DNA from: Aliiroseovarius sp. F20344
GTDB lineage: Bacteria; Pseudomonadota; Alphaproteobacteria; Rhodobacterales; Rhodobacteraceae
Length of the DNA: 64,000 bases
NCBI RefSeq assembly: GCF_023016155.1
Contig: NZ_JALKBG010000006.1
Span: 310,001-374,000, forward strand
Direction of reading: 5' to 3'
Made by a program: the position numbers and the translations under genes. Positions within the stretch are counted from its first letter, which is position 1. The number at the start of each line of letters is the position of its first letter. Below, piece after piece: positions 1 to 64,000 of the stretch. The notes beneath the pieces were generated by a model. It was not told the origin of the DNA. It ran no database searches and was given only the letters and a program-made list of their open reading frames with translations.

Positions 1-1
1 C

Positions 2-1327
2 GAGCTGGCCGTGCCGACAGCAGATGCCGACAAAGCCCGCGTTATGTCTACGCTGGGCGACTACCAAATCCTGATGCAGGAAGGTGATAACGGCGTAATG
101 GGTGTGATCAAGACCATCGGTGGCGATGAGTTGCTGACGTCGAACGACCCGGATTTCAACGGATATGTCAAAACTGGCGACAACACTGGCTTTCTGTTCA
201 CCAACTGGGAAAACCGCCCCGGCGGGATGAGCCGCGCCGCTTTGACCCGTGCTGAAGATGGCACTTGGTCTGTGGGGGAAACCATGATGCTTGACTTCTC
301 ATCCGTGCGTGGCACTTGGGTGAACTGCTTTGGCACGATGACCCCTTGGGCGACCCCGCTGTCATCAGAGGAGCTGTATTTTGACAACTCGGCTGACTGG
401 AACAATCCGGGCTACAAGTATCACGAAGACCAACTGAATCTGGCCAAGTATCTGGGCGGAGAATTCCCGAACCCGTACGACTATGGCTACATCGTCGAGG
501 TCTCGGACCCGGCTGCGTCCGCGACACCGGTTAAGCATTTCGCGATGGGGCGTTTCAGCCACGAAAATGCGGTTGTCATGCCCGATCACAAGACGGTTTA
601 CTTGTCGGATGACGGCACAGATGTTGTGTTCTTCAAGTTTGTCGCGGACAAAGAAAACGATCTGTCGGCTGGCACGCTCTATGCTGCCAAAATGGTTCAG
701 CAGGATGAAAGCAATGCGGCTGATGCGTCCAAAACCGGTTTTGATGTTAGCTGGATCAAGCTCGCACACGGCACCAGCGCCGAGGTTGCAGCTTGGGTGC
801 GCGAATACGACGGCATCACGCCAGAGAACTTCGTGGAAGGCCAGAACAGCTATTTGACCGAAGGAGACATCGCCATATGGGCACAAGGCAAAGCTGCGGA
901 CAACCGCGTGGCCTTCCTTGAAAGTCGTAAAGCAGCTGCTGCGAAAGGCGCCACTGCCGAGTTCCGTAAGATGGAAGGCGTTAACATCAACTACGAAGGC
1001 GCCAAGGACGGGTCGGTTCCGTATATGTACATGGCCATGTCGTCGATCGGCAAAGGCATGGCAGATGGTGAAGGCGACGTGCGTCTGGAAGCCAACAAAT
1101 GCGGCGTTGTCTACGAGATGAAGCTGGAAGCAGATTTCGACGTGAAGACCATGGTGCCGGTTGTGGCTGGTCATGGCTACAACAAAGACAATGCGCCGAA
1201 TGCCTGCCCGGTCGATTCCATTTCAAACCCCGACAACTTGGTGGTTCGCCGCGATGGGTCGGTTTTGATTGGCGAAGACACCGGCAAGCACGAAAACAAC
1301 GCGCTGTGGATTTGGAAGCGCGGCTAA
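2..1327 (+). CDS. phoX: PhoX family alkaline phosphatase (DUF839), C-terminal part
   Basis: The frame is open from the left edge, so the N-terminus and the expected Tat signal lie outside the window; 441 residues remain. Recognisable PhoX/DUF839 stretches are WENRPGGMSR, VNCFGTMTPWATPLSSEE, GRFSHENAVV, LSDDGTD and, near the end, NPDNLVVRRDGSVLIGEDTG. PhoX enzymes are periplasmic, metal-dependent phosphomonoesterases that release phosphate from organic phosphate esters, and are common in marine alphaproteobacteria. A GTG occurs in frame at position 11, but the reading frame continues upstream with family-like sequence, so it is not the real start. A terminator follows the stop. The family call is firm; the exact substrate range cannot be read from sequence. 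Confidence 0.9.
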   Translation, partial: ELAVPTADADKARVMSTLGDYQILMQEGDNGVMGVIKTIGGDELLTSNDPDFNGYVKTGDNTGFLFTNWENRPGGMSRAALTRAEDGTWSVGETMMLDFSSVRGTWVNCFGTMTPWATPLSSEELYFDNSADWNNPGYKYHEDQLNLAKYLGGEFPNPYDYGYIVEVSDPAASATPVKHFAMGRFSHENAVVMPDHKTVYLSDDGTDVVFFKFVADKENDLSAGTLYAAKMVQQDESNAADASKTGFDVSWIKLAHGTSAEVAAWVREYDGITPENFVEGQNSYLTEGDIAIWAQGKAADNRVAFLESRKAAAAKGATAEFRKMEGVNINYEGAKDGSVPYMYMAMSSIGKGMADGEGDVRLEANKCGVVYEMKLEADFDVKTMVPVVAGHGYNKDNAPNACPVDSISNPDNLVVRRDGSVLIGEDTGKHENNALWIWKRG

Positions 1328-1352
1328 GCCGGGGGTGCATCTAAATATGGAC

Positions 1353-1381
1353 TGGGGCGTAGGTGACGGCGCCCCATTTTT
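1353..1381 (+). terminator. Rho-independent terminator after phoX
   Basis: TGGGGCG (1353-1359) pairs with CGCCCCA (1370-1376) around a 10-nt loop and is followed by TTTTT. It lies between the convergent phoX and SseB-like genes, and serves phoX by its T-run. Confidence 0.8.
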
Positions 1382-1397
1382 GTGCGGTCTGCGGTTG

Positions 1398-2186
1398 TTA
1401 TTTCAGGATCGGGGGCCTGTTTGGGTCAGATCCGGGGATGGTTGGCGATGATTGGGCAGGAGCCTCTGGCGCAGGCAGGTCAAAGCGCAGCCCGACCGAT
1501 AGCATCTTTTGCGAAATCTCTTCCGAATCTGAAAAAAAACCTACATCAAGCTCTCCTGCATCCAGCCCCGAAAAGGTCAGCGCTTCGTTTGCGGCACCCG
1601 CCAGAGCACGTTCGGCACCTTCAGCGGGATTAATGAAGGCCAATAGATGCCCGCGCTTTCCGTCCGTATGCCGCACACCCGCCAGACACGCGCATTCGGC
1701 AAGACCCAGTGCTGACCCAAGCTTTTCTGAAAGTGCGGTCAACAGGACGTCCGGCGCTGAAGGGGGCAAGATCTCGGCGATTTGCGCTTCTACTTCATCC
1801 GGAGCGCTGCTGAGCGTTTGGGCAAGCCAGTCCATCGCCTCGGCCGGGATCAGGATCGATGACGGGGCCACGCCGAGATTGACGCCAAGTCCAATTCCGT
1901 GACCCGACAACATCCCCGCAATAACTCGGCCCGGTAGGGCGGCATAGGGGGCAGGGTTGCCAACAAACTCGGACAACCGGTCTTCGCGATCAAACACCAA
2001 TACGTATTTCTCGGTCTCAAGTTCGAACAGTTCTGGGTCGATATCGTCGCCTTGAGGCTCTTTTGCCAAGAGAAGGAAAAGCTCGCGATCTGACAGACGC
2101 TCGTAAAACCGAAGGCGGGCTGAATCGTCGTTCAGGTCGGCCTGCATGGCGGCATGGGCTTTGTCCAAGGGCGTCTGCTCGCTCAT
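1398..2186 (-). CDS. SseB family protein
   Basis: This 262-residue protein has an SseB-like N-terminal half (about residues 10-115, including ELETEKYVLVFD and LSEFVGNPAPYAALPG) and a C-terminal half resembling the SseB C-terminal domain. There is no signal peptide or membrane segment, so it is probably cytosolic. SseB-domain proteins are widespread, but outside Salmonella their role is undefined; a virulence role should not be assumed here. It is convergent with phoX and lies 12 bp from the glycosylase gene upstream on the same strand, so the two may be co-transcribed. Start chosen at the ATG giving MSEQTPLDK. Confidence 0.75.
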   Translation of the reverse strand: MSEQTPLDKAHAAMQADLNDDSARLRFYERLSDRELFLLLAKEPQGDDIDPELFELETEKYVLVFDREDRLSEFVGNPAPYAALPGRVIAGMLSGHGIGLGVNLGVAPSSILIPAEAMDWLAQTLSSAPDEVEAQIAEILPPSAPDVLLTALSEKLGSALGLAECACLAGVRHTDGKRGHLLAFINPAEGAERALAGAANEALTFSGLDAGELDVGFFSDSEEISQKMLSVGLRFDLPAPEAPAQSSPTIPGSDPNRPPILK

Positions 2187-2198
2187 GACATTCTCCGG

Positions 2199-2786
2199 TT
2201 ATTCATCCAGCGCGCGGGACACGCGCAATTGCAGTTCAGGTAGAAGCTCTGCCTCGAACCACGGGTTTTTCTTCAGCCATCCCGTATTGCGCCACGACGG
2301 ATGTGGCAAGGGGAAGACCCGCGGCGCATGATCGCGCCATGACTTTACAGTGTCGGTGACAGATGTGCCCCGGCCAAGGTGACGGGTTTGAGCATAGCCG
2401 CCGACAAGTAGTGTCAGTGGAATATCCTGAAATTGCAGGTCCACCTTGTCTGCCCATGTATCTGAGCAGATCTTTGGAGGCGGCAAGTCCGATCCTTTGG
2501 CGTTGTAGCCCGGAAAGCAAAAGGCCATCGGTGTGATTGCAATGCGTGTCCGGTCGTAGAAGACGTCGTGATCAATGCCCATCCATTGACGCAAACGATC
2601 ACCGGATGGGTCGTCAAACGGGATGCCGGACTTATGAACGCGCATGCCCGGCGCTTGTCCAATGATACGCAACCGCGCTCTGGACTGAAACCACACCACC
2701 GGGCGCGGGCTATGCGCGGTTACGGTCTGTTCGAACCGAGAGGCGCATAGGGTGCAGGTGCTGATGGCGTCATGAAGTGTGGTCAT
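2199..2786 (-). CDS. Uracil-DNA glycosylase superfamily protein
   Basis: The protein is 195 residues when started at the ATG giving MTTLHDAISTC; the longer open frame runs back into the opposite ArsR promoter. UDG-fold motifs are visible: GQAPG followed by GIPFDDPSGDRL (motif 1, active-site region) and HPSWRNTG near the C-terminus (motif 2, DNA-intercalation loop). A CxxC pair (CTLC) sits at the N-terminus, but the four-cysteine iron-sulfur set of family 4 enzymes is not apparent. The likely role is base-excision repair of deaminated DNA. Substrate and family number remain uncertain. It is divergent from the ArsR gene, with about 96 bp between starts. Confidence 0.75.
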   Translation of the reverse strand: MTTLHDAISTCTLCASRFEQTVTAHSPRPVVWFQSRARLRIIGQAPGMRVHKSGIPFDDPSGDRLRQWMGIDHDVFYDRTRIAITPMAFCFPGYNAKGSDLPPPKICSDTWADKVDLQFQDIPLTLLVGGYAQTRHLGRGTSVTDTVKSWRDHAPRVFPLPHPSWRNTGWLKKNPWFEAELLPELQLRVSRALDE

Positions 2787-2836
2787 AGGCGCAGGGTAGG
2801 GGGCCGATGGCTTAACTTCAATGTTTCTAGTTTTGT

Positions 2837-2868
2837 CGAAATAAAACTTGCGCACGGAGTTTATTTCG
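2837..2868. promoter_or_regulatory. Inverted repeat, probable ArsR operator or promoter element
   Basis: CGAAATAAAACT (2837-2848) and AGTTTATTTCG (2858-2868) form an inverted repeat with one extra A in the left arm. It lies just upstream of the ArsR start in the divergent promoter region. Confidence 0.45.
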
Positions 2869-2884
2869 ATATTTCTAGAAATAT
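2869..2884. promoter_or_regulatory. Perfect 16-bp palindrome at the ArsR start, probable operator
   Basis: ATATTTCTAGAAATAT is a perfect palindrome that reaches into the ATG of the ArsR gene. ArsR/SmtB repressors bind short AT-rich dyads of this kind, so autoregulation is likely. A half copy (TTTCTAG) also occurs at about 2824-2830. Confidence 0.6.
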
Positions 2885-3224
2885 GAAACACGAATCTCTC
2901 GAACCCCTAAATGTTGATATTGCCGCGTCACAGTTTGCGGCACTTGGATCGGAACATCGGCTGAGCGTTCTGCGCACCTTGGTGCGTGCTGGACCTGATG
3001 GGCTTTCTATCGGAGCCCTGGGCGATCGGTGTGGGGTCACTGGATCGACCCTGACACATCACATGAAAATTCTGTCGGCTGCCGGGTTGGTGACGCAGAA
3101 AAAGCAGGGACGCTCAATCATTTGCGTGGCTGCTGAATATGACGTGATGCGCGCATTGTCGGACTATTTGCTGTCCGAATGTTGCGCGGATTGCGCAGAC
3201 GGAAAGGGCCACGATCATGGCTGA
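2883..3224 (+). CDS. ArsR/SmtB family transcriptional regulator
   Basis: This is a 113-residue winged-helix regulator. The recognition region reads LGDRCGVTGSTLTHHMKIL, followed by the wing LVTQKKQGRSIICVAAE. The C-terminal tail carries Cys residues (ECCADC) and His (GHDHG), a plausible metal or metalloid site; the classic N-terminal ELCVC arsenic site is absent. The ATG at 2883 was chosen because the open frame further upstream has unrelated sequence and covers the operator. The stop overlaps the permease start by 8 bp, so this is a two-gene operon in which the regulator probably represses itself and the permease until an inducer binds. Confidence 0.88.
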   Translation: MKHESLEPLNVDIAASQFAALGSEHRLSVLRTLVRAGPDGLSIGALGDRCGVTGSTLTHHMKILSAAGLVTQKKQGRSIICVAAEYDVMRALSDYLLSECCADCADGKGHDHG

Positions 3225-4260
3225 TACAACGCAAACGCAGCCACCGCGGCGGTTCAAGCCCGACTGGGCATGGGTATTTGTTTTGCTGCTGCCTGTTATC
3301 CTCGCCGTGTTGGACCCGGCAGAGCTGATGCCGATGATCCGGTTTGCGCTGACTGCGCTGGGCCACACGGCGCCGTTTATCTTGTTTGCGATCTTGGCCG
3401 TTGCGTTCCTTAAGGCTACCGGGGCTGAGAATCTTTTGGCCCGCGCTTTTGAGGGGCGCGAGACCCGCATGATCGTGGTCGCAGCCCTTGCTGGCGGGCT
3501 GTCACCGTTCTGTTCGTGCGAGGTCATTCCGTTCATTGCCGCACTATTGGCGGTTGGGGCACCTTTGTCGGCGGTTATGGCGTTTTGGCTGTCGTCCCCT
3601 TTGATGGACCCTGCCATGTTCGCAATCACCGCGGGCACTCTCGGCACGGGCTTTGCAACGGCCAAATTGGTAGCGGCTATTGCCATCGGATTGATGGGCG
3701 GCTTTGTCGTGAAAGTATTCGCCACCTCGGCCGTGTTTGCAGATCCATTGAAAAACGCGCCTGTCAAATCCTGTTGCAGCTCATCTTGCGGCTCTGATTC
3801 CGGTGTAGATGTGTATTCAGGTGACGTGAACTGGAAGTTCTGGACCGAGGCCCATCGACGCGAAACCTTCAAGTCGGCAGCACTGGAAAACGCGCTGTTC
3901 CTTGGGAAATGGCTGCTTCTGGCCTACATGATCGAAGCGCTGATGCTGCGTTACATCCCGGCCGAGCTTGTGGCTCAGGTTCTTGGCGGTACAGGGATCG
4001 GCCCCATTGTGCTGGGGGCTATCGTAGGCGCGCCGGCGTATCTGAACGGCTATGCCGCAGTGCCCATGGTGGCTGCTTTGCTTGAGCAAGGCATGTCAAA
4101 CGGCGCGGCAATGTCCTTTGTGATCGCGGGCGGGGTCAGCTGCATCCCGGCGGCCGTTGCGGTTTGGGCTTTGGTGAAACCGCGCGTCTTTGCAGCTTAT
4201 CTTGGGATCGCCGTCGTGGGAGCAGTGCTTGCAGGCCTTGGTTGGAGCGCCTTGGCGTAA
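3217..4260 (+). CDS. ArsP-like permease (DUF318/YraQ family)
   Basis: This 347-residue membrane protein has about eight hydrophobic segments. Family marks are SPFCSCEVIPF (Cys99 and Cys101), the downstream LSSPLMDPAMF, and NGYAAVPMVAALLEQG in the second half. A central cytosolic loop carries more cysteines (KSCCSSSCG, residues 185-192). ArsP members export trivalent organoarsenicals; other family members handle other substrates. Pairing with an ArsR-type regulator supports metal or metalloid export, but the substrate is inferred and a different thiophilic compound is possible. Confidence 0.78.
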   Translation: MADTTQTQPPRRFKPDWAWVFVLLLPVILAVLDPAELMPMIRFALTALGHTAPFILFAILAVAFLKATGAENLLARAFEGRETRMIVVAALAGGLSPFCSCEVIPFIAALLAVGAPLSAVMAFWLSSPLMDPAMFAITAGTLGTGFATAKLVAAIAIGLMGGFVVKVFATSAVFADPLKNAPVKSCCSSSCGSDSGVDVYSGDVNWKFWTEAHRRETFKSAALENALFLGKWLLLAYMIEALMLRYIPAELVAQVLGGTGIGPIVLGAIVGAPAYLNGYAAVPMVAALLEQGMSNGAAMSFVIAGGVSCIPAAVAVWALVKPRVFAAYLGIAVVGAVLAGLGWSALA

Positions 4261-4280
4261 GATACAGTAGAACAACTGGA

Positions 4281-4306
4281 TAAGGTGGCAGAGTTTTGCC
4301 GCCTTA
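4281..4306 (+). terminator. Terminator-like hairpin after the permease gene
   Basis: TAAGGTGGCA (4281-4290) pairs with TGCCGCCTTA (4297-4306) with one G-T pair, and outer AACAAC/GTTGTT arms could extend the stem. There is no strong T-run, so termination is likely but not certain. Confidence 0.5.
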
Positions 4307-4355
4307 CCATTGTTGTTTGACGCCAATTAGATTATTTCCAAATGTAACAACATAC

Positions 4356-4404
4356 GGTCGCGTTCCAGCTTCACAGCCGGAGTGCGGCCTGTTTGCAAGA
4401 ACAG
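4356..4404 (+). ncRNA. Structured nhaA leader, candidate nhaA-type cation riboswitch
   Basis: The 160-nt gap before nhaA contains two adjacent stems: GGTCGC (4356-4361) with GCGGCC (4384-4389), and CTGTT (4389-4393) with AACAG (4400-4404); they share one base. Known nhaA-I RNAs occur just upstream of Na+/H+ antiporter genes and sense alkali cations. I could not check this sequence against that consensus, so the class is only a suggestion from position and structure. Confidence 0.3.
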
Positions 4405-4421
4405 TAAAGACGGGGATTGCC

Positions 4422-5720
4422 ATGTACCGTGTGTGGAATTTCATCACCACCTATTCGATTCTTCTTATCAGCGGCGCTATGATTGCTCTTGTTTGGGCAA
4501 ACATAGATCCCCATTCCTACCATCACTTTGTGGAATACCCGATATGGTTCAATGGATGGATCGGTATCGACATCGGATATTGGGAAAAAGCTTACGGTGA
4601 AGCCTCGCATCATTTCGAATATGGTGATGTCGAGAAAGTTCTGACGTTTCACTATCTTATCAATGACATGCTGATGGCATTGTTCTTTGCAATCGCAGGG
4701 AAAGAGGTCTGGGAAGCCGTCATTTTGAAGAACGGCAGCTTACGCGGGAAAAAGGCGGCGACACCTCTGGTCGCCACCGCTGGCGGCATGCTGGGTCCGA
4801 TCGCAGTTTATCTTGGCATCGCTTATTTCCTTGGCTCCAGCACGTTTGATGCGGTTGCGCGTGGCTGGGCCATTCCGACTGCGACGGATATTGCCTTCAG
4901 CTATCTGGTTGGCCGTCTGGTCTTTGGCGCGGGGCACCCAGCGGTGCGGTTCTTGCTTCTGCTTGCCATTGCAGATGACGCAGCGGGCCTGATCATTTTG
5001 GCCATCTTCTACCCGTCAGGAGAGCTGGCCCCGGAATGGTTGCTTCTGTCTGTCGCGGCATCCGTTCTTGTGTTTGTCCTGTTCAATTGGTTGCCGCGTC
5101 GCAAAGACCGCGGAGACCAACTGCGCCGCTATTCGACCTTTGTGCGCAAAAAACTGGGGTGGATCCCTTATGCCGTCGCGGGTTGCCTAAGCTGGTACGG
5201 TTTCGCTCAGGCGGGCATTCACCCGGCGCTGGGTCTGCTTCCGGTTATCCCGGCCATCCCACACGCCGACCGCGCGTTTGGCTTCTTCTCTGAGGCTGAG
5301 AAATATCTGACTGATACCTTGAACCAGATGGAGCACTCACTGGCCATACCGGTCGACATCGTCCTGTTCTTCTTCGGCCTTCTGAATGCCGGGGTCGAAT
5401 TTGGGGCCATTGGCGAAGCAACTTGGCTGGTGCTTGCCGGTCTGATCATCGGCAAACCCGTTGGCGTGTTCATCATGGGATGGATTGCCGTCGGGCCAAT
5501 GCGACTCGGACTTCCGGCCGGAATGCGTTTGGTCGACCTGATCGTGATTGGATTTGTGGCGGCGATCGGGTTTACCGTTTCGCTGTTTGTGGCAGCTGTC
5601 GCCTTTGATCCTGGCCCGGTACAGGATGCAGCGAAAATGGGCGCGCTCTTTAGCTTTGGCGCTGTGTTCTTGTCCTTCATTGCAGGCAAGGTCCTTCGTG
5701 TCGAAAAGCAGCACGGCTGA
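4422..5720 (+). CDS. nhaA: Na+/H+ antiporter NhaA
   Basis: This is an integral inner-membrane antiporter of 432 residues, which exchanges Na+ (or Li+) for protons and helps control pH and salt. Key residues are visible: Asp156 in PTATDIAF and the Asp185-Asp186 pair in LAIADDAAGL, matching the essential aspartates of Escherichia coli NhaA. About a dozen hydrophobic segments follow. The protein is somewhat longer than E. coli NhaA, with an extra early stretch (residues 30-70) between the first helices. The ATG giving MYRVWNF was chosen, since upstream in-frame sequence has no family likeness and covers the structured leader. A strong terminator follows. Confidence 0.92.
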   Translation: MYRVWNFITTYSILLISGAMIALVWANIDPHSYHHFVEYPIWFNGWIGIDIGYWEKAYGEASHHFEYGDVEKVLTFHYLINDMLMALFFAIAGKEVWEAVILKNGSLRGKKAATPLVATAGGMLGPIAVYLGIAYFLGSSTFDAVARGWAIPTATDIAFSYLVGRLVFGAGHPAVRFLLLLAIADDAAGLIILAIFYPSGELAPEWLLLSVAASVLVFVLFNWLPRRKDRGDQLRRYSTFVRKKLGWIPYAVAGCLSWYGFAQAGIHPALGLLPVIPAIPHADRAFGFFSEAEKYLTDTLNQMEHSLAIPVDIVLFFFGLLNAGVEFGAIGEATWLVLAGLIIGKPVGVFIMGWIAVGPMRLGLPAGMRLVDLIVIGFVAAIGFTVSLFVAAVAFDPGPVQDAAKMGALFSFGAVFLSFIAGKVLRVEKQHG

Positions 5721-5765
5721 TCCGATACGGGATCTGGCCAAGGGCCGCCTACGTCGGGCTATCAA

Positions 5766-5803
5766 GGAAAGCGTCAGTCATTCTGGCGCTTTCCCCTTTT
5801 TTT
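5766..5803 (+). terminator. Rho-independent terminator after nhaA
   Basis: GGAAAGCGTCAG (5766-5777) pairs with CTGGCGCTTTCC (5783-5794) with one G-T pair, then a run of seven T follows within a few bases. Confidence 0.85.
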
Positions 5804-5868
5804 CAGCAAGATTTGCGCTAAATCCTAGGATGAAACAGACATAATTTAGCCGAATTGGCGACCTATAG

Positions 5869-5896
5869 CTCTTAGTTAAGATAATTCATCTAAGAG
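5869..5896. promoter_or_regulatory. Dyad upstream of the capsule export genes
   Basis: CTCTTAG (5869-5875) and CTAAGAG (5890-5896) form a perfect inverted repeat spaced by 14 AT-rich bases, 32 bp before the ATPase start. It could be a regulator site; no regulator is identified. Confidence 0.35.
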
Positions 5897-5928
5897 GGAT
5901 TGAGGCAAGTTTAGGTATCAAGGCGAAA

Positions 5929-6588
5929 ATGCTCGAGTTCAGGAATGTCAGTAAGTCCTTTTGGACCGGAAAGCAGAGGAAGGTCATTCTTGACCAGGCC
6001 TCCTTTCGGGTTGAGCTCGGCAATTCCCTTGGCATTCTGGCGCCAAACGGCACCGGTAAGACGACGCTGATCAACATGATGGCCGGGCTGGAAAAGCCGG
6101 ATGAGGGCGAGATCGTGCGCGGATGCCGAATTTCCTTCCCATTGGGTTTTATGGGCGGGGTGATTGGAAAACTCTCAGCACGTGAAAACGCCCGCCACAT
6201 TGCCCGATTGTACGGGCTTGACCCGGATTACCTCGAGGCCTTCACCAGATGGCTGTGCAATCTGGAAGAATACTATGATTTCCCAATGGCAACCTACAGC
6301 GCCGGAATGCGGGCACGGTTTACATTCTCGCTTCTGTTGGCGATGGATTTTGATATCTATCTGATTGATGAAGGTATGCCCCAAACGACTGACGCAGAAT
6401 TTAACCGCCGTGCGGGAACGGTTCTACAAGATCGCTTGAAGGATGCCACGGTTGTTGTGGTATCACATCAGGCACAAACACTGGAAAAGCTTTGCACGTC
6501 AGCTGCAGTTCTAACAAACGGCCAGTTCTACCAGTTTGATACTTTAGAAGAAGCGAAACAGCTCTATGATTACCAGACCCAAGGCTAA
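5929..6588 (+). CDS. kpsT: Capsular polysaccharide ABC exporter ATPase (KpsT-like)
   Basis: This is a 219-residue ABC ATPase of the polysaccharide-export (ABC-2) type. The Walker A region is ILAPNGTGKTT (36-46), the signature is degenerate (YSAGMR, 123-128) as in KpsT proteins, and Walker B is IYLIDEG (143-149). KpsT energises export of capsule or similar polysaccharide across the inner membrane with the permease KpsM. The gene overlaps the next one by 23 bp, so translation is probably coupled. No KpsM gene lies in the window, although it is usually adjacent; it must be elsewhere. Confidence 0.85.
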   Translation: MLEFRNVSKSFWTGKQRKVILDQASFRVELGNSLGILAPNGTGKTTLINMMAGLEKPDEGEIVRGCRISFPLGFMGGVIGKLSARENARHIARLYGLDPDYLEAFTRWLCNLEEYYDFPMATYSAGMRARFTFSLLLAMDFDIYLIDEGMPQTTDAEFNRRAGTVLQDRLKDATVVVVSHQAQTLEKLCTSAAVLTNGQFYQFDTLEEAKQLYDYQTQG

Positions 6589-8293
6589 CCGTTATCGCAT
6601 CCGGCGTGGATCGACCGCAGCTGATGGGGCTGAGGGTGATGAAGCGCGCGTTGCTTCTAGAGCGTCTGAGAACACGGATGCTGACGAAGCCGAAGTGGAT
6701 CAATCCGAGGACGTGGTGGCGCAAATGGCTCAGGACAATGCAAAAAACTCTGAAGACCAGCCCAAGGAAGCGCTCAATCCGTTAGAGGAGATGTCGCAGC
6801 ACCCGCAAGAGGATGGCCTGCCGAATTTGGGTGCTGACAAGTCATCGCAGAAAACTCCCAATACATCGGCAGGTTCTGATGAGGCTTCCGAGATTGATAA
6901 GGTCCACAAAGAAGGGCTGACAGGAAGACAGCTTCGCATGGCACGCCGTGTGGCGCAGAAACACGGCATTCAGGCCGAAAGCGATCAGGAGGCTGTGTAT
7001 CGACTTCGGTTGGCTGGCATTGATCCTTTCAAACGGGCCAACATGCTGGAACTGGTTGAAGGCGAAGGGGATGGGAAAACTCCTAACCTTCCACAACCAG
7101 CAGTGCAGCCAGGACTACCTGGTCCGGGTGTGATTGACGCGGCTGAGCGGGCTCGCTCGGTCATGGATATCCAGCGCGATATCACACGCCGCCGCCGTCG
7201 CAACATGCGTATGCTTGTGTTGCGCCTGTTGTTCTTTGTGGTGCTGCCATCAATTGTGGCCGGATACTACTACTACAATATCGCGACTCCAATGTACGCC
7301 ACGAAGTCCGAGTTTGTGATCCAGCAAGCTGATGGAAATGGAAGCAGCGGGGCCGCGGGATTGTTTGCAGGCACCGGGCTTGCCTCAAGTCAGGACAGTA
7401 TCGGGGTGCAGGGCTATCTGACCTCACGCGAAGCGATGCTAAGGCTCGACCGCGACGTTGGGTTCAAAGCTCACTTCAGCGATGGAGATATCGATGTTGT
7501 GCAACGGCTCGATTCTGAAGCCAGCAACGAGACCGCATATAAGACCTACAAAAAACGGGTTAAGATCGGTTTTGACCCGACCGAAGGCATCATCAAGATG
7601 GAAGTGATTGCGGCCACACCAGAAGTGAGCGAGCAATACTCAAAATCACTGATTGCCTACGCGGAGGAGCGTGTCGACAACCTGACACAGCGTAAGCGCG
7701 AAGATCAGATGAAGGGCGCGCAGGAAAGCTATGAGAAAGCCGAACGCGAAATGCTCGATGCGCAGGATCAGGTGCTGGCATTGCAAGAAACGATGGGGGT
7801 TTTTGATGCGACTTCAGATGCATCATCACTCATGTCGCAGATCAATAACTACGAGCTCCAATTGCAGGACAAGCGTTTGCGGTTGGAACAACTGCTGGAC
7901 AATACGAGCCCGAATAAAGCCCGTGTGGATGGGGTGAAAGGCGATATTGCGCGATTGGAAACGTTGATTGCTGAGTTGCGTGGGAAGCTGACGGATACGG
8001 GCGGCGAAAACGGATCTTTGGCCTCGATCAGTGGGCAGTTACGGATTGCTCAGACCAATTTGGAAACCCGCACGTTGCTGATGCAGCAGGCCCTGCAGCA
8101 ACTTGAGGTGGCCCGGATCGAAGCCAACAAGCAAACCCGCTATTTGTCTACAAACGTCAGCCCCGTTGCCCCTGATCAACCAACCTATCCGCGGGCATTT
8201 GAAAACACGATCTTGGCTTTCCTGATTTTCTCGGGGATCTACCTGATGCTATCGTTGACCGCATCGATCCTACGCGAACAAATCTCGTCCTGA
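6566..8293 (+). CDS. Capsule export inner-membrane protein (KpsE-like)
   Basis: This 575-residue protein consists of a long, acidic, low-complexity cytosolic N-terminus (about 1-200, ending in the basic TRRRRRN), a first membrane helix (about 216-238), a periplasmic domain with coiled-coil sequence (about 340-520) and a C-terminal membrane helix (about 550-568). Two terminal helices around a coiled coil is the KpsE/polysaccharide co-polymerase layout, linking the inner-membrane exporter to the outer-membrane channel. E. coli KpsE is about 380 residues, so the roughly 200-residue N-terminal extension is notable. The start overlaps the ATPase gene. kdsA follows after 1 bp. Confidence 0.8.
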   Translation: MITRPKANRYRIRRGSTAADGAEGDEARVASRASENTDADEAEVDQSEDVVAQMAQDNAKNSEDQPKEALNPLEEMSQHPQEDGLPNLGADKSSQKTPNTSAGSDEASEIDKVHKEGLTGRQLRMARRVAQKHGIQAESDQEAVYRLRLAGIDPFKRANMLELVEGEGDGKTPNLPQPAVQPGLPGPGVIDAAERARSVMDIQRDITRRRRRNMRMLVLRLLFFVVLPSIVAGYYYYNIATPMYATKSEFVIQQADGNGSSGAAGLFAGTGLASSQDSIGVQGYLTSREAMLRLDRDVGFKAHFSDGDIDVVQRLDSEASNETAYKTYKKRVKIGFDPTEGIIKMEVIAATPEVSEQYSKSLIAYAEERVDNLTQRKREDQMKGAQESYEKAEREMLDAQDQVLALQETMGVFDATSDASSLMSQINNYELQLQDKRLRLEQLLDNTSPNKARVDGVKGDIARLETLIAELRGKLTDTGGENGSLASISGQLRIAQTNLETRTLLMQQALQQLEVARIEANKQTRYLSTNVSPVAPDQPTYPRAFENTILAFLIFSGIYLMLSLTASILREQISS

Positions 8294-8294
8294 T

Positions 8295-9137
8295 ATGAGA
8301 GAGATCACAATAGGGAAGGTCCGGTTTGGCAACCATTTGCCATTGGCCGTGATTTCCGGGCCGTGCCAGTTGGAGACCCGCGATCACGCGCTGTTCCTGG
8401 CTGAAAAGCTGAAGGCGGCTTGTGATGCGGCTGGGCTGGGTTTGGTGTTCAAGGCATCGTTTGACAAAGCCAATCGCACATCACATCGCGGCCAGCGTGG
8501 GCCGGGCATAGATGCCGGGCTGGACATACTTGCTGCTGTCAAAGCCGAAACCGGCGTGCCCATTCTGACTGACGTTCACTTGCCAGATCAGTGTGGGACC
8601 GTGGCCGAAGTTGCGGATGTGCTTCAGATTCCGGCGTTTCTGTGTCGGCAAACTGATTTATTGATCGCGGCTGCAAGAACCGGAAAGCCTGTGAATGTCA
8701 AAAAGGGACAGTTCATGGCGCCGTGGGATATGGCGCATGTCACCGAGAAGCTGGTCGAAGCAGGCAACTCTCAAATCATGCTGACGGAACGTGGAACAAG
8801 TTTTGGCTATAACAGTTTGGTCACCGACATGCGCGGGCTGCTACAAATGGCGGGTTTGGATTTCCCGGTGATCATGGATGCAACTCATGCTGTTCAGATG
8901 CCGGGGGGGCAGGGGGCTTCGTCCGGAGGGCAGCGTGAGTTCGCGCCTGTTCTTGCACGTGCGGCCGTAGCAGTTGGCGTGGCGGGGGTGTTCATCGAAA
9001 CGCATCAAGATCCCGATAGTGCTCCGTCAGACGGCCCAAACATGATTCCCATTGATCAGATGCCCGCTCTGTTGGATGAGCTCGCTGCATTTGACGCCTT
9101 GGCTAAGTCGAGACCGATGTCTGAACCTAGGTCGTGA
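8295..9137 (+). CDS. kdsA: 3-deoxy-8-phosphooctulonate synthase
   Basis: The 280-residue enzyme condenses arabinose 5-phosphate with phosphoenolpyruvate to make Kdo 8-phosphate, the precursor of Kdo for lipid A core and for the Kdo linker of some capsules. Marks are SGPCQLE (21-27), KASFDKANRTSHRG, TDVHLPDQC and KKGQFMAPWDM. Cys24 in GPC is the position that holds the metal-binding Cys of metal-dependent KdsA enzymes (Asn in E. coli), so this is probably the metal-dependent class; that is inference. It starts 1 bp after the KpsE-like gene, which ties it to polysaccharide export. Confidence 0.93.
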   Translation: MREITIGKVRFGNHLPLAVISGPCQLETRDHALFLAEKLKAACDAAGLGLVFKASFDKANRTSHRGQRGPGIDAGLDILAAVKAETGVPILTDVHLPDQCGTVAEVADVLQIPAFLCRQTDLLIAAARTGKPVNVKKGQFMAPWDMAHVTEKLVEAGNSQIMLTERGTSFGYNSLVTDMRGLLQMAGLDFPVIMDATHAVQMPGGQGASSGGQREFAPVLARAAVAVGVAGVFIETHQDPDSAPSDGPNMIPIDQMPALLDELAAFDALAKSRPMSEPRS

Positions 9138-9364
9138 CTCTGCCCATCTGAGTTTAAATCTTTCAACAAAACAAAGTTTCGCCCTTTCAAGAAAGTACTA
9201 CGGAAACAGGAGCTTTCAACTGCCCTATTGGGGTATGTTGATGCGGCTGCGAATCGAACACGCCTTGCGTGCTTCGCGCAATTTGGGGGGTGGATTTTCC
9301 GATGAAATCCGATAATTTTGGGGTTGCGTCCAGTTCGGCCTTTGACTAGATAAACGTCCACAGT

Positions 9365-9439
9365 TGGGATGTAGCCAAGTGGTAAGGCAACTGTTTTTGG
9401 TACAGTGTACCGTAGGTTCGAATCCTACCATCCCAGCCA
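9365..9439 (+). tRNA. tRNA-Gln (anticodon TTG)
   Basis: A full cloverleaf is visible. The acceptor stem is TGGGATG/CATCCCA, the anticodon stem ACTGT/ACAGT encloses loop TTTTGGT with anticodon TTG, the T-arm is GTAGG TTCGAAT CCTAC, and the gene ends in an encoded CCA. Upstream (9138-9364) and downstream (9440-9620) I see no gene. tRNA genes are frequent integration sites, and a recombinase-like gene follows 180 bp downstream. Confidence 0.97.
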
Positions 9440-9620
9440 ACCACTTTCCTGTTTTCAGACGCTGAGAGTTTACCGCGCGAATGTCGCGTGTTTTCGGGTG
9501 CTTGGCAGACTGGGGTTTCGGCAGAGACGCAATCCAGAGCAAGATCCGGGCCGATTTCACGCCGTAGTCTCTGTTTGCGATTCCGGCGGTACGAGTTTGC
9601 AGATTTCAGGGTGTTTTGTT

Positions 9621-10013
9621 TCAGAGCGATGCGAACTGCGCGTGCTGCTCTGACCAGACTGCAGAGAAGCGGGTTTTGATCAGGTAGTCCGTGGTGAGGC
9701 CATCGGGTTGTTCACCCACAGCAATGCTCTCAAGAGCATCTGGGGCAAGAAGGGCTAGGTTGGTCACATCCTGCACACGGCGCTTCGACACCCCTTCGGA
9801 ATCGGCGATCTCGGAGAAGGTTTTGCCCGCGATGACCATTGCTAGCCAGCTACGCCCCTTCATAATGTTCTGCACCAGCGTTCTGTCGATCTCTGCCGGT
9901 GGTTCTCCGAGATGCAGCTTCAGTTCCACACCGCGCCGGCGCATCTGGAATGGAGCTTCGATTGTCAATTCAGCCCGACCAGCCTGCGAATATCCATCCC
10001 CATCTTGGGCCAT
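9621..10013 (-). CDS. Protein like the C-terminal part of a large serine recombinase
   Basis: The 130 residues resemble the end of large serine recombinases: a phrase of the type DRTLVQNIMKGRSWLAMVIAG, a helix-turn-helix-like EIADSEGVSKRRVQDVTNLA, then LLAPDALESIAVGEQP, a pattern I recall from recombinases of alphaproteobacterial prophages. No resolvase catalytic domain with the active Ser precedes it; an in-frame stop lies a few codons upstream of the ATG. It may be a decayed recombinase remnant or a small stand-alone DNA-binding protein. No clear Shine-Dalgarno sequence is visible. It ends 180 bp from tRNA-Gln and diverges from a probable nuclease gene with 96 bp between starts. Confidence 0.55.
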   Translation of the reverse strand: MAQDGDGYSQAGRAELTIEAPFQMRRRGVELKLHLGEPPAEIDRTLVQNIMKGRSWLAMVIAGKTFSEIADSEGVSKRRVQDVTNLALLAPDALESIAVGEQPDGLTTDYLIKTRFSAVWSEQHAQFASL

Positions 10014-10109
10014 GGATGCAGACGTTAAATCTACAGACTATAAGTCTCTTTTGCTTGACTGTTTGCTCCCCGGAAGCGTGACTGATGCCCAAGTCAATGC
10101 GGAGCAATC

Positions 10110-10613
10110 ATGAAAGACACCATGCACAACGATGCTTCCAGCCTTCGGGAACAATATCTTGAATACGGCTTTCTCGGTGAACTCTGCCGGGAAATGTGGA
10201 TGCGTGGGATCGAAATGGACATCCTGCGCAGCCATACCGACCGCAGCGGCTACGACATCCTGCTCGAGGCAAACGGCGTCGAACGACATGTTCAGATGAA
10301 ATCCAGCTTTATCGGTGCCAAAACCGCAAGACAGAAGATTAACGTCCGGCTGGCAGACAAACCATCAGGCTGCGTGATCTGGGTACGCTTCGATCCGGGA
10401 TCCCTGAAGCTGACAGAATTCCTGTGGTTCGGTGCACCACCCGGTGAACCGCTACCGGATCTGGGAAACAAGATCGGCAAACACGAGAAAGGCGATCAAC
10501 ACGGGTACAAAGCACAGCGGGCGGCTATTCGTGTGATCAATAAGGGCAGATTTGTACATATCCCTAGCTTAGAAAAACTTGCGGATCGCCTGTTTGGACC
10601 GAACTTAACATAA
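10110..10613 (+). CDS. Probable PD-(D/E)XK-fold nuclease-like protein
   Basis: This 167-residue protein is not one I recognise by name. It shows a plausible PD-(D/E)XK core: Glu24 in a helix (FLGELCREMW), Asp49 in SGYDILLE, then Gln62-x-Lys64 in HVQMKSS, with hydrophobic strands around them (VIWVRFDP). Q-x-K in place of E-x-K occurs in this superfamily. Proteins of this shape (DUF4365-like and restriction-like) act on DNA in restriction, repair or mobile-element roles. GGAG precedes the ATG by 5 bases. Its partner may be the divergent recombinase-like gene. The function is inferred from the motif pattern only. Confidence 0.5.
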   Translation: MKDTMHNDASSLREQYLEYGFLGELCREMWMRGIEMDILRSHTDRSGYDILLEANGVERHVQMKSSFIGAKTARQKINVRLADKPSGCVIWVRFDPGSLKLTEFLWFGAPPGEPLPDLGNKIGKHEKGDQHGYKAQRAAIRVINKGRFVHIPSLEKLADRLFGPNLT

Positions 10614-11088
10614 TGGCGCTTACGCGTGTCATAGTACCAAACGCGCAATGCGGACCTTCGCGGCGCGCATCTCAAATGGCGGCAACGCGGGACTATGCCG
10701 ACCTTCGATTTTCTGACTTCGCTGACGCAGCATCCGTTCGCAGTTGCGGCACAAGTTCTGTTGCGATGCAGCGCAAGTCACCAATCCAGTCATTCACGGG
10801 CGTCGATCTGAAGAAAACCGAAACCGTACTTTCGCCGCAGCCCGGTTAGATAGGCAAGGCGCGGACACTCCGGACTTATGCCCGCGCAGCTTTCGCTGGC
10901 GCAGAATCCCCTTGCGGGCGCGGCGCGCTATATGTCGCGTCGCAGAAAATTTCCCGTTTCCGGTCATTCACCGCTGGAAAAATCAGCAAGACCCAAACCG
11001 CCATTTCGCCGCGAGCAGGATCGACCATCGAGGCGCGGGACTAAGCCGCAGTTCGCCCTGGTGCGGAATAGAAACTGTTAGCCTTTGT
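10614..11088. repeat. Intergenic block of diverged repeats
   Basis: No gene is seen. Two imperfect copies of a unit of about 110 bp occur in the same direction, one near 10790-10905 and one near 10963-11070. Both start with GTCATTCAC, share a core like CCATTTCGCCGC, and end in GC(G/T)GGCGCAGAAT-like sequence. A weaker third piece lies near 10678-10745. This looks like decayed non-coding repeat sequence typical of roseobacter intergenic DNA. Confidence 0.5.
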
Positions 11089-12432
11089 TCACGCGTCGCT
11101 CGCCGACCACGTTATGCGCGCGCTCAATCCTCCGATTGGTGAACGCTGGAGCGACAAAACACAGCCGTGGGCAAGTGCCATGTCGTTAACGATCGTCAAT
11201 CCTAAACCTGACCCCGGTTGCTGTGAATCTAATCTGCCGCCACGCTCCAATGCTGCAGATATGGCGGTGTCTGGAATACCGGGCCCGTCGTCATCCACTG
11301 ATAGAAACGCCTGCGGGCCATCCTGACCAGCACGAACCCATATGTGGCTCTCTGACCACTTCATCGCATTGTCAAGCAGGTTACCAAGAAGCTCGGTCAA
11401 ATCGAACTCGTCAAACGGAATGTACAAGCCCTCAGGCACATCGACATCCCATCGAATGTGTTCGGTCCCGGGCTGGCGGCTCAACGCACGATGCAGGCGG
11501 GTGGCAATTGGGTGGATAGAGCACTGCCGCAGCACTTGTTGGCTATCACGGCTCAACGCAAGTTCGCGCTCGACGGTGTGTTGAATGCTTGTGATTTCCG
11601 CCAACAAATCGTCGGCAAGAGCGTCGTTTCCGCTTCGTCGCACTTTACGCTCAACTCCGAGCATAATTGTCAGTGGTGTTTTTAAACCATGTGCCAGATT
11701 TCCGGCACGCGAGCGGGCGCGGTCAAGTGCATCGGCATTTGCATCCAGAAGCTGGTTTACCTCTTCTACAAGCGGCAACACTTCAGTCGGATAATTAGAC
11801 GACAGTCGCGTTCTAGGCGACTTGCTGACACGCCCAATTTCGGATCGGATTTTTTGCAGCGGGTTCAGTCCAAGCTTAACTTGAATCCAACTTGCGGCGA
11901 ACAGAAACAAACCCAATATGGCCAGCCAGATAACAGAGTTTGCTAAAAATCCGGACACAGAAACATCCAGATCCTCGCGATCTATGGCAATCGCCAAAAA
12001 GATCTCGCGCTGCATGTCTCCTTCTCCGATCGTTATCACCCAGCTCGCGACCGCAACCGTGCCTCCAGTCCCTGTGATGACGTCTTCGAATGAAATCACA
12101 CCCGCCATATGGGGGCGCTCTAATGCCAAAGGCGCTGCCCAGAACGAGGGCGACAGAACAGGGTCTTTGTCATCGACTTGAATTTGCCAATAGTAGCCAG
12201 ACAACGCCTGATTGAACCGAGGGTCAGAAATTGGGGTGACTTCAACTTCTCCGACTGCACTCACATCTATGTTGCCGGTCAGCAGCAACAGGTATGTCTC
12301 TAATTCATTGCGCGTTCGGTCTTCAAAATAAAGACGAAACAAGAAGTTGAATACGATCACTGTAGCCACCAGAGCTAGGGTAGTGGTAATGGCGGCTGCC
12401 AGTAACAGGCGCAGGCTTAAAGACATTCTCAT
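11089..12432 (-). CDS. Sensor histidine kinase of the five-gene Ser-Pro-Ala operon
   Basis: This 447-residue membrane kinase has a first helix at about 10-33, a periplasmic sensor domain (about 34-160), a second helix (about 162-182), a HAMP-like linker and an H-box NLAHGLKTPLTIM with His248. An N-box (LLGNLLDNAMKWS), G1 (VDDDGPGIP) and G2 (GSGLGLTIV) complete the ATP-binding domain. The overall type is PhoQ/QseC-like. Its start overlaps the response regulator stop by 4 bp, so the two form a cognate pair. Because the pair sits at the end of an operon with PepSY and kinase-PqqD genes, the sensor may read the state of those exported proteins; that is inference. Confidence 0.9.
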   Translation of the reverse strand: MRMSLSLRLLLAAAITTTLALVATVIVFNFLFRLYFEDRTRNELETYLLLLTGNIDVSAVGEVEVTPISDPRFNQALSGYYWQIQVDDKDPVLSPSFWAAPLALERPHMAGVISFEDVITGTGGTVAVASWVITIGEGDMQREIFLAIAIDREDLDVSVSGFLANSVIWLAILGLFLFAASWIQVKLGLNPLQKIRSEIGRVSKSPRTRLSSNYPTEVLPLVEEVNQLLDANADALDRARSRAGNLAHGLKTPLTIMLGVERKVRRSGNDALADDLLAEITSIQHTVERELALSRDSQQVLRQCSIHPIATRLHRALSRQPGTEHIRWDVDVPEGLYIPFDEFDLTELLGNLLDNAMKWSESHIWVRAGQDGPQAFLSVDDDGPGIPDTAISAALERGGRLDSQQPGSGLGLTIVNDMALAHGCVLSLQRSPIGGLSARITWSASDA

Positions 12433-13094
12433 GATGTTTCTTCGGCAATCAAGTACCCAAACCCGCGTCGTGTTTCGATCACATCCCCCCCGATTTTTCG
12501 GCGCAAACGACCCACAAGAACTTCGACGGCATTGCTGTCCGGTTCTTGATCCCGAAAATAGATGTTCTCGGCGAGCTCCTCTTGAGCAATCACCTTACCA
12601 CGATTGTGCATTAGGTAGTTGAGAAGCCGATATTCCAAGGGTGTAACCTTCAACGGGCGCCCATCAAGAGACACGCGCATCTGCCTGAGATCAATGCGTA
12701 GTGGTCCGGCTTCAAGGGTCGTCGATTTTTGACCGCTTGAACGCCTAAGTAATGCGCGAAGCCGCGCGACGAGTTCTTCCATCTGGAAGGGTTTGCCCAG
12801 ATAGTCGTCTGCACCTGCGTCGATGCCCTCGACCCGCTCGTTCCAGTTTGCCCGTGCCGTCAGCAGGATAACGGGTATATCCAGCCCTTCATCACGCCAG
12901 TCGCGTAGAACCGAAAGTCCATCTCTTTTGGGCAGGCCGATATCAAGGATTGCCGCCGCATAGCTTTCGGTGCTGCCAAGAAACCAGCCTTCTTCACCGT
13001 CTCGGGCAATCTCAGGTACCAGGCCCTCGCCTTTCAAAACTTCGGCGATCAAATCCGCGATCTTTTGTTCATCTTCGACGATCAGAATACGCAT
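12429..13094 (-). CDS. OmpR/PhoB family response regulator
   Basis: The 221 residues comprise a receiver domain (acidic pocket VEDE, phospho-acceptor Asp51 in AILDIGLPK, Lys in LGKPF) and a C-terminal winged-helix DNA-binding domain (about 125-218, with VTPLEYRLLNYLM and VEVLVGRLRRKIG). It lies directly after the PepSY gene (stop and start adjacent) and overlaps the histidine kinase gene by 4 bp, so it is transcribed with both. It presumably controls this operon or envelope genes; no target site is identified. Confidence 0.92.
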   Translation of the reverse strand: MRILIVEDEQKIADLIAEVLKGEGLVPEIARDGEEGWFLGSTESYAAAILDIGLPKRDGLSVLRDWRDEGLDIPVILLTARANWNERVEGIDAGADDYLGKPFQMEELVARLRALLRRSSGQKSTTLEAGPLRIDLRQMRVSLDGRPLKVTPLEYRLLNYLMHNRGKVIAQEELAENIYFRDQEPDSNAVEVLVGRLRRKIGGDVIETRRGFGYLIAEETS

Positions 13095-13664
13095 TTAGCA
13101 CTTCCGCATGCTAGTGACCCGACCAGACTTGGCATCAACGGTAACCGAAATCACAGCCCCAGACGCTCCAACAATCAAGACATCAAAGGACGGGCCCGAT
13201 CCGCCTTCTGAATACCCGACGTGCAAAAGTTTGCCAGGGTGTTTGGCGCGAACGTTGCTCAGAACTTCGTTCAACGGACGCGCTTCGCCACGCGAGATTG
13301 CGCGTTGCGCGCGCTTGTAATCTCGCCGTGATATCTGGGCATCTCCTGAAATCGCAGAGCGATTGCATTTTCCGGGTCCGCTGGGACCGCTTGGCTCCGA
13401 TCCTCCGCGATTTGTTGGCCCACTTGGCGCAGACGGGGTGCTGGACTTGCTGACCGGGCTAGGGCCTGATGCGGGGCTCGGGCGGGACGCCGGTGATGCC
13501 GGGCTTGGGGGTGTTGCTCGGCTTGCCGGGGACGCTGGTGAGGAACTCGACGCGGCTCTGGCCATGCTCAGTCCCGTCAAACTTGGGGCCATATAGACCC
13601 CGGCGGCGCCTAGACCCAAACGTGTCAGTGCCTCGCGGCGCGTTATGCGTTTGCTACGTGTCAT
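13095..13664 (-). CDS. Exported Ser-Pro-Ala-rich protein with C-terminal PepSY domain
   Basis: The protein is 189 residues when started at the ATG giving MTRSKRITRREALTRLG; this start overlaps the kinase stop as ATGA, and the longer frame adds unrelated sequence. Residues 1-37 look like a twin-arginine signal (TRREALT, then GLGAAGVYMAPSLTGLSMARA cut after ARA). Residues 38-98 are low-complexity Ser/Pro/Ala/Gly with SPAS units. Residues about 112-189 form a PepSY-like domain (RAQRAISRGEARPLNEVL to VTVDAKSGRVTSMRKC). Cys100 and the terminal Cys189 may form a disulfide. PepSY domains are often found next to two-component genes, as here. The signal and repeat resemble those of the first gene of the operon. 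Confidence 0.7.
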   Translation of the reverse strand: MTRSKRITRREALTRLGLGAAGVYMAPSLTGLSMARAASSSSPASPASRATPPSPASPASRPSPASGPSPVSKSSTPSAPSGPTNRGGSEPSGPSGPGKCNRSAISGDAQISRRDYKRAQRAISRGEARPLNEVLSNVRAKHPGKLLHVGYSEGGSGPSFDVLIVGASGAVISVTVDAKSGRVTSMRKC

Positions 13665-14902
13665 TGCGCGGCAACCTTGAATGCCGACGGTACGATCAGA
13701 CGCGCTTCGGCCAGACCGCGCATCAGTTGCTCGCAATCCCCGGCGATCTGGTCAGGGCCCACATCGGGAAAGGCTGACGCCAGTATGGAAACAACTTCTT
13801 TCAGATCGGTGGGCTCTTCCAACAGCCGCCATATCGCAGCGGATATGGGGTTTAGCCGGAAGATGGCCATGCCCGTGCCATCTGCCAGGAAACTGTCATC
13901 GCCTGCTTGCGTCTCGGTCACACCCTGCGCCTGTACATATTGCTGGGCCGATGCGAATTCAGGAGCAGATAGATCCAGCAACTCCAACGGCGCTTTGCGA
14001 TCATCCTGCGCGAGCTCCGAAAGCCGGGTCGCCGGAAGCGCTTTCAAGTCGGGATGAGTCAGCAGGTACTCCGCTGCGGCCTCTCCGTTGTGATAAGTCA
14101 GTCGGAAGATCGGAAGGTGTCGGGTAATCACGTCGATCGACTTTAGGATCGCACCGGAATGTCGGGTGCGGGCAAAGTTTTGCGTGATGATACTTTCCAA
14201 CGCATCCGCGCGCGCCATGGGTGCGAGTGTCGGTTCGACCAGATCATCCTGTCGATCAAGCACCACCATCGCGCCCAGCGGCAGCGTTTCACCGTGTGGC
14301 GCAATCGGAGTGTCCAGTAGGTACTTGTACTGCCGGTTTGACGGGCCACGGTCCTGATCAGCCCAAGTGTGAAAAGCGTCGCTGAAATCTTGCGGCAGAG
14401 GCAAACGAATACGCGGCGAGGCACCATTTGCGATGCCAAGGGAGGTCTGATTGACCGCGTCGATGCTGACCGGCAGGAAGTCGTCCGTGTAAAGTTGTCG
14501 ACCCAGGCGCGCCAGAGCAATGGAAAGCGTGCTTTTGCCCGCACGCCGCGCATTTGGAAAGACCACCAGACGTCCGTCAAAGTTCACCGCCGCCGCGTGG
14601 AGGCAAAGCAATTCAGGGTCCGAGCGCAAACGCTCCCAAGCCATTTCCGCCACCAGATCACAGACGGTGTTAACCGAATCCCAAATCCGCGGGGCGTCCG
14701 GCGCATCTTCGGTCACCAAGGACCAGCGCCCAGCTTCGGCTTGGCGGATTGTCAAAAAAGATGGATCATCGGGTGGCGTCGAGGAAACTTGATGCGGCCA
14801 AGCGGACAAAACGTCGGATACCATCGACTCCAAGGGCGCCGCGTCTTCAAGTGCGGCGGTTTTATTCAACCCTTCAAATTTCAAGTATCGCGTATTTGCC
14901 AC
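13661..14902 (-). CDS. HprK-like kinase fused to a PqqD-type domain
   Basis: This 413-residue protein starts at GTG 14902, with AGGA 8 bases upstream. An HPr kinase/PEP-carboxykinase-like nucleotide fold is indicated by LLCLHAAAVNFDGRLVVFP (98-116), a P-loop ARRAGKST (118-125) and LYTDDFLPV (137-145) with the Asp140-Asp141 pair. The C-terminal part (about 338-403), with LNPISAAIWRLLEEPTDL and QLMRGLAEARLI, reads as a PqqD-like domain, the recognition element that binds leader peptides in RiPP pathways. HprK-related kinases act in some lasso-peptide and other RiPP clusters. Here both flanking genes encode Ser-rich exported proteins, which are the obvious candidate substrates. No radical SAM, cyclase or asparagine-synthetase partner is present. 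Confidence 0.75.
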   Translation of the reverse strand: MANTRYLKFEGLNKTAALEDAAPLESMVSDVLSAWPHQVSSTPPDDPSFLTIRQAEAGRWSLVTEDAPDAPRIWDSVNTVCDLVAEMAWERLRSDPELLCLHAAAVNFDGRLVVFPNARRAGKSTLSIALARLGRQLYTDDFLPVSIDAVNQTSLGIANGASPRIRLPLPQDFSDAFHTWADQDRGPSNRQYKYLLDTPIAPHGETLPLGAMVVLDRQDDLVEPTLAPMARADALESIITQNFARTRHSGAILKSIDVITRHLPIFRLTYHNGEAAAEYLLTHPDLKALPATRLSELAQDDRKAPLELLDLSAPEFASAQQYVQAQGVTETQAGDDSFLADGTGMAIFRLNPISAAIWRLLEEPTDLKEVVSILASAFPDVGPDQIAGDCEQLMRGLAEARLIVPSAFKVAAQ

Positions 14903-14934
14903 GTTTTAATCCTGAGCGAGTGCGGCTCATGTTA

Positions 14935-15012
14935 CCTCGTTTTCATCGTGCCTGAAAACAGTCCGGCCTGCCAGCAATTCAGATGCAGGCAGACCGATGA
15001 TTTGGAACGAGG
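14935..15012 (-). promoter_or_regulatory. Long hairpin between the first two genes of the Ser-Pro-Ala operon
   Basis: Three nested arm pairs are present: CCTCGTT (14935-14941) with AACGAGG (15006-15012), TCATCG (14943-14948) with CGATGA (14995-15000), and GCCTGC (14966-14971) with GCAGGC (14985-14990). It begins 10 bases after the stop of the small repeat protein in the mRNA and has no T-run, so it may stabilise or partly attenuate the transcript. Confidence 0.55.
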
Positions 15013-15022
15013 TATTTCCGGC

Positions 15023-15415
15023 TTAGCTTCTGCTACAAACCGACACACCATCACTGCGTTTCACAACTCTGCCGCCGGAGTCTCTGCATTCCTTTGACGT
15101 CATTGACTTTCGGGGGCTGCTAGGTCCGCTGGACGAAGACGGCGACGACGCTGAGCTTGGCGAAGACGAGCTTGACGAACCCGACGAACCGCTGGGGCTC
15201 GAAGCTGGGCTGGCAGGCGATGCCGGGCTGGCGGGCGAAGCCGGGCTGGATTTCGAGGCAGGGCTGGATTTTGAAGCTGGGCTGGAACCCGAGCTCGAGG
15301 CATGTGCAGCGGAAAGCGTGGTCAATGTGGGTGCAACATATGCTGCAACTGCCAGACCGCTGATTGCGGTGATTGCTTTGCGGCGGGAAAGCACTTTGTC
15401 GTTTTGTTCGGTCAT
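15023..15415 (-). CDS. Small Tat-signal protein with SPAS repeats, possible modified substrate
   Basis: The gene encodes 130 residues, with AAGGA 8 bases before the ATG. Residues 1-39 form a twin-arginine-like signal (LSRRKAIT, hydrophobic AISGLAVAAYVAPTL, cleavage after AHA). Residues 40-101 are almost wholly Ser, Pro, Ala, Gly and Lys, with tandem SPAS units (about 45-72) and Ser runs. The tail (102-130) has Cys110 and Cys127, probably a disulfide. It is the first gene of the operon before the HprK-PqqD gene. Its small size, leader-like N-terminus and Ser-rich core make it the prime candidate substrate for that kinase. A role as a cell-wall spacer or surface protein is an alternative. No known family was recognised. 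Confidence 0.68.
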   Translation of the reverse strand: MTEQNDKVLSRRKAITAISGLAVAAYVAPTLTTLSAAHASSSGSSPASKSSPASKSSPASPASPASPASPASSPSGSSGSSSSSSPSSASSPSSSSGPSSPRKSMTSKECRDSGGRVVKRSDGVSVCSRS

Positions 15416-16132
15416 TTGAACTATCCTTCATTCTCGGTTCTGGCGCATTGGTTCCACGCCTCTCACCTTTTTTAGCAACTTCGCGCCTTCAATTTGCTGA
15501 ACCGGGTTGTCAGCAACTTGTCATGTTCAAAAGACGAGTATGACTGGCATAACCCTACTAGCATGCATCTGTTGCATACATTTGGACCATGGGTGACACT
15601 CTCAATTGCTCGTCACTATCTTCTGCAATGTGAGAAACCAGTATATCGCTCAACCTGATCGAATTGCTGCATCGCAAAATTGCATGGGTTACTCGATGAA
15701 AAAGTCAGGCTGTTCAATTGATTGCTCCTTTGGCGTTTGCGGTAGCATCAGAGTCATTTGGCCCCGTTATTGTCGGTGGCATTGGCTGCGGTTCAGCCAA
15801 AGATGTGCCGCAAGTACAAACATATTTTGCGTCAGCAATCGGCGTAGTTGTGCAAGTTCGGATTGTCCGCGATGTGTGAGTTGCCCCGACAAACCTCGCT
15901 GCGCGATGTTCAAATGACCGAGTTTGGAGTCGCCCTGCAGCTCGCGAGATTGAGCACTTGCAGAAATTTCCGCGTTGCGAGCGCATGCAGCAAAAATGAA
16001 GACTTTCGCTGTGGGCTCGAACTGGTCATTGGGATCAAGAGGTCCGATACTGCTGTGCTGCCCGCCTTTCCCGCCGTTGGCAGCATGCGAAATGAGGTGT
16101 GGCGACCGAACGCACAATATGCGTGAGACCGA
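15416..16132. other. Intergenic region with operon promoter side and a dispersed repeat
   Basis: No convincing gene is present; short open frames here lack family likeness and good start sites. The right part (about 15900-16110) holds a dispersed intergenic repeat also found near 21.9 kb and 43.8 kb. The left part must carry the promoter of the minus-strand Ser-Pro-Ala operon, but I could not single out -35/-10 boxes. Confidence 0.5.
15967..16018 (+). repeat. Dispersed intergenic repeat, copy 1
   Basis: This 52-bp stretch matches 21851-21903 closely, sharing TTTCCG, GCGAGCGCA, GCAGC, AAATGAAGACTT, CGC and TGGGCTC in order. A shorter copy lies at 43781-43803. Confidence 0.7.
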
Positions 16133-17257
16133 TTAGGAATAGAACACACCCGGAATGTCAGCCGCCAGCTTTCCGATCATTCCCTCATAGGCCGTATTGG
16201 TTAGCAACAGCGACACGCGCTGCGAAACCGGGTCCATGAACCAGGAATGGCCATAGACCCCGCCCCATCTCATTGTCCCGCTGGGTAGCCCGACACCGGC
16301 GGCCTTTGGGTCTGCAAGGACCCCCCAACCGTAACCAAAGCTCCATCCCGGCCCATGCATCGTCCAGAGTTCCTGTGGCAACTGCGGCTTCATCATCTGC
16401 GCTACGGTTTCGAGGCGTAAAACCGGGGCGCCCCCGGTCAACAGACACCGCAGAACAGTCATCACCTCGGGCGCAGTACCTACAAGCCCGGCCCCGGAAG
16501 ACGGGAAAGATGCGGGATCATGTACACGCGACGGGGCAAATCGCACGCCGCCCTCTCCCCAAAGGGGATGGCGCACGCCCTCTTCCATCCGCACCGGCCC
16601 GGAAGGTCCGTCCAAGTACGGCTGCGCAAAATCGACGGCCGGCTTCTCATGAAAGCGCAGGCTCTGCAAACCGAGCGGAGCGGCAATCCTTCGATCAAGC
16701 AACGTCTGAAGCGGCTCGCCAGTCGCGACTTCTGCAACAGCACCTAAAACATCCATTCCAACCGAATAACGCCAGCCCGTTCCGGGTTCAAAGTACAGGG
16801 GCGCACGTGAAATCCGGCGCAGGTTTTCGGCCATTCCCAAGCCGGGTTGATCCAGTCCGTCGGACACCCCGAAACAGGCATAGGGGCCTGTTTCGCTCTC
16901 AAGGAACCGGTATCCCAGCCCCGAACTGTGGGTCAGTAAATGGTGCAACGTTATTTCGGGAACATGTCCATTGGGCAGCGCAGGGCGGAATTCCGGCAGG
17001 TAGTCCGTTACCGGGTCGGACAGGGAAAAAACGCCGTCTTCAGCCAGGGTCATGAACAGAGTCGATAAAATCGGCTTCGTCACCGATGCAAGGCGAAACC
17101 GCGTATCCAACTTCATCCCGCGCCCGGCTTCACGGTCGGACAGACCGATGGCACGGCCATAGACGGGTGCGCCCCTCTCTTCGACCAGCAATACAGCGCC
17201 AACGATACGCCTTTCGTTAAGCGCAGTGTCCAGAATTTGATCCAGTCGTTCTTTCAT
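16133..17257 (-). CDS. Serine hydrolase of the beta-lactamase/esterase EstB type
   Basis: This 374-residue protein has the class C beta-lactamase-like fold motifs SVTK (Ser58, Lys61) and YSV (Tyr164 in RYSVGMDVLG), with GHSWFMD near the C-terminus in the place of the KTG-type box. The YSxxxD pattern is typical of EstB-like esterases and related hydrolases rather than true beta-lactamases, which have YxN. No signal peptide is visible, favouring a cytosolic esterase or amidase. It is a single gene with GAGGAG upstream of its ATG. Antibiotic resistance should not be assumed from the family name. Confidence 0.8.
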   Translation of the reverse strand: MKERLDQILDTALNERRIVGAVLLVEERGAPVYGRAIGLSDREAGRGMKLDTRFRLASVTKPILSTLFMTLAEDGVFSLSDPVTDYLPEFRPALPNGHVPEITLHHLLTHSSGLGYRFLESETGPYACFGVSDGLDQPGLGMAENLRRISRAPLYFEPGTGWRYSVGMDVLGAVAEVATGEPLQTLLDRRIAAPLGLQSLRFHEKPAVDFAQPYLDGPSGPVRMEEGVRHPLWGEGGVRFAPSRVHDPASFPSSGAGLVGTAPEVMTVLRCLLTGGAPVLRLETVAQMMKPQLPQELWTMHGPGWSFGYGWGVLADPKAAGVGLPSGTMRWGGVYGHSWFMDPVSQRVSLLLTNTAYEGMIGKLAADIPGVFYS

Positions 17258-17518
17258 GGCCGTCTCCTCTTGCCGCGACTAACGCTTCCCTCCCTGGCAT
17301 TCTCGCGGCCGAGTTTAATTGGACCCCCGGCGCCAAATTGACCTTTTTTCAAATGCAGCTACTGTGCTCACGTCAGAGTACCGCATTTGCTACGCATGGC
17401 TAACACTTTCGCCGACACCGGTCGCGTCGAACCGGACATTCATACAAATCGCAGAACTCGGTAGAATGGGCTCAGAATGCTCAAACGCCGCATGACGGAC
17501 GGACAACCGCTTCGAAAT

Positions 17519-17541
17519 GGCGAACGGCAGGACCGTTCGCC
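17519..17541 (-). terminator. Hairpin just after the first tyrosine recombinase gene
   Basis: GGCGAACGG (17519-17527) and CCGTTCGCC (17533-17541) form a perfect 9-bp stem with a 5-base loop, starting 8 bases after the recombinase stop. There is no strong T-run on the minus strand. The gap 17258-17518 shows no gene. Confidence 0.5.
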
Positions 17542-17549
17542 AGGGTTCG

Positions 17550-18182
17550 TTAGATATCGATGCGCTCGGCTATGCTCAGAGCATCTTCCAGTTCGACACC
17601 AAGATAACGCACCGTGCTGTCAACTTTGGTGTGACCAAGGAGCAGTTGCACCGCGCGAAGGTTGCCAGTCTTGCGATAGATCTCGGCAGCCTTTGTTCGG
17701 CGAAGCGAGTGTGTACCATATCCACTCGGCTCCAAACCAATCGCCTTCACCCAGTCGCGGACAAGTCGACCGTACTGACGCGTTGAGATGTGTGGTCGGT
17801 CGTGAAACCGGCTTGGGAACATGAACCGGCAAGCAAGCATCTCCGGATTTCTGACCCAGGTCAGAACGGTTTCTCGGGTGTTTTCCAACAGTTCGAATTG
17901 AACAGGCCGTTTGGTTTTGCTCTGGATCACGGAAACACGTTCCCGGACGCGGTCGTCTTTGACAAGATCAGTCACGGTTAACCTAACCAGATCGCAGCCT
18001 CGAAGTTTGCTGTCGATGGCGACGTTGAACAAAGTCAGGTCGCGCAAACTGCCCGAAAGTTCGAGCCGTGCACGGATCGCCCACACTTGTTTTGGCAGCA
18101 ACGGACGTTTCTGCCCGATAATCCGCCCCTTGTTCCAAGCCTTGCGTTTTGGGGTGACTGCGGGAAGTTGGACCTTTGGCAT
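17550..18182 (-). CDS. Short tyrosine recombinase (integrase), copy 1
   Basis: The 210-residue protein starts at MPKVQLPAVT; longer frames add unrelated sequence. The catalytic set is complete: Arg61 (SKLRGCDL), Lys89 (IQSKTKRP), His158-x-x-Arg161 (GTHSLRRTK), His184 (LLGHTKVDST) and nucleophile Tyr193 (VRYLGV). It consists of little more than the catalytic domain and lacks the usual N-terminal core-binding (SAM-like) domain of phage integrases. A close paralogue of identical length lies at 25259-25891 in the same direction. It may mark an island edge or be one of several dispersed copies. Expected role: site-specific DNA strand exchange. Confidence 0.85.
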   Translation of the reverse strand: MPKVQLPAVTPKRKAWNKGRIIGQKRPLLPKQVWAIRARLELSGSLRDLTLFNVAIDSKLRGCDLVRLTVTDLVKDDRVRERVSVIQSKTKRPVQFELLENTRETVLTWVRNPEMLACRFMFPSRFHDRPHISTRQYGRLVRDWVKAIGLEPSGYGTHSLRRTKAAEIYRKTGNLRAVQLLLGHTKVDSTVRYLGVELEDALSIAERIDI

Positions 18183-18389
18183 GATTTGCCCTCCGATCCT
18201 CCCTCCAAACCCAGTCACCAGCACCATGCGGGCAATGAGATTGTATCGTCCATGGCAATGGCAGCTGTCAGTGGCCAACCGACTGCATCGGCGCTGCGTG
18301 CGCACTCGGCGGCTCTGAGCCCAAGTTGACCGATGTTGCAGGATGCCTGAAGGTCCGGTTTACAGATAGACTGCTCTGAAAAGATTGAA

Positions 18390-19289
18390 TTAGGCGCGGG
18401 TCGAGAGCGCCAAATGCACGCTTTCTGCCAGCGCATTAACAGCGGCTTCGGCATTCGGTCGGACGACAAGGCGAACCGTATAATCTGGCAAGGTTGGAAG
18501 AATGTCGGCGCTGATCTCTTCCAAACCTGATCCCAACATACTTTCTGGCAATGGTGCCACGGCAAAATCCGCCGTCACTGCTGCGACCTGACCAGCAGAA
18601 TGTTCACTTGTAAGCGCAACACGAAAGGGGCGCTCCGCACGTGCGCATGCTTCAATAGCTGCTTGCCGCCACGCGCACGTTTCATCTGACAATGCGAGCG
18701 GAACAGGGGTTTGATAAACGGCCGATCCGGATGACGCGCCTACCCACAAAAGGCGTTCCTTGTGAACTGTAATCCCAATAGCGCGCGGGTCATTTTCGGC
18801 AAAAGTGACCAGTCCGACATCCAGCTTCTCGCTTTCGATCTGTGTGAATATCTCGCTGCTCGGCCCCAGAACAACGCTGACTTCGATTGCCGGATATGTT
18901 CGAGCAAAAGTCTTTAGTATGGCAGGCAACCAGCGAGTCCCATAATCATCGGGCGCACCAAAACGCACTCTGCCTGCCGTCTGCCGGGTTCCAAACCGCG
19001 CTGCAATCTCGCCGTTCAGAGAAAGCAAGCGACGCGCATAGCTCAATAACGCTTTGCCATCCCCGTTGAGATGTACGCGACGCCCTTGCCTGTCGAATAG
19101 TGGGCATCCGATCTGCCTTTCGAGCTTTGCGATCCTGCCGCTGATCGCCGCCGGAGAACGATGCACTATTGCTTGGGCAGATCGAAATGACCCCGTTTCA
19201 CAGACTGCGACGAATGTGCGAAGAGTGTCTGAATCCAGTGCTTTGACGCTGGATTTTTCAGTTTCATGTTTGGAATTGGAAACGTTCAT
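18390..19289 (-). CDS. LysR family transcriptional regulator
   Basis: The N-terminal winged helix begins LDSDTLRTFVAVCETGSFRSAQAIVHRSPAAISGRI, followed by a substrate-binding-like effector domain (about 95-300). The ATG at 19289 gives 300 residues; an ATG 12 bases further up is equally possible, while the open frame begins with TTG. It is divergent from the EamA transporter gene with a gap of about 75 bp, the usual arrangement for a LysR regulator and its target. It therefore probably controls the transporter. The inducer is unknown. The gap 18183-18389 shows no gene. Confidence 0.85.
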   Translation of the reverse strand: MNVSNSKHETEKSSVKALDSDTLRTFVAVCETGSFRSAQAIVHRSPAAISGRIAKLERQIGCPLFDRQGRRVHLNGDGKALLSYARRLLSLNGEIAARFGTRQTAGRVRFGAPDDYGTRWLPAILKTFARTYPAIEVSVVLGPSSEIFTQIESEKLDVGLVTFAENDPRAIGITVHKERLLWVGASSGSAVYQTPVPLALSDETCAWRQAAIEACARAERPFRVALTSEHSAGQVAAVTADFAVAPLPESMLGSGLEEISADILPTLPDYTVRLVVRPNAEAAVNALAESVHLALSTRA

Positions 19290-19364
19290 GCTGTTTAGCA
19301 TTGCCGAACAGTCTGAACAAAACAACCCGTTTTGCCGATCAGGCGAAGCGTGAGATGTATCGGT

Positions 19365-20354
19365 ATGACTGATGGCACCCCCTTAAAACCTAGGACCGAA
19401 ATCAACCTTGCACCAGTAAGATTCCGCTCCGCCTTCGTCCTGATGGCTTTCGGGATGCTGACGATCCCGGCTATGGATGTGATTGCTAAGGTGCTCGCCA
19501 TGAACGGGATGCCAGGTACGCAAGTGGCGCTGGCTCGGTTTGTCGGGCAAGGATTGTTTACATTGGCACTTCTGCCCTTATCTATCCTGTTCCTCCCCAG
19601 GATTTTTCAAGACGGGACCTGCACAAAGAAAAAATCGATAGTCGGACGGACTTTGGCTGACCTTCGCGCGGCGTGGACCTGGACCAATCTTGCACGAGGC
19701 GTTGCATTAGCCGGTGCGACTGCTTGCTTTTTCACCGGTCTTACAACTCTCCCCCTGCCAGCCTCAGCGGCGATCCTATTTCTTGCTCCGCTAATCCTGA
19801 CGTTGCTCGGTGGTGTCATTCTGAAAGAACAATTGACTCTCCGCAGAGTCGCGCTGTGCGTAGCCGGTTTTCCATGTGTTCTTTTGATCGTTCGTCCTGG
19901 CTTCGACGGTCTTGGATGGGACGCGTTTTATCCGCTCGCAGCAGCTTTCCTGTTTGCAGTCTATTTTTTGCTTACGCGAATGGCATCCGGTGAAGGTTCA
20001 CCTCTTTCCATGCACGTCATCGCGTCTGCTTCTGGAGCTGCCATTCTTACACTCTGGCTCTATGCTAGTATGTCGGTATCTGACAGCGCGCAGATAGTCT
20101 GGCCAAGGAGTGTCCCTGTTTGGATTGCGATTGCTTCACTTGGGATCATCTCAACGATTGCGCACATGGCGATCATCGTTGCTTTTGCACGTGCACCTGC
20201 GTCTGTGCTCGCGCCGCTGAACTACTTGGAAATTGTATCAGCAACCGCATTGAGCTTCGTCGTATTCGGAACACTGCCTGTTGTATGGACCGTAGTTGGC
20301 GCGGTGCTCATAATGGCAATCGGTTGCGCCGCCACCCGCACGCTAAAGTCTTGA
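19365..20354 (+). CDS. EamA/DMT family transporter
   Basis: This 329-residue inner-membrane protein has ten predicted helices in two EamA repeats (AFGMLTIPAMDVIAKVLA at the first helix, LNYLEIVSATALSFVVFG in the last part). Drug/metabolite transporters of this type export amino acids, metabolites or toxic compounds. The ATG giving MTDGTPLKP was used; the frame opens at an upstream TTG inside the promoter region. It is divergent from the LysR gene, which probably regulates it. The substrate cannot be told from sequence. Confidence 0.85.
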   Translation: MTDGTPLKPRTEINLAPVRFRSAFVLMAFGMLTIPAMDVIAKVLAMNGMPGTQVALARFVGQGLFTLALLPLSILFLPRIFQDGTCTKKKSIVGRTLADLRAAWTWTNLARGVALAGATACFFTGLTTLPLPASAAILFLAPLILTLLGGVILKEQLTLRRVALCVAGFPCVLLIVRPGFDGLGWDAFYPLAAAFLFAVYFLLTRMASGEGSPLSMHVIASASGAAILTLWLYASMSVSDSAQIVWPRSVPVWIAIASLGIISTIAHMAIIVAFARAPASVLAPLNYLEIVSATALSFVVFGTLPVVWTVVGAVLIMAIGCAATRTLKS

Positions 20355-20450
20355 GACTGGCTGAAGCTGGCGTTCAACTTGTGAGTGCCGTTTACGTTGA
20401 CAGGTGACGTTCTCATGAACAAAACTCTGCTTCTTTGAGGAGAGCAGAAT

Positions 20451-20843
20451 ATGAAAGAAACGATTTTACCCCCCGTGGCTGACGCGAAATCCCCCGCTGG
20501 GGCGGACATCCGCTTTATTATGGACGGCACGACTGGAAACATGATCCATAGCACCGTCTCGCCCGGCCAGATCAACAGGGCCACGGTGCATGAAACTGTC
20601 AGCGAGTTTTGGTTTGTATTGGAAGGCGATGGGGAAATCTGGCGGCGTGATGATACCGAAGAGAAGGTCACCAACCTCGTGCCAGGGGTGTCTATCGACA
20701 TTCCAGTTGGCACGGCATTTCAATACCGTAATGTCGGAACCGAACCTTTGAAATTCATATGTATCTCAATGCCGCCCTGGCCGGGTGATCACGAAGCCTC
20801 ACATTTGGATGGAGCATGGGAACCTACTGTGGGTCAAAGCTAA
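20451..20843 (+). CDS. Cupin domain protein
   Basis: This 130-residue single-domain cupin shows motif 1 around ATVHETVSEFWFVLEGDGEI and motif 2 around PGVSIDIPVGTAFQYRN. The usual two-His metal box is only partly kept: one His is seen in motif 1, and the expected motif 2 His position reads as Phe/Gln. A metal-free binding role rather than an enzyme is therefore possible. AGGAGAG precedes the ATG. It follows the EamA gene after 96 bp on the same strand and could be co-transcribed. Function unknown. Confidence 0.75.
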   Translation: MKETILPPVADAKSPAGADIRFIMDGTTGNMIHSTVSPGQINRATVHETVSEFWFVLEGDGEIWRRDDTEEKVTNLVPGVSIDIPVGTAFQYRNVGTEPLKFICISMPPWPGDHEASHLDGAWEPTVGQS

Positions 20844-20979
20844 CTTCATGGGAAAGTTAGCAATATCGGTCAATTCCGTCGGTGATAGAAACGGTTGTGT
20901 TTTGGCACATGCTGCGGTGCGTAGAAGATCTGGAACGAGTTCACCGAGGCGGTTGCTGCGGTTTGCATGAATGACCGAT

Positions 20980-21636
20980 CTAGGCGTTGTGATTCTTCGG
21001 CAGGCCGGGATCAGTCTCTCTGACACTTGCGCGCGGCGAGGCCCACTCCCACCAGTCGGATAGGGCGGAATAGTTGCTGAGAGCAGCTTTCCCCTCAGGG
21101 GCCTGAACAAAATACGCGATCATCGGGGCGAGGTGGCAATCAGCGAGTGTGAAAGTCTGTCTGTCAAGGACATGCGCTTCTGCTGCCAGCGTCTCTAGCG
21201 CCTGCAGAACGGTTCGCGAGGCTGCCAAACCATTTTCGACTTCGTCTTCGCTGCTGCCTTCTCTGACCGCAGGTCTGAATACGCGATGAGCGAAGACTTG
21301 GCGAACCATCGGTCTGTAGCCGTAACTGTCGATGATAGACACGGTTTGCGCCAACCGCGTCAGGCTTTCGAAGTTCAGGGGAATGAGGCGAGGACCGTCA
21401 AATGCCGCGTCAATGTATCGACAGATGGCCGCTGTTTCGTACACATCGAACGTGCCATGGCTCAGGACCGGAACGCGGCAAAATGGATGCCGTTGCTTGT
21501 AGCGCTCGGGAACAACCTCCGCAAAAGGGTCGATTTCCTCAATTTCGTATGCGACCCCTTTCTCGTGCAGCGACACCTGAGCGATGCGGTTGTAAACACT
21601 GAATTTATAGCCACGAAGTACGACAGATCTGTTCAT
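20980..21636 (-). CDS. Glutathione S-transferase family protein
   Basis: The 218 residues show the thioredoxin-like N-terminal domain (SVYNRIAQVSLHEKGVAYE, cis-Pro in CRVPVLSH, glutathione-contact YETAAICRYID) and an all-helical C-terminal domain with FTLADCHLAPMIAYF. It probably conjugates or uses glutathione in detoxification or small-molecule metabolism. The catalytic residue near the N-terminus is Ser13 or Tyr15. It is a single gene convergent with the cupin gene. Confidence 0.85.
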   Translation of the reverse strand: MNRSVVLRGYKFSVYNRIAQVSLHEKGVAYEIEEIDPFAEVVPERYKQRHPFCRVPVLSHGTFDVYETAAICRYIDAAFDGPRLIPLNFESLTRLAQTVSIIDSYGYRPMVRQVFAHRVFRPAVREGSSEDEVENGLAASRTVLQALETLAAEAHVLDRQTFTLADCHLAPMIAYFVQAPEGKAALSNYSALSDWWEWASPRASVRETDPGLPKNHNA

Positions 21637-22075
21637 GTGTATGATGCTATCGCCGAGATGCGCTAGTGGAAAGGGTCACATTGGGCGATCAATAGTCCTC
21701 GTGCGTGATCAACCGACGATCACATTGGCATCGCGAACGGCAGCGGAGTCCCGCGACTTGATCCTTGTCGCCCGGATCTTCGCTGCGAAGTGAACGAATG
21801 GCTGGTTTTCTTGCCGCCGTGCAGCGGCAAGATCGGAGCAGTCGCCGCAATTTCCGTGCTGCGAGCGCACGCAGCGAGAAATGAAGACTTCCGCAATGGG
21901 CTCTTTCCGGCCATTCGCCGCGAAATTCACGAATGTCCGCTCCGGGCCGTCCCTGCCAAGTGGTAGCGTTCTGTTCCTCGAACATGCTGCAAACAATCTA
22001 ACTATAGCAACGAGCCCAAGAAACTGGATGCATCACTTGGCCCGAATGTCAGCAATGCGTTGAACGAAAGCTGAA
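21637..22075. other. Intergenic region with hairpin and dispersed repeat
   Basis: No gene is seen. TCTTGCCGC (21809-21817) and GCGGCAAGA (21824-21832) form a perfect 9-bp stem with a 6-base loop. The second copy of the dispersed repeat follows at 21851-21903, and CGAATGTC motifs recur at about 21942 and 22046. Confidence 0.5.
21851..21903 (+). repeat. Dispersed intergenic repeat, copy 2
   Basis: It matches 15967-16018 over its full length with about ten differences. It is followed by a CGAATGTCCGCT motif that also occurs, slightly changed, after the copy at 43.8 kb. Confidence 0.7.
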
Positions 22076-22720
22076 TTACGCATCGCTGCGTCGGACAATT
22101 GCCAAGGCACTGCCAAGCGCGATGAGCAATCCACCACATGTCCGGTCGATCCAGAGTGCGCCTCGGTCGCTTAGAAGGTGCATTGCCTTTGCGCCCAACC
22201 CTGCGTAGGCGGCCATAACCGCGACATCGACTGCGATAAAGACAACAGCCAGTGTTGCATACTGTTGAAACATCGCCTCATTCGGTGTGAGGAACTGCGG
22301 AAGGAAAGCTGTGAAGAACAGGTAGCCTTTGGGGTTTGTGACAGCGACAAGAAAGCTCTTTCTAAAGACTGCAACTCTGTTGTGAAGCGTTCCCGATCTG
22401 TTGTCTTCGGATGGGTTCGCGAGCGGTTGCAACTGGCCCGTAGATCGCATCATCTGTACGCCCAACCAGACGAGGTAGCCGACACCGATCCATTTGACGA
22501 CATTGAACCAAAAAACTGATGCGGCCAGAAGTGCACCGAGCCCCAGACCGGCAGCTGTGATCAGAACCGCATCAGAGATTGCGGCTCCTGCGATGCCGTA
22601 CCCTGCGGTAGCGATGCCGAACCGTGATCCATTGGACAGGGCGAGGAGAACGGTTGGGCCTGGCGTCAAAACAACAACCAGCGCCAGAAAGGCGAATGTC
22701 AAAAGAGAAATTTCCATCAT
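22076..22720 (-). CDS. LysE/RhtB family exporter
   Basis: This 214-residue inner-membrane protein has about six helices and the LysE start pattern LALVVVLTPGPTVLLALSNGSRFG, with later LVAVTNPKGYLFFTAFLPQF. Members export amino acids or related small molecules such as homoserine lactone. The start ATG at 22720 overlaps the stop of the upstream DUF1772 gene as ATGA, so the genes are translationally coupled within a three-gene operon under the divergent TetR regulator. Confidence 0.87.
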   Translation of the reverse strand: MMEISLLTFAFLALVVVLTPGPTVLLALSNGSRFGIATAGYGIAGAAISDAVLITAAGLGLGALLAASVFWFNVVKWIGVGYLVWLGVQMMRSTGQLQPLANPSEDNRSGTLHNRVAVFRKSFLVAVTNPKGYLFFTAFLPQFLTPNEAMFQQYATLAVVFIAVDVAVMAAYAGLGAKAMHLLSDRGALWIDRTCGGLLIALGSALAIVRRSDA

Positions 22721-23220
22721 GCGGATTCCGAATTCAGAAAGTTGATGGCAAGGCCGGTCAGGATCAGGCAAACACCACTCACAATCGTCCTAAGCACGTT
22801 CCAGACCTGCCAGGAGGCTGAGTAATCTTGCCAAATTTCACGGGCTGATCCGATGTCAATTGGTACGGCAACCTCCGCCAGCGCTTCGTTCATGGGTACA
22901 TTCACCGTTGCTGTGATGAGGAAGGCACCGACGATGTAAAGAAGGGCGGCCAGACCAAATAACTTGGCTGACCTCTTCCTGAGCTGCCAAGCGGCGATGT
23001 AGGCCGTTACTCCCAGAATGATCGGGGTCAAAAAGAAAGCGGGGAAGAACACTCCGTTCCGGACCGAGGCGTTCATTGCTTGCATTGCGGCGATGGCTGT
23101 TCGCGGGTCCGTCGCGTCCAAGCCCCACATCGTCGAACATACCCAGGCGTAGAAAAACCCGAAAATGGCTCCGATGCTTAGGAGTGACAGCATCGACATG
23201 GGCGAAAGTAACCGAGCCAT
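22717..23220 (-). CDS. DUF1772 (anthrone-oxygenase-like) membrane protein
   Basis: The protein is 167 residues from the ATG giving MARLLSPMSML. The four-helix DUF1772 pattern is visible: SLLSIGAIFGFFYAWVCSTMWGL at the first helix, NVPMNEALA in the third section, and WQVWNVLRTIVSGVCLIL at the last. Some DUF1772 proteins are anthrone oxygenases; most are uncharacterised. The start overlaps the stop of the preceding small membrane gene by 1 bp (TGATG) and its own stop overlaps the LysE gene, giving a tightly coupled operon. Confidence 0.78.
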   Translation of the reverse strand: MARLLSPMSMLSLLSIGAIFGFFYAWVCSTMWGLDATDPRTAIAAMQAMNASVRNGVFFPAFFLTPIILGVTAYIAAWQLRKRSAKLFGLAALLYIVGAFLITATVNVPMNEALAEVAVPIDIGSAREIWQDYSASWQVWNVLRTIVSGVCLILTGLAINFLNSESA

Positions 23221-23609
23221 CAGACCCGTTCCGCCCCAAGTTCCCGGTGTTGGCGCGCCGCTGACACGACCGAGGCAAAGATGACCAGCGCAGCGAATTG
23301 GCCGAGCAGTACTGCTGGGTAGATCAGGCCAAATTGAGCATCGACGTATTTTTGAGGCCCGAAGGAAACCAGGGCCATGAGCGCGGCGAGAATGCTCATG
23401 ATGCGTCCTGCCCAACTTTCCAGCGGCTGTACGATGATAGCCCCCAAAGCGACAGACATCGCGGCTCCAAGAAACGGAGCAATGCCGAACAAAGGCGTGG
23501 CTATGGGCGGGTGGGGCTTGATCCCGGCATACAAGGCGGACAGCATAACTGCCTGCAGAAGGATGAGTGTCGCCAAAGCGGCGATGACATGACGATTAGA
23601 TTGTTTCAT
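23220..23609 (-). CDS. Small membrane protein, first gene of the TetR-controlled operon
   Basis: This 129-residue hydrophobic protein has four helices (for example VIAALATLILLQAVMLSALYAG and YPAVLLGQFAALVIFASVV). I do not recognise the family. The ATG giving MKQSNRH was used; the frame continues upstream across the operators into the TetR gene, which is not credible. It starts 15 bp from the first operator, so it should be the most directly regulated gene. Confidence 0.7.
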   Translation of the reverse strand: MKQSNRHVIAALATLILLQAVMLSALYAGIKPHPPIATPLFGIAPFLGAAMSVALGAIIVQPLESWAGRIMSILAALMALVSFGPQKYVDAQFGLIYPAVLLGQFAALVIFASVVSAARQHRELGAERV

Positions 23610-23623
23610 TTGCCTCTCCAAAG

Positions 23624-23639
23624 CGTAACTGTGATTACG
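23624..23639. promoter_or_regulatory. TetR operator 1
   Basis: CGTAACTGTGATTACG is a perfect CGTAA-N6-TTACG dyad in the gap between the divergent membrane operon and the TetR gene. Confidence 0.75.
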
Positions 23640-23650
23640 GTTGCGTGTAT

Positions 23651-23668
23651 CCGTAATTAGGGTTACGG
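23651..23668. promoter_or_regulatory. TetR operator 2
   Basis: CCGTAATTAGGGTTACGG is a perfect CCGTAA-N6-TTACGG dyad with the same half-sites as operator 1, placed 28 bp further along and 21 bp before the TetR start. Confidence 0.75.
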
Positions 23669-23689
23669 TTGCTGTCAACAGGCTGGAGA

Positions 23690-24292
23690 ATGATTTTGCG
23701 TGAAGAGAAACGATCCCTGCGTCAGCAACAGATCGAGGCGGCTGCATACGAAGTGTTGGAGGCCAAAGGGTACGGAGGCACGTCCATGCAGGGCATTGCC
23801 AAACATGCGCGCGCCTCGAATGAGACGTTGTACAACTGGTACGGGGACAAACAGGGGTTGTTCCGTGCACTTGTCACAAAGAACGCTGAAGAAGTTAAAG
23901 CGCATCTGGAATCCGAACTGCAAACCGACCATGACGCGCTTTCAATTCTGGGAACGCTGGGCCCGAAGCTTCTGCTTTTGCTGACCGGTGATCGCGCTGT
24001 CGCCCTCAATCGAGCCGCAGCGGCCGATAGCAGTGGCGAACTCGGCGCGACGCTTTCAAAGGCGGGGCGAGAGGCAGTGTTCCCACTGCTCGAACGGGTG
24101 TTGCTGCGCGCCCAGGACGAGGGCGTGCTCAACTTCGAACATTCTGGGGAGGCTGTGGCGCTCTATCTCGACCTGCTGATTGGCGATCAGCAGATCAGGC
24201 GCGTCATAGGTCGCCTTCCTCAGCCATCGGAGACCTTTTGCCAAGAGCGGTCCGCGCGGGCGGTAAGGCTCCTCCGCCAACTTCTTGGCTAA
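23690..24292 (+). CDS. TetR/AcrR family regulator
   Basis: The protein is 200 residues from the ATG giving MILREEKRS, preceded by GGAG. The N-terminal helix-turn-helix reads IEAAAYEVLEAKGYGGTSMQ then NETLYNWYGDKQGLFRALV, the standard TetR pattern; the rest is the ligand and dimer domain. It diverges from the small membrane-DUF1772-LysE operon, and two matching dyads fill the gap. It very probably represses both itself and that operon until an unknown ligand binds. Confidence 0.9.
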   Translation: MILREEKRSLRQQQIEAAAYEVLEAKGYGGTSMQGIAKHARASNETLYNWYGDKQGLFRALVTKNAEEVKAHLESELQTDHDALSILGTLGPKLLLLLTGDRAVALNRAAAADSSGELGATLSKAGREAVFPLLERVLLRAQDEGVLNFEHSGEAVALYLDLLIGDQQIRRVIGRLPQPSETFCQERSARAVRLLRQLLG

Positions 24293-24318
24293 GCAATAAG
24301 TCCAAAGGATTTTGAATT

Positions 24319-24621
24319 ATGACGACGCTCCTCGCACCCAATGCCTGCCAGACCATGGCCGATCTCCGCTCCCAAATCGACGCGATCGATACGGACCTGA
24401 TAGGCCTGCTGGTCAAGCGGAGCCACTATATCGACCGGGCAGTGGACCTGAAGAAGATTGAAGGATTGCCTGCACGCACAACGGACCGGGTGGCCGCGGT
24501 GCTGGACAAGGTCGGCTCAACCGCTTCTGAACAGGGCCTGGATCCGGACCTCGCACACAGGCTTTGGGCCGAACTGATCGAATGGTCGATCCAGCGGGAA
24601 ATCAGGGATCTTGGTGAATAA
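24319..24621 (+). CDS. Chorismate mutase (AroQ type)
   Basis: This 100-residue all-helical protein has the AroQ start pattern LRSQIDAIDTDLIGLLVKRSHYIDRAVDLKK, with the conserved Arg and Lys residues and DRVAAVLDKV, then LWAELIEWSIQRE. It converts chorismate to prephenate for phenylalanine and tyrosine synthesis. It lies 26 bp after the TetR gene. Pericyclic-lyase members of the same fold exist, so a related reaction is possible. Confidence 0.85.
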   Translation: MTTLLAPNACQTMADLRSQIDAIDTDLIGLLVKRSHYIDRAVDLKKIEGLPARTTDRVAAVLDKVGSTASEQGLDPDLAHRLWAELIEWSIQREIRDLGE

Positions 24622-24664
24622 TGCGATTTCGCAGGACAATGGGTGCAGTTAGTGGGGCGGACCT

Positions 24665-25093
24665 ATGAAGCTCATTCGCAACATCAGGGCCGCCGGTGTT
24701 TTTCATAGGGCAGCGAAGTCGATGCAAGCAGGCGACTACCAGGGTGTTCTTGACCGTCTGGACGGGTTCCAAGCGCAACCATATTTCTTGGCCAAGGCGG
24801 AACTTTTTCGTGCAATGGCGCGGCATCGGCAGGACAGGTTTGCGGAAGCGGATCACCACTATGACAACTTCCTGACCAACCATCTCGCTGACATGCCGCC
24901 AAAGGACCGTGTGTATGTGGAAGAGTACGGGAAATTCTTCAGAAGCCGTGCTCAAGCAAGAATTGATCCATCAACGCCGTTGTATTCATCACTTGAAGAA
25001 TTGAGAAAACTTTCAGAAAACGCGCCTTTTCTCACGCGCGCCGAGTTTGCTTTTGCAAACTGGGCAGAAGCCGACCTGACCGGACAAATCTGA
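24665..25093 (+). CDS. Hypothetical protein with TPR-like helical repeats
   Basis: The 142 residues are probably all-helical: GVFHRAAKSMQAGDYQGVLDRL and the following ELFRAMARHRQDRFAEADHHYDNFL read like tetratricopeptide units. There is no signal peptide or membrane segment. The family was not identified. It follows the chorismate mutase gene after 43 bp on the same strand and may be co-transcribed with it. Confidence 0.6.
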   Translation: MKLIRNIRAAGVFHRAAKSMQAGDYQGVLDRLDGFQAQPYFLAKAELFRAMARHRQDRFAEADHHYDNFLTNHLADMPPKDRVYVEEYGKFFRSRAQARIDPSTPLYSSLEELRKLSENAPFLTRAEFAFANWAEADLTGQI

Positions 25094-25228
25094 TCTTCAA
25101 CTTCTTGGCCAATTGGCGTCTCGGTCCGCACTGTGTGAGTTCGACGAAGCCCTGAGTACATGCTTGCAGCGAATGTCCGGAATACGACCTGCAACCGCAG
25201 CATCTCGACCGGTCGGCAAATGGCAGGA

Positions 25229-25254
25229 ATGGGCCGTCTGTGAAAATGGCCCAT
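25229..25254 (-). terminator. Hairpin just after the second tyrosine recombinase gene
   Basis: ATGGGCC (25229-25235) and GGCCCAT (25248-25254) pair around a 12-base loop, 4 bases past the recombinase stop. Its position matches the hairpin behind copy 1, but the sequence differs. Confidence 0.45.
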
Positions 25255-25258
25255 GTCT

Positions 25259-25891
25259 TTAGATTTCAACAGCTTTGGAGATCGCCAGAGCGTCTTCAAG
25301 TTCGACGCCAAGGTATCGAACGGTGCTGTCCATCTTTGTGTGACCGAGTAACAGTTGAACCGCACGCAGGTTGCCGGTCTTGCGATAGATGTGCGCAACC
25401 TTGGTTCGTCTCATAGAATGAGTTCCGAATGATGTTGGATCGAGCCCGATGGACTTGACCCATTCAAGCACAAGCCGTGCATATTGCCGGGTCGAAATGT
25501 GCAGCCGTTCATGAAAACGCCCCGGCCATAGGAATTCCGAGCCAACCATCAGCGGCTCCTCCATCCATCGCAGGATCGATCTACGCGTGCCTTCGGTGAT
25601 CTCGAAGCGCACCGGTCTTTGGGTTTTGCTTTGGATAATCGAAGCCCGTTCCTTGACCTGGCCCGAGGCATAGATGTCCGCGACCTTCAGCTTCACCAAA
25701 TCGCATCCGCGAAGCTTGCTATCGATGGCAAGGTTGAACAGCGCCAGATCGCGATGGTTCTCGGCGATTTCATGCTGCACCCCAATGGCCCAGACGTGTT
25801 TTGACATCAGCGGACGTTTCTGTCCGACAACCCGGCCCTTGTTCCAGGCTGGGCGACACGCGCGAATGGCAGGTAAGTTTGCAATGGTCAT
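25259..25891 (-). CDS. Short tyrosine recombinase (integrase), copy 2
   Basis: This 210-residue protein is in register with copy 1 from RPAWNKGR onward, and I judge it roughly 70% identical by eye. The catalytic residues are kept: Arg in SKLRGCDLV, Lys in IQSKTQRP, His-x-x-Arg in GTHSMRRTK, His in LLGHTKMDST and Tyr in VRYLGVELED. Like copy 1, it lacks an N-terminal core-binding domain. The ATG giving MTIANLPAIR was chosen. The two copies bracket about 7 kb of metabolic and transport genes, but I found no matching end repeats. Confidence 0.85.
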   Translation of the reverse strand: MTIANLPAIRACRPAWNKGRVVGQKRPLMSKHVWAIGVQHEIAENHRDLALFNLAIDSKLRGCDLVKLKVADIYASGQVKERASIIQSKTQRPVRFEITEGTRRSILRWMEEPLMVGSEFLWPGRFHERLHISTRQYARLVLEWVKSIGLDPTSFGTHSMRRTKVAHIYRKTGNLRAVQLLLGHTKMDSTVRYLGVELEDALAISKAVEI

Positions 25892-26064
25892 AATGGTTCC
25901 TCCCATCCGCCACGATCCACCACAGCGCCAACCAGACGTTGGCAATTCAGCTTAGCATGCTCACGTGCGCGTGCGGAGAAGGTCGGCAGAGAGCCCAAAG
26001 CGAGCGAAAGTTAAATGAACAACCGGCGACCGCTTTGGAGATCGACTGCCAAGGCCGCCCGGGT

Positions 26065-27246
26065 CTAAGCCCCGCGTGCTTTACTCATCTGATTCAGCCG
26101 ATCGGCAAAGTCAGGCTCTTCAACACCCTCAGCCAACGCGCGCCGAAGGAAGGCGGCTTGGGTTTCCGGTGCAAGACCGTTTATCGGGGGATCGCGATCT
26201 AGGTTTGTCGGGAACGAGTACCCCTCGGCGGTCGCAGCGATTGCCGCGGACAATTCGGCGGGGCTGAGCCTGTTTTCCTGCCAGGCGCGAAGCGCATGCG
26301 GGTAGAGCAGCTTGCACATTCTCTCCCGATCGACCGTCTCCATAGCGCGACCGAAGGCCGATGACACCTGCAAAAGGTTGGCGAAGCGGTGAATGTCATG
26401 GCTCGTATTGGCACCGGCAGCGTGAAACAGAGCGGGGGAGAAGAACACTGCATCCCCTTTGGCCAACGGCAACTGCACATGGCGCTCCTCGAAAAGCACC
26501 CGAAAGTCATCTCGGCGCCACGCTGCATACCCCGGACGATATGTTTGAGAGAAGGGTAGCAGCTTGGTCGGGCCGCTTTCCAAAGGCATGTCGCAATGTG
26601 CAACAGCGCCCTGAAGCGTCAGAATTGGTGAGACATCGTGGACGTGCGCAGGATAAGACGCGCTGACGTCGGCGGTTTGAAACCCCAGATGATAGTCGCG
26701 ATGAGCCTGCTGAGCTGCGCCGCCCGGGTGAACGAGGTTTACTTGCGCTGTCATCTGATAATTCGGCCCCAACCAAGCTTCGCAAACTGCCGCGATAGAA
26801 GTGTTTGCGAAGTAGTTCAGAAACGCCTCGGGCGAGGCTTCGCAGAGCTTTTGAAGCGCGTTCCAGATTCGATCGTTTGCTCCCGACGCTGCGAAATGAT
26901 CGCCGGCGCCCCCAGTTCCCTGCTTCTCTTCTGCGATAATGCTTTCGTAGATGCGGGTTGCCTCATCCAGAACCGCCGTATCGGCATAGGTCCCCTTCAG
27001 CGCCACAACCCCTGCACCCGAGCGCAGGACTTGCGCCCATTCCGACATAAGCGTGCGACGCGTCTGGTCATCCTCGAGAGCGGTACGCAGGTCCGCCATG
27101 TCGTAGACGGGGATGTTCTTTTCGATCAGAGCCGCATGCGGCACCTGCTCAGGGCGTGTTTTCTGATCGATGAGTGCTGTGAACTCGCCCAGATCACAGG
27201 TATCCGGCTCGTAGTAGGCGATGGTTTTGTCGATGGTGTCCTTCAT
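26065..27246 (-). CDS. Phytanoyl-CoA dioxygenase (PhyH) family protein
   Basis: The 393-residue protein has the Fe(II)/2-oxoglutarate dioxygenase set: the metal motif His182-x-Asp184 in AHRDYHLG, the distal His275 in PALFHAAGAN, and an Arg (287) that could bind 2-oxoglutarate. PhyH enzymes hydroxylate various small substrates. Here the substrate is unknown; the usual CoA-specific features cannot be judged. The ATG giving MKDTIDKTI has GGAGG upstream. A perfect operator-like palindrome lies 12 bp upstream, and the divergent LacI gene is the likely regulator. The gap 25892-26064 shows no gene. Confidence 0.83.
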   Translation of the reverse strand: MKDTIDKTIAYYEPDTCDLGEFTALIDQKTRPEQVPHAALIEKNIPVYDMADLRTALEDDQTRRTLMSEWAQVLRSGAGVVALKGTYADTAVLDEATRIYESIIAEEKQGTGGAGDHFAASGANDRIWNALQKLCEASPEAFLNYFANTSIAAVCEAWLGPNYQMTAQVNLVHPGGAAQQAHRDYHLGFQTADVSASYPAHVHDVSPILTLQGAVAHCDMPLESGPTKLLPFSQTYRPGYAAWRRDDFRVLFEERHVQLPLAKGDAVFFSPALFHAAGANTSHDIHRFANLLQVSSAFGRAMETVDRERMCKLLYPHALRAWQENRLSPAELSAAIAATAEGYSFPTNLDRDPPINGLAPETQAAFLRRALAEGVEEPDFADRLNQMSKARGA

Positions 27247-27257
27247 GACGGCTCCTC

Positions 27258-27273
27258 CCTTGTCGCGACAAGG
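27258..27273. promoter_or_regulatory. LacI-type operator in the phyH/lacI divergent promoter
   Basis: CCTTGTCGCGACAAGG is a perfect 16-bp palindrome with a central CG, as in LacI-family operators, placed between the dioxygenase and regulator genes. Confidence 0.7.
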
Positions 27274-27325
27274 ATAGGGCAATGGGGATTGCATTGAGTC
27301 CTAAAACACATCAAAAACACATCAA

Positions 27326-28345
27326 ATGACGCACCGCTTTCCCATCAAAGAGATCGCAAGGCAGGCAGGTCTTGGCACCGCCACTGTCGATCGGGCTCTG
27401 AATGACCGGGCCCATGTGAGCCCGCAGACAAAGTTGCGTGTTACGGCTGCAATGGAAGAGTTGAAATCCCAGGAAGCCCAGCTTGCTGCCCGTGGAAGAC
27501 GTTTGTTCTTCGACTTCGTTGTGGAGGCGCCATCACGCTTCAGCCGCGAGGTGAAGGCGGCTGCCGAAGCCATAGTTCCCCAGATAGGAACTGCAGTATG
27601 CCGCCCGCGATTTCTGCTGCAGGACGTCATGGAAGAAGAGGAGGTCATTGCAGCGCTCGGGCGGATCATGAAACGCGGCAGCCAGGGCGTCTGCATCAAG
27701 GCCCGCGACACAGCAAAGATAAGAGACGCCGTCAGAATGCTGGCCAACGCCAGGATCCCCGTAGTCACGCTTGTGACCGACATTGGAGGAGCTGATCGTC
27801 TTGCCTATGTCGGGTTGGACAACGCTAGTGCGGGACGCACAGCTGCTTATCTTATCTCCCGAACGCTTGGAGATATGCCGGGAATGGTCTTGGCTACGCG
27901 CAGCCATGAACGCTTTCTGGGCGAAGAGGAACGAGAGTTCGCGTTTGTCGAAGCCTTGGCACGCGAGCGCTCGAGTCTACAGGTCCTTGCTGTCCAAGGT
28001 GGCAGCGGAGTGGACTTTGAAACATCGAAGCTCCTCACGAAGTCCATGAACGACATTCGTGATCTACTCGCGGTCTATTCGATGGGGGGCGGCAACCGAT
28101 CGATCCTACGCACGCTGGAGGACAATGGTCTTCGCCCCAAGGTGTACGTGGCCCATGACCTTGATAGGGAAAACAGAGAGCTGATCCAGGACAGGCGCTT
28201 GGACTTCGTCCTGCATCACGATCTGCAACTGGACATACGAAACGCCTTCAACGCCTTTTTGGCCTACCATCGACTGTCTAACGATCTATTTGAGGCGCCA
28301 ATCTCGACGGTTCAGGTGCTGACACCGGAGAATGTTCCACGGTGA
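27326..28345 (+). CDS. LacI family transcriptional regulator
   Basis: This 339-residue protein has an N-terminal LacI helix-turn-helix (IKEIARQAGLGTATVDRALN) and hinge, and a periplasmic-binding-protein-like effector domain (about 60-330, including VTLVTDIGGADRLAYVGLDN). It is divergent from the PhyH-family gene with a perfect operator palindrome between. It probably represses that gene in the absence of its substrate or a related compound. Confidence 0.88.
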   Translation: MTHRFPIKEIARQAGLGTATVDRALNDRAHVSPQTKLRVTAAMEELKSQEAQLAARGRRLFFDFVVEAPSRFSREVKAAAEAIVPQIGTAVCRPRFLLQDVMEEEEVIAALGRIMKRGSQGVCIKARDTAKIRDAVRMLANARIPVVTLVTDIGGADRLAYVGLDNASAGRTAAYLISRTLGDMPGMVLATRSHERFLGEEEREFAFVEALARERSSLQVLAVQGGSGVDFETSKLLTKSMNDIRDLLAVYSMGGGNRSILRTLEDNGLRPKVYVAHDLDRENRELIQDRRLDFVLHHDLQLDIRNAFNAFLAYHRLSNDLFEAPISTVQVLTPENVPR

Positions 28346-28514
28346 TTTTCTAACTGGATTTGCCCTGTCACCTGGAAAAGCAGACCTCACCATCTTCTTC
28401 GCCGCCGTCGGCTTTGTCCCGCACAGTTTGAAATCGAGCAAGCCCAGAGTTTGCGGCCGCGACGAACGGCGGCTATGCGAGCTGCGGCCGCAGCGTTTTC
28501 AAGTAGGGTGAAGG

Positions 28515-28542
28515 TTCTGAAGCAGCCAGAACTGCTTCAGAA
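28515..28542. other. Perfect hairpin downstream of the LacI gene
   Basis: TTCTGAAGCAG (28515-28525) and CTGCTTCAGAA (28532-28542) form a perfect 11-bp stem with a 6-base loop. No T-run follows, so it is not a standard terminator. Confidence 0.55.
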
Positions 28543-28707
28543 TGCGATAGCGTATCCTGATCAGAGATCTTAGATTGTGCAAGATACTTGAGAAGGTAGG
28601 GCAGGGGATCTTCTCAAAACCCGGTCCGACCGGAAATTTCTCAATTAAAAGGTAAAATAGTGGTCCAAAAGGCAACTTACGTTGGTGTTCGACACCAGGT
28701 GTTGAGC

Positions 28708-28814
28708 TTCAGGTAAAGTTACCTTTTGGTCTTTTGTAAGTCTTTGATTTTTAACGATTGGAAATTTCGGCGTCTGGCCAGTTTTGCCTATTTCTTCAAG
28801 GTAATTTACCTTTT
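28708..28814. repeat. Pair of operator-like AGGTAA/TTACCT dyads
   Basis: The sites TTCAGGTAAAGTTACCTTTT (from 28708) and TTCAAGGTAATTTACCTTTT (from 28795) are near-identical, in the same direction, 87 bp apart, and each is a dyad. Related AAAAGGTAA and AAAAGGCAA pieces lie at about 28648 and 28667. No nearby gene explains them. Confidence 0.5.
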
Positions 28815-29231
28815 GAAATGTGCAAAGGGTTTGGTCCGTATGAGTGGGGTCATTTGCAGGAAGCGTCTTGTGGTGAGATGCGTTGCTGGCTGCTAGTTTC
28901 AGTAAATTGGATGTTGACCTTGGGCTATCGTCCGCCTGCACCAGAAAGCATCGTTCCGATGGACCAGAGGCCCACGATGCACTAACAAACAAACCGGACC
29001 ACCCGATGGGGCACACAACAAGACGCGGCGTGTTAACGCTGTCAGTGCTATGGTCCCTAATATTCAATGCATGCCAGGCTAGCATTTCGTAAATCAAATT
29101 CAGTTGCAGCTGCTGCAACTCCATGCCTTGATTGGCTGGTTAACAGCGTAAGAGGTTGATCGAGCCAAACGGCCCCAGTGCATCCTTTTACAGTGCGCTG
29201 GGACCTGATTTCTGGCGTGTCCGTTCGCCTG

Positions 29232-29250
29232 TTCTGACCGCTGGTCAGAA
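29232..29250. terminator. Hairpin behind the aromatic-rich protein gene
   Basis: TTCTGACC-GCT-GGTCAGAA is a perfect 8-bp stem, 21 bp past the stop of the minus-strand gene. No T-run is present, so a terminator role is tentative. Confidence 0.35.
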
Positions 29251-29271
29251 GCACGGACTGACCTAGGCGCT

Positions 29272-30204
29272 TCAGTTATAGATTACGGTCGCGCTGCGCA
29301 CGAATGATGCACCTCCTTGAGTCGACGACACGTGGGCGACCCAACGATCATACTTAAAATTACCTTCAAAGCGCGTCCATTGCCAATGGCTGGTTGGCAA
29401 ATACCACGTCTTCATCCTTTTCCAACTGCCGTTGAGCCGCTGGCGGTAATGCCGGGTTTCAGCCGGGCCGCCACAGGTTGCCGTAATGCCAAAGGAATTG
29501 CGACGCTTGTGGTTTATGGTCCAGCGATCGCGCCAGTAGTATGAAGCGCTTGGGTCGCACCACCTCCAGGCGTTGGAAGGATATGAGCCGAAGCAGGCGA
29601 AATTACGAAACGCATGCCAGCCTGCGCCGGACACACAGAACTGGCCGCCATAACCGCCACCACTCGACGATCCCAAAGCGACATCCGGTTGAATGCCAAG
29701 TTCATCAAGATCCGCCTCGATAGGCTCCTGCACTGCATCAACCAGTTCTTGTTTTGTAGCCTGTTTGCTAAGTGCGGCGACGACTTTGGGTACTGGTTTT
29801 CCTGGACACAGGGCCGCATAGATATCGGGGGCACTACGCTGAGCCATCATTCCAAGGACCGACGGCATCATTCGCTCGGTATGTCCAAGTTCACGCATCG
29901 CCACGCCAAATTGTCCGCGTTGTTCTTCAACGGCTTCAAACTCGATCTTCGCGCCGTTGGACAGCGCGATAGTCGCTAGTGGATAGGGCGCACTCGCAGT
30001 ATCGTCGAGCGGCTGGCCATCCGGCCCGCAATTCTCGGCAACAAAATCCCGAGGCGGCGGCTCGTGCGACGCGGTATCAGGACAATCTGCGCCCGCATTG
30101 CTTGGTTCACAACCACATGACTGGTTTTCGGGATGGGTATCACACCCTTCAGAATGAGAGGGCCCGCTGCTTAAACTGCGCGATGGAAAAAGTGTGTCTG
30201 TCAT
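29272..30204 (-). CDS. Hypothetical protein, Cys-rich N-terminus and aromatic-rich C-terminus
   Basis: This 310-residue protein is not recognised. Residues 1-75 are polar, Cys-rich and probably disordered. A middle part (about 75-170) includes LATIALSNGAKIEFEAVEEQ and a helical section rich in charged residues. A Gly-rich linker (SSSGGGYGG) leads to a C-terminal domain (about 185-310) dense in Trp, Tyr and Arg with several Cys (NAWRWCDPSASYYWRDRWT). No signal peptide is seen. It is the last gene of a minus-strand cluster with the Ig-like, phospholipase-like and LuxR-type genes, 175 bp after the Ig-like gene. Confidence 0.6.
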   Translation of the reverse strand: MTDTLFPSRSLSSGPSHSEGCDTHPENQSCGCEPSNAGADCPDTASHEPPPRDFVAENCGPDGQPLDDTASAPYPLATIALSNGAKIEFEAVEEQRGQFGVAMRELGHTERMMPSVLGMMAQRSAPDIYAALCPGKPVPKVVAALSKQATKQELVDAVQEPIEADLDELGIQPDVALGSSSGGGYGGQFCVSGAGWHAFRNFACFGSYPSNAWRWCDPSASYYWRDRWTINHKRRNSFGITATCGGPAETRHYRQRLNGSWKRMKTWYLPTSHWQWTRFEGNFKYDRWVAHVSSTQGGASFVRSATVIYN

Positions 30205-30379
30205 GACGAATGCTCCTTGTTTGTAGGATGAACTAAAAAAGTTTAAGTGAAACTGATTACGAGTTTGGTTTTCTCAACAGGGTCGTTTGGCAAATTCTCG
30301 GTTGTTGGCGTCGGTCGAGCCGTCACCTTATTGTCTGCGTGGTGTGTGCGTGGTGTCTGCCAGCTGCGCCGCAGATAGA

Positions 30380-30979
30380 TTAGGCAGAAACGATAATCTT
30401 CTGGGCGACGTGACGATCAGAAAACGGGTCGAATGGGGCCGTAACTGGGTCATTGACCGCGTCGCTGACATCGACCATGACGCTCACGCGGCTGGCATTG
30501 GATGGTCGCCAAACTTCGGGACATTGTACTGATATCGATGATCGGTAAGGCACGTCGATAAACGCTGCGCCAATCAGCTCGGGCTCTGGGCTTGAGCCTT
30601 GCAAAGTGCGGACTTCCCAGAATCGCACCCTTGCAGCTACCGCAGTATTGTCGCCAAAGTTCCAGACCCGAGCGGCAATTCTCTGTTCGCTGCCGGGTGC
30701 CGGCACCAGATGGGCGATGTTTGTAAGCGTGAACAACGTCGTTGTCGGCCCATCGATCTGTATGTCAGGCGAGCCGCCACCCAGAGTTGCGATGGGACGA
30801 GATCCGTCATCCGGGATCGTACCCCTGAGCACAAGAAAAACGCTGATTGGGAGCTCGGGAAATCTGGGCAGATCTTCGACTCTGGGCCACGGGAATGGGT
30901 TGTACGGCAGGCGAGGCTCGTCCAGCTTGTCATATGGGTCACAGCCCTTTGGTGATTTCTTGTCATAACGATGGCTCAT
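30380..30979 (-). CDS. Hypothetical protein with an Ig-like (CARDB-type) domain
   Basis: The protein is 199 residues from the ATG giving MSHRYDKKS, which has GGAG 6 bases upstream. After a Pro-rich start, the strand pattern IAARVWNFGDNTAVAARVRFWEV resembles CARDB-like Ig-fold domains, which have the alternation NxGxxxA. No signal peptide is visible. The gene starts 12 bp after the phospholipase-like gene, so the two are co-transcribed. Function unknown; possibly a binding module for the partner protein. Confidence 0.6.
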   Translation of the reverse strand: MSHRYDKKSPKGCDPYDKLDEPRLPYNPFPWPRVEDLPRFPELPISVFLVLRGTIPDDGSRPIATLGGGSPDIQIDGPTTTLFTLTNIAHLVPAPGSEQRIAARVWNFGDNTAVAARVRFWEVRTLQGSSPEPELIGAAFIDVPYRSSISVQCPEVWRPSNASRVSVMVDVSDAVNDPVTAPFDPFSDRHVAQKIIVSA

Positions 30980-30991
30980 TGCAATCTCCAA

Positions 30992-33127
30992 TCAGCTGGC
31001 ATCAACGGGTTCAAAGGGTGGAACGGATGGCAGGTCGGGAAGATTAGTAGCCCAGGCAAGCCAGCCGTATCCCCTGTCTGCATCGAGATTAAAGTTTTCA
31101 AGCCCCACCGCGTCGTCGCGAATGACCTGAATTGCGTTTTCGACCGAATTCCCAAAAAACTGGGTGCCCCCGGCTGTGCCGGCTGAAGTTGGAAACGTGA
31201 CTGGCTCCATGATGCCAGTGCCTTGCATCGGAAATACGCCGTCGCCATCAAGCGCAAAATTCGCGTAGCGGTTAGCGCCTAGACTGGGCCAGATCACGAC
31301 TTCCGGTGTCTCGGCATCAGCGACGATTGGGTATCCAGAATATCCAATATCGGGTGGATGTGGAACCTCGTCGATCCCGCGATTCATTTGGCGGGGGTAT
31401 AGTTGGTCCGGAATGCTGGTACGAGTTAGTGGACGGCCCTCGGCATCAAGCGTCGGTCCAACGGTTCCGCTAAGTTCGCCTATGCCCCCAAGCAGAACAG
31501 CGCTTGGACAAGCCAATGTTGTATCAACAAGAAAGTCCGCGGTTTTGAGTTCAATCGCGCGCACCATGTATCGTGTCCAATAAAGCGTGCAGCGCAGTTC
31601 CTTCCAGAAGACGTTGGATGTTACTACTGCGGTGCCTGCAGCGCCGGCCAGTGCGGCAACACCCGCGGCAAGACCACCCGTTAGTAGCGAAATCAAGGCG
31701 AGTATCGCCAGGATGATTGACCCCGCCAATGCCCCTTTGTATTTGCTCGGGCTGGGAGGTGAACCTACTTCGTCGACCCAGTCAGGTGGGTTTTCAAAAC
31801 ATTCGTCGGGTGGAGATGCCTTCAATTTGCGCGCGCAGACCGGGCCCTCTCCACTGGTCTGAAGCCAGAGGACAGACGATAATCCGAGATAAGCTAAACG
31901 GAAGCTCTCGGGCGTAAAATCCTGCCCAATCTGCAGCGATGAAAGTGGCAGCTCACCATCCTCGGCGTAAACATCTGTCGTCACTGAAGACAGGAACTCG
32001 GCAAGCACATCCAGATCGTCGCTACTGGGTTCTGCGACACTCTCTCCTGCTTCGTTCTGACCTAGCACAGCGTGGATATACTCAAGTCCATTCAATCCGA
32101 GACCAAGGTCGATTTTTTCATGAAGCTTCGCAGAGCAGAGCTCTGGCCAGTCCTCATATGGGGGTTCGGGCGTGTCGCCGATCATGTCAGCGGATGCGCC
32201 GTAGAACCCGTAAATCCAGCTGTCGATGTGGTTTGTTACAAACCTGTGTCGCCACCAGTGACTACGATATGGCCCCCCGACGATTGAATTGATGAAGGGT
32301 TGACCAGTGACCGCCGCCGCCACATGGGCCATATATCCGTAAGCATAGGCTTTCAGTCTGTCGTCGTCGCCAGCTGCATCCAGAAGGCCGCGTGCAAAGT
32401 CTCCAGTCCGGCGCCATCTCATCAACTCCGTCTCTCGCCAGGTTGCTGTGCTTGTCGAGAAATAGGCTGATGTTGTTGCAGCACTTTCTGCGGCCTCGAT
32501 TTCTTCCGGATCATCAATCTCGTCAGAGATTTTGGCGGGTTCTGTTTGCAAAAATGGACGGAACAAACCATTCAAATCATCGATGAGTTTCCGTTCTTCC
32601 TCAAAGCCAAACGGTTCCTTTTCTTCTTCCCCCTCCCCGTCTTCTTCTTCCTCCGCATCATCACCGGTTTCACCCTTCAGGACCTCGCCGAGCGCATCAA
32701 TATCATCCTTCCGCGCCTTGAGCGCCGACAGATCTTCGTTTTCTGCGATCGCATCCAGATCATCCAAGAGCGCATATGTAGTCTGCAACAACGGCCATTG
32801 CGTCCGAACCTGTTTGAACAGCTCTCCATACCCGACCATCATGGCCCGACGGTGAAGCCGAAGGAGCTGGTTCAGCTCTTCTTCCGATAGGCTCACGAGA
32901 CCCTCGTTTTCGAGTTTGGTCTGAAATTCCCGAGTGTCTCGCCATGAATTGAATTCGGCAGGAATGAGAGGCGTGTATTCCCGCAAAAGCGGTCCGAGCG
33001 CACCGAGATAGGCGAATGATTTGTGGGCCAACAAGATGTTCGCCTTGGACTGATCCGCAGCGTCTCCATCATGCAGCTCGCCAATGGCTCTATCTAGCAC
33101 CGTGAAGCAATATGCAGGTCCCAACAT
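30992..33127 (-). CDS. Large membrane protein with a zinc-dependent phospholipase C-like domain
   Basis: The protein is 711 residues from the ATG at 33127, with GGGGGA 6 bases upstream; the open frame begins with a TTG 36 bp earlier. The N-terminus (MLGPAYCFTVLDRA, later SFAYLGALGPLL) and the section AYGYMAHVAAAVTGQPFINS with HRFVTNHIDSW (about 262-304) look like the Zn-dependent PLC family (PF00882 type), offering His268, His290, His294, His300 and Asp302 as metal ligands. An acidic linker (about 155-172) splits that region. Two membrane helices follow (about 465-503), then a C-terminal domain of unknown fold. A catalytic role is possible but unproven. Confidence 0.55.
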   Translation of the reverse strand: MLGPAYCFTVLDRAIGELHDGDAADQSKANILLAHKSFAYLGALGPLLREYTPLIPAEFNSWRDTREFQTKLENEGLVSLSEEELNQLLRLHRRAMMVGYGELFKQVRTQWPLLQTTYALLDDLDAIAENEDLSALKARKDDIDALGEVLKGETGDDAEEEEDGEGEEEKEPFGFEEERKLIDDLNGLFRPFLQTEPAKISDEIDDPEEIEAAESAATTSAYFSTSTATWRETELMRWRRTGDFARGLLDAAGDDDRLKAYAYGYMAHVAAAVTGQPFINSIVGGPYRSHWWRHRFVTNHIDSWIYGFYGASADMIGDTPEPPYEDWPELCSAKLHEKIDLGLGLNGLEYIHAVLGQNEAGESVAEPSSDDLDVLAEFLSSVTTDVYAEDGELPLSSLQIGQDFTPESFRLAYLGLSSVLWLQTSGEGPVCARKLKASPPDECFENPPDWVDEVGSPPSPSKYKGALAGSIILAILALISLLTGGLAAGVAALAGAAGTAVVTSNVFWKELRCTLYWTRYMVRAIELKTADFLVDTTLACPSAVLLGGIGELSGTVGPTLDAEGRPLTRTSIPDQLYPRQMNRGIDEVPHPPDIGYSGYPIVADAETPEVVIWPSLGANRYANFALDGDGVFPMQGTGIMEPVTFPTSAGTAGGTQFFGNSVENAIQVIRDDAVGLENFNLDADRGYGWLAWATNLPDLPSVPPFEPVDAS

Positions 33128-33193
33128 CAAAAAATCCCCCGCGCTTGAAAATGGGTTTAACAATGGTGACTAAGCTTTTCTTTGCCCAGAAAT

Positions 33194-33230
33194 AGTGCAC
33201 GTACGGATACACGTCATGAGTGTACGCACT
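33194..33230. promoter_or_regulatory. Imperfect dyad before the phospholipase-like gene
   Basis: AGTGCACGTAC on the left and GTGTACGCACT on the right form an imperfect inverted repeat in the gap between the LuxR-type regulator gene and the phospholipase-like gene. It could be the regulator's site; this is weak evidence. Confidence 0.3.
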
Positions 33231-33277
33231 CAATTTTCGATGGCTGGATACCTACTTTTTGGTGAAAGTGCGCTTGG

Positions 33278-35878
33278 TTAAGCTGGTTTTGGCAAGATCC
33301 AAGGCTCGCTTTGCGCGCGCAAAGCGGCCTCTAAGCGGTTCTTGCAGCTAAGTTTTGACAGGATCGACGAGACATGATTTTCGATGGTACGGCGTGACCG
33401 AGATAGTTGATCCGCGATGATTGCGTTGCTTTTTCCATCGGCCATCATCGCTAGCACGGTCTGCTCTTTTGCGGTCAAGTCATAGGGGTGTTCGCGAGCA
33501 GCACGATAGGGTCCGCGTGGATTGTTCGAGATGGACGGAAGGTTCGAGCGCTGACGCAAGGCGCGGCGGGCAGCCAGTGCACCACAAGACTGAAACAGTG
33601 CATCGGCCCTTGCGTGAGAGGCATCTGAAGCGTGCTGTGACAATGTCCAACCAGCTAGATAGCTGTCACCTCTGGCTTCAAACGCGTCTGCGGCTTCCAG
33701 ATACGCACCAGCCAGCACGAGGCAGTAGGGCTCAAGCGTATCGGTGGTATCAATGGGTGCTTCTGCTAAATGCCGCCAAAACAAGTACTCGGCCCGTTTG
33801 ACCGGACTGAACGCTGCCGCATCAAACGCTGCGAGCCGATTGAGAGCCTCTGCGGCTATACATGGGTCACCTTGAAGGACACCCAGTTCAACATGTGCGA
33901 TCAAAGTTGTCAGCTGATACTGCGGTTCGCCGATTTGGTCGGCATGGCTTAAAGCTTCGAACAAACTTTCATCCGCGCCCTCATCACCCCGTCGGATGCC
34001 GCCACGGGCCAGAATGATCCTTGCGGGCATTTGCATTAGCACCGTCTGGTTTGGCTGTGTAAGCACCCCTTGGGCTATCTCGATCGCTTCATCATAGCGG
34101 TTCTGCTCAAAACGTAGCTGTGCCTTGCGCCCGATCAGGTAAAAGGTCCAAGCGTCCAGATCATTGGCGGTATCAAACGCAATCCCTTCCTCAAGAAGCG
34201 TCTCGGCGCGGTCGAACACACGCAATTCGATCAAACATTCAGACAGATTTGTGTAAGCGCGTGCTGCCTGTTCATGGAGCGCATGGCGGTGAGAAACCTC
34301 TAAACTGCGTCGTAATTCCACCTCCCCCTCAAGGTCGCCACGAAACAGTTTCGCCGAACCCATCGTGTTCAGGGCATGCGCTTGGGTCTCGAAGTCATTC
34401 GTTATATCTGCCACTTCCAGCGCGCGCTTGGCCCACTTAACAGCTTCCACCATTTCTTCCTGCAACATGAAGAACTGCGCCCTTAACGCATAGGCTTTGC
34501 CGGTCTCAGATGACAACGTATCCGTTTCGAGGATTTTGATAGCTTGCAAAATATAGCGTTCTGCTCTGTTTGCCTCACCTCGATACCAGTGAAGTCGTGA
34601 CAACCATCGCAGATTCTCGCCAACGCGATCAGATCGGCCAATTTGCGTCCAAAGCGATACGGCCCGTTCTCGCGCCGCAATAACGTCATCGTCAATCCTA
34701 AGCGACAGACCGGCTTCATAGGCCCAGCGTTCATTCATCTCAGCGGCTGTTTGAATATCGGTATCGCCTACATATTCTAGTGCGGTCCCCAGAAACAACG
34801 CGGCCTCACGGTGCGCGCCAAGTGTTGCGGCGTTACTCGCGGCTCTTTGCGCGTACTCCAGTAGAACGTCGGTGTCCTGCGCCCCCTCCGCGTGAAATAC
34901 GATTGTATCCAACTCCTGGACGGCGTCGGGTTGCGCCAGATGGGCCGTTAAAAACATCTTATGCGCCTGCTGCAGTTCGCCAGGGGTCATACGAGCTGCC
35001 ACGATAAGACGGGCGACTTCATGTCGAAACTTCACGGCCTTCCCGACTGCCAGCAGTATCCGCTGCGCTATTGCCCTATCGCAAAGCGTTGTAACATCTT
35101 CAAAGGGCAAGCGTTTTACAATCGTATCGGGCAACTCACCGGGAGAGCATGCAATGGTCTCGAGAAATCGTTGCAATTGGGGCGACAACACTGCAAGCCG
35201 CGCATTGATTACGTCAGAAATCGATTGCGGCAGCATCGTTAAATCTGCGTCTGAATTGAGCAATTCAGCAACGAAATACGGTTGCCCGCCAGTAATTTCA
35301 TGAAGCATCGCGGCACTGTAACGACAATGCGATCCCATCTGGCGCACATGATCCACCGAAAGGGGGGGCAATTCGACATAAGTCTTGCGCGCTGCGGGGA
35401 TCGTCGAGAGCGCCTTGCGCAGTTCATGAGACGGCCCGATCTCGTCGTCGCGGTAACTGCAGATCAACAGTACGGGCAGTTGCGACAAGCGTCGTCCGAA
35501 AAAAACGAGCCAGTCCAACGATTTCTGATCTGCCCAGTGCAAATCTTCAATGACAAGGATCAGTGTCTGTTCCGATTTCTGCGTGAAGCTGACAAGTTTC
35601 TCGAAATAGTCAATGCTCCCATCACTTCTAACATCATCTCCCAATAGGATGGCAGATAGATCCCGCACCGGGCCAAGCGGTCTTGGTGTGTTGAGCGGGT
35701 CACACCATGCAATCGCAGATCTGTGGGGGAACTCAGTTTGCTGCAGAAAGCATTCGATAAAGAAAGACTTGCCGATCCCTGCTTCACCACAAACCAAAAC
35801 AAGCTGCCCCCCGGTCCGGGGCACGGATGACAGAAGCCCGTTTAGAAGCTCCAGCTCAGCGTTGCGCCCTACAATCAA
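33278..35878 (-). CDS. Large ATPase regulator with LuxR-type helix-turn-helix
   Basis: The 866 residues have an N-terminal STAND/AAA-like ATPase with Walker A GEAGIGKS (31-38) and Walker B LILVIEDLHWAD (106-117), a long middle section of TPR-like helices, and a C-terminal LuxR domain (YDLTAKEQTVLAMMADGKSN, then RRTIENHVSSILSKL). This is the MalT/LuxR-ATPase type, usually an ATP- and ligand-dependent activator. The start is TTG, supported by GGAG 8 bases upstream and by a stop codon 17 codons above with no ATG between. It lies 150 bp upstream of the phospholipase-like gene in the same direction and probably controls that cluster. Confidence 0.85.
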   Translation of the reverse strand: MIVGRNAELELLNGLLSSVPRTGGQLVLVCGEAGIGKSFFIECFLQQTEFPHRSAIAWCDPLNTPRPLGPVRDLSAILLGDDVRSDGSIDYFEKLVSFTQKSEQTLILVIEDLHWADQKSLDWLVFFGRRLSQLPVLLICSYRDDEIGPSHELRKALSTIPAARKTYVELPPLSVDHVRQMGSHCRYSAAMLHEITGGQPYFVAELLNSDADLTMLPQSISDVINARLAVLSPQLQRFLETIACSPGELPDTIVKRLPFEDVTTLCDRAIAQRILLAVGKAVKFRHEVARLIVAARMTPGELQQAHKMFLTAHLAQPDAVQELDTIVFHAEGAQDTDVLLEYAQRAASNAATLGAHREAALFLGTALEYVGDTDIQTAAEMNERWAYEAGLSLRIDDDVIAARERAVSLWTQIGRSDRVGENLRWLSRLHWYRGEANRAERYILQAIKILETDTLSSETGKAYALRAQFFMLQEEMVEAVKWAKRALEVADITNDFETQAHALNTMGSAKLFRGDLEGEVELRRSLEVSHRHALHEQAARAYTNLSECLIELRVFDRAETLLEEGIAFDTANDLDAWTFYLIGRKAQLRFEQNRYDEAIEIAQGVLTQPNQTVLMQMPARIILARGGIRRGDEGADESLFEALSHADQIGEPQYQLTTLIAHVELGVLQGDPCIAAEALNRLAAFDAAAFSPVKRAEYLFWRHLAEAPIDTTDTLEPYCLVLAGAYLEAADAFEARGDSYLAGWTLSQHASDASHARADALFQSCGALAARRALRQRSNLPSISNNPRGPYRAAREHPYDLTAKEQTVLAMMADGKSNAIIADQLSRSRRTIENHVSSILSKLSCKNRLEAALRAQSEPWILPKPA

Positions 35879-36572
35879 TCTAAAATCTCCAACTATGCGT
35901 GCAAGAGGTTGGTATAGAGGTGTATTTTAGCACGAAAATTCAAGTAATTCGGTAATGGATTGAATGATCCCCTGCCACAGCGGCCATTCGCCCAAGAAAG
36001 GGAGTTCGTATCTGTCGTTAGCGTAATCCTAGTGGTCTCATCGTGCAGAAACGTCCGTTTAAGGTGCGCCAAGCTTCCTAAAGACTTGCCCGGGTCAGAT
36101 TGTGCTGTCTGCTTCCAAATCAACGGACAACAACATGCCGATAGCTGCTGCTCGTTCACGTGAGAAGGACGTTCCGCGCCCGCGAAGCGATGCTGTGTCA
36201 GCAACAACCGCCGGAGCAAAAGGCGAGAAAGTCCCGCGTTTGGTTTGTCTGATCATTCTGCATCGAAAGTGCGGTCTCGGTCCGGCCGAAATCGACACGC
36301 ACGAATGACCGGATGGGCGTCTTGCGTCGCACCGCAACATCAAGGATGCTGCATAAGTTAAATCCGATAGATGAACGGCAGCTTCGTCCGCGTTGCCGCC
36401 ATTTGCAACCGTCTTGCCCAGTGTCTGCTTAGCGGGACAAAGCCGCCGTTGATCCTCGCAGTACGAACGGCCGCATTTCTCGCTTCTCGAAAGCAGCTAG
36501 GGTGGGAAGCGGACTTTCGTTGCGGACGGTGCGGATGCTCTCTTTGAATGCACTCTAGACCACTTGGCATTG
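35879..36572. other. Intergenic stretch without a gene
   Basis: No credible gene was found; short open frames lack start signals and family likeness. The left end carries the regulator's ribosome binding site. The part near 36370-36540 has GC-rich sequence of the decayed intergenic repeat type (for example GGACTTTCGTTGCGGAC). Confidence 0.5.
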
Positions 36573-36574
36573 AA

Positions 36575-36600
36575 AAACGCCGCCCAATTCGGCGGCGTTT
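36575..36600 (-). terminator. Rho-independent terminator of the TRAP operon
   Basis: AAACGCCGCC (36575-36584) pairs perfectly with GGCGGCGTTT (36591-36600). Read on the minus strand it ends in a TTTTT run, 8 bp after the dctM stop. Confidence 0.9.
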
Positions 36601-36607
36601 CATGTTT

Positions 36608-38026
36608 TTATTGGGTAATAATCTCCGGGCCCATGAACGTGTTCGGGAGGAACGTTGATAAGAACGGAACATACGTAACGATAATCAGGAACACGAACAA
36701 TACAGCGAGGAAGGGAAGGGCTGCACGAACGACGCTCATCATCGGCATACCAGCGACACCCGAGGTCACGAAAAGGTTTAGACCAACCGGAGGTGTGATC
36801 ATCCCGATCTCCATATTGACCACCATGATGATGCCCAGATGAATTGGGTCAATGCCCAGTTCGATGGCAATTGGGAACACCAGCGGAGCGACGATGACCA
36901 ACAAGCCTGATGGCTCCATGAACTGACCACCGATCAGCAGGATGATGTTGACCACGATCAGGAACATCACTGGGCCAAACCCGGCAGACAGCATTGCATT
37001 GGCGATATGTTGCGGGATTTGCTCGTCTGTCAGCACGTGTTTCAGGATCAAAGCGTTGGCGATGACGAACAACAGTGTCACGGTCAGTTTGCCTGCATCA
37101 AACAGCGTTCTCTGCGTGTCGGGGTGAATGATAGCTGTGAGCAAAGCCCAGGGCTTTTGCCGCAATGGTGTAGGATCCCCAAGTGGCGCATCTTCGACCA
37201 TAGCCGCAGAAGACAGGCTTTTGGCGCGCGGTGCAGCCAATGGGCCCATGTCTTTGTAAATGAAGGTCGCAATGAAGAAGGCGTAGACTGCGGCCACTGC
37301 GGCGGCTTCTGTCGGTGTAAAGATACCGCCGTAGATGCCCCCCAAGATGATCACGATCAGGAACAGACCCCAACCAGCATCTCGGCCAGCTGCAAGCACT
37401 TCACCCCAGCCCTTCCATTCGCCTTTTGGCAGGTTCTTTACCTTGGCAATGACATAGATCGTCACCATCAGCATCACACCAGCCAACAGCCCCGGAATAA
37501 CGCCTGCAAGGAACATCCGACCAACGGATACTTCTACTGAAGCCGCGTAAACAACCATCACGATTGAGGGCGGGATCAGAATACCCAAGGTGCCTGCGTT
37601 ACAGATGACGCCCGCAGCGAACTCTTTCGAATAGCCAACTTGACGCATGCCCGCGATGACAATGGTACCAATAGCAACCACGGTCGCCGGGCTTGATCCT
37701 GACAGCGCAGCAAAGAGCATACAGGCAAACACGCCTGCAATCGCCAGACCGCCGGGCAAGTGGCCAACACAAGCAATCGAAAACCGGATTATCCGCCGCG
37801 CCACGCCGCCGGTGGTCATGAAGGACGACGCCAGAATGAAGAAGGGGATTGCGAGCAGGGTAAAGTGGCCCTCAAAGGCAGCAAAAAGCGTTTGCGAAAC
37901 AGAAGCCAGGGAGCTGTCAGAGAACCACAAAAGAAATAGGACCGACGACATGCCGAGCGATACGGCGATCGGAACACCGATCATCAGAAAACCGATGACC
38001 ATTCCAAAGAGAAGGACGACTTCCAT
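36608..38026 (-). CDS. dctM: TRAP transporter large membrane subunit DctM
   Basis: This 472-residue inner-membrane protein has about twelve helices and the DctM patterns IGVPIAVSLGMSS near the start, ALSGSSPATVVAIG and GILIPPSIVMVVYA. It forms the main transport channel of a Na+-driven TRAP system that takes up organic acids bound by the periplasmic DctP. An insertion of about 60 residues in the middle (SLSSAAMVEDAPLGDPTPLRQ) is longer than usual. The start overlaps the DctQ stop by 1 bp. Confidence 0.92.
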   Translation of the reverse strand: MEVVLLFGMVIGFLMIGVPIAVSLGMSSVLFLLWFSDSSLASVSQTLFAAFEGHFTLLAIPFFILASSFMTTGGVARRIIRFSIACVGHLPGGLAIAGVFACMLFAALSGSSPATVVAIGTIVIAGMRQVGYSKEFAAGVICNAGTLGILIPPSIVMVVYAASVEVSVGRMFLAGVIPGLLAGVMLMVTIYVIAKVKNLPKGEWKGWGEVLAAGRDAGWGLFLIVIILGGIYGGIFTPTEAAAVAAVYAFFIATFIYKDMGPLAAPRAKSLSSAAMVEDAPLGDPTPLRQKPWALLTAIIHPDTQRTLFDAGKLTVTLLFVIANALILKHVLTDEQIPQHIANAMLSAGFGPVMFLIVVNIILLIGGQFMEPSGLLVIVAPLVFPIAIELGIDPIHLGIIMVVNMEIGMITPPVGLNLFVTSGVAGMPMMSVVRAALPFLAVLFVFLIIVTYVPFLSTFLPNTFMGPEIITQ

Positions 38027-38691
38027 TATTTTGCCTCCGCATTCTGAGCTTCAAGCTCGGCGAGCTCGTCTTCGACTTCATGGCTGGCCACAAGGCGATC
38101 CATCGTGCCGTTGAGAATGGCGATTGTTGATTGAACAAAGCGCACAAGGATCAGCGCCCCAGAAAGCGGCAGAACGAAATAGGGCAGAAAGCGAGGGATC
38201 TTTTCATAGTCCTCACCCTCGTTAAATACGTCTTCCATCCACGCAAGAATGCCAGGCATTGGGATGTCATTGGTTTCATACCAACCCTTGGCCCGGTAGT
38301 CTTCTTCAAAGCCAAGCGGGAACCAGCGGCCCTCGGTGGCCGGAAGGTTTGCGAAGTTTGCCCAGTAGTCCCAAGCCCCCTTCATCATCAGGAATGCAAA
38401 GGCGAGGCAAACAGAAACCGCAACAAGCGCCATCACTTTGCGCGCACCCCGGTCGAGCATGTTTACGACGAGGTCCACACCCAGATGGGTGCCCTTTTTG
38501 ACCGCATAAGCAGCACCAAGCAGCACCAGCCAAGCGAACAAGAAGACCGTCATTTCCAATGCCCAAAGGATGTTCGAGTCAAAGGCGTAGCGGGCGACGA
38601 CGTTCGCGAAGGTCAAGACTGTCATTAGTCCGAGGATCACTGCGATCAGCTTTTCTTCTATTTGGTCCACAACGGACACGTGTTCTGTCAT
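38026..38691 (-). CDS. dctQ: TRAP transporter small membrane subunit DctQ
   Basis: The protein is 221 residues from the ATG giving MTEHVSVVDQIEEKL, with AGGAGG 9 bases upstream. It has four helices, with the DctQ pattern NVVARYAFDSNILWALEMTV and AYAVKKGTHLGVDLVV. A stretch of about 60 extra residues lies between helices three and four (NLPATEGRWFPLGFEEDY). It pairs with DctM. The operon order is dctP-dctQ-dctM on the minus strand. Confidence 0.9.
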   Translation of the reverse strand: MTEHVSVVDQIEEKLIAVILGLMTVLTFANVVARYAFDSNILWALEMTVFLFAWLVLLGAAYAVKKGTHLGVDLVVNMLDRGARKVMALVAVSVCLAFAFLMMKGAWDYWANFANLPATEGRWFPLGFEEDYRAKGWYETNDIPMPGILAWMEDVFNEGEDYEKIPRFLPYFVLPLSGALILVRFVQSTIAILNGTMDRLVASHEVEDELAELEAQNAEAK

Positions 38692-38760
38692 TGATCCGAT
38701 CCTCCTTGAACGAGACCATGTGTTGGTTGGGCACATGTCATGCCCAACCATGCGTTTGGA

Positions 38761-39762
38761 TTAGAAACCAGCGTTGATCTGGACTGCTGCTTCGATCGCG
38801 TCCTGTCCGATGTCGCCTGAGAACTGTTCCCAGACGGGCTGCATCGCAACGACCCAGGATTGGCGCTCTTCGTCCGTCAACGTGCGGATCTCTCCACCGG
38901 CATCGATGATCGCCTGACGGTTCTTCTGGTTCACCGCGAATGATTCCGAGTTACGTGTCTCTGTCACTTCATTCAGGATTGTCAGGAATTGATCGCGAAC
39001 ATCAGCGTCCAGGCTTTCAAGCCAGTCGATGGACGTGACCACCAGATAGTCGATGATGCCGTGGTTGGTTTCGGTGATCCCATCCTGGACCTCGAAGAAC
39101 TTCTTGCCGTAGATGTTGGACCAAACGTTCTCCTGCCCATCCACAACACCTTGCTGCAACGCGCCGTAGACTTCTGAGAAGGCCATCTTTTGGGGACTAC
39201 CGCCAATCGCTTCCATCTGAGCCACTAGAACGTCAGAAGACATCACGCGAAATTTCAGGCCATCTGCATCCGCAGGGGTGATCAGTGGCACGTTAGCAGA
39301 CATTTGTTTCATGCCGTTGTGCCAGAAGGTCAGGCCCTGAAGGCCGCGGCGTTGCATGGAATCTAGTAACTCTTGCCCTGCGTCAGACGTCTGGAATGCG
39401 TCAACTGCGTCGATGTTCTTAAACAGGAACGGCAGATCGAAGATACGGAATTTCTTGGTGAATTTCTCGAACTTGGACAGGGATGGCGCGGCTAAGTGAA
39501 TGTCACCTTGCAGCAGTGCTTCCAGAACTTTGTCATCATTATATAGGGTCGAGTTCGGGAACACCTCCATGCAGGCTTTGCCGTTCATCTCGTCGTTGAC
39601 ACGTTGTTCCAGCAAAGATGCGGCAATGCCTTTGGGGTGTTTATCGGTGTTGGTGACGTGGCTGAACTTGATAACAGTTTCGCCGGCATCGCAGGCTGCA
39701 AATGCAGCGCTCGCACCGACGGACATCGCCACTGTCAAAGCTGTAAGTTTCGTGAACTTCAT
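38761..39762 (-). CDS. dctP: TRAP transporter substrate-binding protein DctP
   Basis: This 333-residue periplasmic protein has a signal peptide (MKFTKLTALTVAMSVGASAAFA, about 22 residues, split here as MKFTKLTALT and VAMSVGASAAFA). DctP-family features are FSHVTNTDKHPKGIAA, LKFRVMSSDVLVAQMEAIGG with the substrate-carboxylate Arg, and VDGQENVWSNIYGKKF. It binds an organic acid and passes it to DctQM. The divergent hydrolase-leuCD operon suggests that the substrate is an acid degraded by those enzymes; its identity is unknown. Confidence 0.9.
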   Translation of the reverse strand: MKFTKLTALTVAMSVGASAAFAACDAGETVIKFSHVTNTDKHPKGIAASLLEQRVNDEMNGKACMEVFPNSTLYNDDKVLEALLQGDIHLAAPSLSKFEKFTKKFRIFDLPFLFKNIDAVDAFQTSDAGQELLDSMQRRGLQGLTFWHNGMKQMSANVPLITPADADGLKFRVMSSDVLVAQMEAIGGSPQKMAFSEVYGALQQGVVDGQENVWSNIYGKKFFEVQDGITETNHGIIDYLVVTSIDWLESLDADVRDQFLTILNEVTETRNSESFAVNQKNRQAIIDAGGEIRTLTDEERQSWVVAMQPVWEQFSGDIGQDAIEAAVQINAGF

Positions 39763-39944
39763 TCTTGTTTCCTCCCATTAGGTCGCAGCCGATTTCAGTT
39801 CGTCAGGCTCGGCCTTAACGGAAACGATACATAAGAATTGGGCGATCACTGTTCGGCAGTATTGATTACTAATTCCGAATAATGATCTAGAATAATTCCA
39901 ATAGAGTTATCGAAGAGACTCCGCTTTGTAGGGAATAGCGCACC
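39763..39944. promoter_or_regulatory. Divergent control region between the TRAP and hydrolase operons
   Basis: This AT-rich gap holds direct repeats AATTCCGAATAA (from 39871) and AATTCCAATAG (from 39894), 23 bp apart, and an imperfect dyad over 39863-39886. The spacing suits LysR-type binding, and a LysR gene ends the rightward operon. Confidence 0.4.
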
Positions 39945-40853
39945 ATGTTTGAGAATTTTGACCAATTGAAGTTGGACTTTGGCGCGCAATCAATTTTCCT
40001 ACGACACAGCCGTGACGGCGCATCTAAGCCTGCGCTTCTGTTGCTGCATGGCTATCCTCAAACATCGGCGATGTGGCATGCGGTGGCACCGCAATTGACA
40101 GACACGTTTCATGTCATTTGCCCGGATCTACGCGGCTATGGTCGGTCCTCGAAACCCGCCTCTGATCCACAACACCTAACCTATTCAAAGCGTGAAATGG
40201 CCAAGGACATGGTTGCTGTGATGGAGCAGCTTGGTCACAAATCCTTTTATGTTGGCGCTCATGACCGTGGTGCGCGCGTGGCCCATCGTATGGGTTTGGA
40301 TTACCCTGATCGTGTGCTTGGGCTAACTTTGCTTGATATTGCGCCCACACGTGAAATGTATGCAAAGGCCGGTTCGAAATTCGCAACCACCTATTGGCAT
40401 TGGTATTTCCTGATCCAAAAGTCACCCTTGCCCGAGCAAATCATCGGCAATGATCCCTCGGGCTTCTGGAAGCTGAAATGCTTTAACCAAGCCAAAGGCG
40501 AAAACCCGTTCACGGATGAAGCGTTAGAGGAATACTTGCTAAGCTTTCAATCCTCTGAAGCGATCCATGCCTCATGCGAGGATTACCGCGCTGCGGCGAC
40601 AATCGACATCGAACATGACAACGCAGATAACGGCTTGAAATTGCAGCAGCCGTTGCAGGTTCTTTGGGCCAAGCACGGCGTGATTGAAAGCTGTTTTGAC
40701 GCCCTATCTCTTTGGCAAAACCGAGCCTCCGATGTGCGCGGAGAAGCTGTCGATGCCACTCATTACATGGCTGAGGAAATTCCGCAGGTAATCGCGGAGC
40801 GCATGCGCGCCTTTTTCCTAAGCCAGATCAAATCCAAGGATGCAGCTGAATGA
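39945..40853 (+). CDS. Alpha/beta hydrolase of the fluoroacetate (haloacetate) dehalogenase type
   Basis: The 302-residue protein matches the fluoroacetate dehalogenase pattern: nucleophile Asp107 with Arg108 and Arg111 in HDRGARVAHR (carboxylate binding), acid Asp131 in LLDIAPT, His152-Trp153 in TYWHWYF (halide pocket), Tyr214 in CEDYRAAA, and base His273 in ATHYMAEE. DLRGYGRS precedes the nucleophile. These correspond in order to the known active-site set of Rhodopseudomonas FAcD. The reaction would be hydrolytic removal of halide from a 2-haloacid, but other small acids are possible. The stop overlaps leuC by 4 bp. Confidence 0.78.
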   Translation: MFENFDQLKLDFGAQSIFLRHSRDGASKPALLLLHGYPQTSAMWHAVAPQLTDTFHVICPDLRGYGRSSKPASDPQHLTYSKREMAKDMVAVMEQLGHKSFYVGAHDRGARVAHRMGLDYPDRVLGLTLLDIAPTREMYAKAGSKFATTYWHWYFLIQKSPLPEQIIGNDPSGFWKLKCFNQAKGENPFTDEALEEYLLSFQSSEAIHASCEDYRAAATIDIEHDNADNGLKLQQPLQVLWAKHGVIESCFDALSLWQNRASDVRGEAVDATHYMAEEIPQVIAERMRAFFLSQIKSKDAAE

Positions 40854-42244
40854 CAAAAACCCTCTACGACAAGCTGGTGGACGCGCATAAGGTATGTGAT
40901 CTGCCGGACGGTGATATGCTCGTGTATGTCGATTTCCACATCATGAATGAATACACGAGCCCGCAGGCTTTTTCCGGATTGGATCAGAAGGGGCTGGATG
41001 TCTGGCGACCAGAAGCCCACCTGTCCGTTGTGGATCACGTTAATGCTACCCGTCAGCGTGACCCGCATGATGATGCCTCGAAACTTCTGATCGATAATCT
41101 CGAGAACAATTGCAGAAAACACAACATCGCTTTCTACGGTTTGGGCGACCCCCGCCAAGGAATTGAACATGTTGTTGTTCCTGAACAGGGGCTGGTTGCT
41201 CCGGGTATGTTGATTGCATGCGGCGATAGCCACACGACCACATATGGTGCCTTTGGGGCGCTTGGTTTTGGCATCGGAACATCTGAAGTTGAACATGTGC
41301 TGGCAACGCAGACCCTGCGCTATAAACGCTTGAAAACAATGCTGGTGAATGTCGAAGGCGCTTTGGCACCGGGTGTGACGGCAAAAGACATCATCATGAA
41401 AGTGGTGCAGGTTATCGGGGCGGGTGGCGCAAATGGTTATGCCGTAGAATTCGCCGGCTCAGCCATTCGCGATCAAGATATGTCAGGCCGGATGACCATC
41501 TGCAACATGGCCGTTGAGCTGGGTGCGCGTGCCGCTCTGATCGCCGCAGATGAGAAAACACTGGCAGCGATCAAAGGCCGAGCGCATAGCGAAAGCTTCG
41601 ACTTTGGAGGGACCGAATGGCGGTCTGACGAAAGCGCGGTACATGATCAGACCTTTGATATCGCGGCGGAAGATATCGCACCTCTCGTAAGTTGGGGCAC
41701 CAGCCCAGATCAGTCAGTTCCGATTGACGGGCGTGTTCCAACGGCAGGTGACACAGCGACCCCGAAAGCCAAAGCCGCGTTAGAGCGGGCACTGGCATAC
41801 ATGGGGCTCTCCGCAGGCCAATCGGTTCAGGATATCGCCATCGACAGCGCATTTATCGGGTCCTGTACCAATAGCCGCATCGAGGATCTGCGTGCTGCGG
41901 CAGCAGTCTTGAAAGGCAACAAAGTGGTGTCAGGCGTCACTGCAATCGTCGTGCCAGGCTCAACTTACACGCGCTTGCAGGCTGAAAACGAAGGGATCGA
42001 CAAGATCTTCATCGACGCTGGCTTTGACTGGCGGCCGGAAAGTGGATGCTCCATGTGCCTTGCGATGAATGACGACATCGCAATGGACGGTGAACGCATC
42101 GCATCTTCCACCAACCGCAATTTCGAAGGTCGTCAGGGTCGGGGCGCGCGCACCCATTTGATGAGCCCAGCTATGGTGGCAGCAGCAGCGGTAAAAGGCC
42201 ATCTCGCCGATATTCGCGAATTTCAGTTTGAAGGAGCCGAGTAA
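40850..42244 (+). CDS. leuC: 3-isopropylmalate dehydratase-type large subunit (LeuC-like)
   Basis: This 464-residue aconitase-superfamily protein has the three cluster cysteines in IGSCTNSR and GCSMCLAMN, plus CGDSHTTTYGAFGALGFGIGTSEVEHV. LeuC with LeuD isomerises 2- and 3-isopropylmalate in leucine synthesis. However, this copy sits between a dehalogenase-like hydrolase and a LysR gene opposite a TRAP operon, and not beside leuB. It may therefore be a paralogue acting on another hydroxy-diacid, such as a citramalate or dimethylmalate-type substrate. Function beyond the dehydratase family is inference. Confidence 0.85.
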   Translation: MTKTLYDKLVDAHKVCDLPDGDMLVYVDFHIMNEYTSPQAFSGLDQKGLDVWRPEAHLSVVDHVNATRQRDPHDDASKLLIDNLENNCRKHNIAFYGLGDPRQGIEHVVVPEQGLVAPGMLIACGDSHTTTYGAFGALGFGIGTSEVEHVLATQTLRYKRLKTMLVNVEGALAPGVTAKDIIMKVVQVIGAGGANGYAVEFAGSAIRDQDMSGRMTICNMAVELGARAALIAADEKTLAAIKGRAHSESFDFGGTEWRSDESAVHDQTFDIAAEDIAPLVSWGTSPDQSVPIDGRVPTAGDTATPKAKAALERALAYMGLSAGQSVQDIAIDSAFIGSCTNSRIEDLRAAAAVLKGNKVVSGVTAIVVPGSTYTRLQAENEGIDKIFIDAGFDWRPESGCSMCLAMNDDIAMDGERIASSTNRNFEGRQGRGARTHLMSPAMVAAAAVKGHLADIREFQFEGAE

Positions 42245-42849
42245 TGCCGGATCAAGTCACAGGATTGATGGCAGCATTCCCGCAGCCTAACGTCGATACT
42301 GATGTCATCATGCCAAAACGGTTCCTGATCACCATCACTCGCGAGGGATTGGCAGATGGGACCTTGGCCGATTTGCGGTTTGATGAAGACAACAACAAAC
42401 GCCCAGAATTCGTTCTGAACAGATCGCCTTGGACAGAAGCGTCTATCTTGGTTGTTGGTGACAACTTTGGATGTGGCTCCAGCCGCGAGCATGCAGTTTG
42501 GGGCCTAATGCAGCTCGGCATTAAAGGCGTCATTGGATCGGGTTTTGCGGGGATCTTCTATGACAACGCCCGCAAAAACGGTTTGGCGCTGCCTATTGTA
42601 AGCCCGGAAGTGCGGGATGAACTCATGCAGGTCGCGCGCGATCCAGATGCAGGGCAATGCATCATCGACATCACCAATCGTCGGATCTCAGTTGGGTCAC
42701 AACGTCATCCGTTTGAAATGGATGAGGCAACCCGCGCCGCTTTGCTGGAAGGGCGGGATGACACGTTGGACACCCTGAAGCTTGCGCAATCCATTCGCGC
42801 ATATGAAAGTAACCTGACACAGAAAATGCGGGTCAATGTTATCCAATAG
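42244..42849 (+). CDS. leuD: 3-isopropylmalate dehydratase-type small subunit (LeuD-like)
   Basis: This 201-residue swivel-domain protein has NVDTDVIMPKRFL at the start and the signature NFGCGSSREHAVWGL, followed by GVIGSGFAGIFYDNARKNGL. It forms the heterodimer with the large subunit; start and stop share one base. The length is normal for LeuD. It is followed after 8 bp by the LysR gene, so hydrolase, leuC, leuD and regulator form one transcription unit. Confidence 0.87.
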   Translation: MPDQVTGLMAAFPQPNVDTDVIMPKRFLITITREGLADGTLADLRFDEDNNKRPEFVLNRSPWTEASILVVGDNFGCGSSREHAVWGLMQLGIKGVIGSGFAGIFYDNARKNGLALPIVSPEVRDELMQVARDPDAGQCIIDITNRRISVGSQRHPFEMDEATRAALLEGRDDTLDTLKLAQSIRAYESNLTQKMRVNVIQ

Positions 42850-42857
42850 GAGCCAGA

Positions 42858-43757
42858 GTGGAGCTAAGACAACTTCAGTGTTTTGTGGCGGTTGCCGAAG
42901 AACTCCACTTTCGAAAAGCCGGAGAGCGCCTTGGCCTGAGCCAACCGGCGCTTTCCGAAAGAATTTCTTCACTTGAACATGAACTTGGATTTCCCCTGTT
43001 GTTTCGAACCACCCGCCAAGTGAGTTTGACACAAGCTGGCTCAGAATTTCTCAAGGATGCGCAACGTATCCTCGCGGATATCGAAAAGTCGGTCTCAAAT
43101 GTGCGCCATGTAGCAGACAGCGGTCTGAAATCATTGCGGATAAGTGGTGTTGATGAGGCGCTATCGTTGCTGTTTCCACCTGCTTTGATCGAGTTTCGAA
43201 AGCTCCATCCGGACGTGCATATCGAATTGAACGAGATCTCTTCGTCGGACTATCACACTCAGGAACTGGTCAATCATAGGACCGATGTCGCATTTGTGCG
43301 CAAATCCCCTGATGATGAATTCCTGTCATCCGAATTCTTGCACAGCCAGGCTGCGGTTGTCGTCGTAGCAGATGACAATCCACTGTCGGAGAGGAAAGAG
43401 ATTTCCGTCGAGGATATCAAAGATGTTCCGGTAATAGGATTTCCAAAGCGTTCTAGACCGATACTTCACGAGATGTTGTGGGGTAGCTTTAGACATCGCG
43501 GTTGGCAGCCTAATGTTGTCTGCGAAGTCATCGATAAATCAACGATGCTTCAACTGGTTGCGCATGGAATTGGCATCGCCCTTATACCTGCCTGGGTACA
43601 ATCGTTGTCGCCCAAAGGTTTGAAGTTTGTTCCCTATCGTGAGAGCGTTCAGGAAATAGACCTCTATATTTCCTATCGAACTGCGGGGAATGCCAAAGAA
43701 GTGCTGGCATTTATTGATGCGGTGAAGCGCGTAAACGAAGAAACATCACGGTATTAA
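42858..43757 (+). CDS. LysR family regulator of the hydrolase-leuCD/TRAP module
   Basis: The 299 residues begin directly with the LysR helix-turn-helix (MELRQLQCFVAVAEELHFRK, AGERLGLSQPALSERISSLE). The effector domain covers about 90-295. The GTG start at 42858 is supported by GGAG upstream. As the last gene of the operon it probably controls both its own operon and the divergent TRAP genes through the repeats at 39.87-39.90 kb. The ligand is likely the transported acid or a product. Confidence 0.88.
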   Translation: MELRQLQCFVAVAEELHFRKAGERLGLSQPALSERISSLEHELGFPLLFRTTRQVSLTQAGSEFLKDAQRILADIEKSVSNVRHVADSGLKSLRISGVDEALSLLFPPALIEFRKLHPDVHIELNEISSSDYHTQELVNHRTDVAFVRKSPDDEFLSSEFLHSQAAVVVVADDNPLSERKEISVEDIKDVPVIGFPKRSRPILHEMLWGSFRHRGWQPNVVCEVIDKSTMLQLVAHGIGIALIPAWVQSLSPKGLKFVPYRESVQEIDLYISYRTAGNAKEVLAFIDAVKRVNEETSRY

Positions 43758-44236
43758 GCGGCCATTTGTGTAGATACACTTGAACTTCCGCTGTGGGCTC
43801 GAACCAGATGTTCGCTGCATCTTACTCGAATGTCGGCTTTTGGGAATTTGGGCAACTCATCCACCATACCGCGTACATTAGGCAAGGTAATGCTTCTCTG
43901 TTCGTTCCAACTTATTCACTGATACCAAATTGAAATTCCCTGTTAACAAACTTAGGGAAATCGTGCCTAAGCCACTGTTTTCTTTGCGGCAATCAAGGCA
44001 ATGGGCTCGAATATCAGCGAAATCGGCAGTTTTTCCCTGTAATTTCCCTGTTAACAGGGAATTACTGGCTGAGACTGGTTAGCTCAGGACTGCTTGCACA
44101 GCCAAATTCCACACTCATAAAAACGCTACACCCGCTTCCTCGGTGTGCTGGTGCCATGTCTGAGCTTCGTATTGTAGTTTAAGCAGGTTTTTAAGCGGAG
44201 ATGAGCGCGCTGTCATCCAACCCGATGTGTCAGAGA
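43758..44236. other. Intergenic region with TTCCCTGTTAAC motifs
   Basis: No gene is seen. The left end carries a short copy of the dispersed intergenic repeat (43781-43803, ACTTCCGCTGTGGGCTCGAA). Then come TTCCCTGTTAAC at 43936-43947, TTCCCTGTAA near 44034, and the perfect palindrome at 44044-44061. Confidence 0.55.
44044..44061. repeat. Perfect 18-bp palindrome TTCCCTGTTAACAGGGAA
   Basis: TTCCCTGTTAACAGGGAA is fully self-complementary. One half-site copy lies 108 bp upstream and another directly adjoining. It could be a recombinase or regulator site, or part of a mobile non-coding repeat; no T-run supports a terminator. Confidence 0.65.
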
Positions 44237-44935
44237 TCAAGTTGTCTTGTCATCGATCAACGGGCTTGGCCGCGCAAATTTCTCCAAGTCGGACTGGTTT
44301 GAAATCGTGATCCTACATCCATCAACCGTCACCCCATAAGGCTGCAATGCCTTGAACGCTCTGCTGAGGTTTTCCGGCGTCATGCTTAGGTAAGAGGCAA
44401 GCCTTCGTTTCTCGGTTTGTAGTTCGAATACTGGGTGGCCGCCTTCGCGCGTCTGCTGGCGTAGAAGATAATTGGCCAGCCGCTCAAGAGATGTGCGCAG
44501 TTTCAGGTCCTTGGTCTTTTTGATTGATGCGCGGTACCCAGTTGCAAGTTCAGTGACAATTGCGCGGGCAAATTTGTTATCAGCATCAAATACCCTGCGC
44601 ACGTTTGCGCTGGGAATAAGAACCACGCGGCTTTTCTCAAGCGTGCGGGCAGACATCAGGTTCGGAGCATTGCGAAGAGTTGCCGCAAGTATGAAGGTCG
44701 AAATAGGCCGTATGATCGTGATGCTTGTTTCACGGCCATTCCAGCGGGCGAAAAGTTCGACAGAGCCGTCAATCACAACATGTAGGAAGTCGCTCGGCTC
44801 GCCCTCGAGTATCAGTTCGATCTGTGGCGGAAAAGTCTGAAGATAAGAGGCGTGCATTAGCGAAATGAAATTGTCCTCTTCCATTTCCGAGAACAAATCT
44901 AGCTTGCGAATATCCGGATGATGCGATTCGAGCAT
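44237..44935 (-). CDS. Crp/Fnr family regulator beside the nitrate reductase locus
   Basis: The 232 residues comprise a cyclic-nucleotide-binding-like sensor domain (about 15-130, GEPSDFLHVVIDGSVELFAR) and a C-terminal helix-turn-helix (TEKRRLASYLSMTPENLSRAFKAL). The N-terminal Cys cluster of Fnr is missing; the only Cys is near the C-terminus. It is therefore not an iron-sulfur oxygen sensor, but may be a Dnr/NnrR-like NO- or redox-responding factor. It is divergent from narK1, with two FNR/Dnr-like boxes in the gap, so it likely governs nitrate respiration and itself. Confidence 0.85.
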   Translation of the reverse strand: MLESHHPDIRKLDLFSEMEEDNFISLMHASYLQTFPPQIELILEGEPSDFLHVVIDGSVELFARWNGRETSITIIRPISTFILAATLRNAPNLMSARTLEKSRVVLIPSANVRRVFDADNKFARAIVTELATGYRASIKKTKDLKLRTSLERLANYLLRQQTREGGHPVFELQTEKRRLASYLSMTPENLSRAFKALQPYGVTVDGCRITISNQSDLEKFARPSPLIDDKTT

Positions 44936-44981
44936 GATGACAGCAGCACTTCTTAAGGTGTAAAATTCTTAACCTCTGCAA

Positions 44982-44995
44982 TTGATTAATGTCAA
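44982..44995. promoter_or_regulatory. FNR/Dnr-like box near the regulator gene
   Basis: TTGATTAATGTCAA matches the TTGAT-N4-ATCAA consensus with one mismatch. Its centre is about 53 bp before the regulator's ATG, which fits activation from -41.5. Confidence 0.65.
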
Positions 44996-45095
44996 ACCTT
45001 AGTTTGATGAGCCGTCTGGTGATGCTTGCGAACCAGCGATACGGGCCATGATATACTTCATGAACGTATTTATTTAGCTGGGTTAATTATGAGAA

Positions 45096-45109
45096 TTGAC
45101 CTGAATCAA
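45096..45109. promoter_or_regulatory. FNR/Dnr-like box upstream of narK1
   Basis: TTGACCTGAATCAA matches TTGAT-N4-ATCAA with one mismatch. With the usual -41.5 placement, transcription would start near 45144, leaving a leader of about 67 nt before narK1. Confidence 0.7.
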
Positions 45110-45210
45110 TCCAACTTCGTCCTGTCTCGCTCAACCGTGTCCACATGTTAACCGACTGCGTCACCTTTTGGAAAAGGCAGCCGCAATAAGTCGAATAGGG
45201 GACATGAGAA

Positions 45211-46623
45211 ATGGAAATTCAGAACAAGGCGACAAGCCTTTGGGGAAACTTCTTCAACGTCCGAATGGTGCAAATCAGAACCTTCCACATGACGTGGTTT
45301 GCGTTCTTCTCTTGCTTCTTTGCATGGTTCGGTATCGCGCCTTTGATGATCATTGTGCGCGAAGAGCTTGGCTTTACAAAATCGCAAGTGGGTTGGACGA
45401 TCATTGCTTCGGTGGCAATGACGATTGTCGGGCGCTTCTTTATTGGGTGGCTGTGTGACCGGATCGGTCCAAGGCTGGCCTATACATGGCTTTTGATCCT
45501 TGGTGCCTTCCCGGTAGCCGGGATTGGTCTGGCAGACAGCTTTGAAAGCTTTCTGTTCTTCCGGTTGATGATTGGTTTCATCGGGGCTTCGTTCGTTATC
45601 ACCCAATACCATACGTCAGTGATGTTTGCGCCGAACGTGGTGGGAACCGCCAACGCAACCAGCGCTGGCTGGGGTAATTTGGGCGGCGGTGTAACGCAGT
45701 TCGCAATGCCACTGATCTTTTCAATCTTTATCACCCTTGGCTTTACGGACGCCGCAAGCTGGCGGTTCTCGATGGTCGTGGTTGGGTGTGTGATCTTCGT
45801 GGTCGGCATCGCCTATTTCTTCCTGACGCAAGATGCGCCGGATGGAAACTACAAAGAGCTTCGTCAAAAAGGACTGCTTGAGAAGAAAGAGAAAGTCACT
45901 GGCACGTACTTTAAAGCCATGGTGGATTATCGCGTCTGGGTGTTGTTCTTCATTTACGCAGCCTGTTTCGGGATCGAACTGACGGTCAACAATGTCGCAG
46001 CTTTGTACTTCTATGACTATTTCGATGGCATCACACTTGTAACTGCTGGTCTGATTGCAGCGTCGTTTGGTCTGATGAATATCTTTGCCCGTACTTTGGG
46101 TGGGATCTTCGGCGATAACTTTGCATCGCTTTGGGGGCTGCGTGGCCGGTCGTACTGGCTGTTCATTGTGCTTTTGGGCGAAGGTCTTGCGCTGATGCTG
46201 TTCAGCCGCATGGACGTGCTGTTCCTAGCAATCCCGATGCTGATCATCTTTTCGCTGTTCACGCAGATGTCCGAAGGCGCGACCTATTCGGTGGTTCCTT
46301 TCGTCAACAAAAAGGCGCTGGGAGCAGTTGCAGGTATTGTTGGGGCAGGTGGTAACGCCGGTGCTGTGGCCGCAGGCTTCTTGTTCAAAGGCGAGATGCC
46401 TTGGAACAACGCATTCCTTGTAATCGGTATCATGGTCTGCTGTGCCTCGGTCCTTGCGCTGTTCGTCCGTTTCTCGCCCGAGAAAGAGGCCGAGGAGAAG
46501 GCATTGTTCGAGAAGGCCCAGCTTGATGGGCTGGAGCTTCGAGCTGCCCGCGCTGTGAATGCCGTAAACAACTCGCGCGCAGTTGTGGACGAGTACAACC
46601 GTACACACGCTGAAAAAATCTAA
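45211..46623 (+). CDS. narK1: Nitrate/nitrite transporter, NarK1 type
   Basis: This 470-residue MFS protein has twelve helices. Features of nitrate porters include HMTWFAFFSCFFAWFGIAPL in helix 1, GRFFIGWLCDRIGPR in the helix 2-3 loop and TNATSAGWGNLGGG-like sequence (here TANATSAGWGNLGGG) for the first nitrate signature. NarK1-type proteins are thought to bring nitrate in with protons. In Paracoccus NarK1 and NarK2 are fused; here they are separate neighbouring genes. AGGGGA precedes the ATG. Confidence 0.88.
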   Translation: MEIQNKATSLWGNFFNVRMVQIRTFHMTWFAFFSCFFAWFGIAPLMIIVREELGFTKSQVGWTIIASVAMTIVGRFFIGWLCDRIGPRLAYTWLLILGAFPVAGIGLADSFESFLFFRLMIGFIGASFVITQYHTSVMFAPNVVGTANATSAGWGNLGGGVTQFAMPLIFSIFITLGFTDAASWRFSMVVVGCVIFVVGIAYFFLTQDAPDGNYKELRQKGLLEKKEKVTGTYFKAMVDYRVWVLFFIYAACFGIELTVNNVAALYFYDYFDGITLVTAGLIAASFGLMNIFARTLGGIFGDNFASLWGLRGRSYWLFIVLLGEGLALMLFSRMDVLFLAIPMLIIFSLFTQMSEGATYSVVPFVNKKALGAVAGIVGAGGNAGAVAAGFLFKGEMPWNNAFLVIGIMVCCASVLALFVRFSPEKEAEEKALFEKAQLDGLELRAARAVNAVNNSRAVVDEYNRTHAEKI

Positions 46624-46690
46624 GCACGACATAAAAGGTGGCCCGCCTGTCCCGGTGGCCCGCCAAACCAATTCCTGAGGAGGGATAATC

Positions 46691-48307
46691 GTGGGACAAG
46701 ATCTAAGAAACTGGACACCGGATGACGAGGCCTTCTGGGCATCCACCGGCAAGTCCATTGCCAACCGAAATCTATGGATTTCAATTCCCAGCCTGCTATG
46801 CGGTTTCGCCGTCTGGCTTTACTGGGGCATCATCACGGTACAGATGCTTAATCTGGGCTTCGAATTCGCAAAGTCCGATCTGTTTACGCTGGGCGCAATC
46901 GCTGGCTTGACCGGTGCAACCCTGCGTATTCCCTCGACCTTCTTCATTCGTATCGCAGGGGGACGAAACACCATTGTGTTCACCACCGCGCTTTTGATGA
47001 TCCCGGCCATCGGTGCCGGTCTGGCGCTGCAAAACCCGGATACCCCGTTGTGGTACTTCCAGATTTTGGCCTTCCTGTCGGGCATCGGCGGCGGTAACTT
47101 CTCGTCCTCGATGTCGAACATCAGCTTCTTCTACCCGAAGAAAATTCAAGGTTATGCGCTGGGTATGAATGCGGGTCTGGGCAACTTTGGTGTGACCACC
47201 ATGCAGATCCTGATCCCACTGGCCATGACCATGGGTATCTTCGGTGGCGAAAGCCGCACCTTGGTCAACACCTCGGGCACGCTGATCGGCAAAATCCCTG
47301 CCGGGACCGAGACTTACATCCAAAACGCTGGCCTGATCTGGCTGGTCTTCCTGATCCCTCTGGCGATCATTGGCTGGATGGGGATGAACAACATCCGCGA
47401 CGAGCATGTCTCGCCCAATATCCCTGGACCGCTTGGCGCATTCGCCACGATTTCGGGCATGCTGATGATCGGTTTCATCACCGCTGCTTTCGGCCTGTGG
47501 CTGCTGCTTCCGGGTACTGAGGCCGGTCTGCCAACCTCGGGTCTGGGCGTGTCCAAATGGATCGTGCTGCCCATCGTGATCGCACTGACCGTTCTGGGTC
47601 TGAGAATGATCCCGGGTGCTGTCGGACAGAACCTGAGCCGCCAGTACAAAATTTTCGGCAACAAGCACACCTGGGCCATGACCGTGATCTACACCATGAC
47701 CTTTGGCTCGTTCATCGGCTACTCGGCCGCGCTGGCGCTGACCATCAAGGTTGTGTTCGGCTTTAGCCACGTTGAAGTCGACGGTGTGATGACCCACGAC
47801 ATGGTGAACCCAAATGGCCCGTCGGCCTTGATGTTTGCCTGGATGGGACCGTTCATCGGTGCGTTGATCCGTCCGATTGGCGGTATGTGGGCTGACAAAG
47901 CCGGCGGCGCAAAGGTGACCCAGATCATCTCGGTCGTCATGGTCGCCTCGGCCTTGGGTGTCGCATACTTCATCCAGCAGGCTTACTCGTCGGCCACCCC
48001 GGAACAATACTTCTATCCGTTCCTGGGTCTGTTCCTGATCCTGTTCGCCGCAACTGGTATCGGCAACGGGTCGACCTTCCGCACCATCGCGATGGTGTTC
48101 AACAAAGAACAGGCTGGTCCTGCTTTGGGTTGGACCGCTGCGGTTGCTGCTTACGGCGCATTCATCATTCCCAAAGTGTTTGGCGAACAGCTGAAAGCCG
48201 GAACGCCTGAATACGCCTTGTACGGCTTCGCGATCTTCTATGCGGTCTGCATCGCCATCAACTGGTGGTTCTATCTGCGCCCCGGCGCTTACGTGAAGAA
48301 CCCCTGA
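46691..48307 (+). CDS. narK2: Nitrate/nitrite transporter, NarK2 type
   Basis: This 538-residue MFS protein has SIPSLLCGFAVWLYWGIITVQ in the first helix, SGIGGGNFSSSMSNISFFYP and GYALGMNAGLGNFGV for the nitrate signature of NarK2, and GNGSTFRTIAMVF later. NarK2-type proteins exchange nitrate for nitrite, so the product of the membrane nitrate reductase can leave the cell. The start is GTG, with GAGGAGGG upstream. The 67-bp gap after narK1 has an 11-bp direct repeat GGTGGCCCGCC (46637-46647 and 46654-46664). Confidence 0.9.
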   Translation: MGQDLRNWTPDDEAFWASTGKSIANRNLWISIPSLLCGFAVWLYWGIITVQMLNLGFEFAKSDLFTLGAIAGLTGATLRIPSTFFIRIAGGRNTIVFTTALLMIPAIGAGLALQNPDTPLWYFQILAFLSGIGGGNFSSSMSNISFFYPKKIQGYALGMNAGLGNFGVTTMQILIPLAMTMGIFGGESRTLVNTSGTLIGKIPAGTETYIQNAGLIWLVFLIPLAIIGWMGMNNIRDEHVSPNIPGPLGAFATISGMLMIGFITAAFGLWLLLPGTEAGLPTSGLGVSKWIVLPIVIALTVLGLRMIPGAVGQNLSRQYKIFGNKHTWAMTVIYTMTFGSFIGYSAALALTIKVVFGFSHVEVDGVMTHDMVNPNGPSALMFAWMGPFIGALIRPIGGMWADKAGGAKVTQIISVVMVASALGVAYFIQQAYSSATPEQYFYPFLGLFLILFAATGIGNGSTFRTIAMVFNKEQAGPALGWTAAVAAYGAFIIPKVFGEQLKAGTPEYALYGFAIFYAVCIAINWWFYLRPGAYVKNP

Positions 48308-48318
48308 TACGTCTGCCC

Positions 48319-48346
48319 GCCTATCCCGGCAGATGCCGGGGTAGGC
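48319..48346 (+). other. Stable hairpin between narK2 and narG
   Basis: GCCTATCCCGGC (48319-48330) pairs with GCCGGGGTAGGC (48335-48346) with one G-T pair and a 4-base loop. No T-run follows. It may set mRNA processing or decay so that transporter and enzyme levels differ, or partly terminate. Confidence 0.6.
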
Positions 48347-48368
48347 CAGCCAACCTAGGAGAAATCAG

Positions 48369-51300
48369 ATGAGCCACCTGCTCGACAGACTGAACTTCTT
48401 CCAGTCCAAAGAACTGGAACAGTTTTCGAATGGCCACGGTCAAGTGACCAATGAAAACCGCGACTGGGAGGACACCTATCGGAATCGCTGGCGCCACGAC
48501 AAAATTGTGCGCTCGACCCATGGTGTGAACTGTACCGGATCGTGTTCGTGGAAAATCTACGTGAAATCGGGGATCGTCACTTGGGAAACCCAACAGACCG
48601 ATTACCCGCGGACACGCCCTGATCTGCCCAACCACGAACCGCGCGGCTGTGCCCGTGGTGCGTCTTACAGCTGGTATCTCTATTCCGCGAACCGCGTGAA
48701 AAACCCGCTGGTGCGTGGCCGTCTGATGAAAGTTTGGCGCAAAATGCGTCAGACTATGTCGCCGATCGAGGCTTGGACCGCGATCCAGAGCGACCCGATC
48801 CTGCGCGATTCATATGTGAAGACCCGAGGTAAGGGTGGCTTTGTCCGCGCAAGCTGGGATGAAGCGACCGAAATTACGGCCGCCGCCAACGCCTATACCG
48901 CCAAGAAATACGGTCCCGACCGGGTGATCGGCTTCTCGCCCATCCCGGCGATGTCGATGATTTCTTATGCAGCGGGCGCCCGTTACCTTAGCCTGATTGG
49001 CGGGGTCTGCGGATCCTTCTATGACTGGTATTGTGACCTTCCGCCAGCCTCGCCCATGACGTGGGGCGAACAGACCGACGTGCCGGAATCCGCTGACTGG
49101 TACAACGCTGGTTACTTGCTGCTTTGGGGCTCGAACGTACCGCAGACACGGACACCGGACGCGCACTTCTATACCGAAGCACGTTACCGCGGCACCAAGT
49201 CCGCAGTCATCTGCCCCGACTATTCGGAAGCCGCCAAATTTGGCGATGTCTGGCTGAACGTCAAACAGGGTACCGACGCCGCATTGGCGATGGCCTTTGG
49301 CCACGTGATCCTGCGTGAATTCCACTTGGACAACCAAGTCGAGTATTTCGAGGATTACTGCCGCAAGTATTCTGACTTCCCGATGCTGGTGAAGCTGGAA
49401 GACAAGAACGGCAAACTGGTTCCCGGGCGTTTCCTGCGTGCCGATGATCTGGACGGCAAGCTGGGTGAAGAGAATAACCCCGAATGGAAGACCGTTGGGC
49501 TGGATGAAAAATCCGGCGGTCTGGTCGCGCCTAATGGCTCGATCGGATATCGCTGGGGCGAAGACGGGGAATGGAACCTCGAAGAACGCGCCCAAGAGGC
49601 CGACACCGATCTGAAAATGACGCTGATTGGTGATGGAGACCATGACCGTGTTGCTGGTGTGGACTTCCCGTATTTCGGTGGCGAAGCGACCGAACAGTTC
49701 TCGACCGGCGATGACCGCCCCGACGTTCTGACCCGAAACATCCCAATCCGCGAGATCCAGACCAAAGACGGTCTGGTTCGTGTGGCCACTGTATTTGACC
49801 TGTTCTGTGCCAACTATGGCCTTGATCGTGGTCTGGGTGGTGACTGGGTTGCCAAGGACTATAACGAAGACGTGCCGGGCACCCCTGCGTGGGCCGAGAA
49901 GATCACCGGCGTATCTGCTGATAAGATCGTTCACGTTGCCCGTGAGTTCGCGCAAAATGCCGAGAAGACCAACGGCAAGTCGATGATCATCATCGGCGCG
50001 GCAATGAACCACTGGTACCACATGGACATGAACTATCGCGGCGTGATCAACATGCTGATCATGTGCGGTTGTGTAGGTCAGTCCGGCGGTGGTTGGGCTC
50101 ACTATGTGGGCCAGGAAAAACTGCGCCCGCAGACTGGTTGGTTGCCTTTGGCCTTTGGTCTCGACTGGAACCGGCCACCACGTCAAATGAACTCGACCTC
50201 GATGTGGTATGCGCATTCGGATCAGTGGCGCTACGAGACCCTGACCGCAAGCGAGATCGTGTCGCCCACCGCACCGGAAGGTGACTGGGATGCGTCGATG
50301 ATTGACTTCAACATCCGTGCTGAACGGATGGGCTGGTTGCCATCGGCGCCGCAGCTGAAAACCAACCCTCTTGAGGTGGCCAAACAGGCCAATGATGCTG
50401 GGATGGAAATCCCTGCCTATGTGGCGCAGCAGCTGAAATCTGGCGATCTGGAAATGTCCTGTGAGGACCCGGATGCACCTGAAAACTGGCCGCGTAACCT
50501 GTTTGTCTGGCGCTCGAACCTGCTGGGGTCGTCGGGCAAGGGGCACGAGTATTTCCTGAAGCACCTGCTTGGCACCGATCACGGGGTCATGGGCAAGGAT
50601 CTTGGGGAAGAAGGTGCGCAGCTTCCGAAAGAAGCGAAGTGGCACGAGGATGCGCCGGAAGGCAAGCTGGACCTGCTGGTCACGCTGGACTTCCGCATGT
50701 CGACCACTTGTGTCTATTCGGACATCGTTCTGCCCACGGCTTCTTGGTACGAAAAGAACGACCTGAACACCTCGGACATGCACCCGTTCATTCACCCGCT
50801 TCAGGCGGCTGTGGACCCGGCTTACGAAAGCAAGTCGGACTGGGAGATCTTCAAGGCCATTGCCCACAAGTTCCAGGAAGTTGCCCCGGAAATTCTGGGC
50901 AAGGAAACGGACATCGTTCAGGTGCCGCTTCTGCATGATACGCCGGGTGAACTGGCGCAGGATCAAGTGCGTGACTGGAAGAAGGGCGAATGCGACCTTA
51001 TTCCGGGCAAGACCGCGCCAAACTATGTGCCGGTGGAACGCGACTATACCGCGGTCTATGACCACTTCGTGGCTCTTGGTCCGCTTCTGGACAAGCTGGG
51101 CAACGGCGGCAAAGGCATCATGGTTGATGCCAAGCACGAGGTGCAGCACCTGCGTGAGTTGAACGGTGTGCACGAGGAGGGGCCCGCCAAGGGTCAGCCC
51201 AAGATCGTGACCGACATCGACGCGACCGAGGTCGTCTTGATGCTAGCGCCGGAAACCAACGGTGAAGTTGCAGTCAAGGCGTGGGACAGCTTGTCCAAAG

Positions 51301-52106
51301 CGACCGGCCGTGATCACACCCATCTGGCCAAACCTAAAGAGGATGAGAAGATCCGGTTCCGCGACATCGCCGCGCAGCCACGTAAGATCATCTCGTCCCC
51401 GACATGGTCTGGTATTGAAAGCGAAGAGGTCTGCTATAACGCGGGCTACACCAACGTGCACGAGCTGATCCCGTGGCGGACCTTGACAGGTCGTCAACAG
51501 ACCTATCAGGATCACCAGTGGATGCTGGCCTTTGGTGAGGGCTTCCTGTCCTACCGTCCTCCGGTCGATCTGAAAACGATCACCGACGAGGTGCATAGCG
51601 AGAAAGACTGGCCGCATGTGGTGTTGAACTTCATCACGCCGCACCAGAAATGGGGCATCCACTCGACCTATTCCGATAACCTTCACATGCTGACGCTGAA
51701 TCGCGGTGGCCCGGTGATCTGGATCTCGGAAAACGATGCGAAATCGGCAGGGATTGTCGATAACGATTGGGTCGAGCTTTACAACTCGAACGGTGCCCTG
51801 ACGGCCCGTGCGGTTGTAAGTCAGCGGATGAAGGACGGAACGACCTTCATGTACCACGCGCAAGAGAAAATCGTGAATACGCCCGGGTCCGAGAAGACCG
51901 GTAAACGCGGCGGCATTCACAACTCGGTCACGCGTGCGACGCTGAAGCCCACCCACATGATCGGCGGCTATGCCCAGCAATCTTACGGTTTCAACTACTA
52001 CGGCACCGTTGGTGCGAACCGCGATGAATTCGTCGTGGTGCGCAAGATGAAGAAGGTTGACTGGCTCGACCGTGAAGCGACCCCGAATAAGGAGGCAGCA
52101 GAATGA
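48369..52106 (+). CDS. narG: Respiratory nitrate reductase alpha subunit NarG
   Basis: The 1245-residue catalytic subunit reduces nitrate to nitrite at a molybdenum bis-MGD centre on the cytosolic face of the inner membrane. The [4Fe-4S] FS0 ligands His51, Cys55, Cys59 and Cys93 are present (HGVNCTGSCSWK and PRGCARG), matching E. coli NarG with an offset of about two. The Mo-ligand Asp region YDWYCDLPPASPMTWGEQTD is intact. No Tat signal of the archaeal type is seen. AGGAG precedes the ATG. The stop overlaps narH by 4 bp. Confidence 0.97.
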   Translation: MSHLLDRLNFFQSKELEQFSNGHGQVTNENRDWEDTYRNRWRHDKIVRSTHGVNCTGSCSWKIYVKSGIVTWETQQTDYPRTRPDLPNHEPRGCARGASYSWYLYSANRVKNPLVRGRLMKVWRKMRQTMSPIEAWTAIQSDPILRDSYVKTRGKGGFVRASWDEATEITAAANAYTAKKYGPDRVIGFSPIPAMSMISYAAGARYLSLIGGVCGSFYDWYCDLPPASPMTWGEQTDVPESADWYNAGYLLLWGSNVPQTRTPDAHFYTEARYRGTKSAVICPDYSEAAKFGDVWLNVKQGTDAALAMAFGHVILREFHLDNQVEYFEDYCRKYSDFPMLVKLEDKNGKLVPGRFLRADDLDGKLGEENNPEWKTVGLDEKSGGLVAPNGSIGYRWGEDGEWNLEERAQEADTDLKMTLIGDGDHDRVAGVDFPYFGGEATEQFSTGDDRPDVLTRNIPIREIQTKDGLVRVATVFDLFCANYGLDRGLGGDWVAKDYNEDVPGTPAWAEKITGVSADKIVHVAREFAQNAEKTNGKSMIIIGAAMNHWYHMDMNYRGVINMLIMCGCVGQSGGGWAHYVGQEKLRPQTGWLPLAFGLDWNRPPRQMNSTSMWYAHSDQWRYETLTASEIVSPTAPEGDWDASMIDFNIRAERMGWLPSAPQLKTNPLEVAKQANDAGMEIPAYVAQQLKSGDLEMSCEDPDAPENWPRNLFVWRSNLLGSSGKGHEYFLKHLLGTDHGVMGKDLGEEGAQLPKEAKWHEDAPEGKLDLLVTLDFRMSTTCVYSDIVLPTASWYEKNDLNTSDMHPFIHPLQAAVDPAYESKSDWEIFKAIAHKFQEVAPEILGKETDIVQVPLLHDTPGELAQDQVRDWKKGECDLIPGKTAPNYVPVERDYTAVYDHFVALGPLLDKLGNGGKGIMVDAKHEVQHLRELNGVHEEGPAKGQPKIVTDIDATEVVLMLAPETNGEVAVKAWDSLSKATGRDHTHLAKPKEDEKIRFRDIAAQPRKIISSPTWSGIESEEVCYNAGYTNVHELIPWRTLTGRQQTYQDHQWMLAFGEGFLSYRPPVDLKTITDEVHSEKDWPHVVLNFITPHQKWGIHSTYSDNLHMLTLNRGGPVIWISENDAKSAGIVDNDWVELYNSNGALTARAVVSQRMKDGTTFMYHAQEKIVNTPGSEKTGKRGGIHNSVTRATLKPTHMIGGYAQQSYGFNYYGTVGANRDEFVVVRKMKKVDWLDREATPNKEAAE

Positions 52107-53626
52107 AGGTACGTGCTCAAATCGGCATGGTGTTGAACCTTGATAAATGTATCGGGTGCCACACCTGCTCTGTGACGTGTAAGAACGTCTGGACGTCGCG
52201 AGACGGTGTTGAATACGCATGGTTCAACAACGTGGAAAGCAAACCGGGCACCGGCTATCCGACCGACTGGGAAAACCAGGCGCGTTGGAACGGTGGCTGG
52301 GAACGCACCAAAGCTGGCAAGTTGCAGCCCAAACAGGGGTCGAAATGGCGGATTTTGGCGAACATCTTCGCCAACCCCGATCTGCCCGAGATCGACGATT
52401 ACTATGAGCCGTTCGATTTCGACTATGACCACCTGAAGTCAGCCCCTGAAATGGAGGCCTTCCCCACCGCCCGCCCGCGTTCCAAGATCACTGGCGAACG
52501 GATGGAGAAGATCGAGAAGGGGCCGAACTGGGAAGAAATCCTGGGTGGCGAATTCTCGAAACGTGGTGAAGACTACAACTTCGAAGGTGTGCAAAAGCAG
52601 ATCTACGGGGAATACGAGAACACCTTCATGATGTATCTCCCCCGTCTGTGCGAACACTGCCTGAACCCGGCTTGTGCGGCTTCGTGTCCGTCGGGTGCGA
52701 TCTATAAGCGCGAAGAAGACGGCATTGTCCTGATCGACCAAGAGAAGTGTCGCGGTTGGCGGATGTGTGTCTCGGGCTGTCCTTACAAAAAAGTCTACTA
52801 CAACTGGTCGACCGGTAAGTCCGAGAAATGCACCCTGTGCTATCCGCGCATCGAAAGCGGCAACCCGACCGTCTGTTCGGAAACCTGTGTGGGCCGGATC
52901 CGCTATCTGGGTGTGATGCTTTACGATGCCGACAAGATCGAGGAAGCCGCGAATGCGGAAGCCACAACCGATCTTTACGACGCGCAGCTGGGTGTCTTCC
53001 TTGATCCGAACGATCCCGAGGTGATCGCCGCTGCCGAGCGTGACGGTGTCCCGCAGGATTGGATCAAGGCCGCAAAGGAAAGCCCGATCTGGAAGATGGC
53101 GATGGAATGGAAAGTAGCGTTCCCGCTGCACCCAGAGTATCGCACCCTTCCGATGGTCTGGTACATCCCACCGCTTAGCCCGATCCAGAACGCCGCCGAA
53201 GCAGGTGCAATCGGAACCGACGGCGCAATGCCCGACGTGAAGAACCTGCGTATCCCGGTGAAATATCTGGCCAACATGCTGACCGCAGGGGATGAAGCCC
53301 CCGTTGTCACCGCGTTGGAACGGATGCTTGGTATGCGCGCTTATATGCGCTCGAAAACCATCGAAGGCGTAACGGACGAGGGTCTGGCTGAACGTGTCGG
53401 TCTGACCGGTCGTACCATCGAGGACATGTATAAAATTATGGCCCTTGCCGACTACGAAGACCGTTTCGTCATCCCGACCACGCACCGCGAGCAAGTTGAA
53501 GACGCTTACGATCTGCGCGGCGGCTGTGGCTTCACTGATACCAATGGCTGTTCCGGTGGAACGTCGAAAGCATCGCTGTTTGGCGGTGCCAAGAAAGCCC
53601 TGAAAATGCCGTCGGAGGTGATGTAA
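52103..53626 (+). CDS. narH: Respiratory nitrate reductase beta subunit NarH
   Basis: The 507-residue electron-transfer subunit carries four iron-sulfur clusters. The cysteine sets are CIGCHTCSVTC (16-26), CEHCLNPACAASCPSG, the Trp-containing CRGWRMCVSGCPY typical of the [3Fe-4S] centre, and CTLCYPRIESGNPTVCSETC. It passes electrons from NarI haem to NarG. Length and order are normal. Its stop shares one base with the narJ start. Confidence 0.97.
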   Translation: MKVRAQIGMVLNLDKCIGCHTCSVTCKNVWTSRDGVEYAWFNNVESKPGTGYPTDWENQARWNGGWERTKAGKLQPKQGSKWRILANIFANPDLPEIDDYYEPFDFDYDHLKSAPEMEAFPTARPRSKITGERMEKIEKGPNWEEILGGEFSKRGEDYNFEGVQKQIYGEYENTFMMYLPRLCEHCLNPACAASCPSGAIYKREEDGIVLIDQEKCRGWRMCVSGCPYKKVYYNWSTGKSEKCTLCYPRIESGNPTVCSETCVGRIRYLGVMLYDADKIEEAANAEATTDLYDAQLGVFLDPNDPEVIAAAERDGVPQDWIKAAKESPIWKMAMEWKVAFPLHPEYRTLPMVWYIPPLSPIQNAAEAGAIGTDGAMPDVKNLRIPVKYLANMLTAGDEAPVVTALERMLGMRAYMRSKTIEGVTDEGLAERVGLTGRTIEDMYKIMALADYEDRFVIPTTHREQVEDAYDLRGGCGFTDTNGCSGGTSKASLFGGAKKALKMPSEVM

Positions 53627-54342
53627 TGGACCGTTCTCTAAAAGCTATCTCGCTGGTTCTAAGCTACCCCACTCGCGAACTGCAGCAGGCCATGCCGGAA
53701 ATCGGCGCGGTGCTGGCATCGGACAGCCGTCTTACGGCTGCTGCCCGTCGTGATCTGCGCCCCTTGATCGACGCCTTGGGATCGCAGGACATCTACGATC
53801 TGGAAGAGCAGTATGTGCTGCTCTTCGATCGATCGCGCACTTTGTCACTGAACCTGTTTGAGCATGTTCACGGCGAAAGTCGCGACCGGGGTGGGGCGAT
53901 GGTTTCGCTGGTCGAGATGTATCGCGAAGCCGGGTTCGATCCGGTATCAAGCGAGCTGCCCGACCACCTGCCTGTTCTCTTGGAATTCCTGTCCACGCGT
54001 CCCTATGCCGAGGTACAGGATACCTTGGCGGACGCGGCGCATATTATGGAAGCGTTGAGCGAACGACTGGTTCGACGTGACAGCCCATATGCTGCCGTGT
54101 TCGCCTCTTTGCTACAGCTGTCTGGTGTAGAAGCCGACAAAGAGGCAGTGGCCGAGCTGCTGGAACAGCCCGAGGTCGATCCCAATGACTTAGAGGCTCT
54201 GGACGAGATCTGGGAGGAAAGCGAAGTGCGCTTCGGTCCCGATCCCAATGCCGGATGCCCACAAGTGCGCGACATGCTTTCGCGCATGGATGAACCCAAA
54301 TCAGACACAGCAGCCCGCGCCCCCGGCGTGGCTGCGGAATGA
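53626..54342 (+). CDS. narJ: Nitrate reductase chaperone NarJ
   Basis: This 238-residue protein of the NarJ/TorD family is all-helical. It has ISLVLSYPTRELQQAMPEIG at the start and the central motif LNLFEHVHGESRDRGGAMVSL. NarJ binds apo-NarGH and helps insert the molybdenum cofactor and FS0; it is not part of the final enzyme. It lies between narH and narI as in most nar operons. Confidence 0.95.
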   Translation: MDRSLKAISLVLSYPTRELQQAMPEIGAVLASDSRLTAAARRDLRPLIDALGSQDIYDLEEQYVLLFDRSRTLSLNLFEHVHGESRDRGGAMVSLVEMYREAGFDPVSSELPDHLPVLLEFLSTRPYAEVQDTLADAAHIMEALSERLVRRDSPYAAVFASLLQLSGVEADKEAVAELLEQPEVDPNDLEALDEIWEESEVRFGPDPNAGCPQVRDMLSRMDEPKSDTAARAPGVAAE

Positions 54343-54353
54343 TGGAGGACGAA

Positions 54354-55052
54354 ATGCACAATTTTCTGTTCGGAATTTTCCCCTATATCGCCTTGGGCGT
54401 GGGGATCATGGGAAGCATCGCGCGCTATGACCGCGATCCTTTCACCTGGAAAACCTCGTCTTCCCAGATGCTGCGACGCAAGCAACTGATGATCGGGTCC
54501 ATCCTGTTCCATGTGGGTGTGTTGATCATTTTCTTCGGTCACCTGATCGGTCTTCTGACCCCGATCTGGATCTTTGACACCATGGGCATCAGCCACGGTG
54601 CGAAACAGCTTCTGGCCGTTGTGGCCGGTGGCATCGCGGGCGTCATGGCGCTGGTGGGTGGCGGCATGCTATTCCATCGCCGCTGGACCGATCCGCGCAT
54701 CCGCAAAACCTCGAGCTTCTGGGATATAACCATTCTGGGTATGCTCTTGGCGCAGCTTGTGCTGGGTCTCGGCACGATCTTCGTGTCGCTGGGTCATTTG
54801 GACGGACATGAGATGGTTAAGTTCATGTCATGGGCGCAAGGGATCTTTACCTTTGACGGTGCTGCCGCCAGCTATATCGCTGACGTGTCCTTGGTCTTCA
54901 AGCTGCACCTGTTCCTTGGGCTGACAATCATCCTTGTCTTCCCGTTCACGCGCCTTGTTCACATGTTGTCGGCCCCCGTGCGCTATCTGTGGCGCCCCGG
55001 CTATCAGGTTGTGCGCTCGCGTCGTCAGAAACCTGTGAACCCTGCGGAGTAA
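54354..55052 (+). CDS. narI: Nitrate reductase gamma subunit NarI
   Basis: This is a cytochrome b-type membrane subunit of 232 residues with five helices. Haem-ligand His residues are seen in LFHVGVLIIFFGHLIG and near the end in LHLFLGLTIILVFPFTRLVHML. It oxidises quinol on the periplasmic side and feeds electrons to NarH. The ATG at 54354 has GGAGG 7 bases upstream, better than the in-frame ATGs at 54339 and 54342 that overlap the narJ stop. Confidence 0.95.
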   Translation: MHNFLFGIFPYIALGVGIMGSIARYDRDPFTWKTSSSQMLRRKQLMIGSILFHVGVLIIFFGHLIGLLTPIWIFDTMGISHGAKQLLAVVAGGIAGVMALVGGGMLFHRRWTDPRIRKTSSFWDITILGMLLAQLVLGLGTIFVSLGHLDGHEMVKFMSWAQGIFTFDGAAASYIADVSLVFKLHLFLGLTIILVFPFTRLVHMLSAPVRYLWRPGYQVVRSRRQKPVNPAE

Positions 55053-55057
55053 TGACC

Positions 55058-55858
55058 ATGAATGCGGCCCTATTCCCCGATCTCGTCGTCAATGGTGAAA
55101 CTGTGCCTCATGCGGTGGTTGCCGCTGAAGCACAGAACCATGACGCCCCCACCGGCAAGCCTGGCATTGCTTGGCGCAAGGCGGCCAATGCCGTCGCGGT
55201 GCGGACCCTTCTTTTGCAAGAAGCCCGCAAGCGCCAGATCACGGCCGACCCGGCCGAGGTTGCACCAGGCCGCTTTGAAACAGACGAGGAGGCCCTGATC
55301 CGGGGCCTTCTCGAAACTGAGGTCGAAGTCGCGACGCCCAGCGAAGACGCGGTTCACACCGAATGGTCCCGCGACCCGTCGCGTTTCCGCGCGCCGCCGT
55401 TGTGGGAGGTCTCGCACATCCTGATCGCTTGCGACCCGCGCGACAAAGATGAAACAGAAGCTGCCAAAGCCCGTGCTGATCAGGTAATGGCAGCAGTCAC
55501 CTCAAACCCACGCAAGTTTGCACATATCGCAGAAGAGAACAGCGATTGCGGCTCGAAGTCGTCTGGCGGGGCGCTGGGCCAGCTTGGACCGGGCGACACC
55601 GTTCCCGAGTTTGAAAAAGTTCTGCGTGGGCTGAAGAGCGGTGCGGTCACAGATGCTCCGGTTCTGACCCGCCATGGCTGGCATGTCATCCGCATGGATG
55701 CCGCTGAAGATGGGGCAGAGCTGCCGTATGACAGCGTCAAACCCCGTATTGCCGAGGCGATGGAAAAGGCCGCTTGGGCCAAGGGCGCACGTGCCTTCGT
55801 GGCCGAGCTTGCCGCCAAAGCCGAGATCAAAGGCGCGGATTTGAAGCCGGTGCAGTGA
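55058..55858 (+). CDS. Parvulin-type peptidyl-prolyl isomerase of the nar operon
   Basis: The 266 residues consist of a helical N-terminal part and a parvulin rotamase domain (about 115-225: WEVSHILIACDPR, FAHIAEENSDCGSKSSGGALGQ split as FAHIAEENSDCGSK and SSGGALGQL, then PVLTRHGWHVIRMD). No signal peptide is visible, so it probably acts in the cytosol. Genes of this type (also called NifM-like) follow narI in several denitrifiers and are thought to assist nitrate reductase folding. The ATG at 55058 has GGAG 8 bases upstream; the ATG at 55052 is too close to it. Confidence 0.85.
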   Translation: MNAALFPDLVVNGETVPHAVVAAEAQNHDAPTGKPGIAWRKAANAVAVRTLLLQEARKRQITADPAEVAPGRFETDEEALIRGLLETEVEVATPSEDAVHTEWSRDPSRFRAPPLWEVSHILIACDPRDKDETEAAKARADQVMAAVTSNPRKFAHIAEENSDCGSKSSGGALGQLGPGDTVPEFEKVLRGLKSGAVTDAPVLTRHGWHVIRMDAAEDGAELPYDSVKPRIAEAMEKAAWAKGARAFVAELAAKAEIKGADLKPVQ

Positions 55859-55891
55859 CTGAAGGCATCGCTTTAGGATAGGAGCCCCGAG

Positions 55892-56410
55892 ATGAGAATT
55901 GCCTGCACAAAAGCAGCAGGGCGTGGCGATACGGACGAGCTTTTGTTTTCCGTCGCTTCGGCCTTGCAACAAAAAGGCCTTCGTGTGGTTGGGACAACTC
56001 AGGTCAACACTGGGCGTGTAAACCACGGCCCATGCGATATGGATATTCAGGTTCTGCCCGAGGGTCCTTTGTTGCGCATTTCCCAAAACCTGGGACCGGG
56101 CGCGCGGGGATGTCGGTTAAAAGCAGATATGCTTGAACGTGCGGTTATGTTGGTCAGCAGGGCAATGGACTGCGGGGCCGATTGCCTGATCATCAACAAG
56201 TTCGGCAAACAAGAGGCCGAAGGGCGCGGATTTCGCGATGTGATCGTAAAGGCGCTGGATATGGGTATTCCTGTGCTGGTTGGCTTAAACCAGTTAAATC
56301 AGGATGCGTTTGCAGAGTTCGCGGGCGGTATGGAAATCCAGCTACCGCCAGAGGCCGGGGTGCTGGCAGATTGGTTGATGGAGCAAGACCTGCCCGCCAT
56401 TGCGGTGTGA
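55892..56410 (+). CDS. DUF2478 protein, probable nucleotide-binding
   Basis: The 172 residues follow the DUF2478 pattern: a P-loop-like start (MRIACTKAAGRGDTDELLFSVA), MDIQVLPEGPLLRISQNLGPGARGC split here into shorter parts such as LPEGPLLRISQNLG, and CLIINKFGKQEAEGRGFRDVI. The classic GKS/T is not evident. DUF2478 genes are frequent near molybdenum-enzyme and nitrate genes, and a role in cofactor or metal supply has been suggested. It is the last gene of the nar operon, 33 bp after the isomerase gene and before a terminator. Confidence 0.75.
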   Translation: MRIACTKAAGRGDTDELLFSVASALQQKGLRVVGTTQVNTGRVNHGPCDMDIQVLPEGPLLRISQNLGPGARGCRLKADMLERAVMLVSRAMDCGADCLIINKFGKQEAEGRGFRDVIVKALDMGIPVLVGLNQLNQDAFAEFAGGMEIQLPPEAGVLADWLMEQDLPAIAV

Positions 56411-56431
56411 TCGCAATTTCCTAGAAAACAC

Positions 56432-56458
56432 AAAGGGCCGCATAACGCGGCCCTTTTT
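56432..56458 (+). terminator. Terminator at the end of the nar operon
   Basis: AAAGGGCCGC (56432-56441) pairs perfectly with GCGGCCCTTT (56447-56456), followed by more T. The A-run on the left could let it serve the convergent DUF5368 gene as well. Confidence 0.9.
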
Positions 56459-56476
56459 CGTTTCTATCGCTGACGG

Positions 56477-56839
56477 TCAGTCTTCCTGTCTGTTGGGTCT
56501 CTGCAAAAGCAGCGCATCGAACGTGTAGACCAATATAGCAGCACCCACAGCGCCCATTGCAGCAATGCCCAAAAGGATGATCACATCAATTGGACCGCCT
56601 ATGTCAGAGAAGCTGGAGTGGGTCATCTTCTGCACAAACAGAACCGCGACGATTGCACCAATTGGCATCGACAGCTGCGCGCGCAGGAATTTGTGCCAGC
56701 TGACCGCCCGGTCGCGGATCAGGACATAGAGATAGGCCAGTGTGATTATGATGGCCGCCACCACCATCACCCAGAACAATGTCGGGCCAAAGATCTCTTC
56801 AAAGACGGCAATTAACGTTCCGAAGGTAAGCTCTTTCAT
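56477..56839 (-). CDS. DUF5368-like small membrane protein
   Basis: This 120-residue protein has three helices (LFWVMVVAAIIITLAYLYVL, LSMPIGAIVAVLFVQ and IDVIILLGIAAMGAVGAAILV). It resembles DUF5368 proteins as I recall them from sulfur-oxidising proteobacteria. It starts 14 bp after the flavoprotein gene with a strong AGGAGG, so it is co-transcribed with it and may anchor or serve it. The function is not known. Confidence 0.65.
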   Translation of the reverse strand: MKELTFGTLIAVFEEIFGPTLFWVMVVAAIIITLAYLYVLIRDRAVSWHKFLRAQLSMPIGAIVAVLFVQKMTHSSFSDIGGPIDVIILLGIAAMGAVGAAILVYTFDALLLQRPNRQED

Positions 56840-56853
56840 CGGTCATATCCTCC

Positions 56854-58164
56854 TTATGCGTCGCCACGGATCATGGCATTGTAGGTCGCTTTCAGGGCAA
56901 CCTCTTTCATCAGCCAGCTGATCCACAGCTCTTCCAAGGGCGCGATCACGCCCGGGAAGCTGGGGGTCAGGTTGTTGTTGTAGTCGAACTCGATCAGCAT
57001 CGCACGGCCCACGCGGGTGATCAGAGGGCAGGACGTATAGCCGTTATAGCTCGCGTCGCTTTTGGTGCCTGCGATCTGTGCGACAAGGTGTTCTTCAACC
57101 ACCGGCACCTGCCATTTGGCGCTGGCCGCTGTCTTGCCCTTGGGCACGCCCGCGATGTCGCCCACAGCAAAGACGTTGTCGAAGAAGTTGTGACGCAGAG
57201 TGTGCTTGTCGACGGTCGCCCAACCACGGCCATCCCAGCTGCCGGGATCGGTCAGGGCCGAGTTGCGCACCACATCCGGCGCCTGTTGAGGCGGCACGAT
57301 ATGCAGGTAGTCATATGGCATTTCCGCATCGCCGTTCTCGGTTTCAAAAGTGGCGATCTTTTTTCCGGCATCCACCGCTTTCAGCACATGGCTGTAATGC
57401 GGCGTGATCTCGCGCTGACCAAACAACATCCGCAGTTTTTCCGAGATAATCGGCACACCAAACAGGCCCTGATTGTGGGCCATATAGTTGATGTCCAAAT
57501 TCGTTGTGCCAGCTTTTCGCGCGATGTCGTCGATCAGGAACGTGTGCTTGATCGGTGCGCCAGCACATTTCATCTCGGTCGCGGGGCGGGTGAAAATACC
57601 AACGCCGCCATCTTCGGTGTAGCGGCCAGCGGCTTCCCATGTTTTGGCGGCATAATCAGGACCGGCGTAAAGCGACCCAATGCCGTCCTTGCCAATCATG
57701 TCCATTTCGAACCCTTCGATGGCACCGTAGTTCAGCACTAGGCCGGGTGCCAGAATAAGGAAGTCATAGGGGATGGTCTTGCCGCTCTCGGTCATTACTT
57801 TTTGCGCGTCGGGATCAATTTCCGCTGCGCGCTCTGCAACCCAGTTGATGTCTTTGGGCAGCCAGTCACCAGTTTGCGAAACCGAGTATTTTGAGGGCTT
57901 GAGGCCTGCCGCGATCAACGAGAAACCGGGTTGGTACCAGTGTTCCTTACGGGGATCGATTATTGTGATCTCGGCCCCATTCAAACGGCGGACAAGGCGA
58001 TTGGCCAATGCGGTGCCTGCTGCACCCGCACCCAAAATGACAATCTTTGCTTTGGTTTCGACGGTTTTTAGGGCAGCGGCATTGGCCCCCGTCGCCATCA
58101 GAGCGCCTGCACCTGCAGCAAGGCTAAGAAATCCCCTGCGCGTTGCATTGAACGAATGTGTCAT
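56854..58164 (-). CDS. Exported flavoprotein of the sulfide dehydrogenase/sulfide:quinone oxidoreductase type
   Basis: The protein is 436 residues from the ATG giving MTHSFNATRRGFLS, with GGAGGG upstream. A Tat signal (TRRGFLSLAAGAGALMATG, cleavage after ANA) is followed by an FAD-binding fold (KIVILGAGAAGTALANRL), a Cys in ATEMKCAGAP, and a second Cys in GYTSCPLITRVGRAMLIEFDYN, the two redox cysteines of SQR/FCSD enzymes. Near the C-terminus lies a helix-prone tail. No cytochrome c subunit gene is adjacent, so quinone or another acceptor is likely. Substrate: sulfide by family; not proven here. Confidence 0.8.
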   Translation of the reverse strand: MTHSFNATRRGFLSLAAGAGALMATGANAAALKTVETKAKIVILGAGAAGTALANRLVRRLNGAEITIIDPRKEHWYQPGFSLIAAGLKPSKYSVSQTGDWLPKDINWVAERAAEIDPDAQKVMTESGKTIPYDFLILAPGLVLNYGAIEGFEMDMIGKDGIGSLYAGPDYAAKTWEAAGRYTEDGGVGIFTRPATEMKCAGAPIKHTFLIDDIARKAGTTNLDINYMAHNQGLFGVPIISEKLRMLFGQREITPHYSHVLKAVDAGKKIATFETENGDAEMPYDYLHIVPPQQAPDVVRNSALTDPGSWDGRGWATVDKHTLRHNFFDNVFAVGDIAGVPKGKTAASAKWQVPVVEEHLVAQIAGTKSDASYNGYTSCPLITRVGRAMLIEFDYNNNLTPSFPGVIAPLEELWISWLMKEVALKATYNAMIRGDA

Positions 58165-58457
58165 GAGCTCCCTCCAATCGGGCAATAAAGAATTCTAAGG
58201 GTGTCTCTACGCCCGTTAAATATTCACGTCTATGAATTTGTTAAGCATCTGGGGGCGGCTCAGTGACGCAGTGGGATTGGATCACAGGGTGAATGCGGTT
58301 ATGAGATCGAAAAAGGGGCATTGTGCTGCCTTTGAAGATATTGCCCCGCCAGCAAGTGTTTGGTATACAGCGGCATACAGCAGACATTTCCAGTGTGTAA
58401 GAGATTCTTCCGCGCTGGGAAACGGGCTGCATCCAACTCGAATTCGTAGGGAACGTC
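58165..58457. promoter_or_regulatory. Divergent promoter region of the flavoprotein and acnB genes
   Basis: This 293-bp gap has no gene. It contains a short direct repeat (ATACAGCGGC-ATACAGCAG near 58367-58383) about 75 bp before acnB. No clear FNR-like or other named box is visible. Confidence 0.4.
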
Positions 58458-61247
58458 ATGAGCTTGTACACCGACTACCTAAATGAGATTGAAACGCGTA
58501 AGGGCGAGGGGCTGCACCCCAAGCCGATCGACGATGGCGCGCTGGTGGGGGAATTGATCGAGCAGATCAAAGATACCGGGAATGCTAAACGCGAAGCATC
58601 GCTGAATTTCTTTGTTTACAACACACTTCCGGGCACGACGAGTGCCGCTGGCGTCAAGGCGAAGTTCCTGAAGGAGATCATTCTGGGTGAGGCTTCTGTT
58701 GCCGAAATTACCCCGGAGTTTGCCTTTGAGCTGCTGGCGCACATGAAAGGTGGTCCCTCGGTTGAGGTGCTGTTGGATCTGGCGCTGGGTGATGACGCTG
58801 CGATTTCAGCGCAGGCTGCAGACGTTCTGAAAACGCAGGTCTTCCTGTACGAGGCTGACACGGACCGTCTGAACGCAGCCTATAAAGCTGGCAACGCCGT
58901 CGCCAAAGAATTGCTGGAAAGCTATGCCAAGGCAGAGTTTTTCACCAAACTGCCCGACGTCGAGGAAGAGATCAAAGTCGTTACCTATATCGCCGGTGTT
59001 GGTGATATTTCGACCGACCTACTGTCGCCGGGTGCCGAAGCACATTCGCGCGCTGACCGCGAATTGCACGGCAAATGCATGATCTCGCCCGAAGCGCAGG
59101 TGGAAATCCAAGAGCTGCAAAAACAACACCCCGATGCCCGCGTGATGCTGATTGCGGAAAAAGGCACCATGGGCGTTGGGTCGTCGCGTATGTCGGGCGT
59201 CAACAACGTGGCGCTATGGACTGGCAAGAAGGCCAGCCCCTATGTGCCCTTCATCAACATCGCCCCAGTTGTGGCCGGCACCAACGGCATCTCTCCGATC
59301 TTCCTGACCACCGTGGGCGTGACCGGCGGCATCGGCATTGATCTGGACAACTGGGTCAAGAAGCTGGACGCAGACGGCAACGTGATTGAAGACGAAGACG
59401 GCGAAGCCGTGCTGGAAGAGGCCTATTCGGTCGCCACCGGCACCGTCTTGACCATCAACTCCAAGACCAAAACCCTGCATGATGCCGACGGAAAAGAGCT
59501 GAAAAGCGTTGCCGCCGCCTTCACCCCGCAGAAGATGGAGTTCATGAAGGCCGGCGGTTCTTATGCCGTGGTCTTCGGCAAGAAGCTGCAGACATTTGCT
59601 GCCGAAGCTCTGGGACAAGAGCTGAAATCGGCTTATGCACCGTCGAAAGAGATCACCGCAGAAGGTCAGGGCCTGACCGCCGTTGAAAAAATCTTCAACC
59701 GCAATGCATTGGGCACCACGCCGGGCGCGACCCTGCTTGCCGGGTCCGACGTGCGTGTGAAGGTGAACGTGGTGGGCTCGCAGGACACCACCGGTCCGAT
59801 GACCGCGCAGGAACTGGAGGCGATGGCCGCCACCGTGATCTCGCCGTCCGTGGACGTGGGCTATCAGTCGGGCTGTCACACCGCATCTGTTTGGGACAAG
59901 AAGGCGCAGGCCAACATCCCGAAACTGATGCAATTCATGAACGATTTCGGGCTGATCACCGCGCGTGACCCGAAGGGGAAGTATCACGCCATGACCGACG
60001 TGATCCACAAAGTGTTGAATGACATCACGGTGGATGACTGGGACGTCATCATCGGCGGCGACAGCCACACCCGTATGTCCAAAGGCGTGGCCTTCGGTGC
60101 AGACTCGGGCACCGTGGCTCTGGCGCTGGCAACTGGCGAGGCATCTATGCCGATCCCGGAATCGGTCAAAGTGACCTTCAAAGGCAAGATGGCTGATCAC
60201 CTAGATTTCCGTGACGTGGTCCATGCCACGCAAGCGCAAATGCTGGATCAGCACGGTGACAACGTCTTCCAGGGCCGCGTGATCGAAGTGCATATTGGGA
60301 CGCTTCTGGCTGACCAAGCCTTTACCTTCACCGACTGGACGGCTGAGATGAAGGCGAAAGCTTCAATCTGTATCTCGAATGACGAGACGCTGATTGGCTC
60401 GCTGGAACTGGCCAAATCGCGCATTCAGATCATGATCGACAAGGGCATGGACAATGAAGCCCAGCTGCTTCAAGGCCTGATCAACAAAGCCGATGCGCGC
60501 ATCGCGGACATCAAGTCGGGTGCGAACCCTGCCTTGACCCCGGACGAAAACGCGAACTACTTCGCCGAAGTGGTCGTGGATCTGGATGCGATCGATGAGC
60601 CTATGATCGCGGACCCGGACGTGAACAACGAAGACGTGTCCAAGCGCTATACCCACGACACCATCCGCCCTGTGTCTTATTACGGCGGCGATAAGAAGGT
60701 GGACCTTGGGTTTGTCGGCTCGTGCATGGTGCATAAGGGCGACATGAAGATTGTGGCCCAGATGTTGAAGAACCTTGAGAAATCGATGGGCAAGGTCGAG
60801 TTCAACGCGCCGCTGGTGGTGGCTGCTCCGACCTACAACATTATCGACGAACTGAAGGAAGAGGGCGACTGGGAAATCCTCGAGAAATACTCGGGCTTCG
60901 AATTCGACGACCTGTTCCCGAAAGCTGAGGCACGGACCGAGTATGAGAACATCATGTATCTCGAACGTCCCGGTTGTAACCTCTGCATGGGCAACCAAGA
61001 GAAAGCCGCAAAGGGTGACACGGTTCTGGCAACCTCGACCCGCCTGTTCCAAGGCCGCGTTGTAGGCGATGCGCCGGACAAGAAAGGTGAAAGCCTGCTT
61101 GCTTCGACCCCTGTTGTGGTTCTGGCGGCCATCCTTGGCCGCACGCCCACGATGGAGGAATACAAGGCTGCTGTTGAAGGCATCGACCTGACCAAATTCG
61201 CCCCACCTCTGGCAGTTCCGTCGACAACGAAATCGGCGCATTTCTAA
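58458..61247 (+). CDS. acnB: Bifunctional aconitate hydratase 2/2-methylisocitrate dehydratase
   Basis: The 929-residue AcnB has an N-terminal helical HEAT-like domain (about 1-160), the swivel domain (about 170-390, MGVGSSRMSGVNNVALWTG), then the catalytic domains. Cluster cysteines are seen in GFVGSCMVHKG and GCNLCMGNQEK, and the substrate-site motif DVIIGGDSHTRMSKG is intact. It interconverts citrate and isocitrate in the TCA cycle, and 2-methylaconitate in the methylcitrate route. It is about 60 residues longer than E. coli AcnB, mainly in the swivel region (VIEDEDGEAVLEEAYSVATG). It is a single gene with its own terminator. Confidence 0.96.
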   Translation: MSLYTDYLNEIETRKGEGLHPKPIDDGALVGELIEQIKDTGNAKREASLNFFVYNTLPGTTSAAGVKAKFLKEIILGEASVAEITPEFAFELLAHMKGGPSVEVLLDLALGDDAAISAQAADVLKTQVFLYEADTDRLNAAYKAGNAVAKELLESYAKAEFFTKLPDVEEEIKVVTYIAGVGDISTDLLSPGAEAHSRADRELHGKCMISPEAQVEIQELQKQHPDARVMLIAEKGTMGVGSSRMSGVNNVALWTGKKASPYVPFINIAPVVAGTNGISPIFLTTVGVTGGIGIDLDNWVKKLDADGNVIEDEDGEAVLEEAYSVATGTVLTINSKTKTLHDADGKELKSVAAAFTPQKMEFMKAGGSYAVVFGKKLQTFAAEALGQELKSAYAPSKEITAEGQGLTAVEKIFNRNALGTTPGATLLAGSDVRVKVNVVGSQDTTGPMTAQELEAMAATVISPSVDVGYQSGCHTASVWDKKAQANIPKLMQFMNDFGLITARDPKGKYHAMTDVIHKVLNDITVDDWDVIIGGDSHTRMSKGVAFGADSGTVALALATGEASMPIPESVKVTFKGKMADHLDFRDVVHATQAQMLDQHGDNVFQGRVIEVHIGTLLADQAFTFTDWTAEMKAKASICISNDETLIGSLELAKSRIQIMIDKGMDNEAQLLQGLINKADARIADIKSGANPALTPDENANYFAEVVVDLDAIDEPMIADPDVNNEDVSKRYTHDTIRPVSYYGGDKKVDLGFVGSCMVHKGDMKIVAQMLKNLEKSMGKVEFNAPLVVAAPTYNIIDELKEEGDWEILEKYSGFEFDDLFPKAEARTEYENIMYLERPGCNLCMGNQEKAAKGDTVLATSTRLFQGRVVGDAPDKKGESLLASTPVVVLAAILGRTPTMEEYKAAVEGIDLTKFAPPLAVPSTTKSAHF

Positions 61248-61276
61248 GAACTGGTTTCGGACAAGAGTTTTACGTA

Positions 61277-61311
61277 GGGCGGGATAGGATCACTATCCCG
61301 CCCTTAGTTTT
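61277..61311 (+). terminator. Terminator after acnB
   Basis: GGGCGGGATA (61277-61286) pairs perfectly with TATCCCGCCC (61294-61303), followed by TTAGTTTTG. Confidence 0.88.
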
Positions 61312-61322
61312 GTCGGGCAAAG

Positions 61323-61353
61323 AAAAACGCGGCCACCGTACTAAGTGACCGCG
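61323..61353 (-). terminator. Terminator after the glutamine-synthetase family gene
   Basis: Read on the minus strand, CGCGGTCAC pairs with GTGGCCGCG (one mismatch), then TTTTTC follows. It faces the acnB terminator. Confidence 0.75.
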
Positions 61354-61380
61354 CCTAAGTTTTGGAGTGTCCGGCGTGCC

Positions 61381-62757
61381 TTACACGTTCAAAAGCAAAT
61401 GCTGCCGTTCCCAAGGCGAGATTTCGCGTTGGTATTCTTCATTCTCAGCCCATTTGATATCGGAATAAAGCTTGCAGAATTCCTCGCCCAGAACGGCGCG
61501 AATTTCTTTTGCCTCATCAAACAAATCCAATGCGGCGCGCAGGGCGGCCGGCAGGGGTTGCTCTACTTCCCAAACCTCTTTTGTGGCTTCCTTGCGCGGC
61601 TCGACCTTGTTCATCATGCCAAGATACCCGCACGCCAGCGAGGCTGCGATGGCTATATATGGGTTTGCATCCATGCCGATGACGCGGTTTTCCAGACGCC
61701 GTGCTGCCGGGCCGGAATGTGGTACCCGTAAGCCCGTCGTGCGATTGTCCGACGCCCATTCCAAGTTGGCAGGGGCGGATTGACCTTCCACAGTGATGCG
61801 ACGGAACGAGTTCACGTAAGGGGCCAGAAGCGGTACGATATCCATCGTGTATTTCTGAGACCCGCCGATGAACCAGCGGAACAGATCAGACGCGCTGCCA
61901 TCTTCGTTTGAGAAGATGTTTTTGCCGGTATTCGCATCCACAATGCTTTGATGCACATGCATCGCGCTGCCTGGCTCGTCCCGAATGGGTTTGGCCATGA
62001 ACGTCGCAAACACGCCGTTCTTTAGCGCGGCCTCGCGGATCGTGCGCTTGAAATAGAACACTTGATCGGCAAGGTTCACAGGATCGCCGTGGTTCAGGTT
62101 GATCTCGATCTGACCGGCGCCACCTTCTTGAATTACGGTGTCGATCTCAAGCCCTTGCGCTTCAGCGTAATCATAGATCGTGTCGATGACCGGTCCGTGA
62201 TCGTCCACGGCGGACATCGAATACACTTGACGGCTTGCACCCTTTCGACCGGTTCGCCCAATCGGGGGTTCAATCGGTTCGTTGGGATCGTGGTTGGGCT
62301 TGGTGAGGTAAAACTCAAGCTCGGGCGCGATAATCGGCTTCCAGCCCTTGTCTGCATAAAGACCGACGATACGCTTCAACAATGCGCGCGGGGATACAGC
62401 CAGAGGCGACCCGTCGCGGTTGAACATATCGCAGATCACCTGTACCGAAACATCATCGGCCCAAGGCACGGCACAGGCGGTGCTCATGTCCGGGCGAAGC
62501 ACAACATCACGTTCAAGCCACTGGTTCTCGATCTCCATATCCACGTATTCGCCAGAAATTGTCTGGTAGAAGAGAGATATGGGCAAGGCGAGTTCGGCTT
62601 CAGGATCAAATTTCGTGGCGGGCATCGCTTTCCCGCGCGAGGTTCCGACAATGTCGGGGATGATGCACTCCACTTCTTCAATGCGACGACCATTTGCATA
62701 GGCGACAAAATCAGCGGACAAGTTCGAGGCCCAATCCAAGGGGCGCTTTGGTGACAT
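61381..62757 (-). CDS. Glutamine synthetase family protein (GlnT/PuuA-like)
   Basis: This 458-residue protein starts at the ATG giving MSPKRPLDW, with AGGAGG upstream. Class I GS-fold motifs are present: PIIAPELEFYL, GAGQIEINLNHGDP, GSAMHVHQSI, and NRTTGLRVPHS with ENRVIGMDANPYIAIAAS. The sequence is of the GlnT or gamma-glutamyl-polyamine synthetase type rather than the main GlnA: it is shorter and lacks the usual adenylylation-site context. Likely reaction: ATP-dependent gamma-glutamylation of an amine such as putrescine or ethanolamine. It is divergent from an amino-acid ABC transporter that may supply its substrate. Confidence 0.85.
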   Translation of the reverse strand: MSPKRPLDWASNLSADFVAYANGRRIEEVECIIPDIVGTSRGKAMPATKFDPEAELALPISLFYQTISGEYVDMEIENQWLERDVVLRPDMSTACAVPWADDVSVQVICDMFNRDGSPLAVSPRALLKRIVGLYADKGWKPIIAPELEFYLTKPNHDPNEPIEPPIGRTGRKGASRQVYSMSAVDDHGPVIDTIYDYAEAQGLEIDTVIQEGGAGQIEINLNHGDPVNLADQVFYFKRTIREAALKNGVFATFMAKPIRDEPGSAMHVHQSIVDANTGKNIFSNEDGSASDLFRWFIGGSQKYTMDIVPLLAPYVNSFRRITVEGQSAPANLEWASDNRTTGLRVPHSGPAARRLENRVIGMDANPYIAIAASLACGYLGMMNKVEPRKEATKEVWEVEQPLPAALRAALDLFDEAKEIRAVLGEEFCKLYSDIKWAENEEYQREISPWERQHLLLNV

Positions 62758-62939
62758 CAAAACCTCCTACAACGTCGGTGTCATGCCGTCGTTGGTTTGA
62801 AATAAATACGGTGTGAAATATTTGATCAAAAAATTGGGGAAGGTCAATGGCCCTGTTTCAAAAGGTGCTTTTTCGCTCGCCCAGTTAGGTGGTTCACGCT
62901 AGGCTCAAGCAAAACATCCAATCTGGGGAGATGACCGAA

Positions 62940-63755
62940 ATGAAAAAAGTGCTGACGATCATGTGCGCTTCGCTTGTGGGCAGTGCGGCCTATGCGGCTG
63001 ACAATTGCGCAGCAGGTAAAACCTTGAACGAAGGGGTTCTGACCATCGCGACCGGCAATCCGGCTTACTACCCCTGGGTTATGGATGATGCACCAGAAAG
63101 CAAAAATGGGTTTGAGGCCGCTGTGGCCTATGCCATTGCGAACGAAATGGGATTTGCGGATGACGCGGTAACCTGGGTGCGTACATCGTTCGACGAAGCC
63201 ATTCAGCCCGGCGAAAAAAACTTTGACTTTAACATGCAGCAATACTCGATCACGCCAGAGCGGGAAGAGATGGTTGATTTCTCGCTGCCCTACTACAGCT
63301 CAGCGATGGCAGTTCTTACAACCCAATCCGTGGCCGATAAAGTGGGTGCGCCGACATTGGATGCGCTGAAAGGTCTTGTGTGGGGGGCAGGGGCTTCGCA
63401 CACCGGTGCGTCTATGGTGGGTGAAGTTATATCTCCTGAAAATGATGTGCTTTTATACAATGACAACACGGATGTGACTGCGGCCCTTCAGGCCAATCAG
63501 ATTGATGCGGCTCTGTTTGACCTGCCAACCGCGCTTTACCTGTCGGCTGTGGTGGTCGAGAACGGAGCACTGCTTGGCCAATTCCCGGCAGAGCGTTCGG
63601 ACAATCCAGATCAGTTTGGCGCTCTCATGGCGGATGGCAGCGCTTTGAAGCCTTGTGTTGATGAAGCCATTCAGGCGCTGACGGATTCGGGAAAACTGGC
63701 TGAGATTGAAGCCGAGTGGCTTCAGGCAGCAACAGGTGTTCCGGTAATCGAATAA
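62940..63755 (+). CDS. Amino-acid ABC transporter substrate-binding protein
   Basis: The protein is 271 residues from the ATG giving MKKVLTIM, with GGGGAG 9 bases upstream. A signal peptide (about 19 residues, cut after AYA) precedes the bacterial solute-binding protein 3 fold: TIATGNPAYYPWV, EMVDFSLPYYSSAMAVL and FDLPTALYLSAVV. It binds an amino acid or related compound in the periplasm. The permease gene follows after 17 bp. Its location opposite a polyamine-type glutamine synthetase suggests an amine or amino-acid substrate. Confidence 0.88.
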   Translation: MKKVLTIMCASLVGSAAYAADNCAAGKTLNEGVLTIATGNPAYYPWVMDDAPESKNGFEAAVAYAIANEMGFADDAVTWVRTSFDEAIQPGEKNFDFNMQQYSITPEREEMVDFSLPYYSSAMAVLTTQSVADKVGAPTLDALKGLVWGAGASHTGASMVGEVISPENDVLLYNDNTDVTAALQANQIDAALFDLPTALYLSAVVVENGALLGQFPAERSDNPDQFGALMADGSALKPCVDEAIQALTDSGKLAEIEAEWLQAATGVPVIE

Positions 63756-63772
63756 GGCGGAAAACGCGCAGA

Positions 63773-64000
63773 ATGACGATGTCTGGTGAACCACCGGCGA
63801 TGCCGGGGCGGCGCGCGCAGTTTGAAGCTGCACAGCGCCGCCGATCCATGTGGGTAGCGGGTGTCTCGACGACACTGGTACTTGTTGCAATTCTGGTTCT
63901 GGTGCCACTTGCGCCTGGATGGGAAGCCGTAAAGAAAAGCTTTTTCAACGGCGGCGTGTTCACGAAGACCTTTCCAGGGCTGCTGAACGCGTTTTTGCTG
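63773..64000 (+). CDS. Amino-acid ABC transporter permease, N-terminal part
   Basis: The frame runs off the right edge after 76 codons: an N-terminal cytosolic part (MTMSGEPPAMPGRRAQFE), a first membrane helix (WVAGVSTTLVLVAILVLVPL) and the start of the periplasmic loop ending in GLLNAFLL. A second ATG lies two codons in. By position after the binding-protein gene it is the His/Glu/Gln-type permease; the diagnostic EAA loop is beyond the window. Confidence 0.75.
   Translation, partial: MTMSGEPPAMPGRRAQFEAAQRRRSMWVAGVSTTLVLVAILVLVPLAPGWEAVKKSFFNGGVFTKTFPGLLNAFLL

Follow-up and report, generated by a model that had tools for sequence, protein, structure and literature searches.

What does an HprK-like kinase with a fused PqqD-type RRE do between two Ser-rich exported proteins and beside a two-component pair? 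The question is raised by five minus-strand genes in a 64,000-nt stretch of DNA from Aliiroseovarius sp. F20344 (the window), encoding SPAS1, the kinase-PqqD protein, a PepSY protein, a response regulator and a histidine kinase (Table 1). A preceding sequence-only reading had described these genes as linked, with most of them overlapping or abutting, which is confirmed here: 4-nt overlaps join kinase and PepSY genes as well as regulator and histidine kinase genes, the PepSY and regulator genes abut, and 120 nt separate SPAS1 from the kinase gene. Since the ATG of the PepSY gene overlaps the kinase stop codon as ATGA, its start was placed at the upper coordinate given in Table 1. The SPAS1-kinase gap contains a hairpin. 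Of 79 gaps of this type 62 were long enough for folding, and these show a mean z of -1.92, with z < -2 in 31 of the 62. The fold data are suggestive, and the hairpin may set expression of the substrate above that of the kinase.

Table 1. Features of the five-gene unit, in coordinates of the window.
Feature	Coordinates	Strand	Remark
SPAS1: leader, Ser/Pro/Ala repeats, two-Cys C-terminal tail	15023..15415	-	130 aa
SPAS1 leader MTEQNDKVLSRRKAITAISGLAVAAYVAPTLTTLSAAHA	15299..15415	-	aa 1-39; leader profile E 6.6e-14
YVAPTL, predicted YxxPxL RRE-recognition motif, SPAS1	15323..15340	-	motif also in 78/80 relatives (best 80 of 121)
Hairpin in SPAS1-kinase gap	14964..14996	-	whole gap z -3.93
HprK-like kinase with fused C-terminal PqqD-type RRE	13661..14902	-	413 aa from first GTG
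Predicted catalytic His102	14597..14599	-	81/81 (this kinase and best 80 of 121 relatives)
P-loop PNARRAGKST	14528..14557	-	G122, K123 in 81/81 (same set)
Asp140-Asp141	14480..14485	-	81/81 (same set)
RRE (PqqD) domain	13688..13939	-	N351, D389 correspond to LppB N33, D70
PepSY protein: leader, Ser/Pro/Ala linker, C-terminal PepSY domain	13095..13664	-	189 aa
YMAPSL, YxxPxL motif, PepSY protein leader	13578..13595	-	leader profile E 4.3e-12
Ser/Pro/Ala-rich linker, PepSY protein	13353..13553	-	low-confidence in model, probably disordered
PepSY domain	13098..13331	-	profile, model and Foldseek
OmpR-type response regulator	12429..13094	-	domain profile match
Sensor histidine kinase	11089..12432	-	domain profile match

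A conserved unit built around a kinase-RRE fusion

The earlier reading had made itself depend on conservation of the neighbourhood and on a PqqD fold of the C-terminal part of the kinase, and both were found. The five-gene order is common to 10 further genomes of the genus. The same 11 of 21 genus genomes possess the kinase together with a close histidine kinase and two leaders, no more and no fewer, and the other 10 possess none of the three at the thresholds used. Given this conservation and co-presence, the arrangement is more than chance. The PqqD fold is evident from a PF05402 match above the cut-off (E 2.5e-12, 47.4 bits vs 23.4) and from the beta3-alpha3 topology of the structure model. 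Among solved structures, the RRE profile has its best relative in the lasso RRE TbiB1 (E 3.1e-6), the match of the RRE of this operon alone to TbiB1 being weak (E 0.045).

Relatives were sought with kinase patterns alone, leaving the leader unused; 121 were confirmed and the best 80 kept. In LppB, D70 forms a hydrogen bond to the leader Tyr, according to the excerpted text of PMC13381572. The corresponding position, D389, is Asp in 78 of 81 sequences (this RRE and the best 80 of 121), and the position of N351 is Asn in 65 and Asp in 12 of the same 81.

In the kinase domain, the P-loop and DD motif proposed earlier are present as PNARRAGKST and Asp140-Asp141, although the first Gly of the Walker A motif is Asn. 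Among this kinase and the best 80 of 121 relatives, position 124 is S or T in 81/81 and the first P-loop Gly is retained in only 9/81; in BsfK, changing its counterpart G163 lowered activity (PMC10368454, in part). The model has an HprK/PEPCK fold by structural search, with PEPCK in the top rows and HprK from rank 35. In a second structural search, which covered mainly residues 1-334, PEPCK fills the matches listed and the RRE is not among them, which, given this coverage, does not count against the RRE. PEPCK activity was set aside despite these rows, because the spacing of the H, P-loop and DD residues is that of HprK-like peptide kinases and equals the spacing reported for BsfK in the excerpts of PMC10368454. 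Assignment to HprK-related kinase A (TIGR04352) was likewise rejected, the match to the kinase core being partial (35.9 bits vs a cut-off of 200).

A shared leader that accompanies the kinase

The leaders of SPAS1 and the PepSY protein both contain a twin Arg, end in AxA and carry YxxPxL inside a signal-peptide-like segment. This motif is the one bound by the RREs of lasso peptides and LPPs (PMC13381572, in part). The leaders had been called Tat-type; twin Arg and AxA ending stand, but the 28 PF10518 (Tat signal) matches of the own genome, counted up to E 5, include neither of the two, so that the label derives from these two marks by themselves. A generic Tat signal was nonetheless rejected as an explanation of the leader: YxxP occurs near the signal in 2 of the 28 PF10518 candidates and YxxPx[LIVMF] in 1, one of the two YxxP copies follows the apparent cleavage site, and no further leader in this genome is matched by the leader profile below E 1. 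That the motif is possible in an ordinary Tat signal is indicated by a Tat-type protein of 893 aa with YFAPLL in another genome (G497; leader profile E 9.7e-6).

When ORFs ending within -600 to +120 nt of the kinase match are considered, a leader ORF lies directly upstream of the kinase in 78 of the best 80 of 121 relatives, compared to 10 of 4,721 control ORFs, which are mostly chance ORFs and include one further leader gene among the 10. At one of the two misses (L068) the sequence is cut 80 nt before the kinase match and a leader gene lies downstream; at the other (L094) YASPALMQL is present but lacks a twin Arg, which is thus not universal. Among 394 genomes of the family, a leader at E<=1e-6 is found in all 29 with a kinase match reaching the RRE and in 1 of the remaining 365, there at a contig edge (Fisher 4e-43, a statistic that ignores shared ancestry). 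In the phylum set, all 8 kinase-RRE genomes and 1 of 390 others have a leader at E<=1e-5, the Fisher test again ignoring shared ancestry. Kinase-leader systems occur in Alpha- and Gammaproteobacteria.

In these searches the kinase profile was scored on no more than the best 4 candidates of each genome, and both leader limits, 1e-6 and 1e-5, were picked after the lists had been seen. A limit of 1e-3 brings in matches from 7 additional genomes of the family and 6 of the phylum set. In two of the genomes with leader matches only at this limit (G628, G800), the HprK-like match lacks the RRE part. For the 7 further family genomes (E 1e-6 to 1e-3), six matches end at profile position 18-26 and the seventh (G063) covers positions 2-31 and has no YxxP.

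Kinase and leader proteins might also co-occur merely as a mobile cassette, the leader and Ser-rich segment having another role and another modification. The cassette flanks mostly differ between loci, and in the window a gene of the integrase family is found close to the cassette, with similar pieces beside two relatives. This explanation appears very improbable in view of leaders that kinase-bearing genomes also have on further contigs (L197, L198), the absence of a leader from 5 family genomes whose kinase match ends before the RRE, and the conserved RRE pocket residues. Counting against the link between leader and kinase, the sole leader match of one genome (G452), with a Pro/Gly-rich core, lies about 40 kb from the kinase. 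Taken together, motif, pocket residues and near-perfect co-occurrence strongly support the earlier proposal that the PqqD part would recruit both exported proteins via their N-terminal region.

Ser-rich segments and the predicted modification

The post-leader part of SPAS1 contains 43 Ser in 91 aa. Among relatives the repeats in this part differ (SPAS, SGG, SRPSYS, SRRSF), and Ser alone among residues occurs in every one of 78 post-leader regions (minimum 8.2%, median 23%); Arg is the top residue in 30 of the 78 cores, so that Ser does not lead everywhere. Within the first 40 residues, one of 108 leader proteins has no Ser and another 3%. The leader heads PepSY-type proteins at 18 loci and subtilases at 11; in some lineages the subtilase bears both the leader and a Ser-containing segment. 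Within a locus, the two post-leader segments are more alike than in permuted pairs. Across all 30 pairs, none of 20,000 permutations of the composition pairing reaches the observed value; within architectures, 31 of 20,000 (18 PepSY-type pairs) and 5 of 20,000 (11 subtilase pairs) do so, in a test that keeps architecture and controls relatedness only in part. The notion that the kinase modifies the Ser-rich part gains indirect support from the invariant catalytic residues and from the constancy of Ser in unlike repeats.

That kinase-RRE proteins nearly always stand beside Ser-rich exported leader proteins suggests that the latter are phosphorylated intracellularly before export. Our preferred reading, to which we assign a probability of roughly two in three, is RRE-guided Ser phosphorylation before export. 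The system would be a proteobacterial version of the LPP/paeninodin logic with kinase and RRE fused, here attached to a PepSY two-component operon. Hereby, the C-terminal RRE of the kinase would bind YxxPxL within the signal-peptide-like leaders of SPAS1 and the PepSY protein, and the HprK-type domain would use ATP to phosphorylate Ser in the disordered post-leader segment, probably at several sites. The modified protein would then exit the cytoplasm, probably by Tat, as twin Arg and AxA-type cleavage site suggest, and would lose its leader to an ordinary signal peptidase. Probable Tat export would make modification before export possible. SPAS1 would be a plain Ser-rich exported protein; in the PepSY protein, the modified segment would precede a PepSY domain, through which the activity of the adjacent histidine kinase and regulator may be modulated.

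The position of the motif within the signal segment implies that a bound leader would hardly be able to enter the translocon. Along with the mostly lost first P-loop Gly, this would suit an RRE serving mainly as a chaperone that binds leaders and retains or proofreads substrates ahead of export, the kinase domain being a nucleotide switch and no protein kinase. A chaperone would have no need for Ser in cores otherwise little alike, and the invariant His/Lys/Asp-Asp set also argues against this role, which we consider unlikely.

The preferred reading of phosphorylation before export has close parallels, and the earlier statement that no such system is described was too strong. LPPs and paeninodin-type lasso peptides share the logic, combining a kinase of HprK type with a discrete RRE and a YxxP/WxxP leader; the likeness to LPPs extends to the PqqD type of the RRE, the Tyr-bonding Asp and, as predicted here, the Ser acceptor (PMC13381572, in part). 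In contrast to the LPP systems, as far as the excerpts of that paper describe them, the RRE is fused to the kinase here, the motif sits in a signal-peptide-like leader, substrates include PepSY proteins and subtilases, and the fusion belongs to Alpha- and Gammaproteobacteria, not to Bacilli; PMC13381572 contains none of the words proteobacteri, Pseudomonadota, twin-arginine and Gram-negative. LPP clusters further encode an SpI-like peptidase, an MsbA-like exporter and an NTP transferase (PMC13381572, in part). No peptidase, transporter or NTP transferase of LPP type is present in the five-gene unit of the 11 genus genomes or in the family-matching flanking ORFs (5 of 8 scanned, all of other families; the remaining 3 gave no match).

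Paeninodin/Bsf-type phosphorylated lasso systems share the HprK-like kinase with collinear H/K/S/D/D and the YxxPxL leader, and their RRE speeds phosphorylation; their substrate is a short macrocyclic peptide, whereas the Ser-rich proteins here have about 70-190 aa or more (PMC10368454, in part). A lasso peptide cluster was rejected, neither cyclase nor B2 protease being found in the conserved five-gene unit or the family-matching flanking genes.

Shared kinase and RRE logic, the shared motif, small precursor-like genes and the patchy distribution of the cassette within the genus, mostly between different flanks, would also be expected of a RiPP-type natural-product pathway. In such a pathway a Ser-rich peptide would undergo phosphorylation and cleavage and be set free as a bioactive compound, which is the proposal made for LPPs. 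We regard this as quite improbable, because the genus-conserved unit, like the matched flanking ORFs, comes without peptidase, cyclase or exporter and the leader is also found on PepSY proteins and subtilases. Membership of the DUF2063/HvfC systems was rejected as well, the NF050145 match being weak (13.1 vs 142 bits). We know of no kinase in those systems. They too combine an RRE pathway with substrates bearing export signals, of Sec type, and the excerpts of PMC12710340 describe no specific RRE motif for them; the word kinase is absent from the main text of this RRE mining study. Among titles and abstract openings of the open-access papers searched, with subscription literature outside the scope, no HprK-RRE fusion with exported Ser-rich substrates is described, which is no proof of absence.

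The PepSY protein, the signalling pair and wider meaning

The PepSY profile match lies slightly under the cut-off (E 4e-4, 21.1 vs 24 bits), and the model shows a confident alpha-alpha-beta4 domain at about residues 111-188. Its best two Foldseek rows are the C. difficile lipoprotein CD1622 and YpmB (probability 1.00; E 0.037 and 0.069), no row reaching E 0.001. The protein adjoins the response regulator/histidine kinase pair, and other Alphaproteobacteria have leaderless operons in which a small PepSY-like protein precedes regulator and histidine kinase. With a PepSY-type second leader protein downstream at 18 and a single leader ORF at 48 of the best 80 of 121 loci, the two-component pair is outside the core of the system.

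In Sinorhizobium, the small protein FeuN modulates the neighbouring OmpR-type regulator/histidine kinase pair FeuP/FeuQ. The likeness to the present operon concerns gene arrangement and a possible role of the PepSY protein; in the present operon this protein additionally has a leader with the RRE motif and a Ser-rich linker, and its gene follows immediately on that of the kinase-RRE protein. For FeuP/FeuQ of Sinorhizobium see PMC5539429 (in part). The PepSY leader protein may report to the signalling pair, and it is plausible, as the sequence-only reading held, that the pair would sense the outcome of the predicted modification.

A wider reading, which we hold tentatively and at slightly less than even odds, is that of a protein-tagging system. 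The RRE motif in the export signal would send whole proteins, including regulators, proteases and products of genes far from the kinase, to the HprK-RRE enzyme, and the adjoining Ser-rich tag would be phosphorylated at many sites before export. In Aliiroseovarius and its relatives this tag would have come to govern a PepSY two-component circuit, and transcription would be controlled by an exported phosphoprotein.

So far, RREs have chiefly been known as adaptors for natural products that are small peptides. Here, an RRE fused to a kinase appears to read a motif in the export signal of ordinary-sized exported proteins. If this is true, bacteria would phosphorylate extracytoplasmic proteins while these are still within the cell, and this would explain phosphoserine on such proteins despite the lack of ATP outside, and the leader would be a sequence tag that predicts further substrates in any kinase-bearing genome.

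The kinase-PqqD fusion and its leader proteins

The C-terminal part of the kinase, assigned to the PqqD type by the sequence-only reading, is confirmed as such by a Pfam score above the cut-off and by the strand and helix order of a RiPP recognition element (RRE) in the predicted structure. The predicted full-length structure has a mean pLDDT of 83. Its kinase part adopts the HprK/PEPCK fold; next come strands and three helices, ordered as in an RRE and with pLDDT mostly between 60 and 88. For the PepSY protein, confidence is low until about residue 106, beyond which a PepSY-like domain is predicted confidently.

Features of the cassette and its surroundings in the window
Feature	Position	Strand	Remarks
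SPAS1	15023-15415	minus	gene; Ser/Pro/Ala-repeat leader protein
Kinase-PqqD	13661-14902	minus	gene; PqqD domain exceeds Pfam cut-off
PepSY protein	13095-13664	minus	gene; predicted structure of C-terminal domain
Response regulator	12429-13094	minus	gene
Histidine kinase	11089-12432	minus	gene
Phage-integrase-family gene	17550-18305		family match; near cassette
575-aa protein and DAHP-synthase-family protein resembling KdsA	6566-9137		near cassette
tRNA-Gln gene	9365-9439		sole tRNA gene found in window

One scan with kinase patterns yielded 121 confirmed candidates, the best 80 of which were used as relatives and span Rhodobacteraceae, Halomonas, Dongia, Mesorhizobium, Devosia and Guyparkeria. 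Directly upstream of the kinase, 78 of these best 80 possess an ORF with the leader pattern. Among 4,721 control ORFs, which are mostly chance ORFs and not real exported proteins, 10 show this pattern. The pattern itself prescribed Y and P, as well as a hydrophobic residue and an [RK]R located 8 to 24 residues N-terminal of Y, so that the constancy of Y and P is built in. Beyond these demands, and relative to Y, the leaders share RR at exactly -15/-14 (78/78), Ala at +11 (77/78) and +13 (75/78), Leu at -11 (69/78) and Gly at -7 (73/78). Two loci are exceptions: the L068 sequence is truncated upstream, leaving 80 nt ahead of a match whose first kinase residue is 77, and a leader gene lies downstream; in L094 (Oxalobacter) the upstream protein carries YASPALMQL, in which YxxPxL is retained, and a Ser-rich tail but lacks a twin Arg. 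Motif and Tat signal are thus separable in this L094 substrate gene (5249-5602).

The co-occurrence that the sequence-only reading had proposed to search for in Rhodobacteraceae holds across whole genomes. A 33-sequence leader profile was run on 394 family genomes also searched for the kinase. At E<=1e-6, a limit picked after the list was known, 30 genomes contain a leader, namely every one of the 29 with a kinase match extending into the RRE, and G240, whose contig stops about 280 nt past the leader gene (29/29 vs 1/365 others; Fisher 4e-43, computed ignoring shared ancestry). No leader was found at this limit in the five family genomes whose kinase match ends before the RRE; inspection of the ORF in one of these (G411) revealed no RRE. 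At E<=1e-3 seven further family genomes show leader matches, none of them among those with a kinase match. In a draw of 398 genomes from the phylum, leaders at E<=1e-5 are present in 8/8 kinase-RRE genomes vs 1/390 others, with six further genomes at E<=1e-3; many others have incomplete matches to the kinase or to PqqD that lie apart, and these were left out of the fusion count. In G452 some 40 kb separate the leader from the kinase match, which is split in two pieces. Kinase-bearing genomes also have leaders on contigs other than that of the kinase (L197, SRPSYSRPS; L198, subtilase-like by eye). Within the genus, exactly two leaders occur in 11 of 21 genomes, and the same 11 carry the kinase and this histidine kinase.

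Unfused arrangements also exist. In L033 one cluster (410-3204) combines two HprK-like kinases with a discrete PqqD-like protein and an RR/YxxP leader protein of 72 aa, possibly the ancestral arrangement. HprK-like and PqqD-like matches are likewise separate in G726, where they are adjacent, and in G655.

Leader motif, RRE pocket and substrate cores

Both leaders of the window contain YxxPxL (YVAPTL in SPAS1, YMAPSL in the PepSY protein), which is the connection that the sequence-only reading did not have. According to PMC13381572, discrete RREs of lasso peptides and linear polyphosphorylated peptides (LPPs) recognise this motif; in LppB, an LPP RRE, D70 holds the leader Tyr and N33 the bend at Pro (section 8). 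The closest solved relative of the PqqD domain is the lasso RRE TbiB1 (E 3.1e-6 with a 13-sequence profile, weakening to 0.045 with the window RRE sequence as sole query). An alignment made by hand from the TbiB1 match and the LppB residues named in that paper places D70 at D389 of the window kinase (Asp in 78/81 sequences) and N33 at N351 (Asn in 65/81, Asp in 12/81); the position of LppB F74 is mostly Leu in kinase-RRE sequences (65/81). Very probably, the RRE of the kinase would bind the leaders of the exported proteins.

The cores behind the leaders are dissimilar low-complexity repeats (SPAS, SEPSEP, SGGSGG, SRPSYSRPS, SRRSFSRR). Among 78 cores, Ser is the sole residue present in every one (minimum 8.2%, median 23%), and is the commonest residue in 37, Arg being so in 30. 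In Halomonas loci, among them L105, L107 and L112, the last two residues of the small substrates are RW, frequently as part of SRW or PSRW.

A single leader ORF is found in 48 loci, including L068, where the upstream part is missing. In 18 loci the leader also heads a second protein 3' of the kinase, of PepSY type by position and alignment; Pfam scans of five PepSY-type proteins (L044, L064, L065, L067, L068) gave PepSY below the cut-off in three and no match in two. A leader-bearing subtilase is encoded 5' of the kinase in 11 loci (L082, L083, L088, L096, L097, L098, L099, L104, L108, L109, L111), with a Pfam Peptidase_S8 match in all five proteins scanned. Its gene lies upstream of the small substrate gene, and the protein combines the same leader with a Ser-containing segment; it might be a processing protease for the small substrate.

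Genomic surroundings

The cassette resides in several contexts within the genus. L023, L024, L026 and L028 have neighbours in common. Two genes beside the cassette of L021 recur in L027, and individual ORFs recur in L022 and in the window; L029 and L030 have no common neighbours at the threshold used, and L025 is too short to judge. In L021 and L022, pieces similar to the phage-integrase-family gene adjoin the cassette, a hint that it may be mobile. In 10 Rhodobacter/Tabrizicola loci (L053-L056, L058, L061-L063, L069, L070) a gene for a protein of about 748 aa, resembling PtsP, lies downstream of the kinase on the opposite strand. The 575-aa protein has no Pfam match and looks like a capsule export protein. 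LPP clusters are reported to lie close to capsule loci (PMC13381572). A comparison with 10 relatives from the genus found no such capsule-export-like and KdsA-like genes next to their cassettes.

Proposed modification, export and signalling

We propose, with a probability of roughly two in three, that the kinase, guided by RRE-leader binding, would phosphorylate Ser of the leader proteins. The system would then work like the LPP kinases (PMC13381572) and the kinases of the phosphorylated lasso peptides paeninodin/Bsf (PMC10368454), but its conserved five-gene unit lacks the discrete RRE, peptidase and exporter of LPPs. No account of such a system was found in the open-access literature, covered mostly by titles and the beginnings of abstracts.

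Because ATP-dependent modification must come before export, and because RR keeps the same position in 78 loci, export by Tat after modification is somewhat favoured. Neither window leader was recognised by the Pfam Tat model, and L094 has no RR.

Seven histidine kinases related to that of the window at a greater distance come from other Alphaproteobacteria (six) or, as a second copy, from genus member G020 (one); in each case response regulator and histidine kinase are preceded by a small protein whose start looks signal-like by eye. In a comparison of 14 sequences, five of these seven small proteins match the window PepSY protein with E no higher than 0.003; the remaining two give E 6.5 (L190) and no match (L195). 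Since five of these seven leaderless-type proteins resemble it, the PepSY-response regulator-histidine kinase operon looks like an existing kind, in which an RRE-motif leader and a Ser-rich linker would here replace the ordinary signal. Tentatively, the modified PepSY protein may control the two-component pair.
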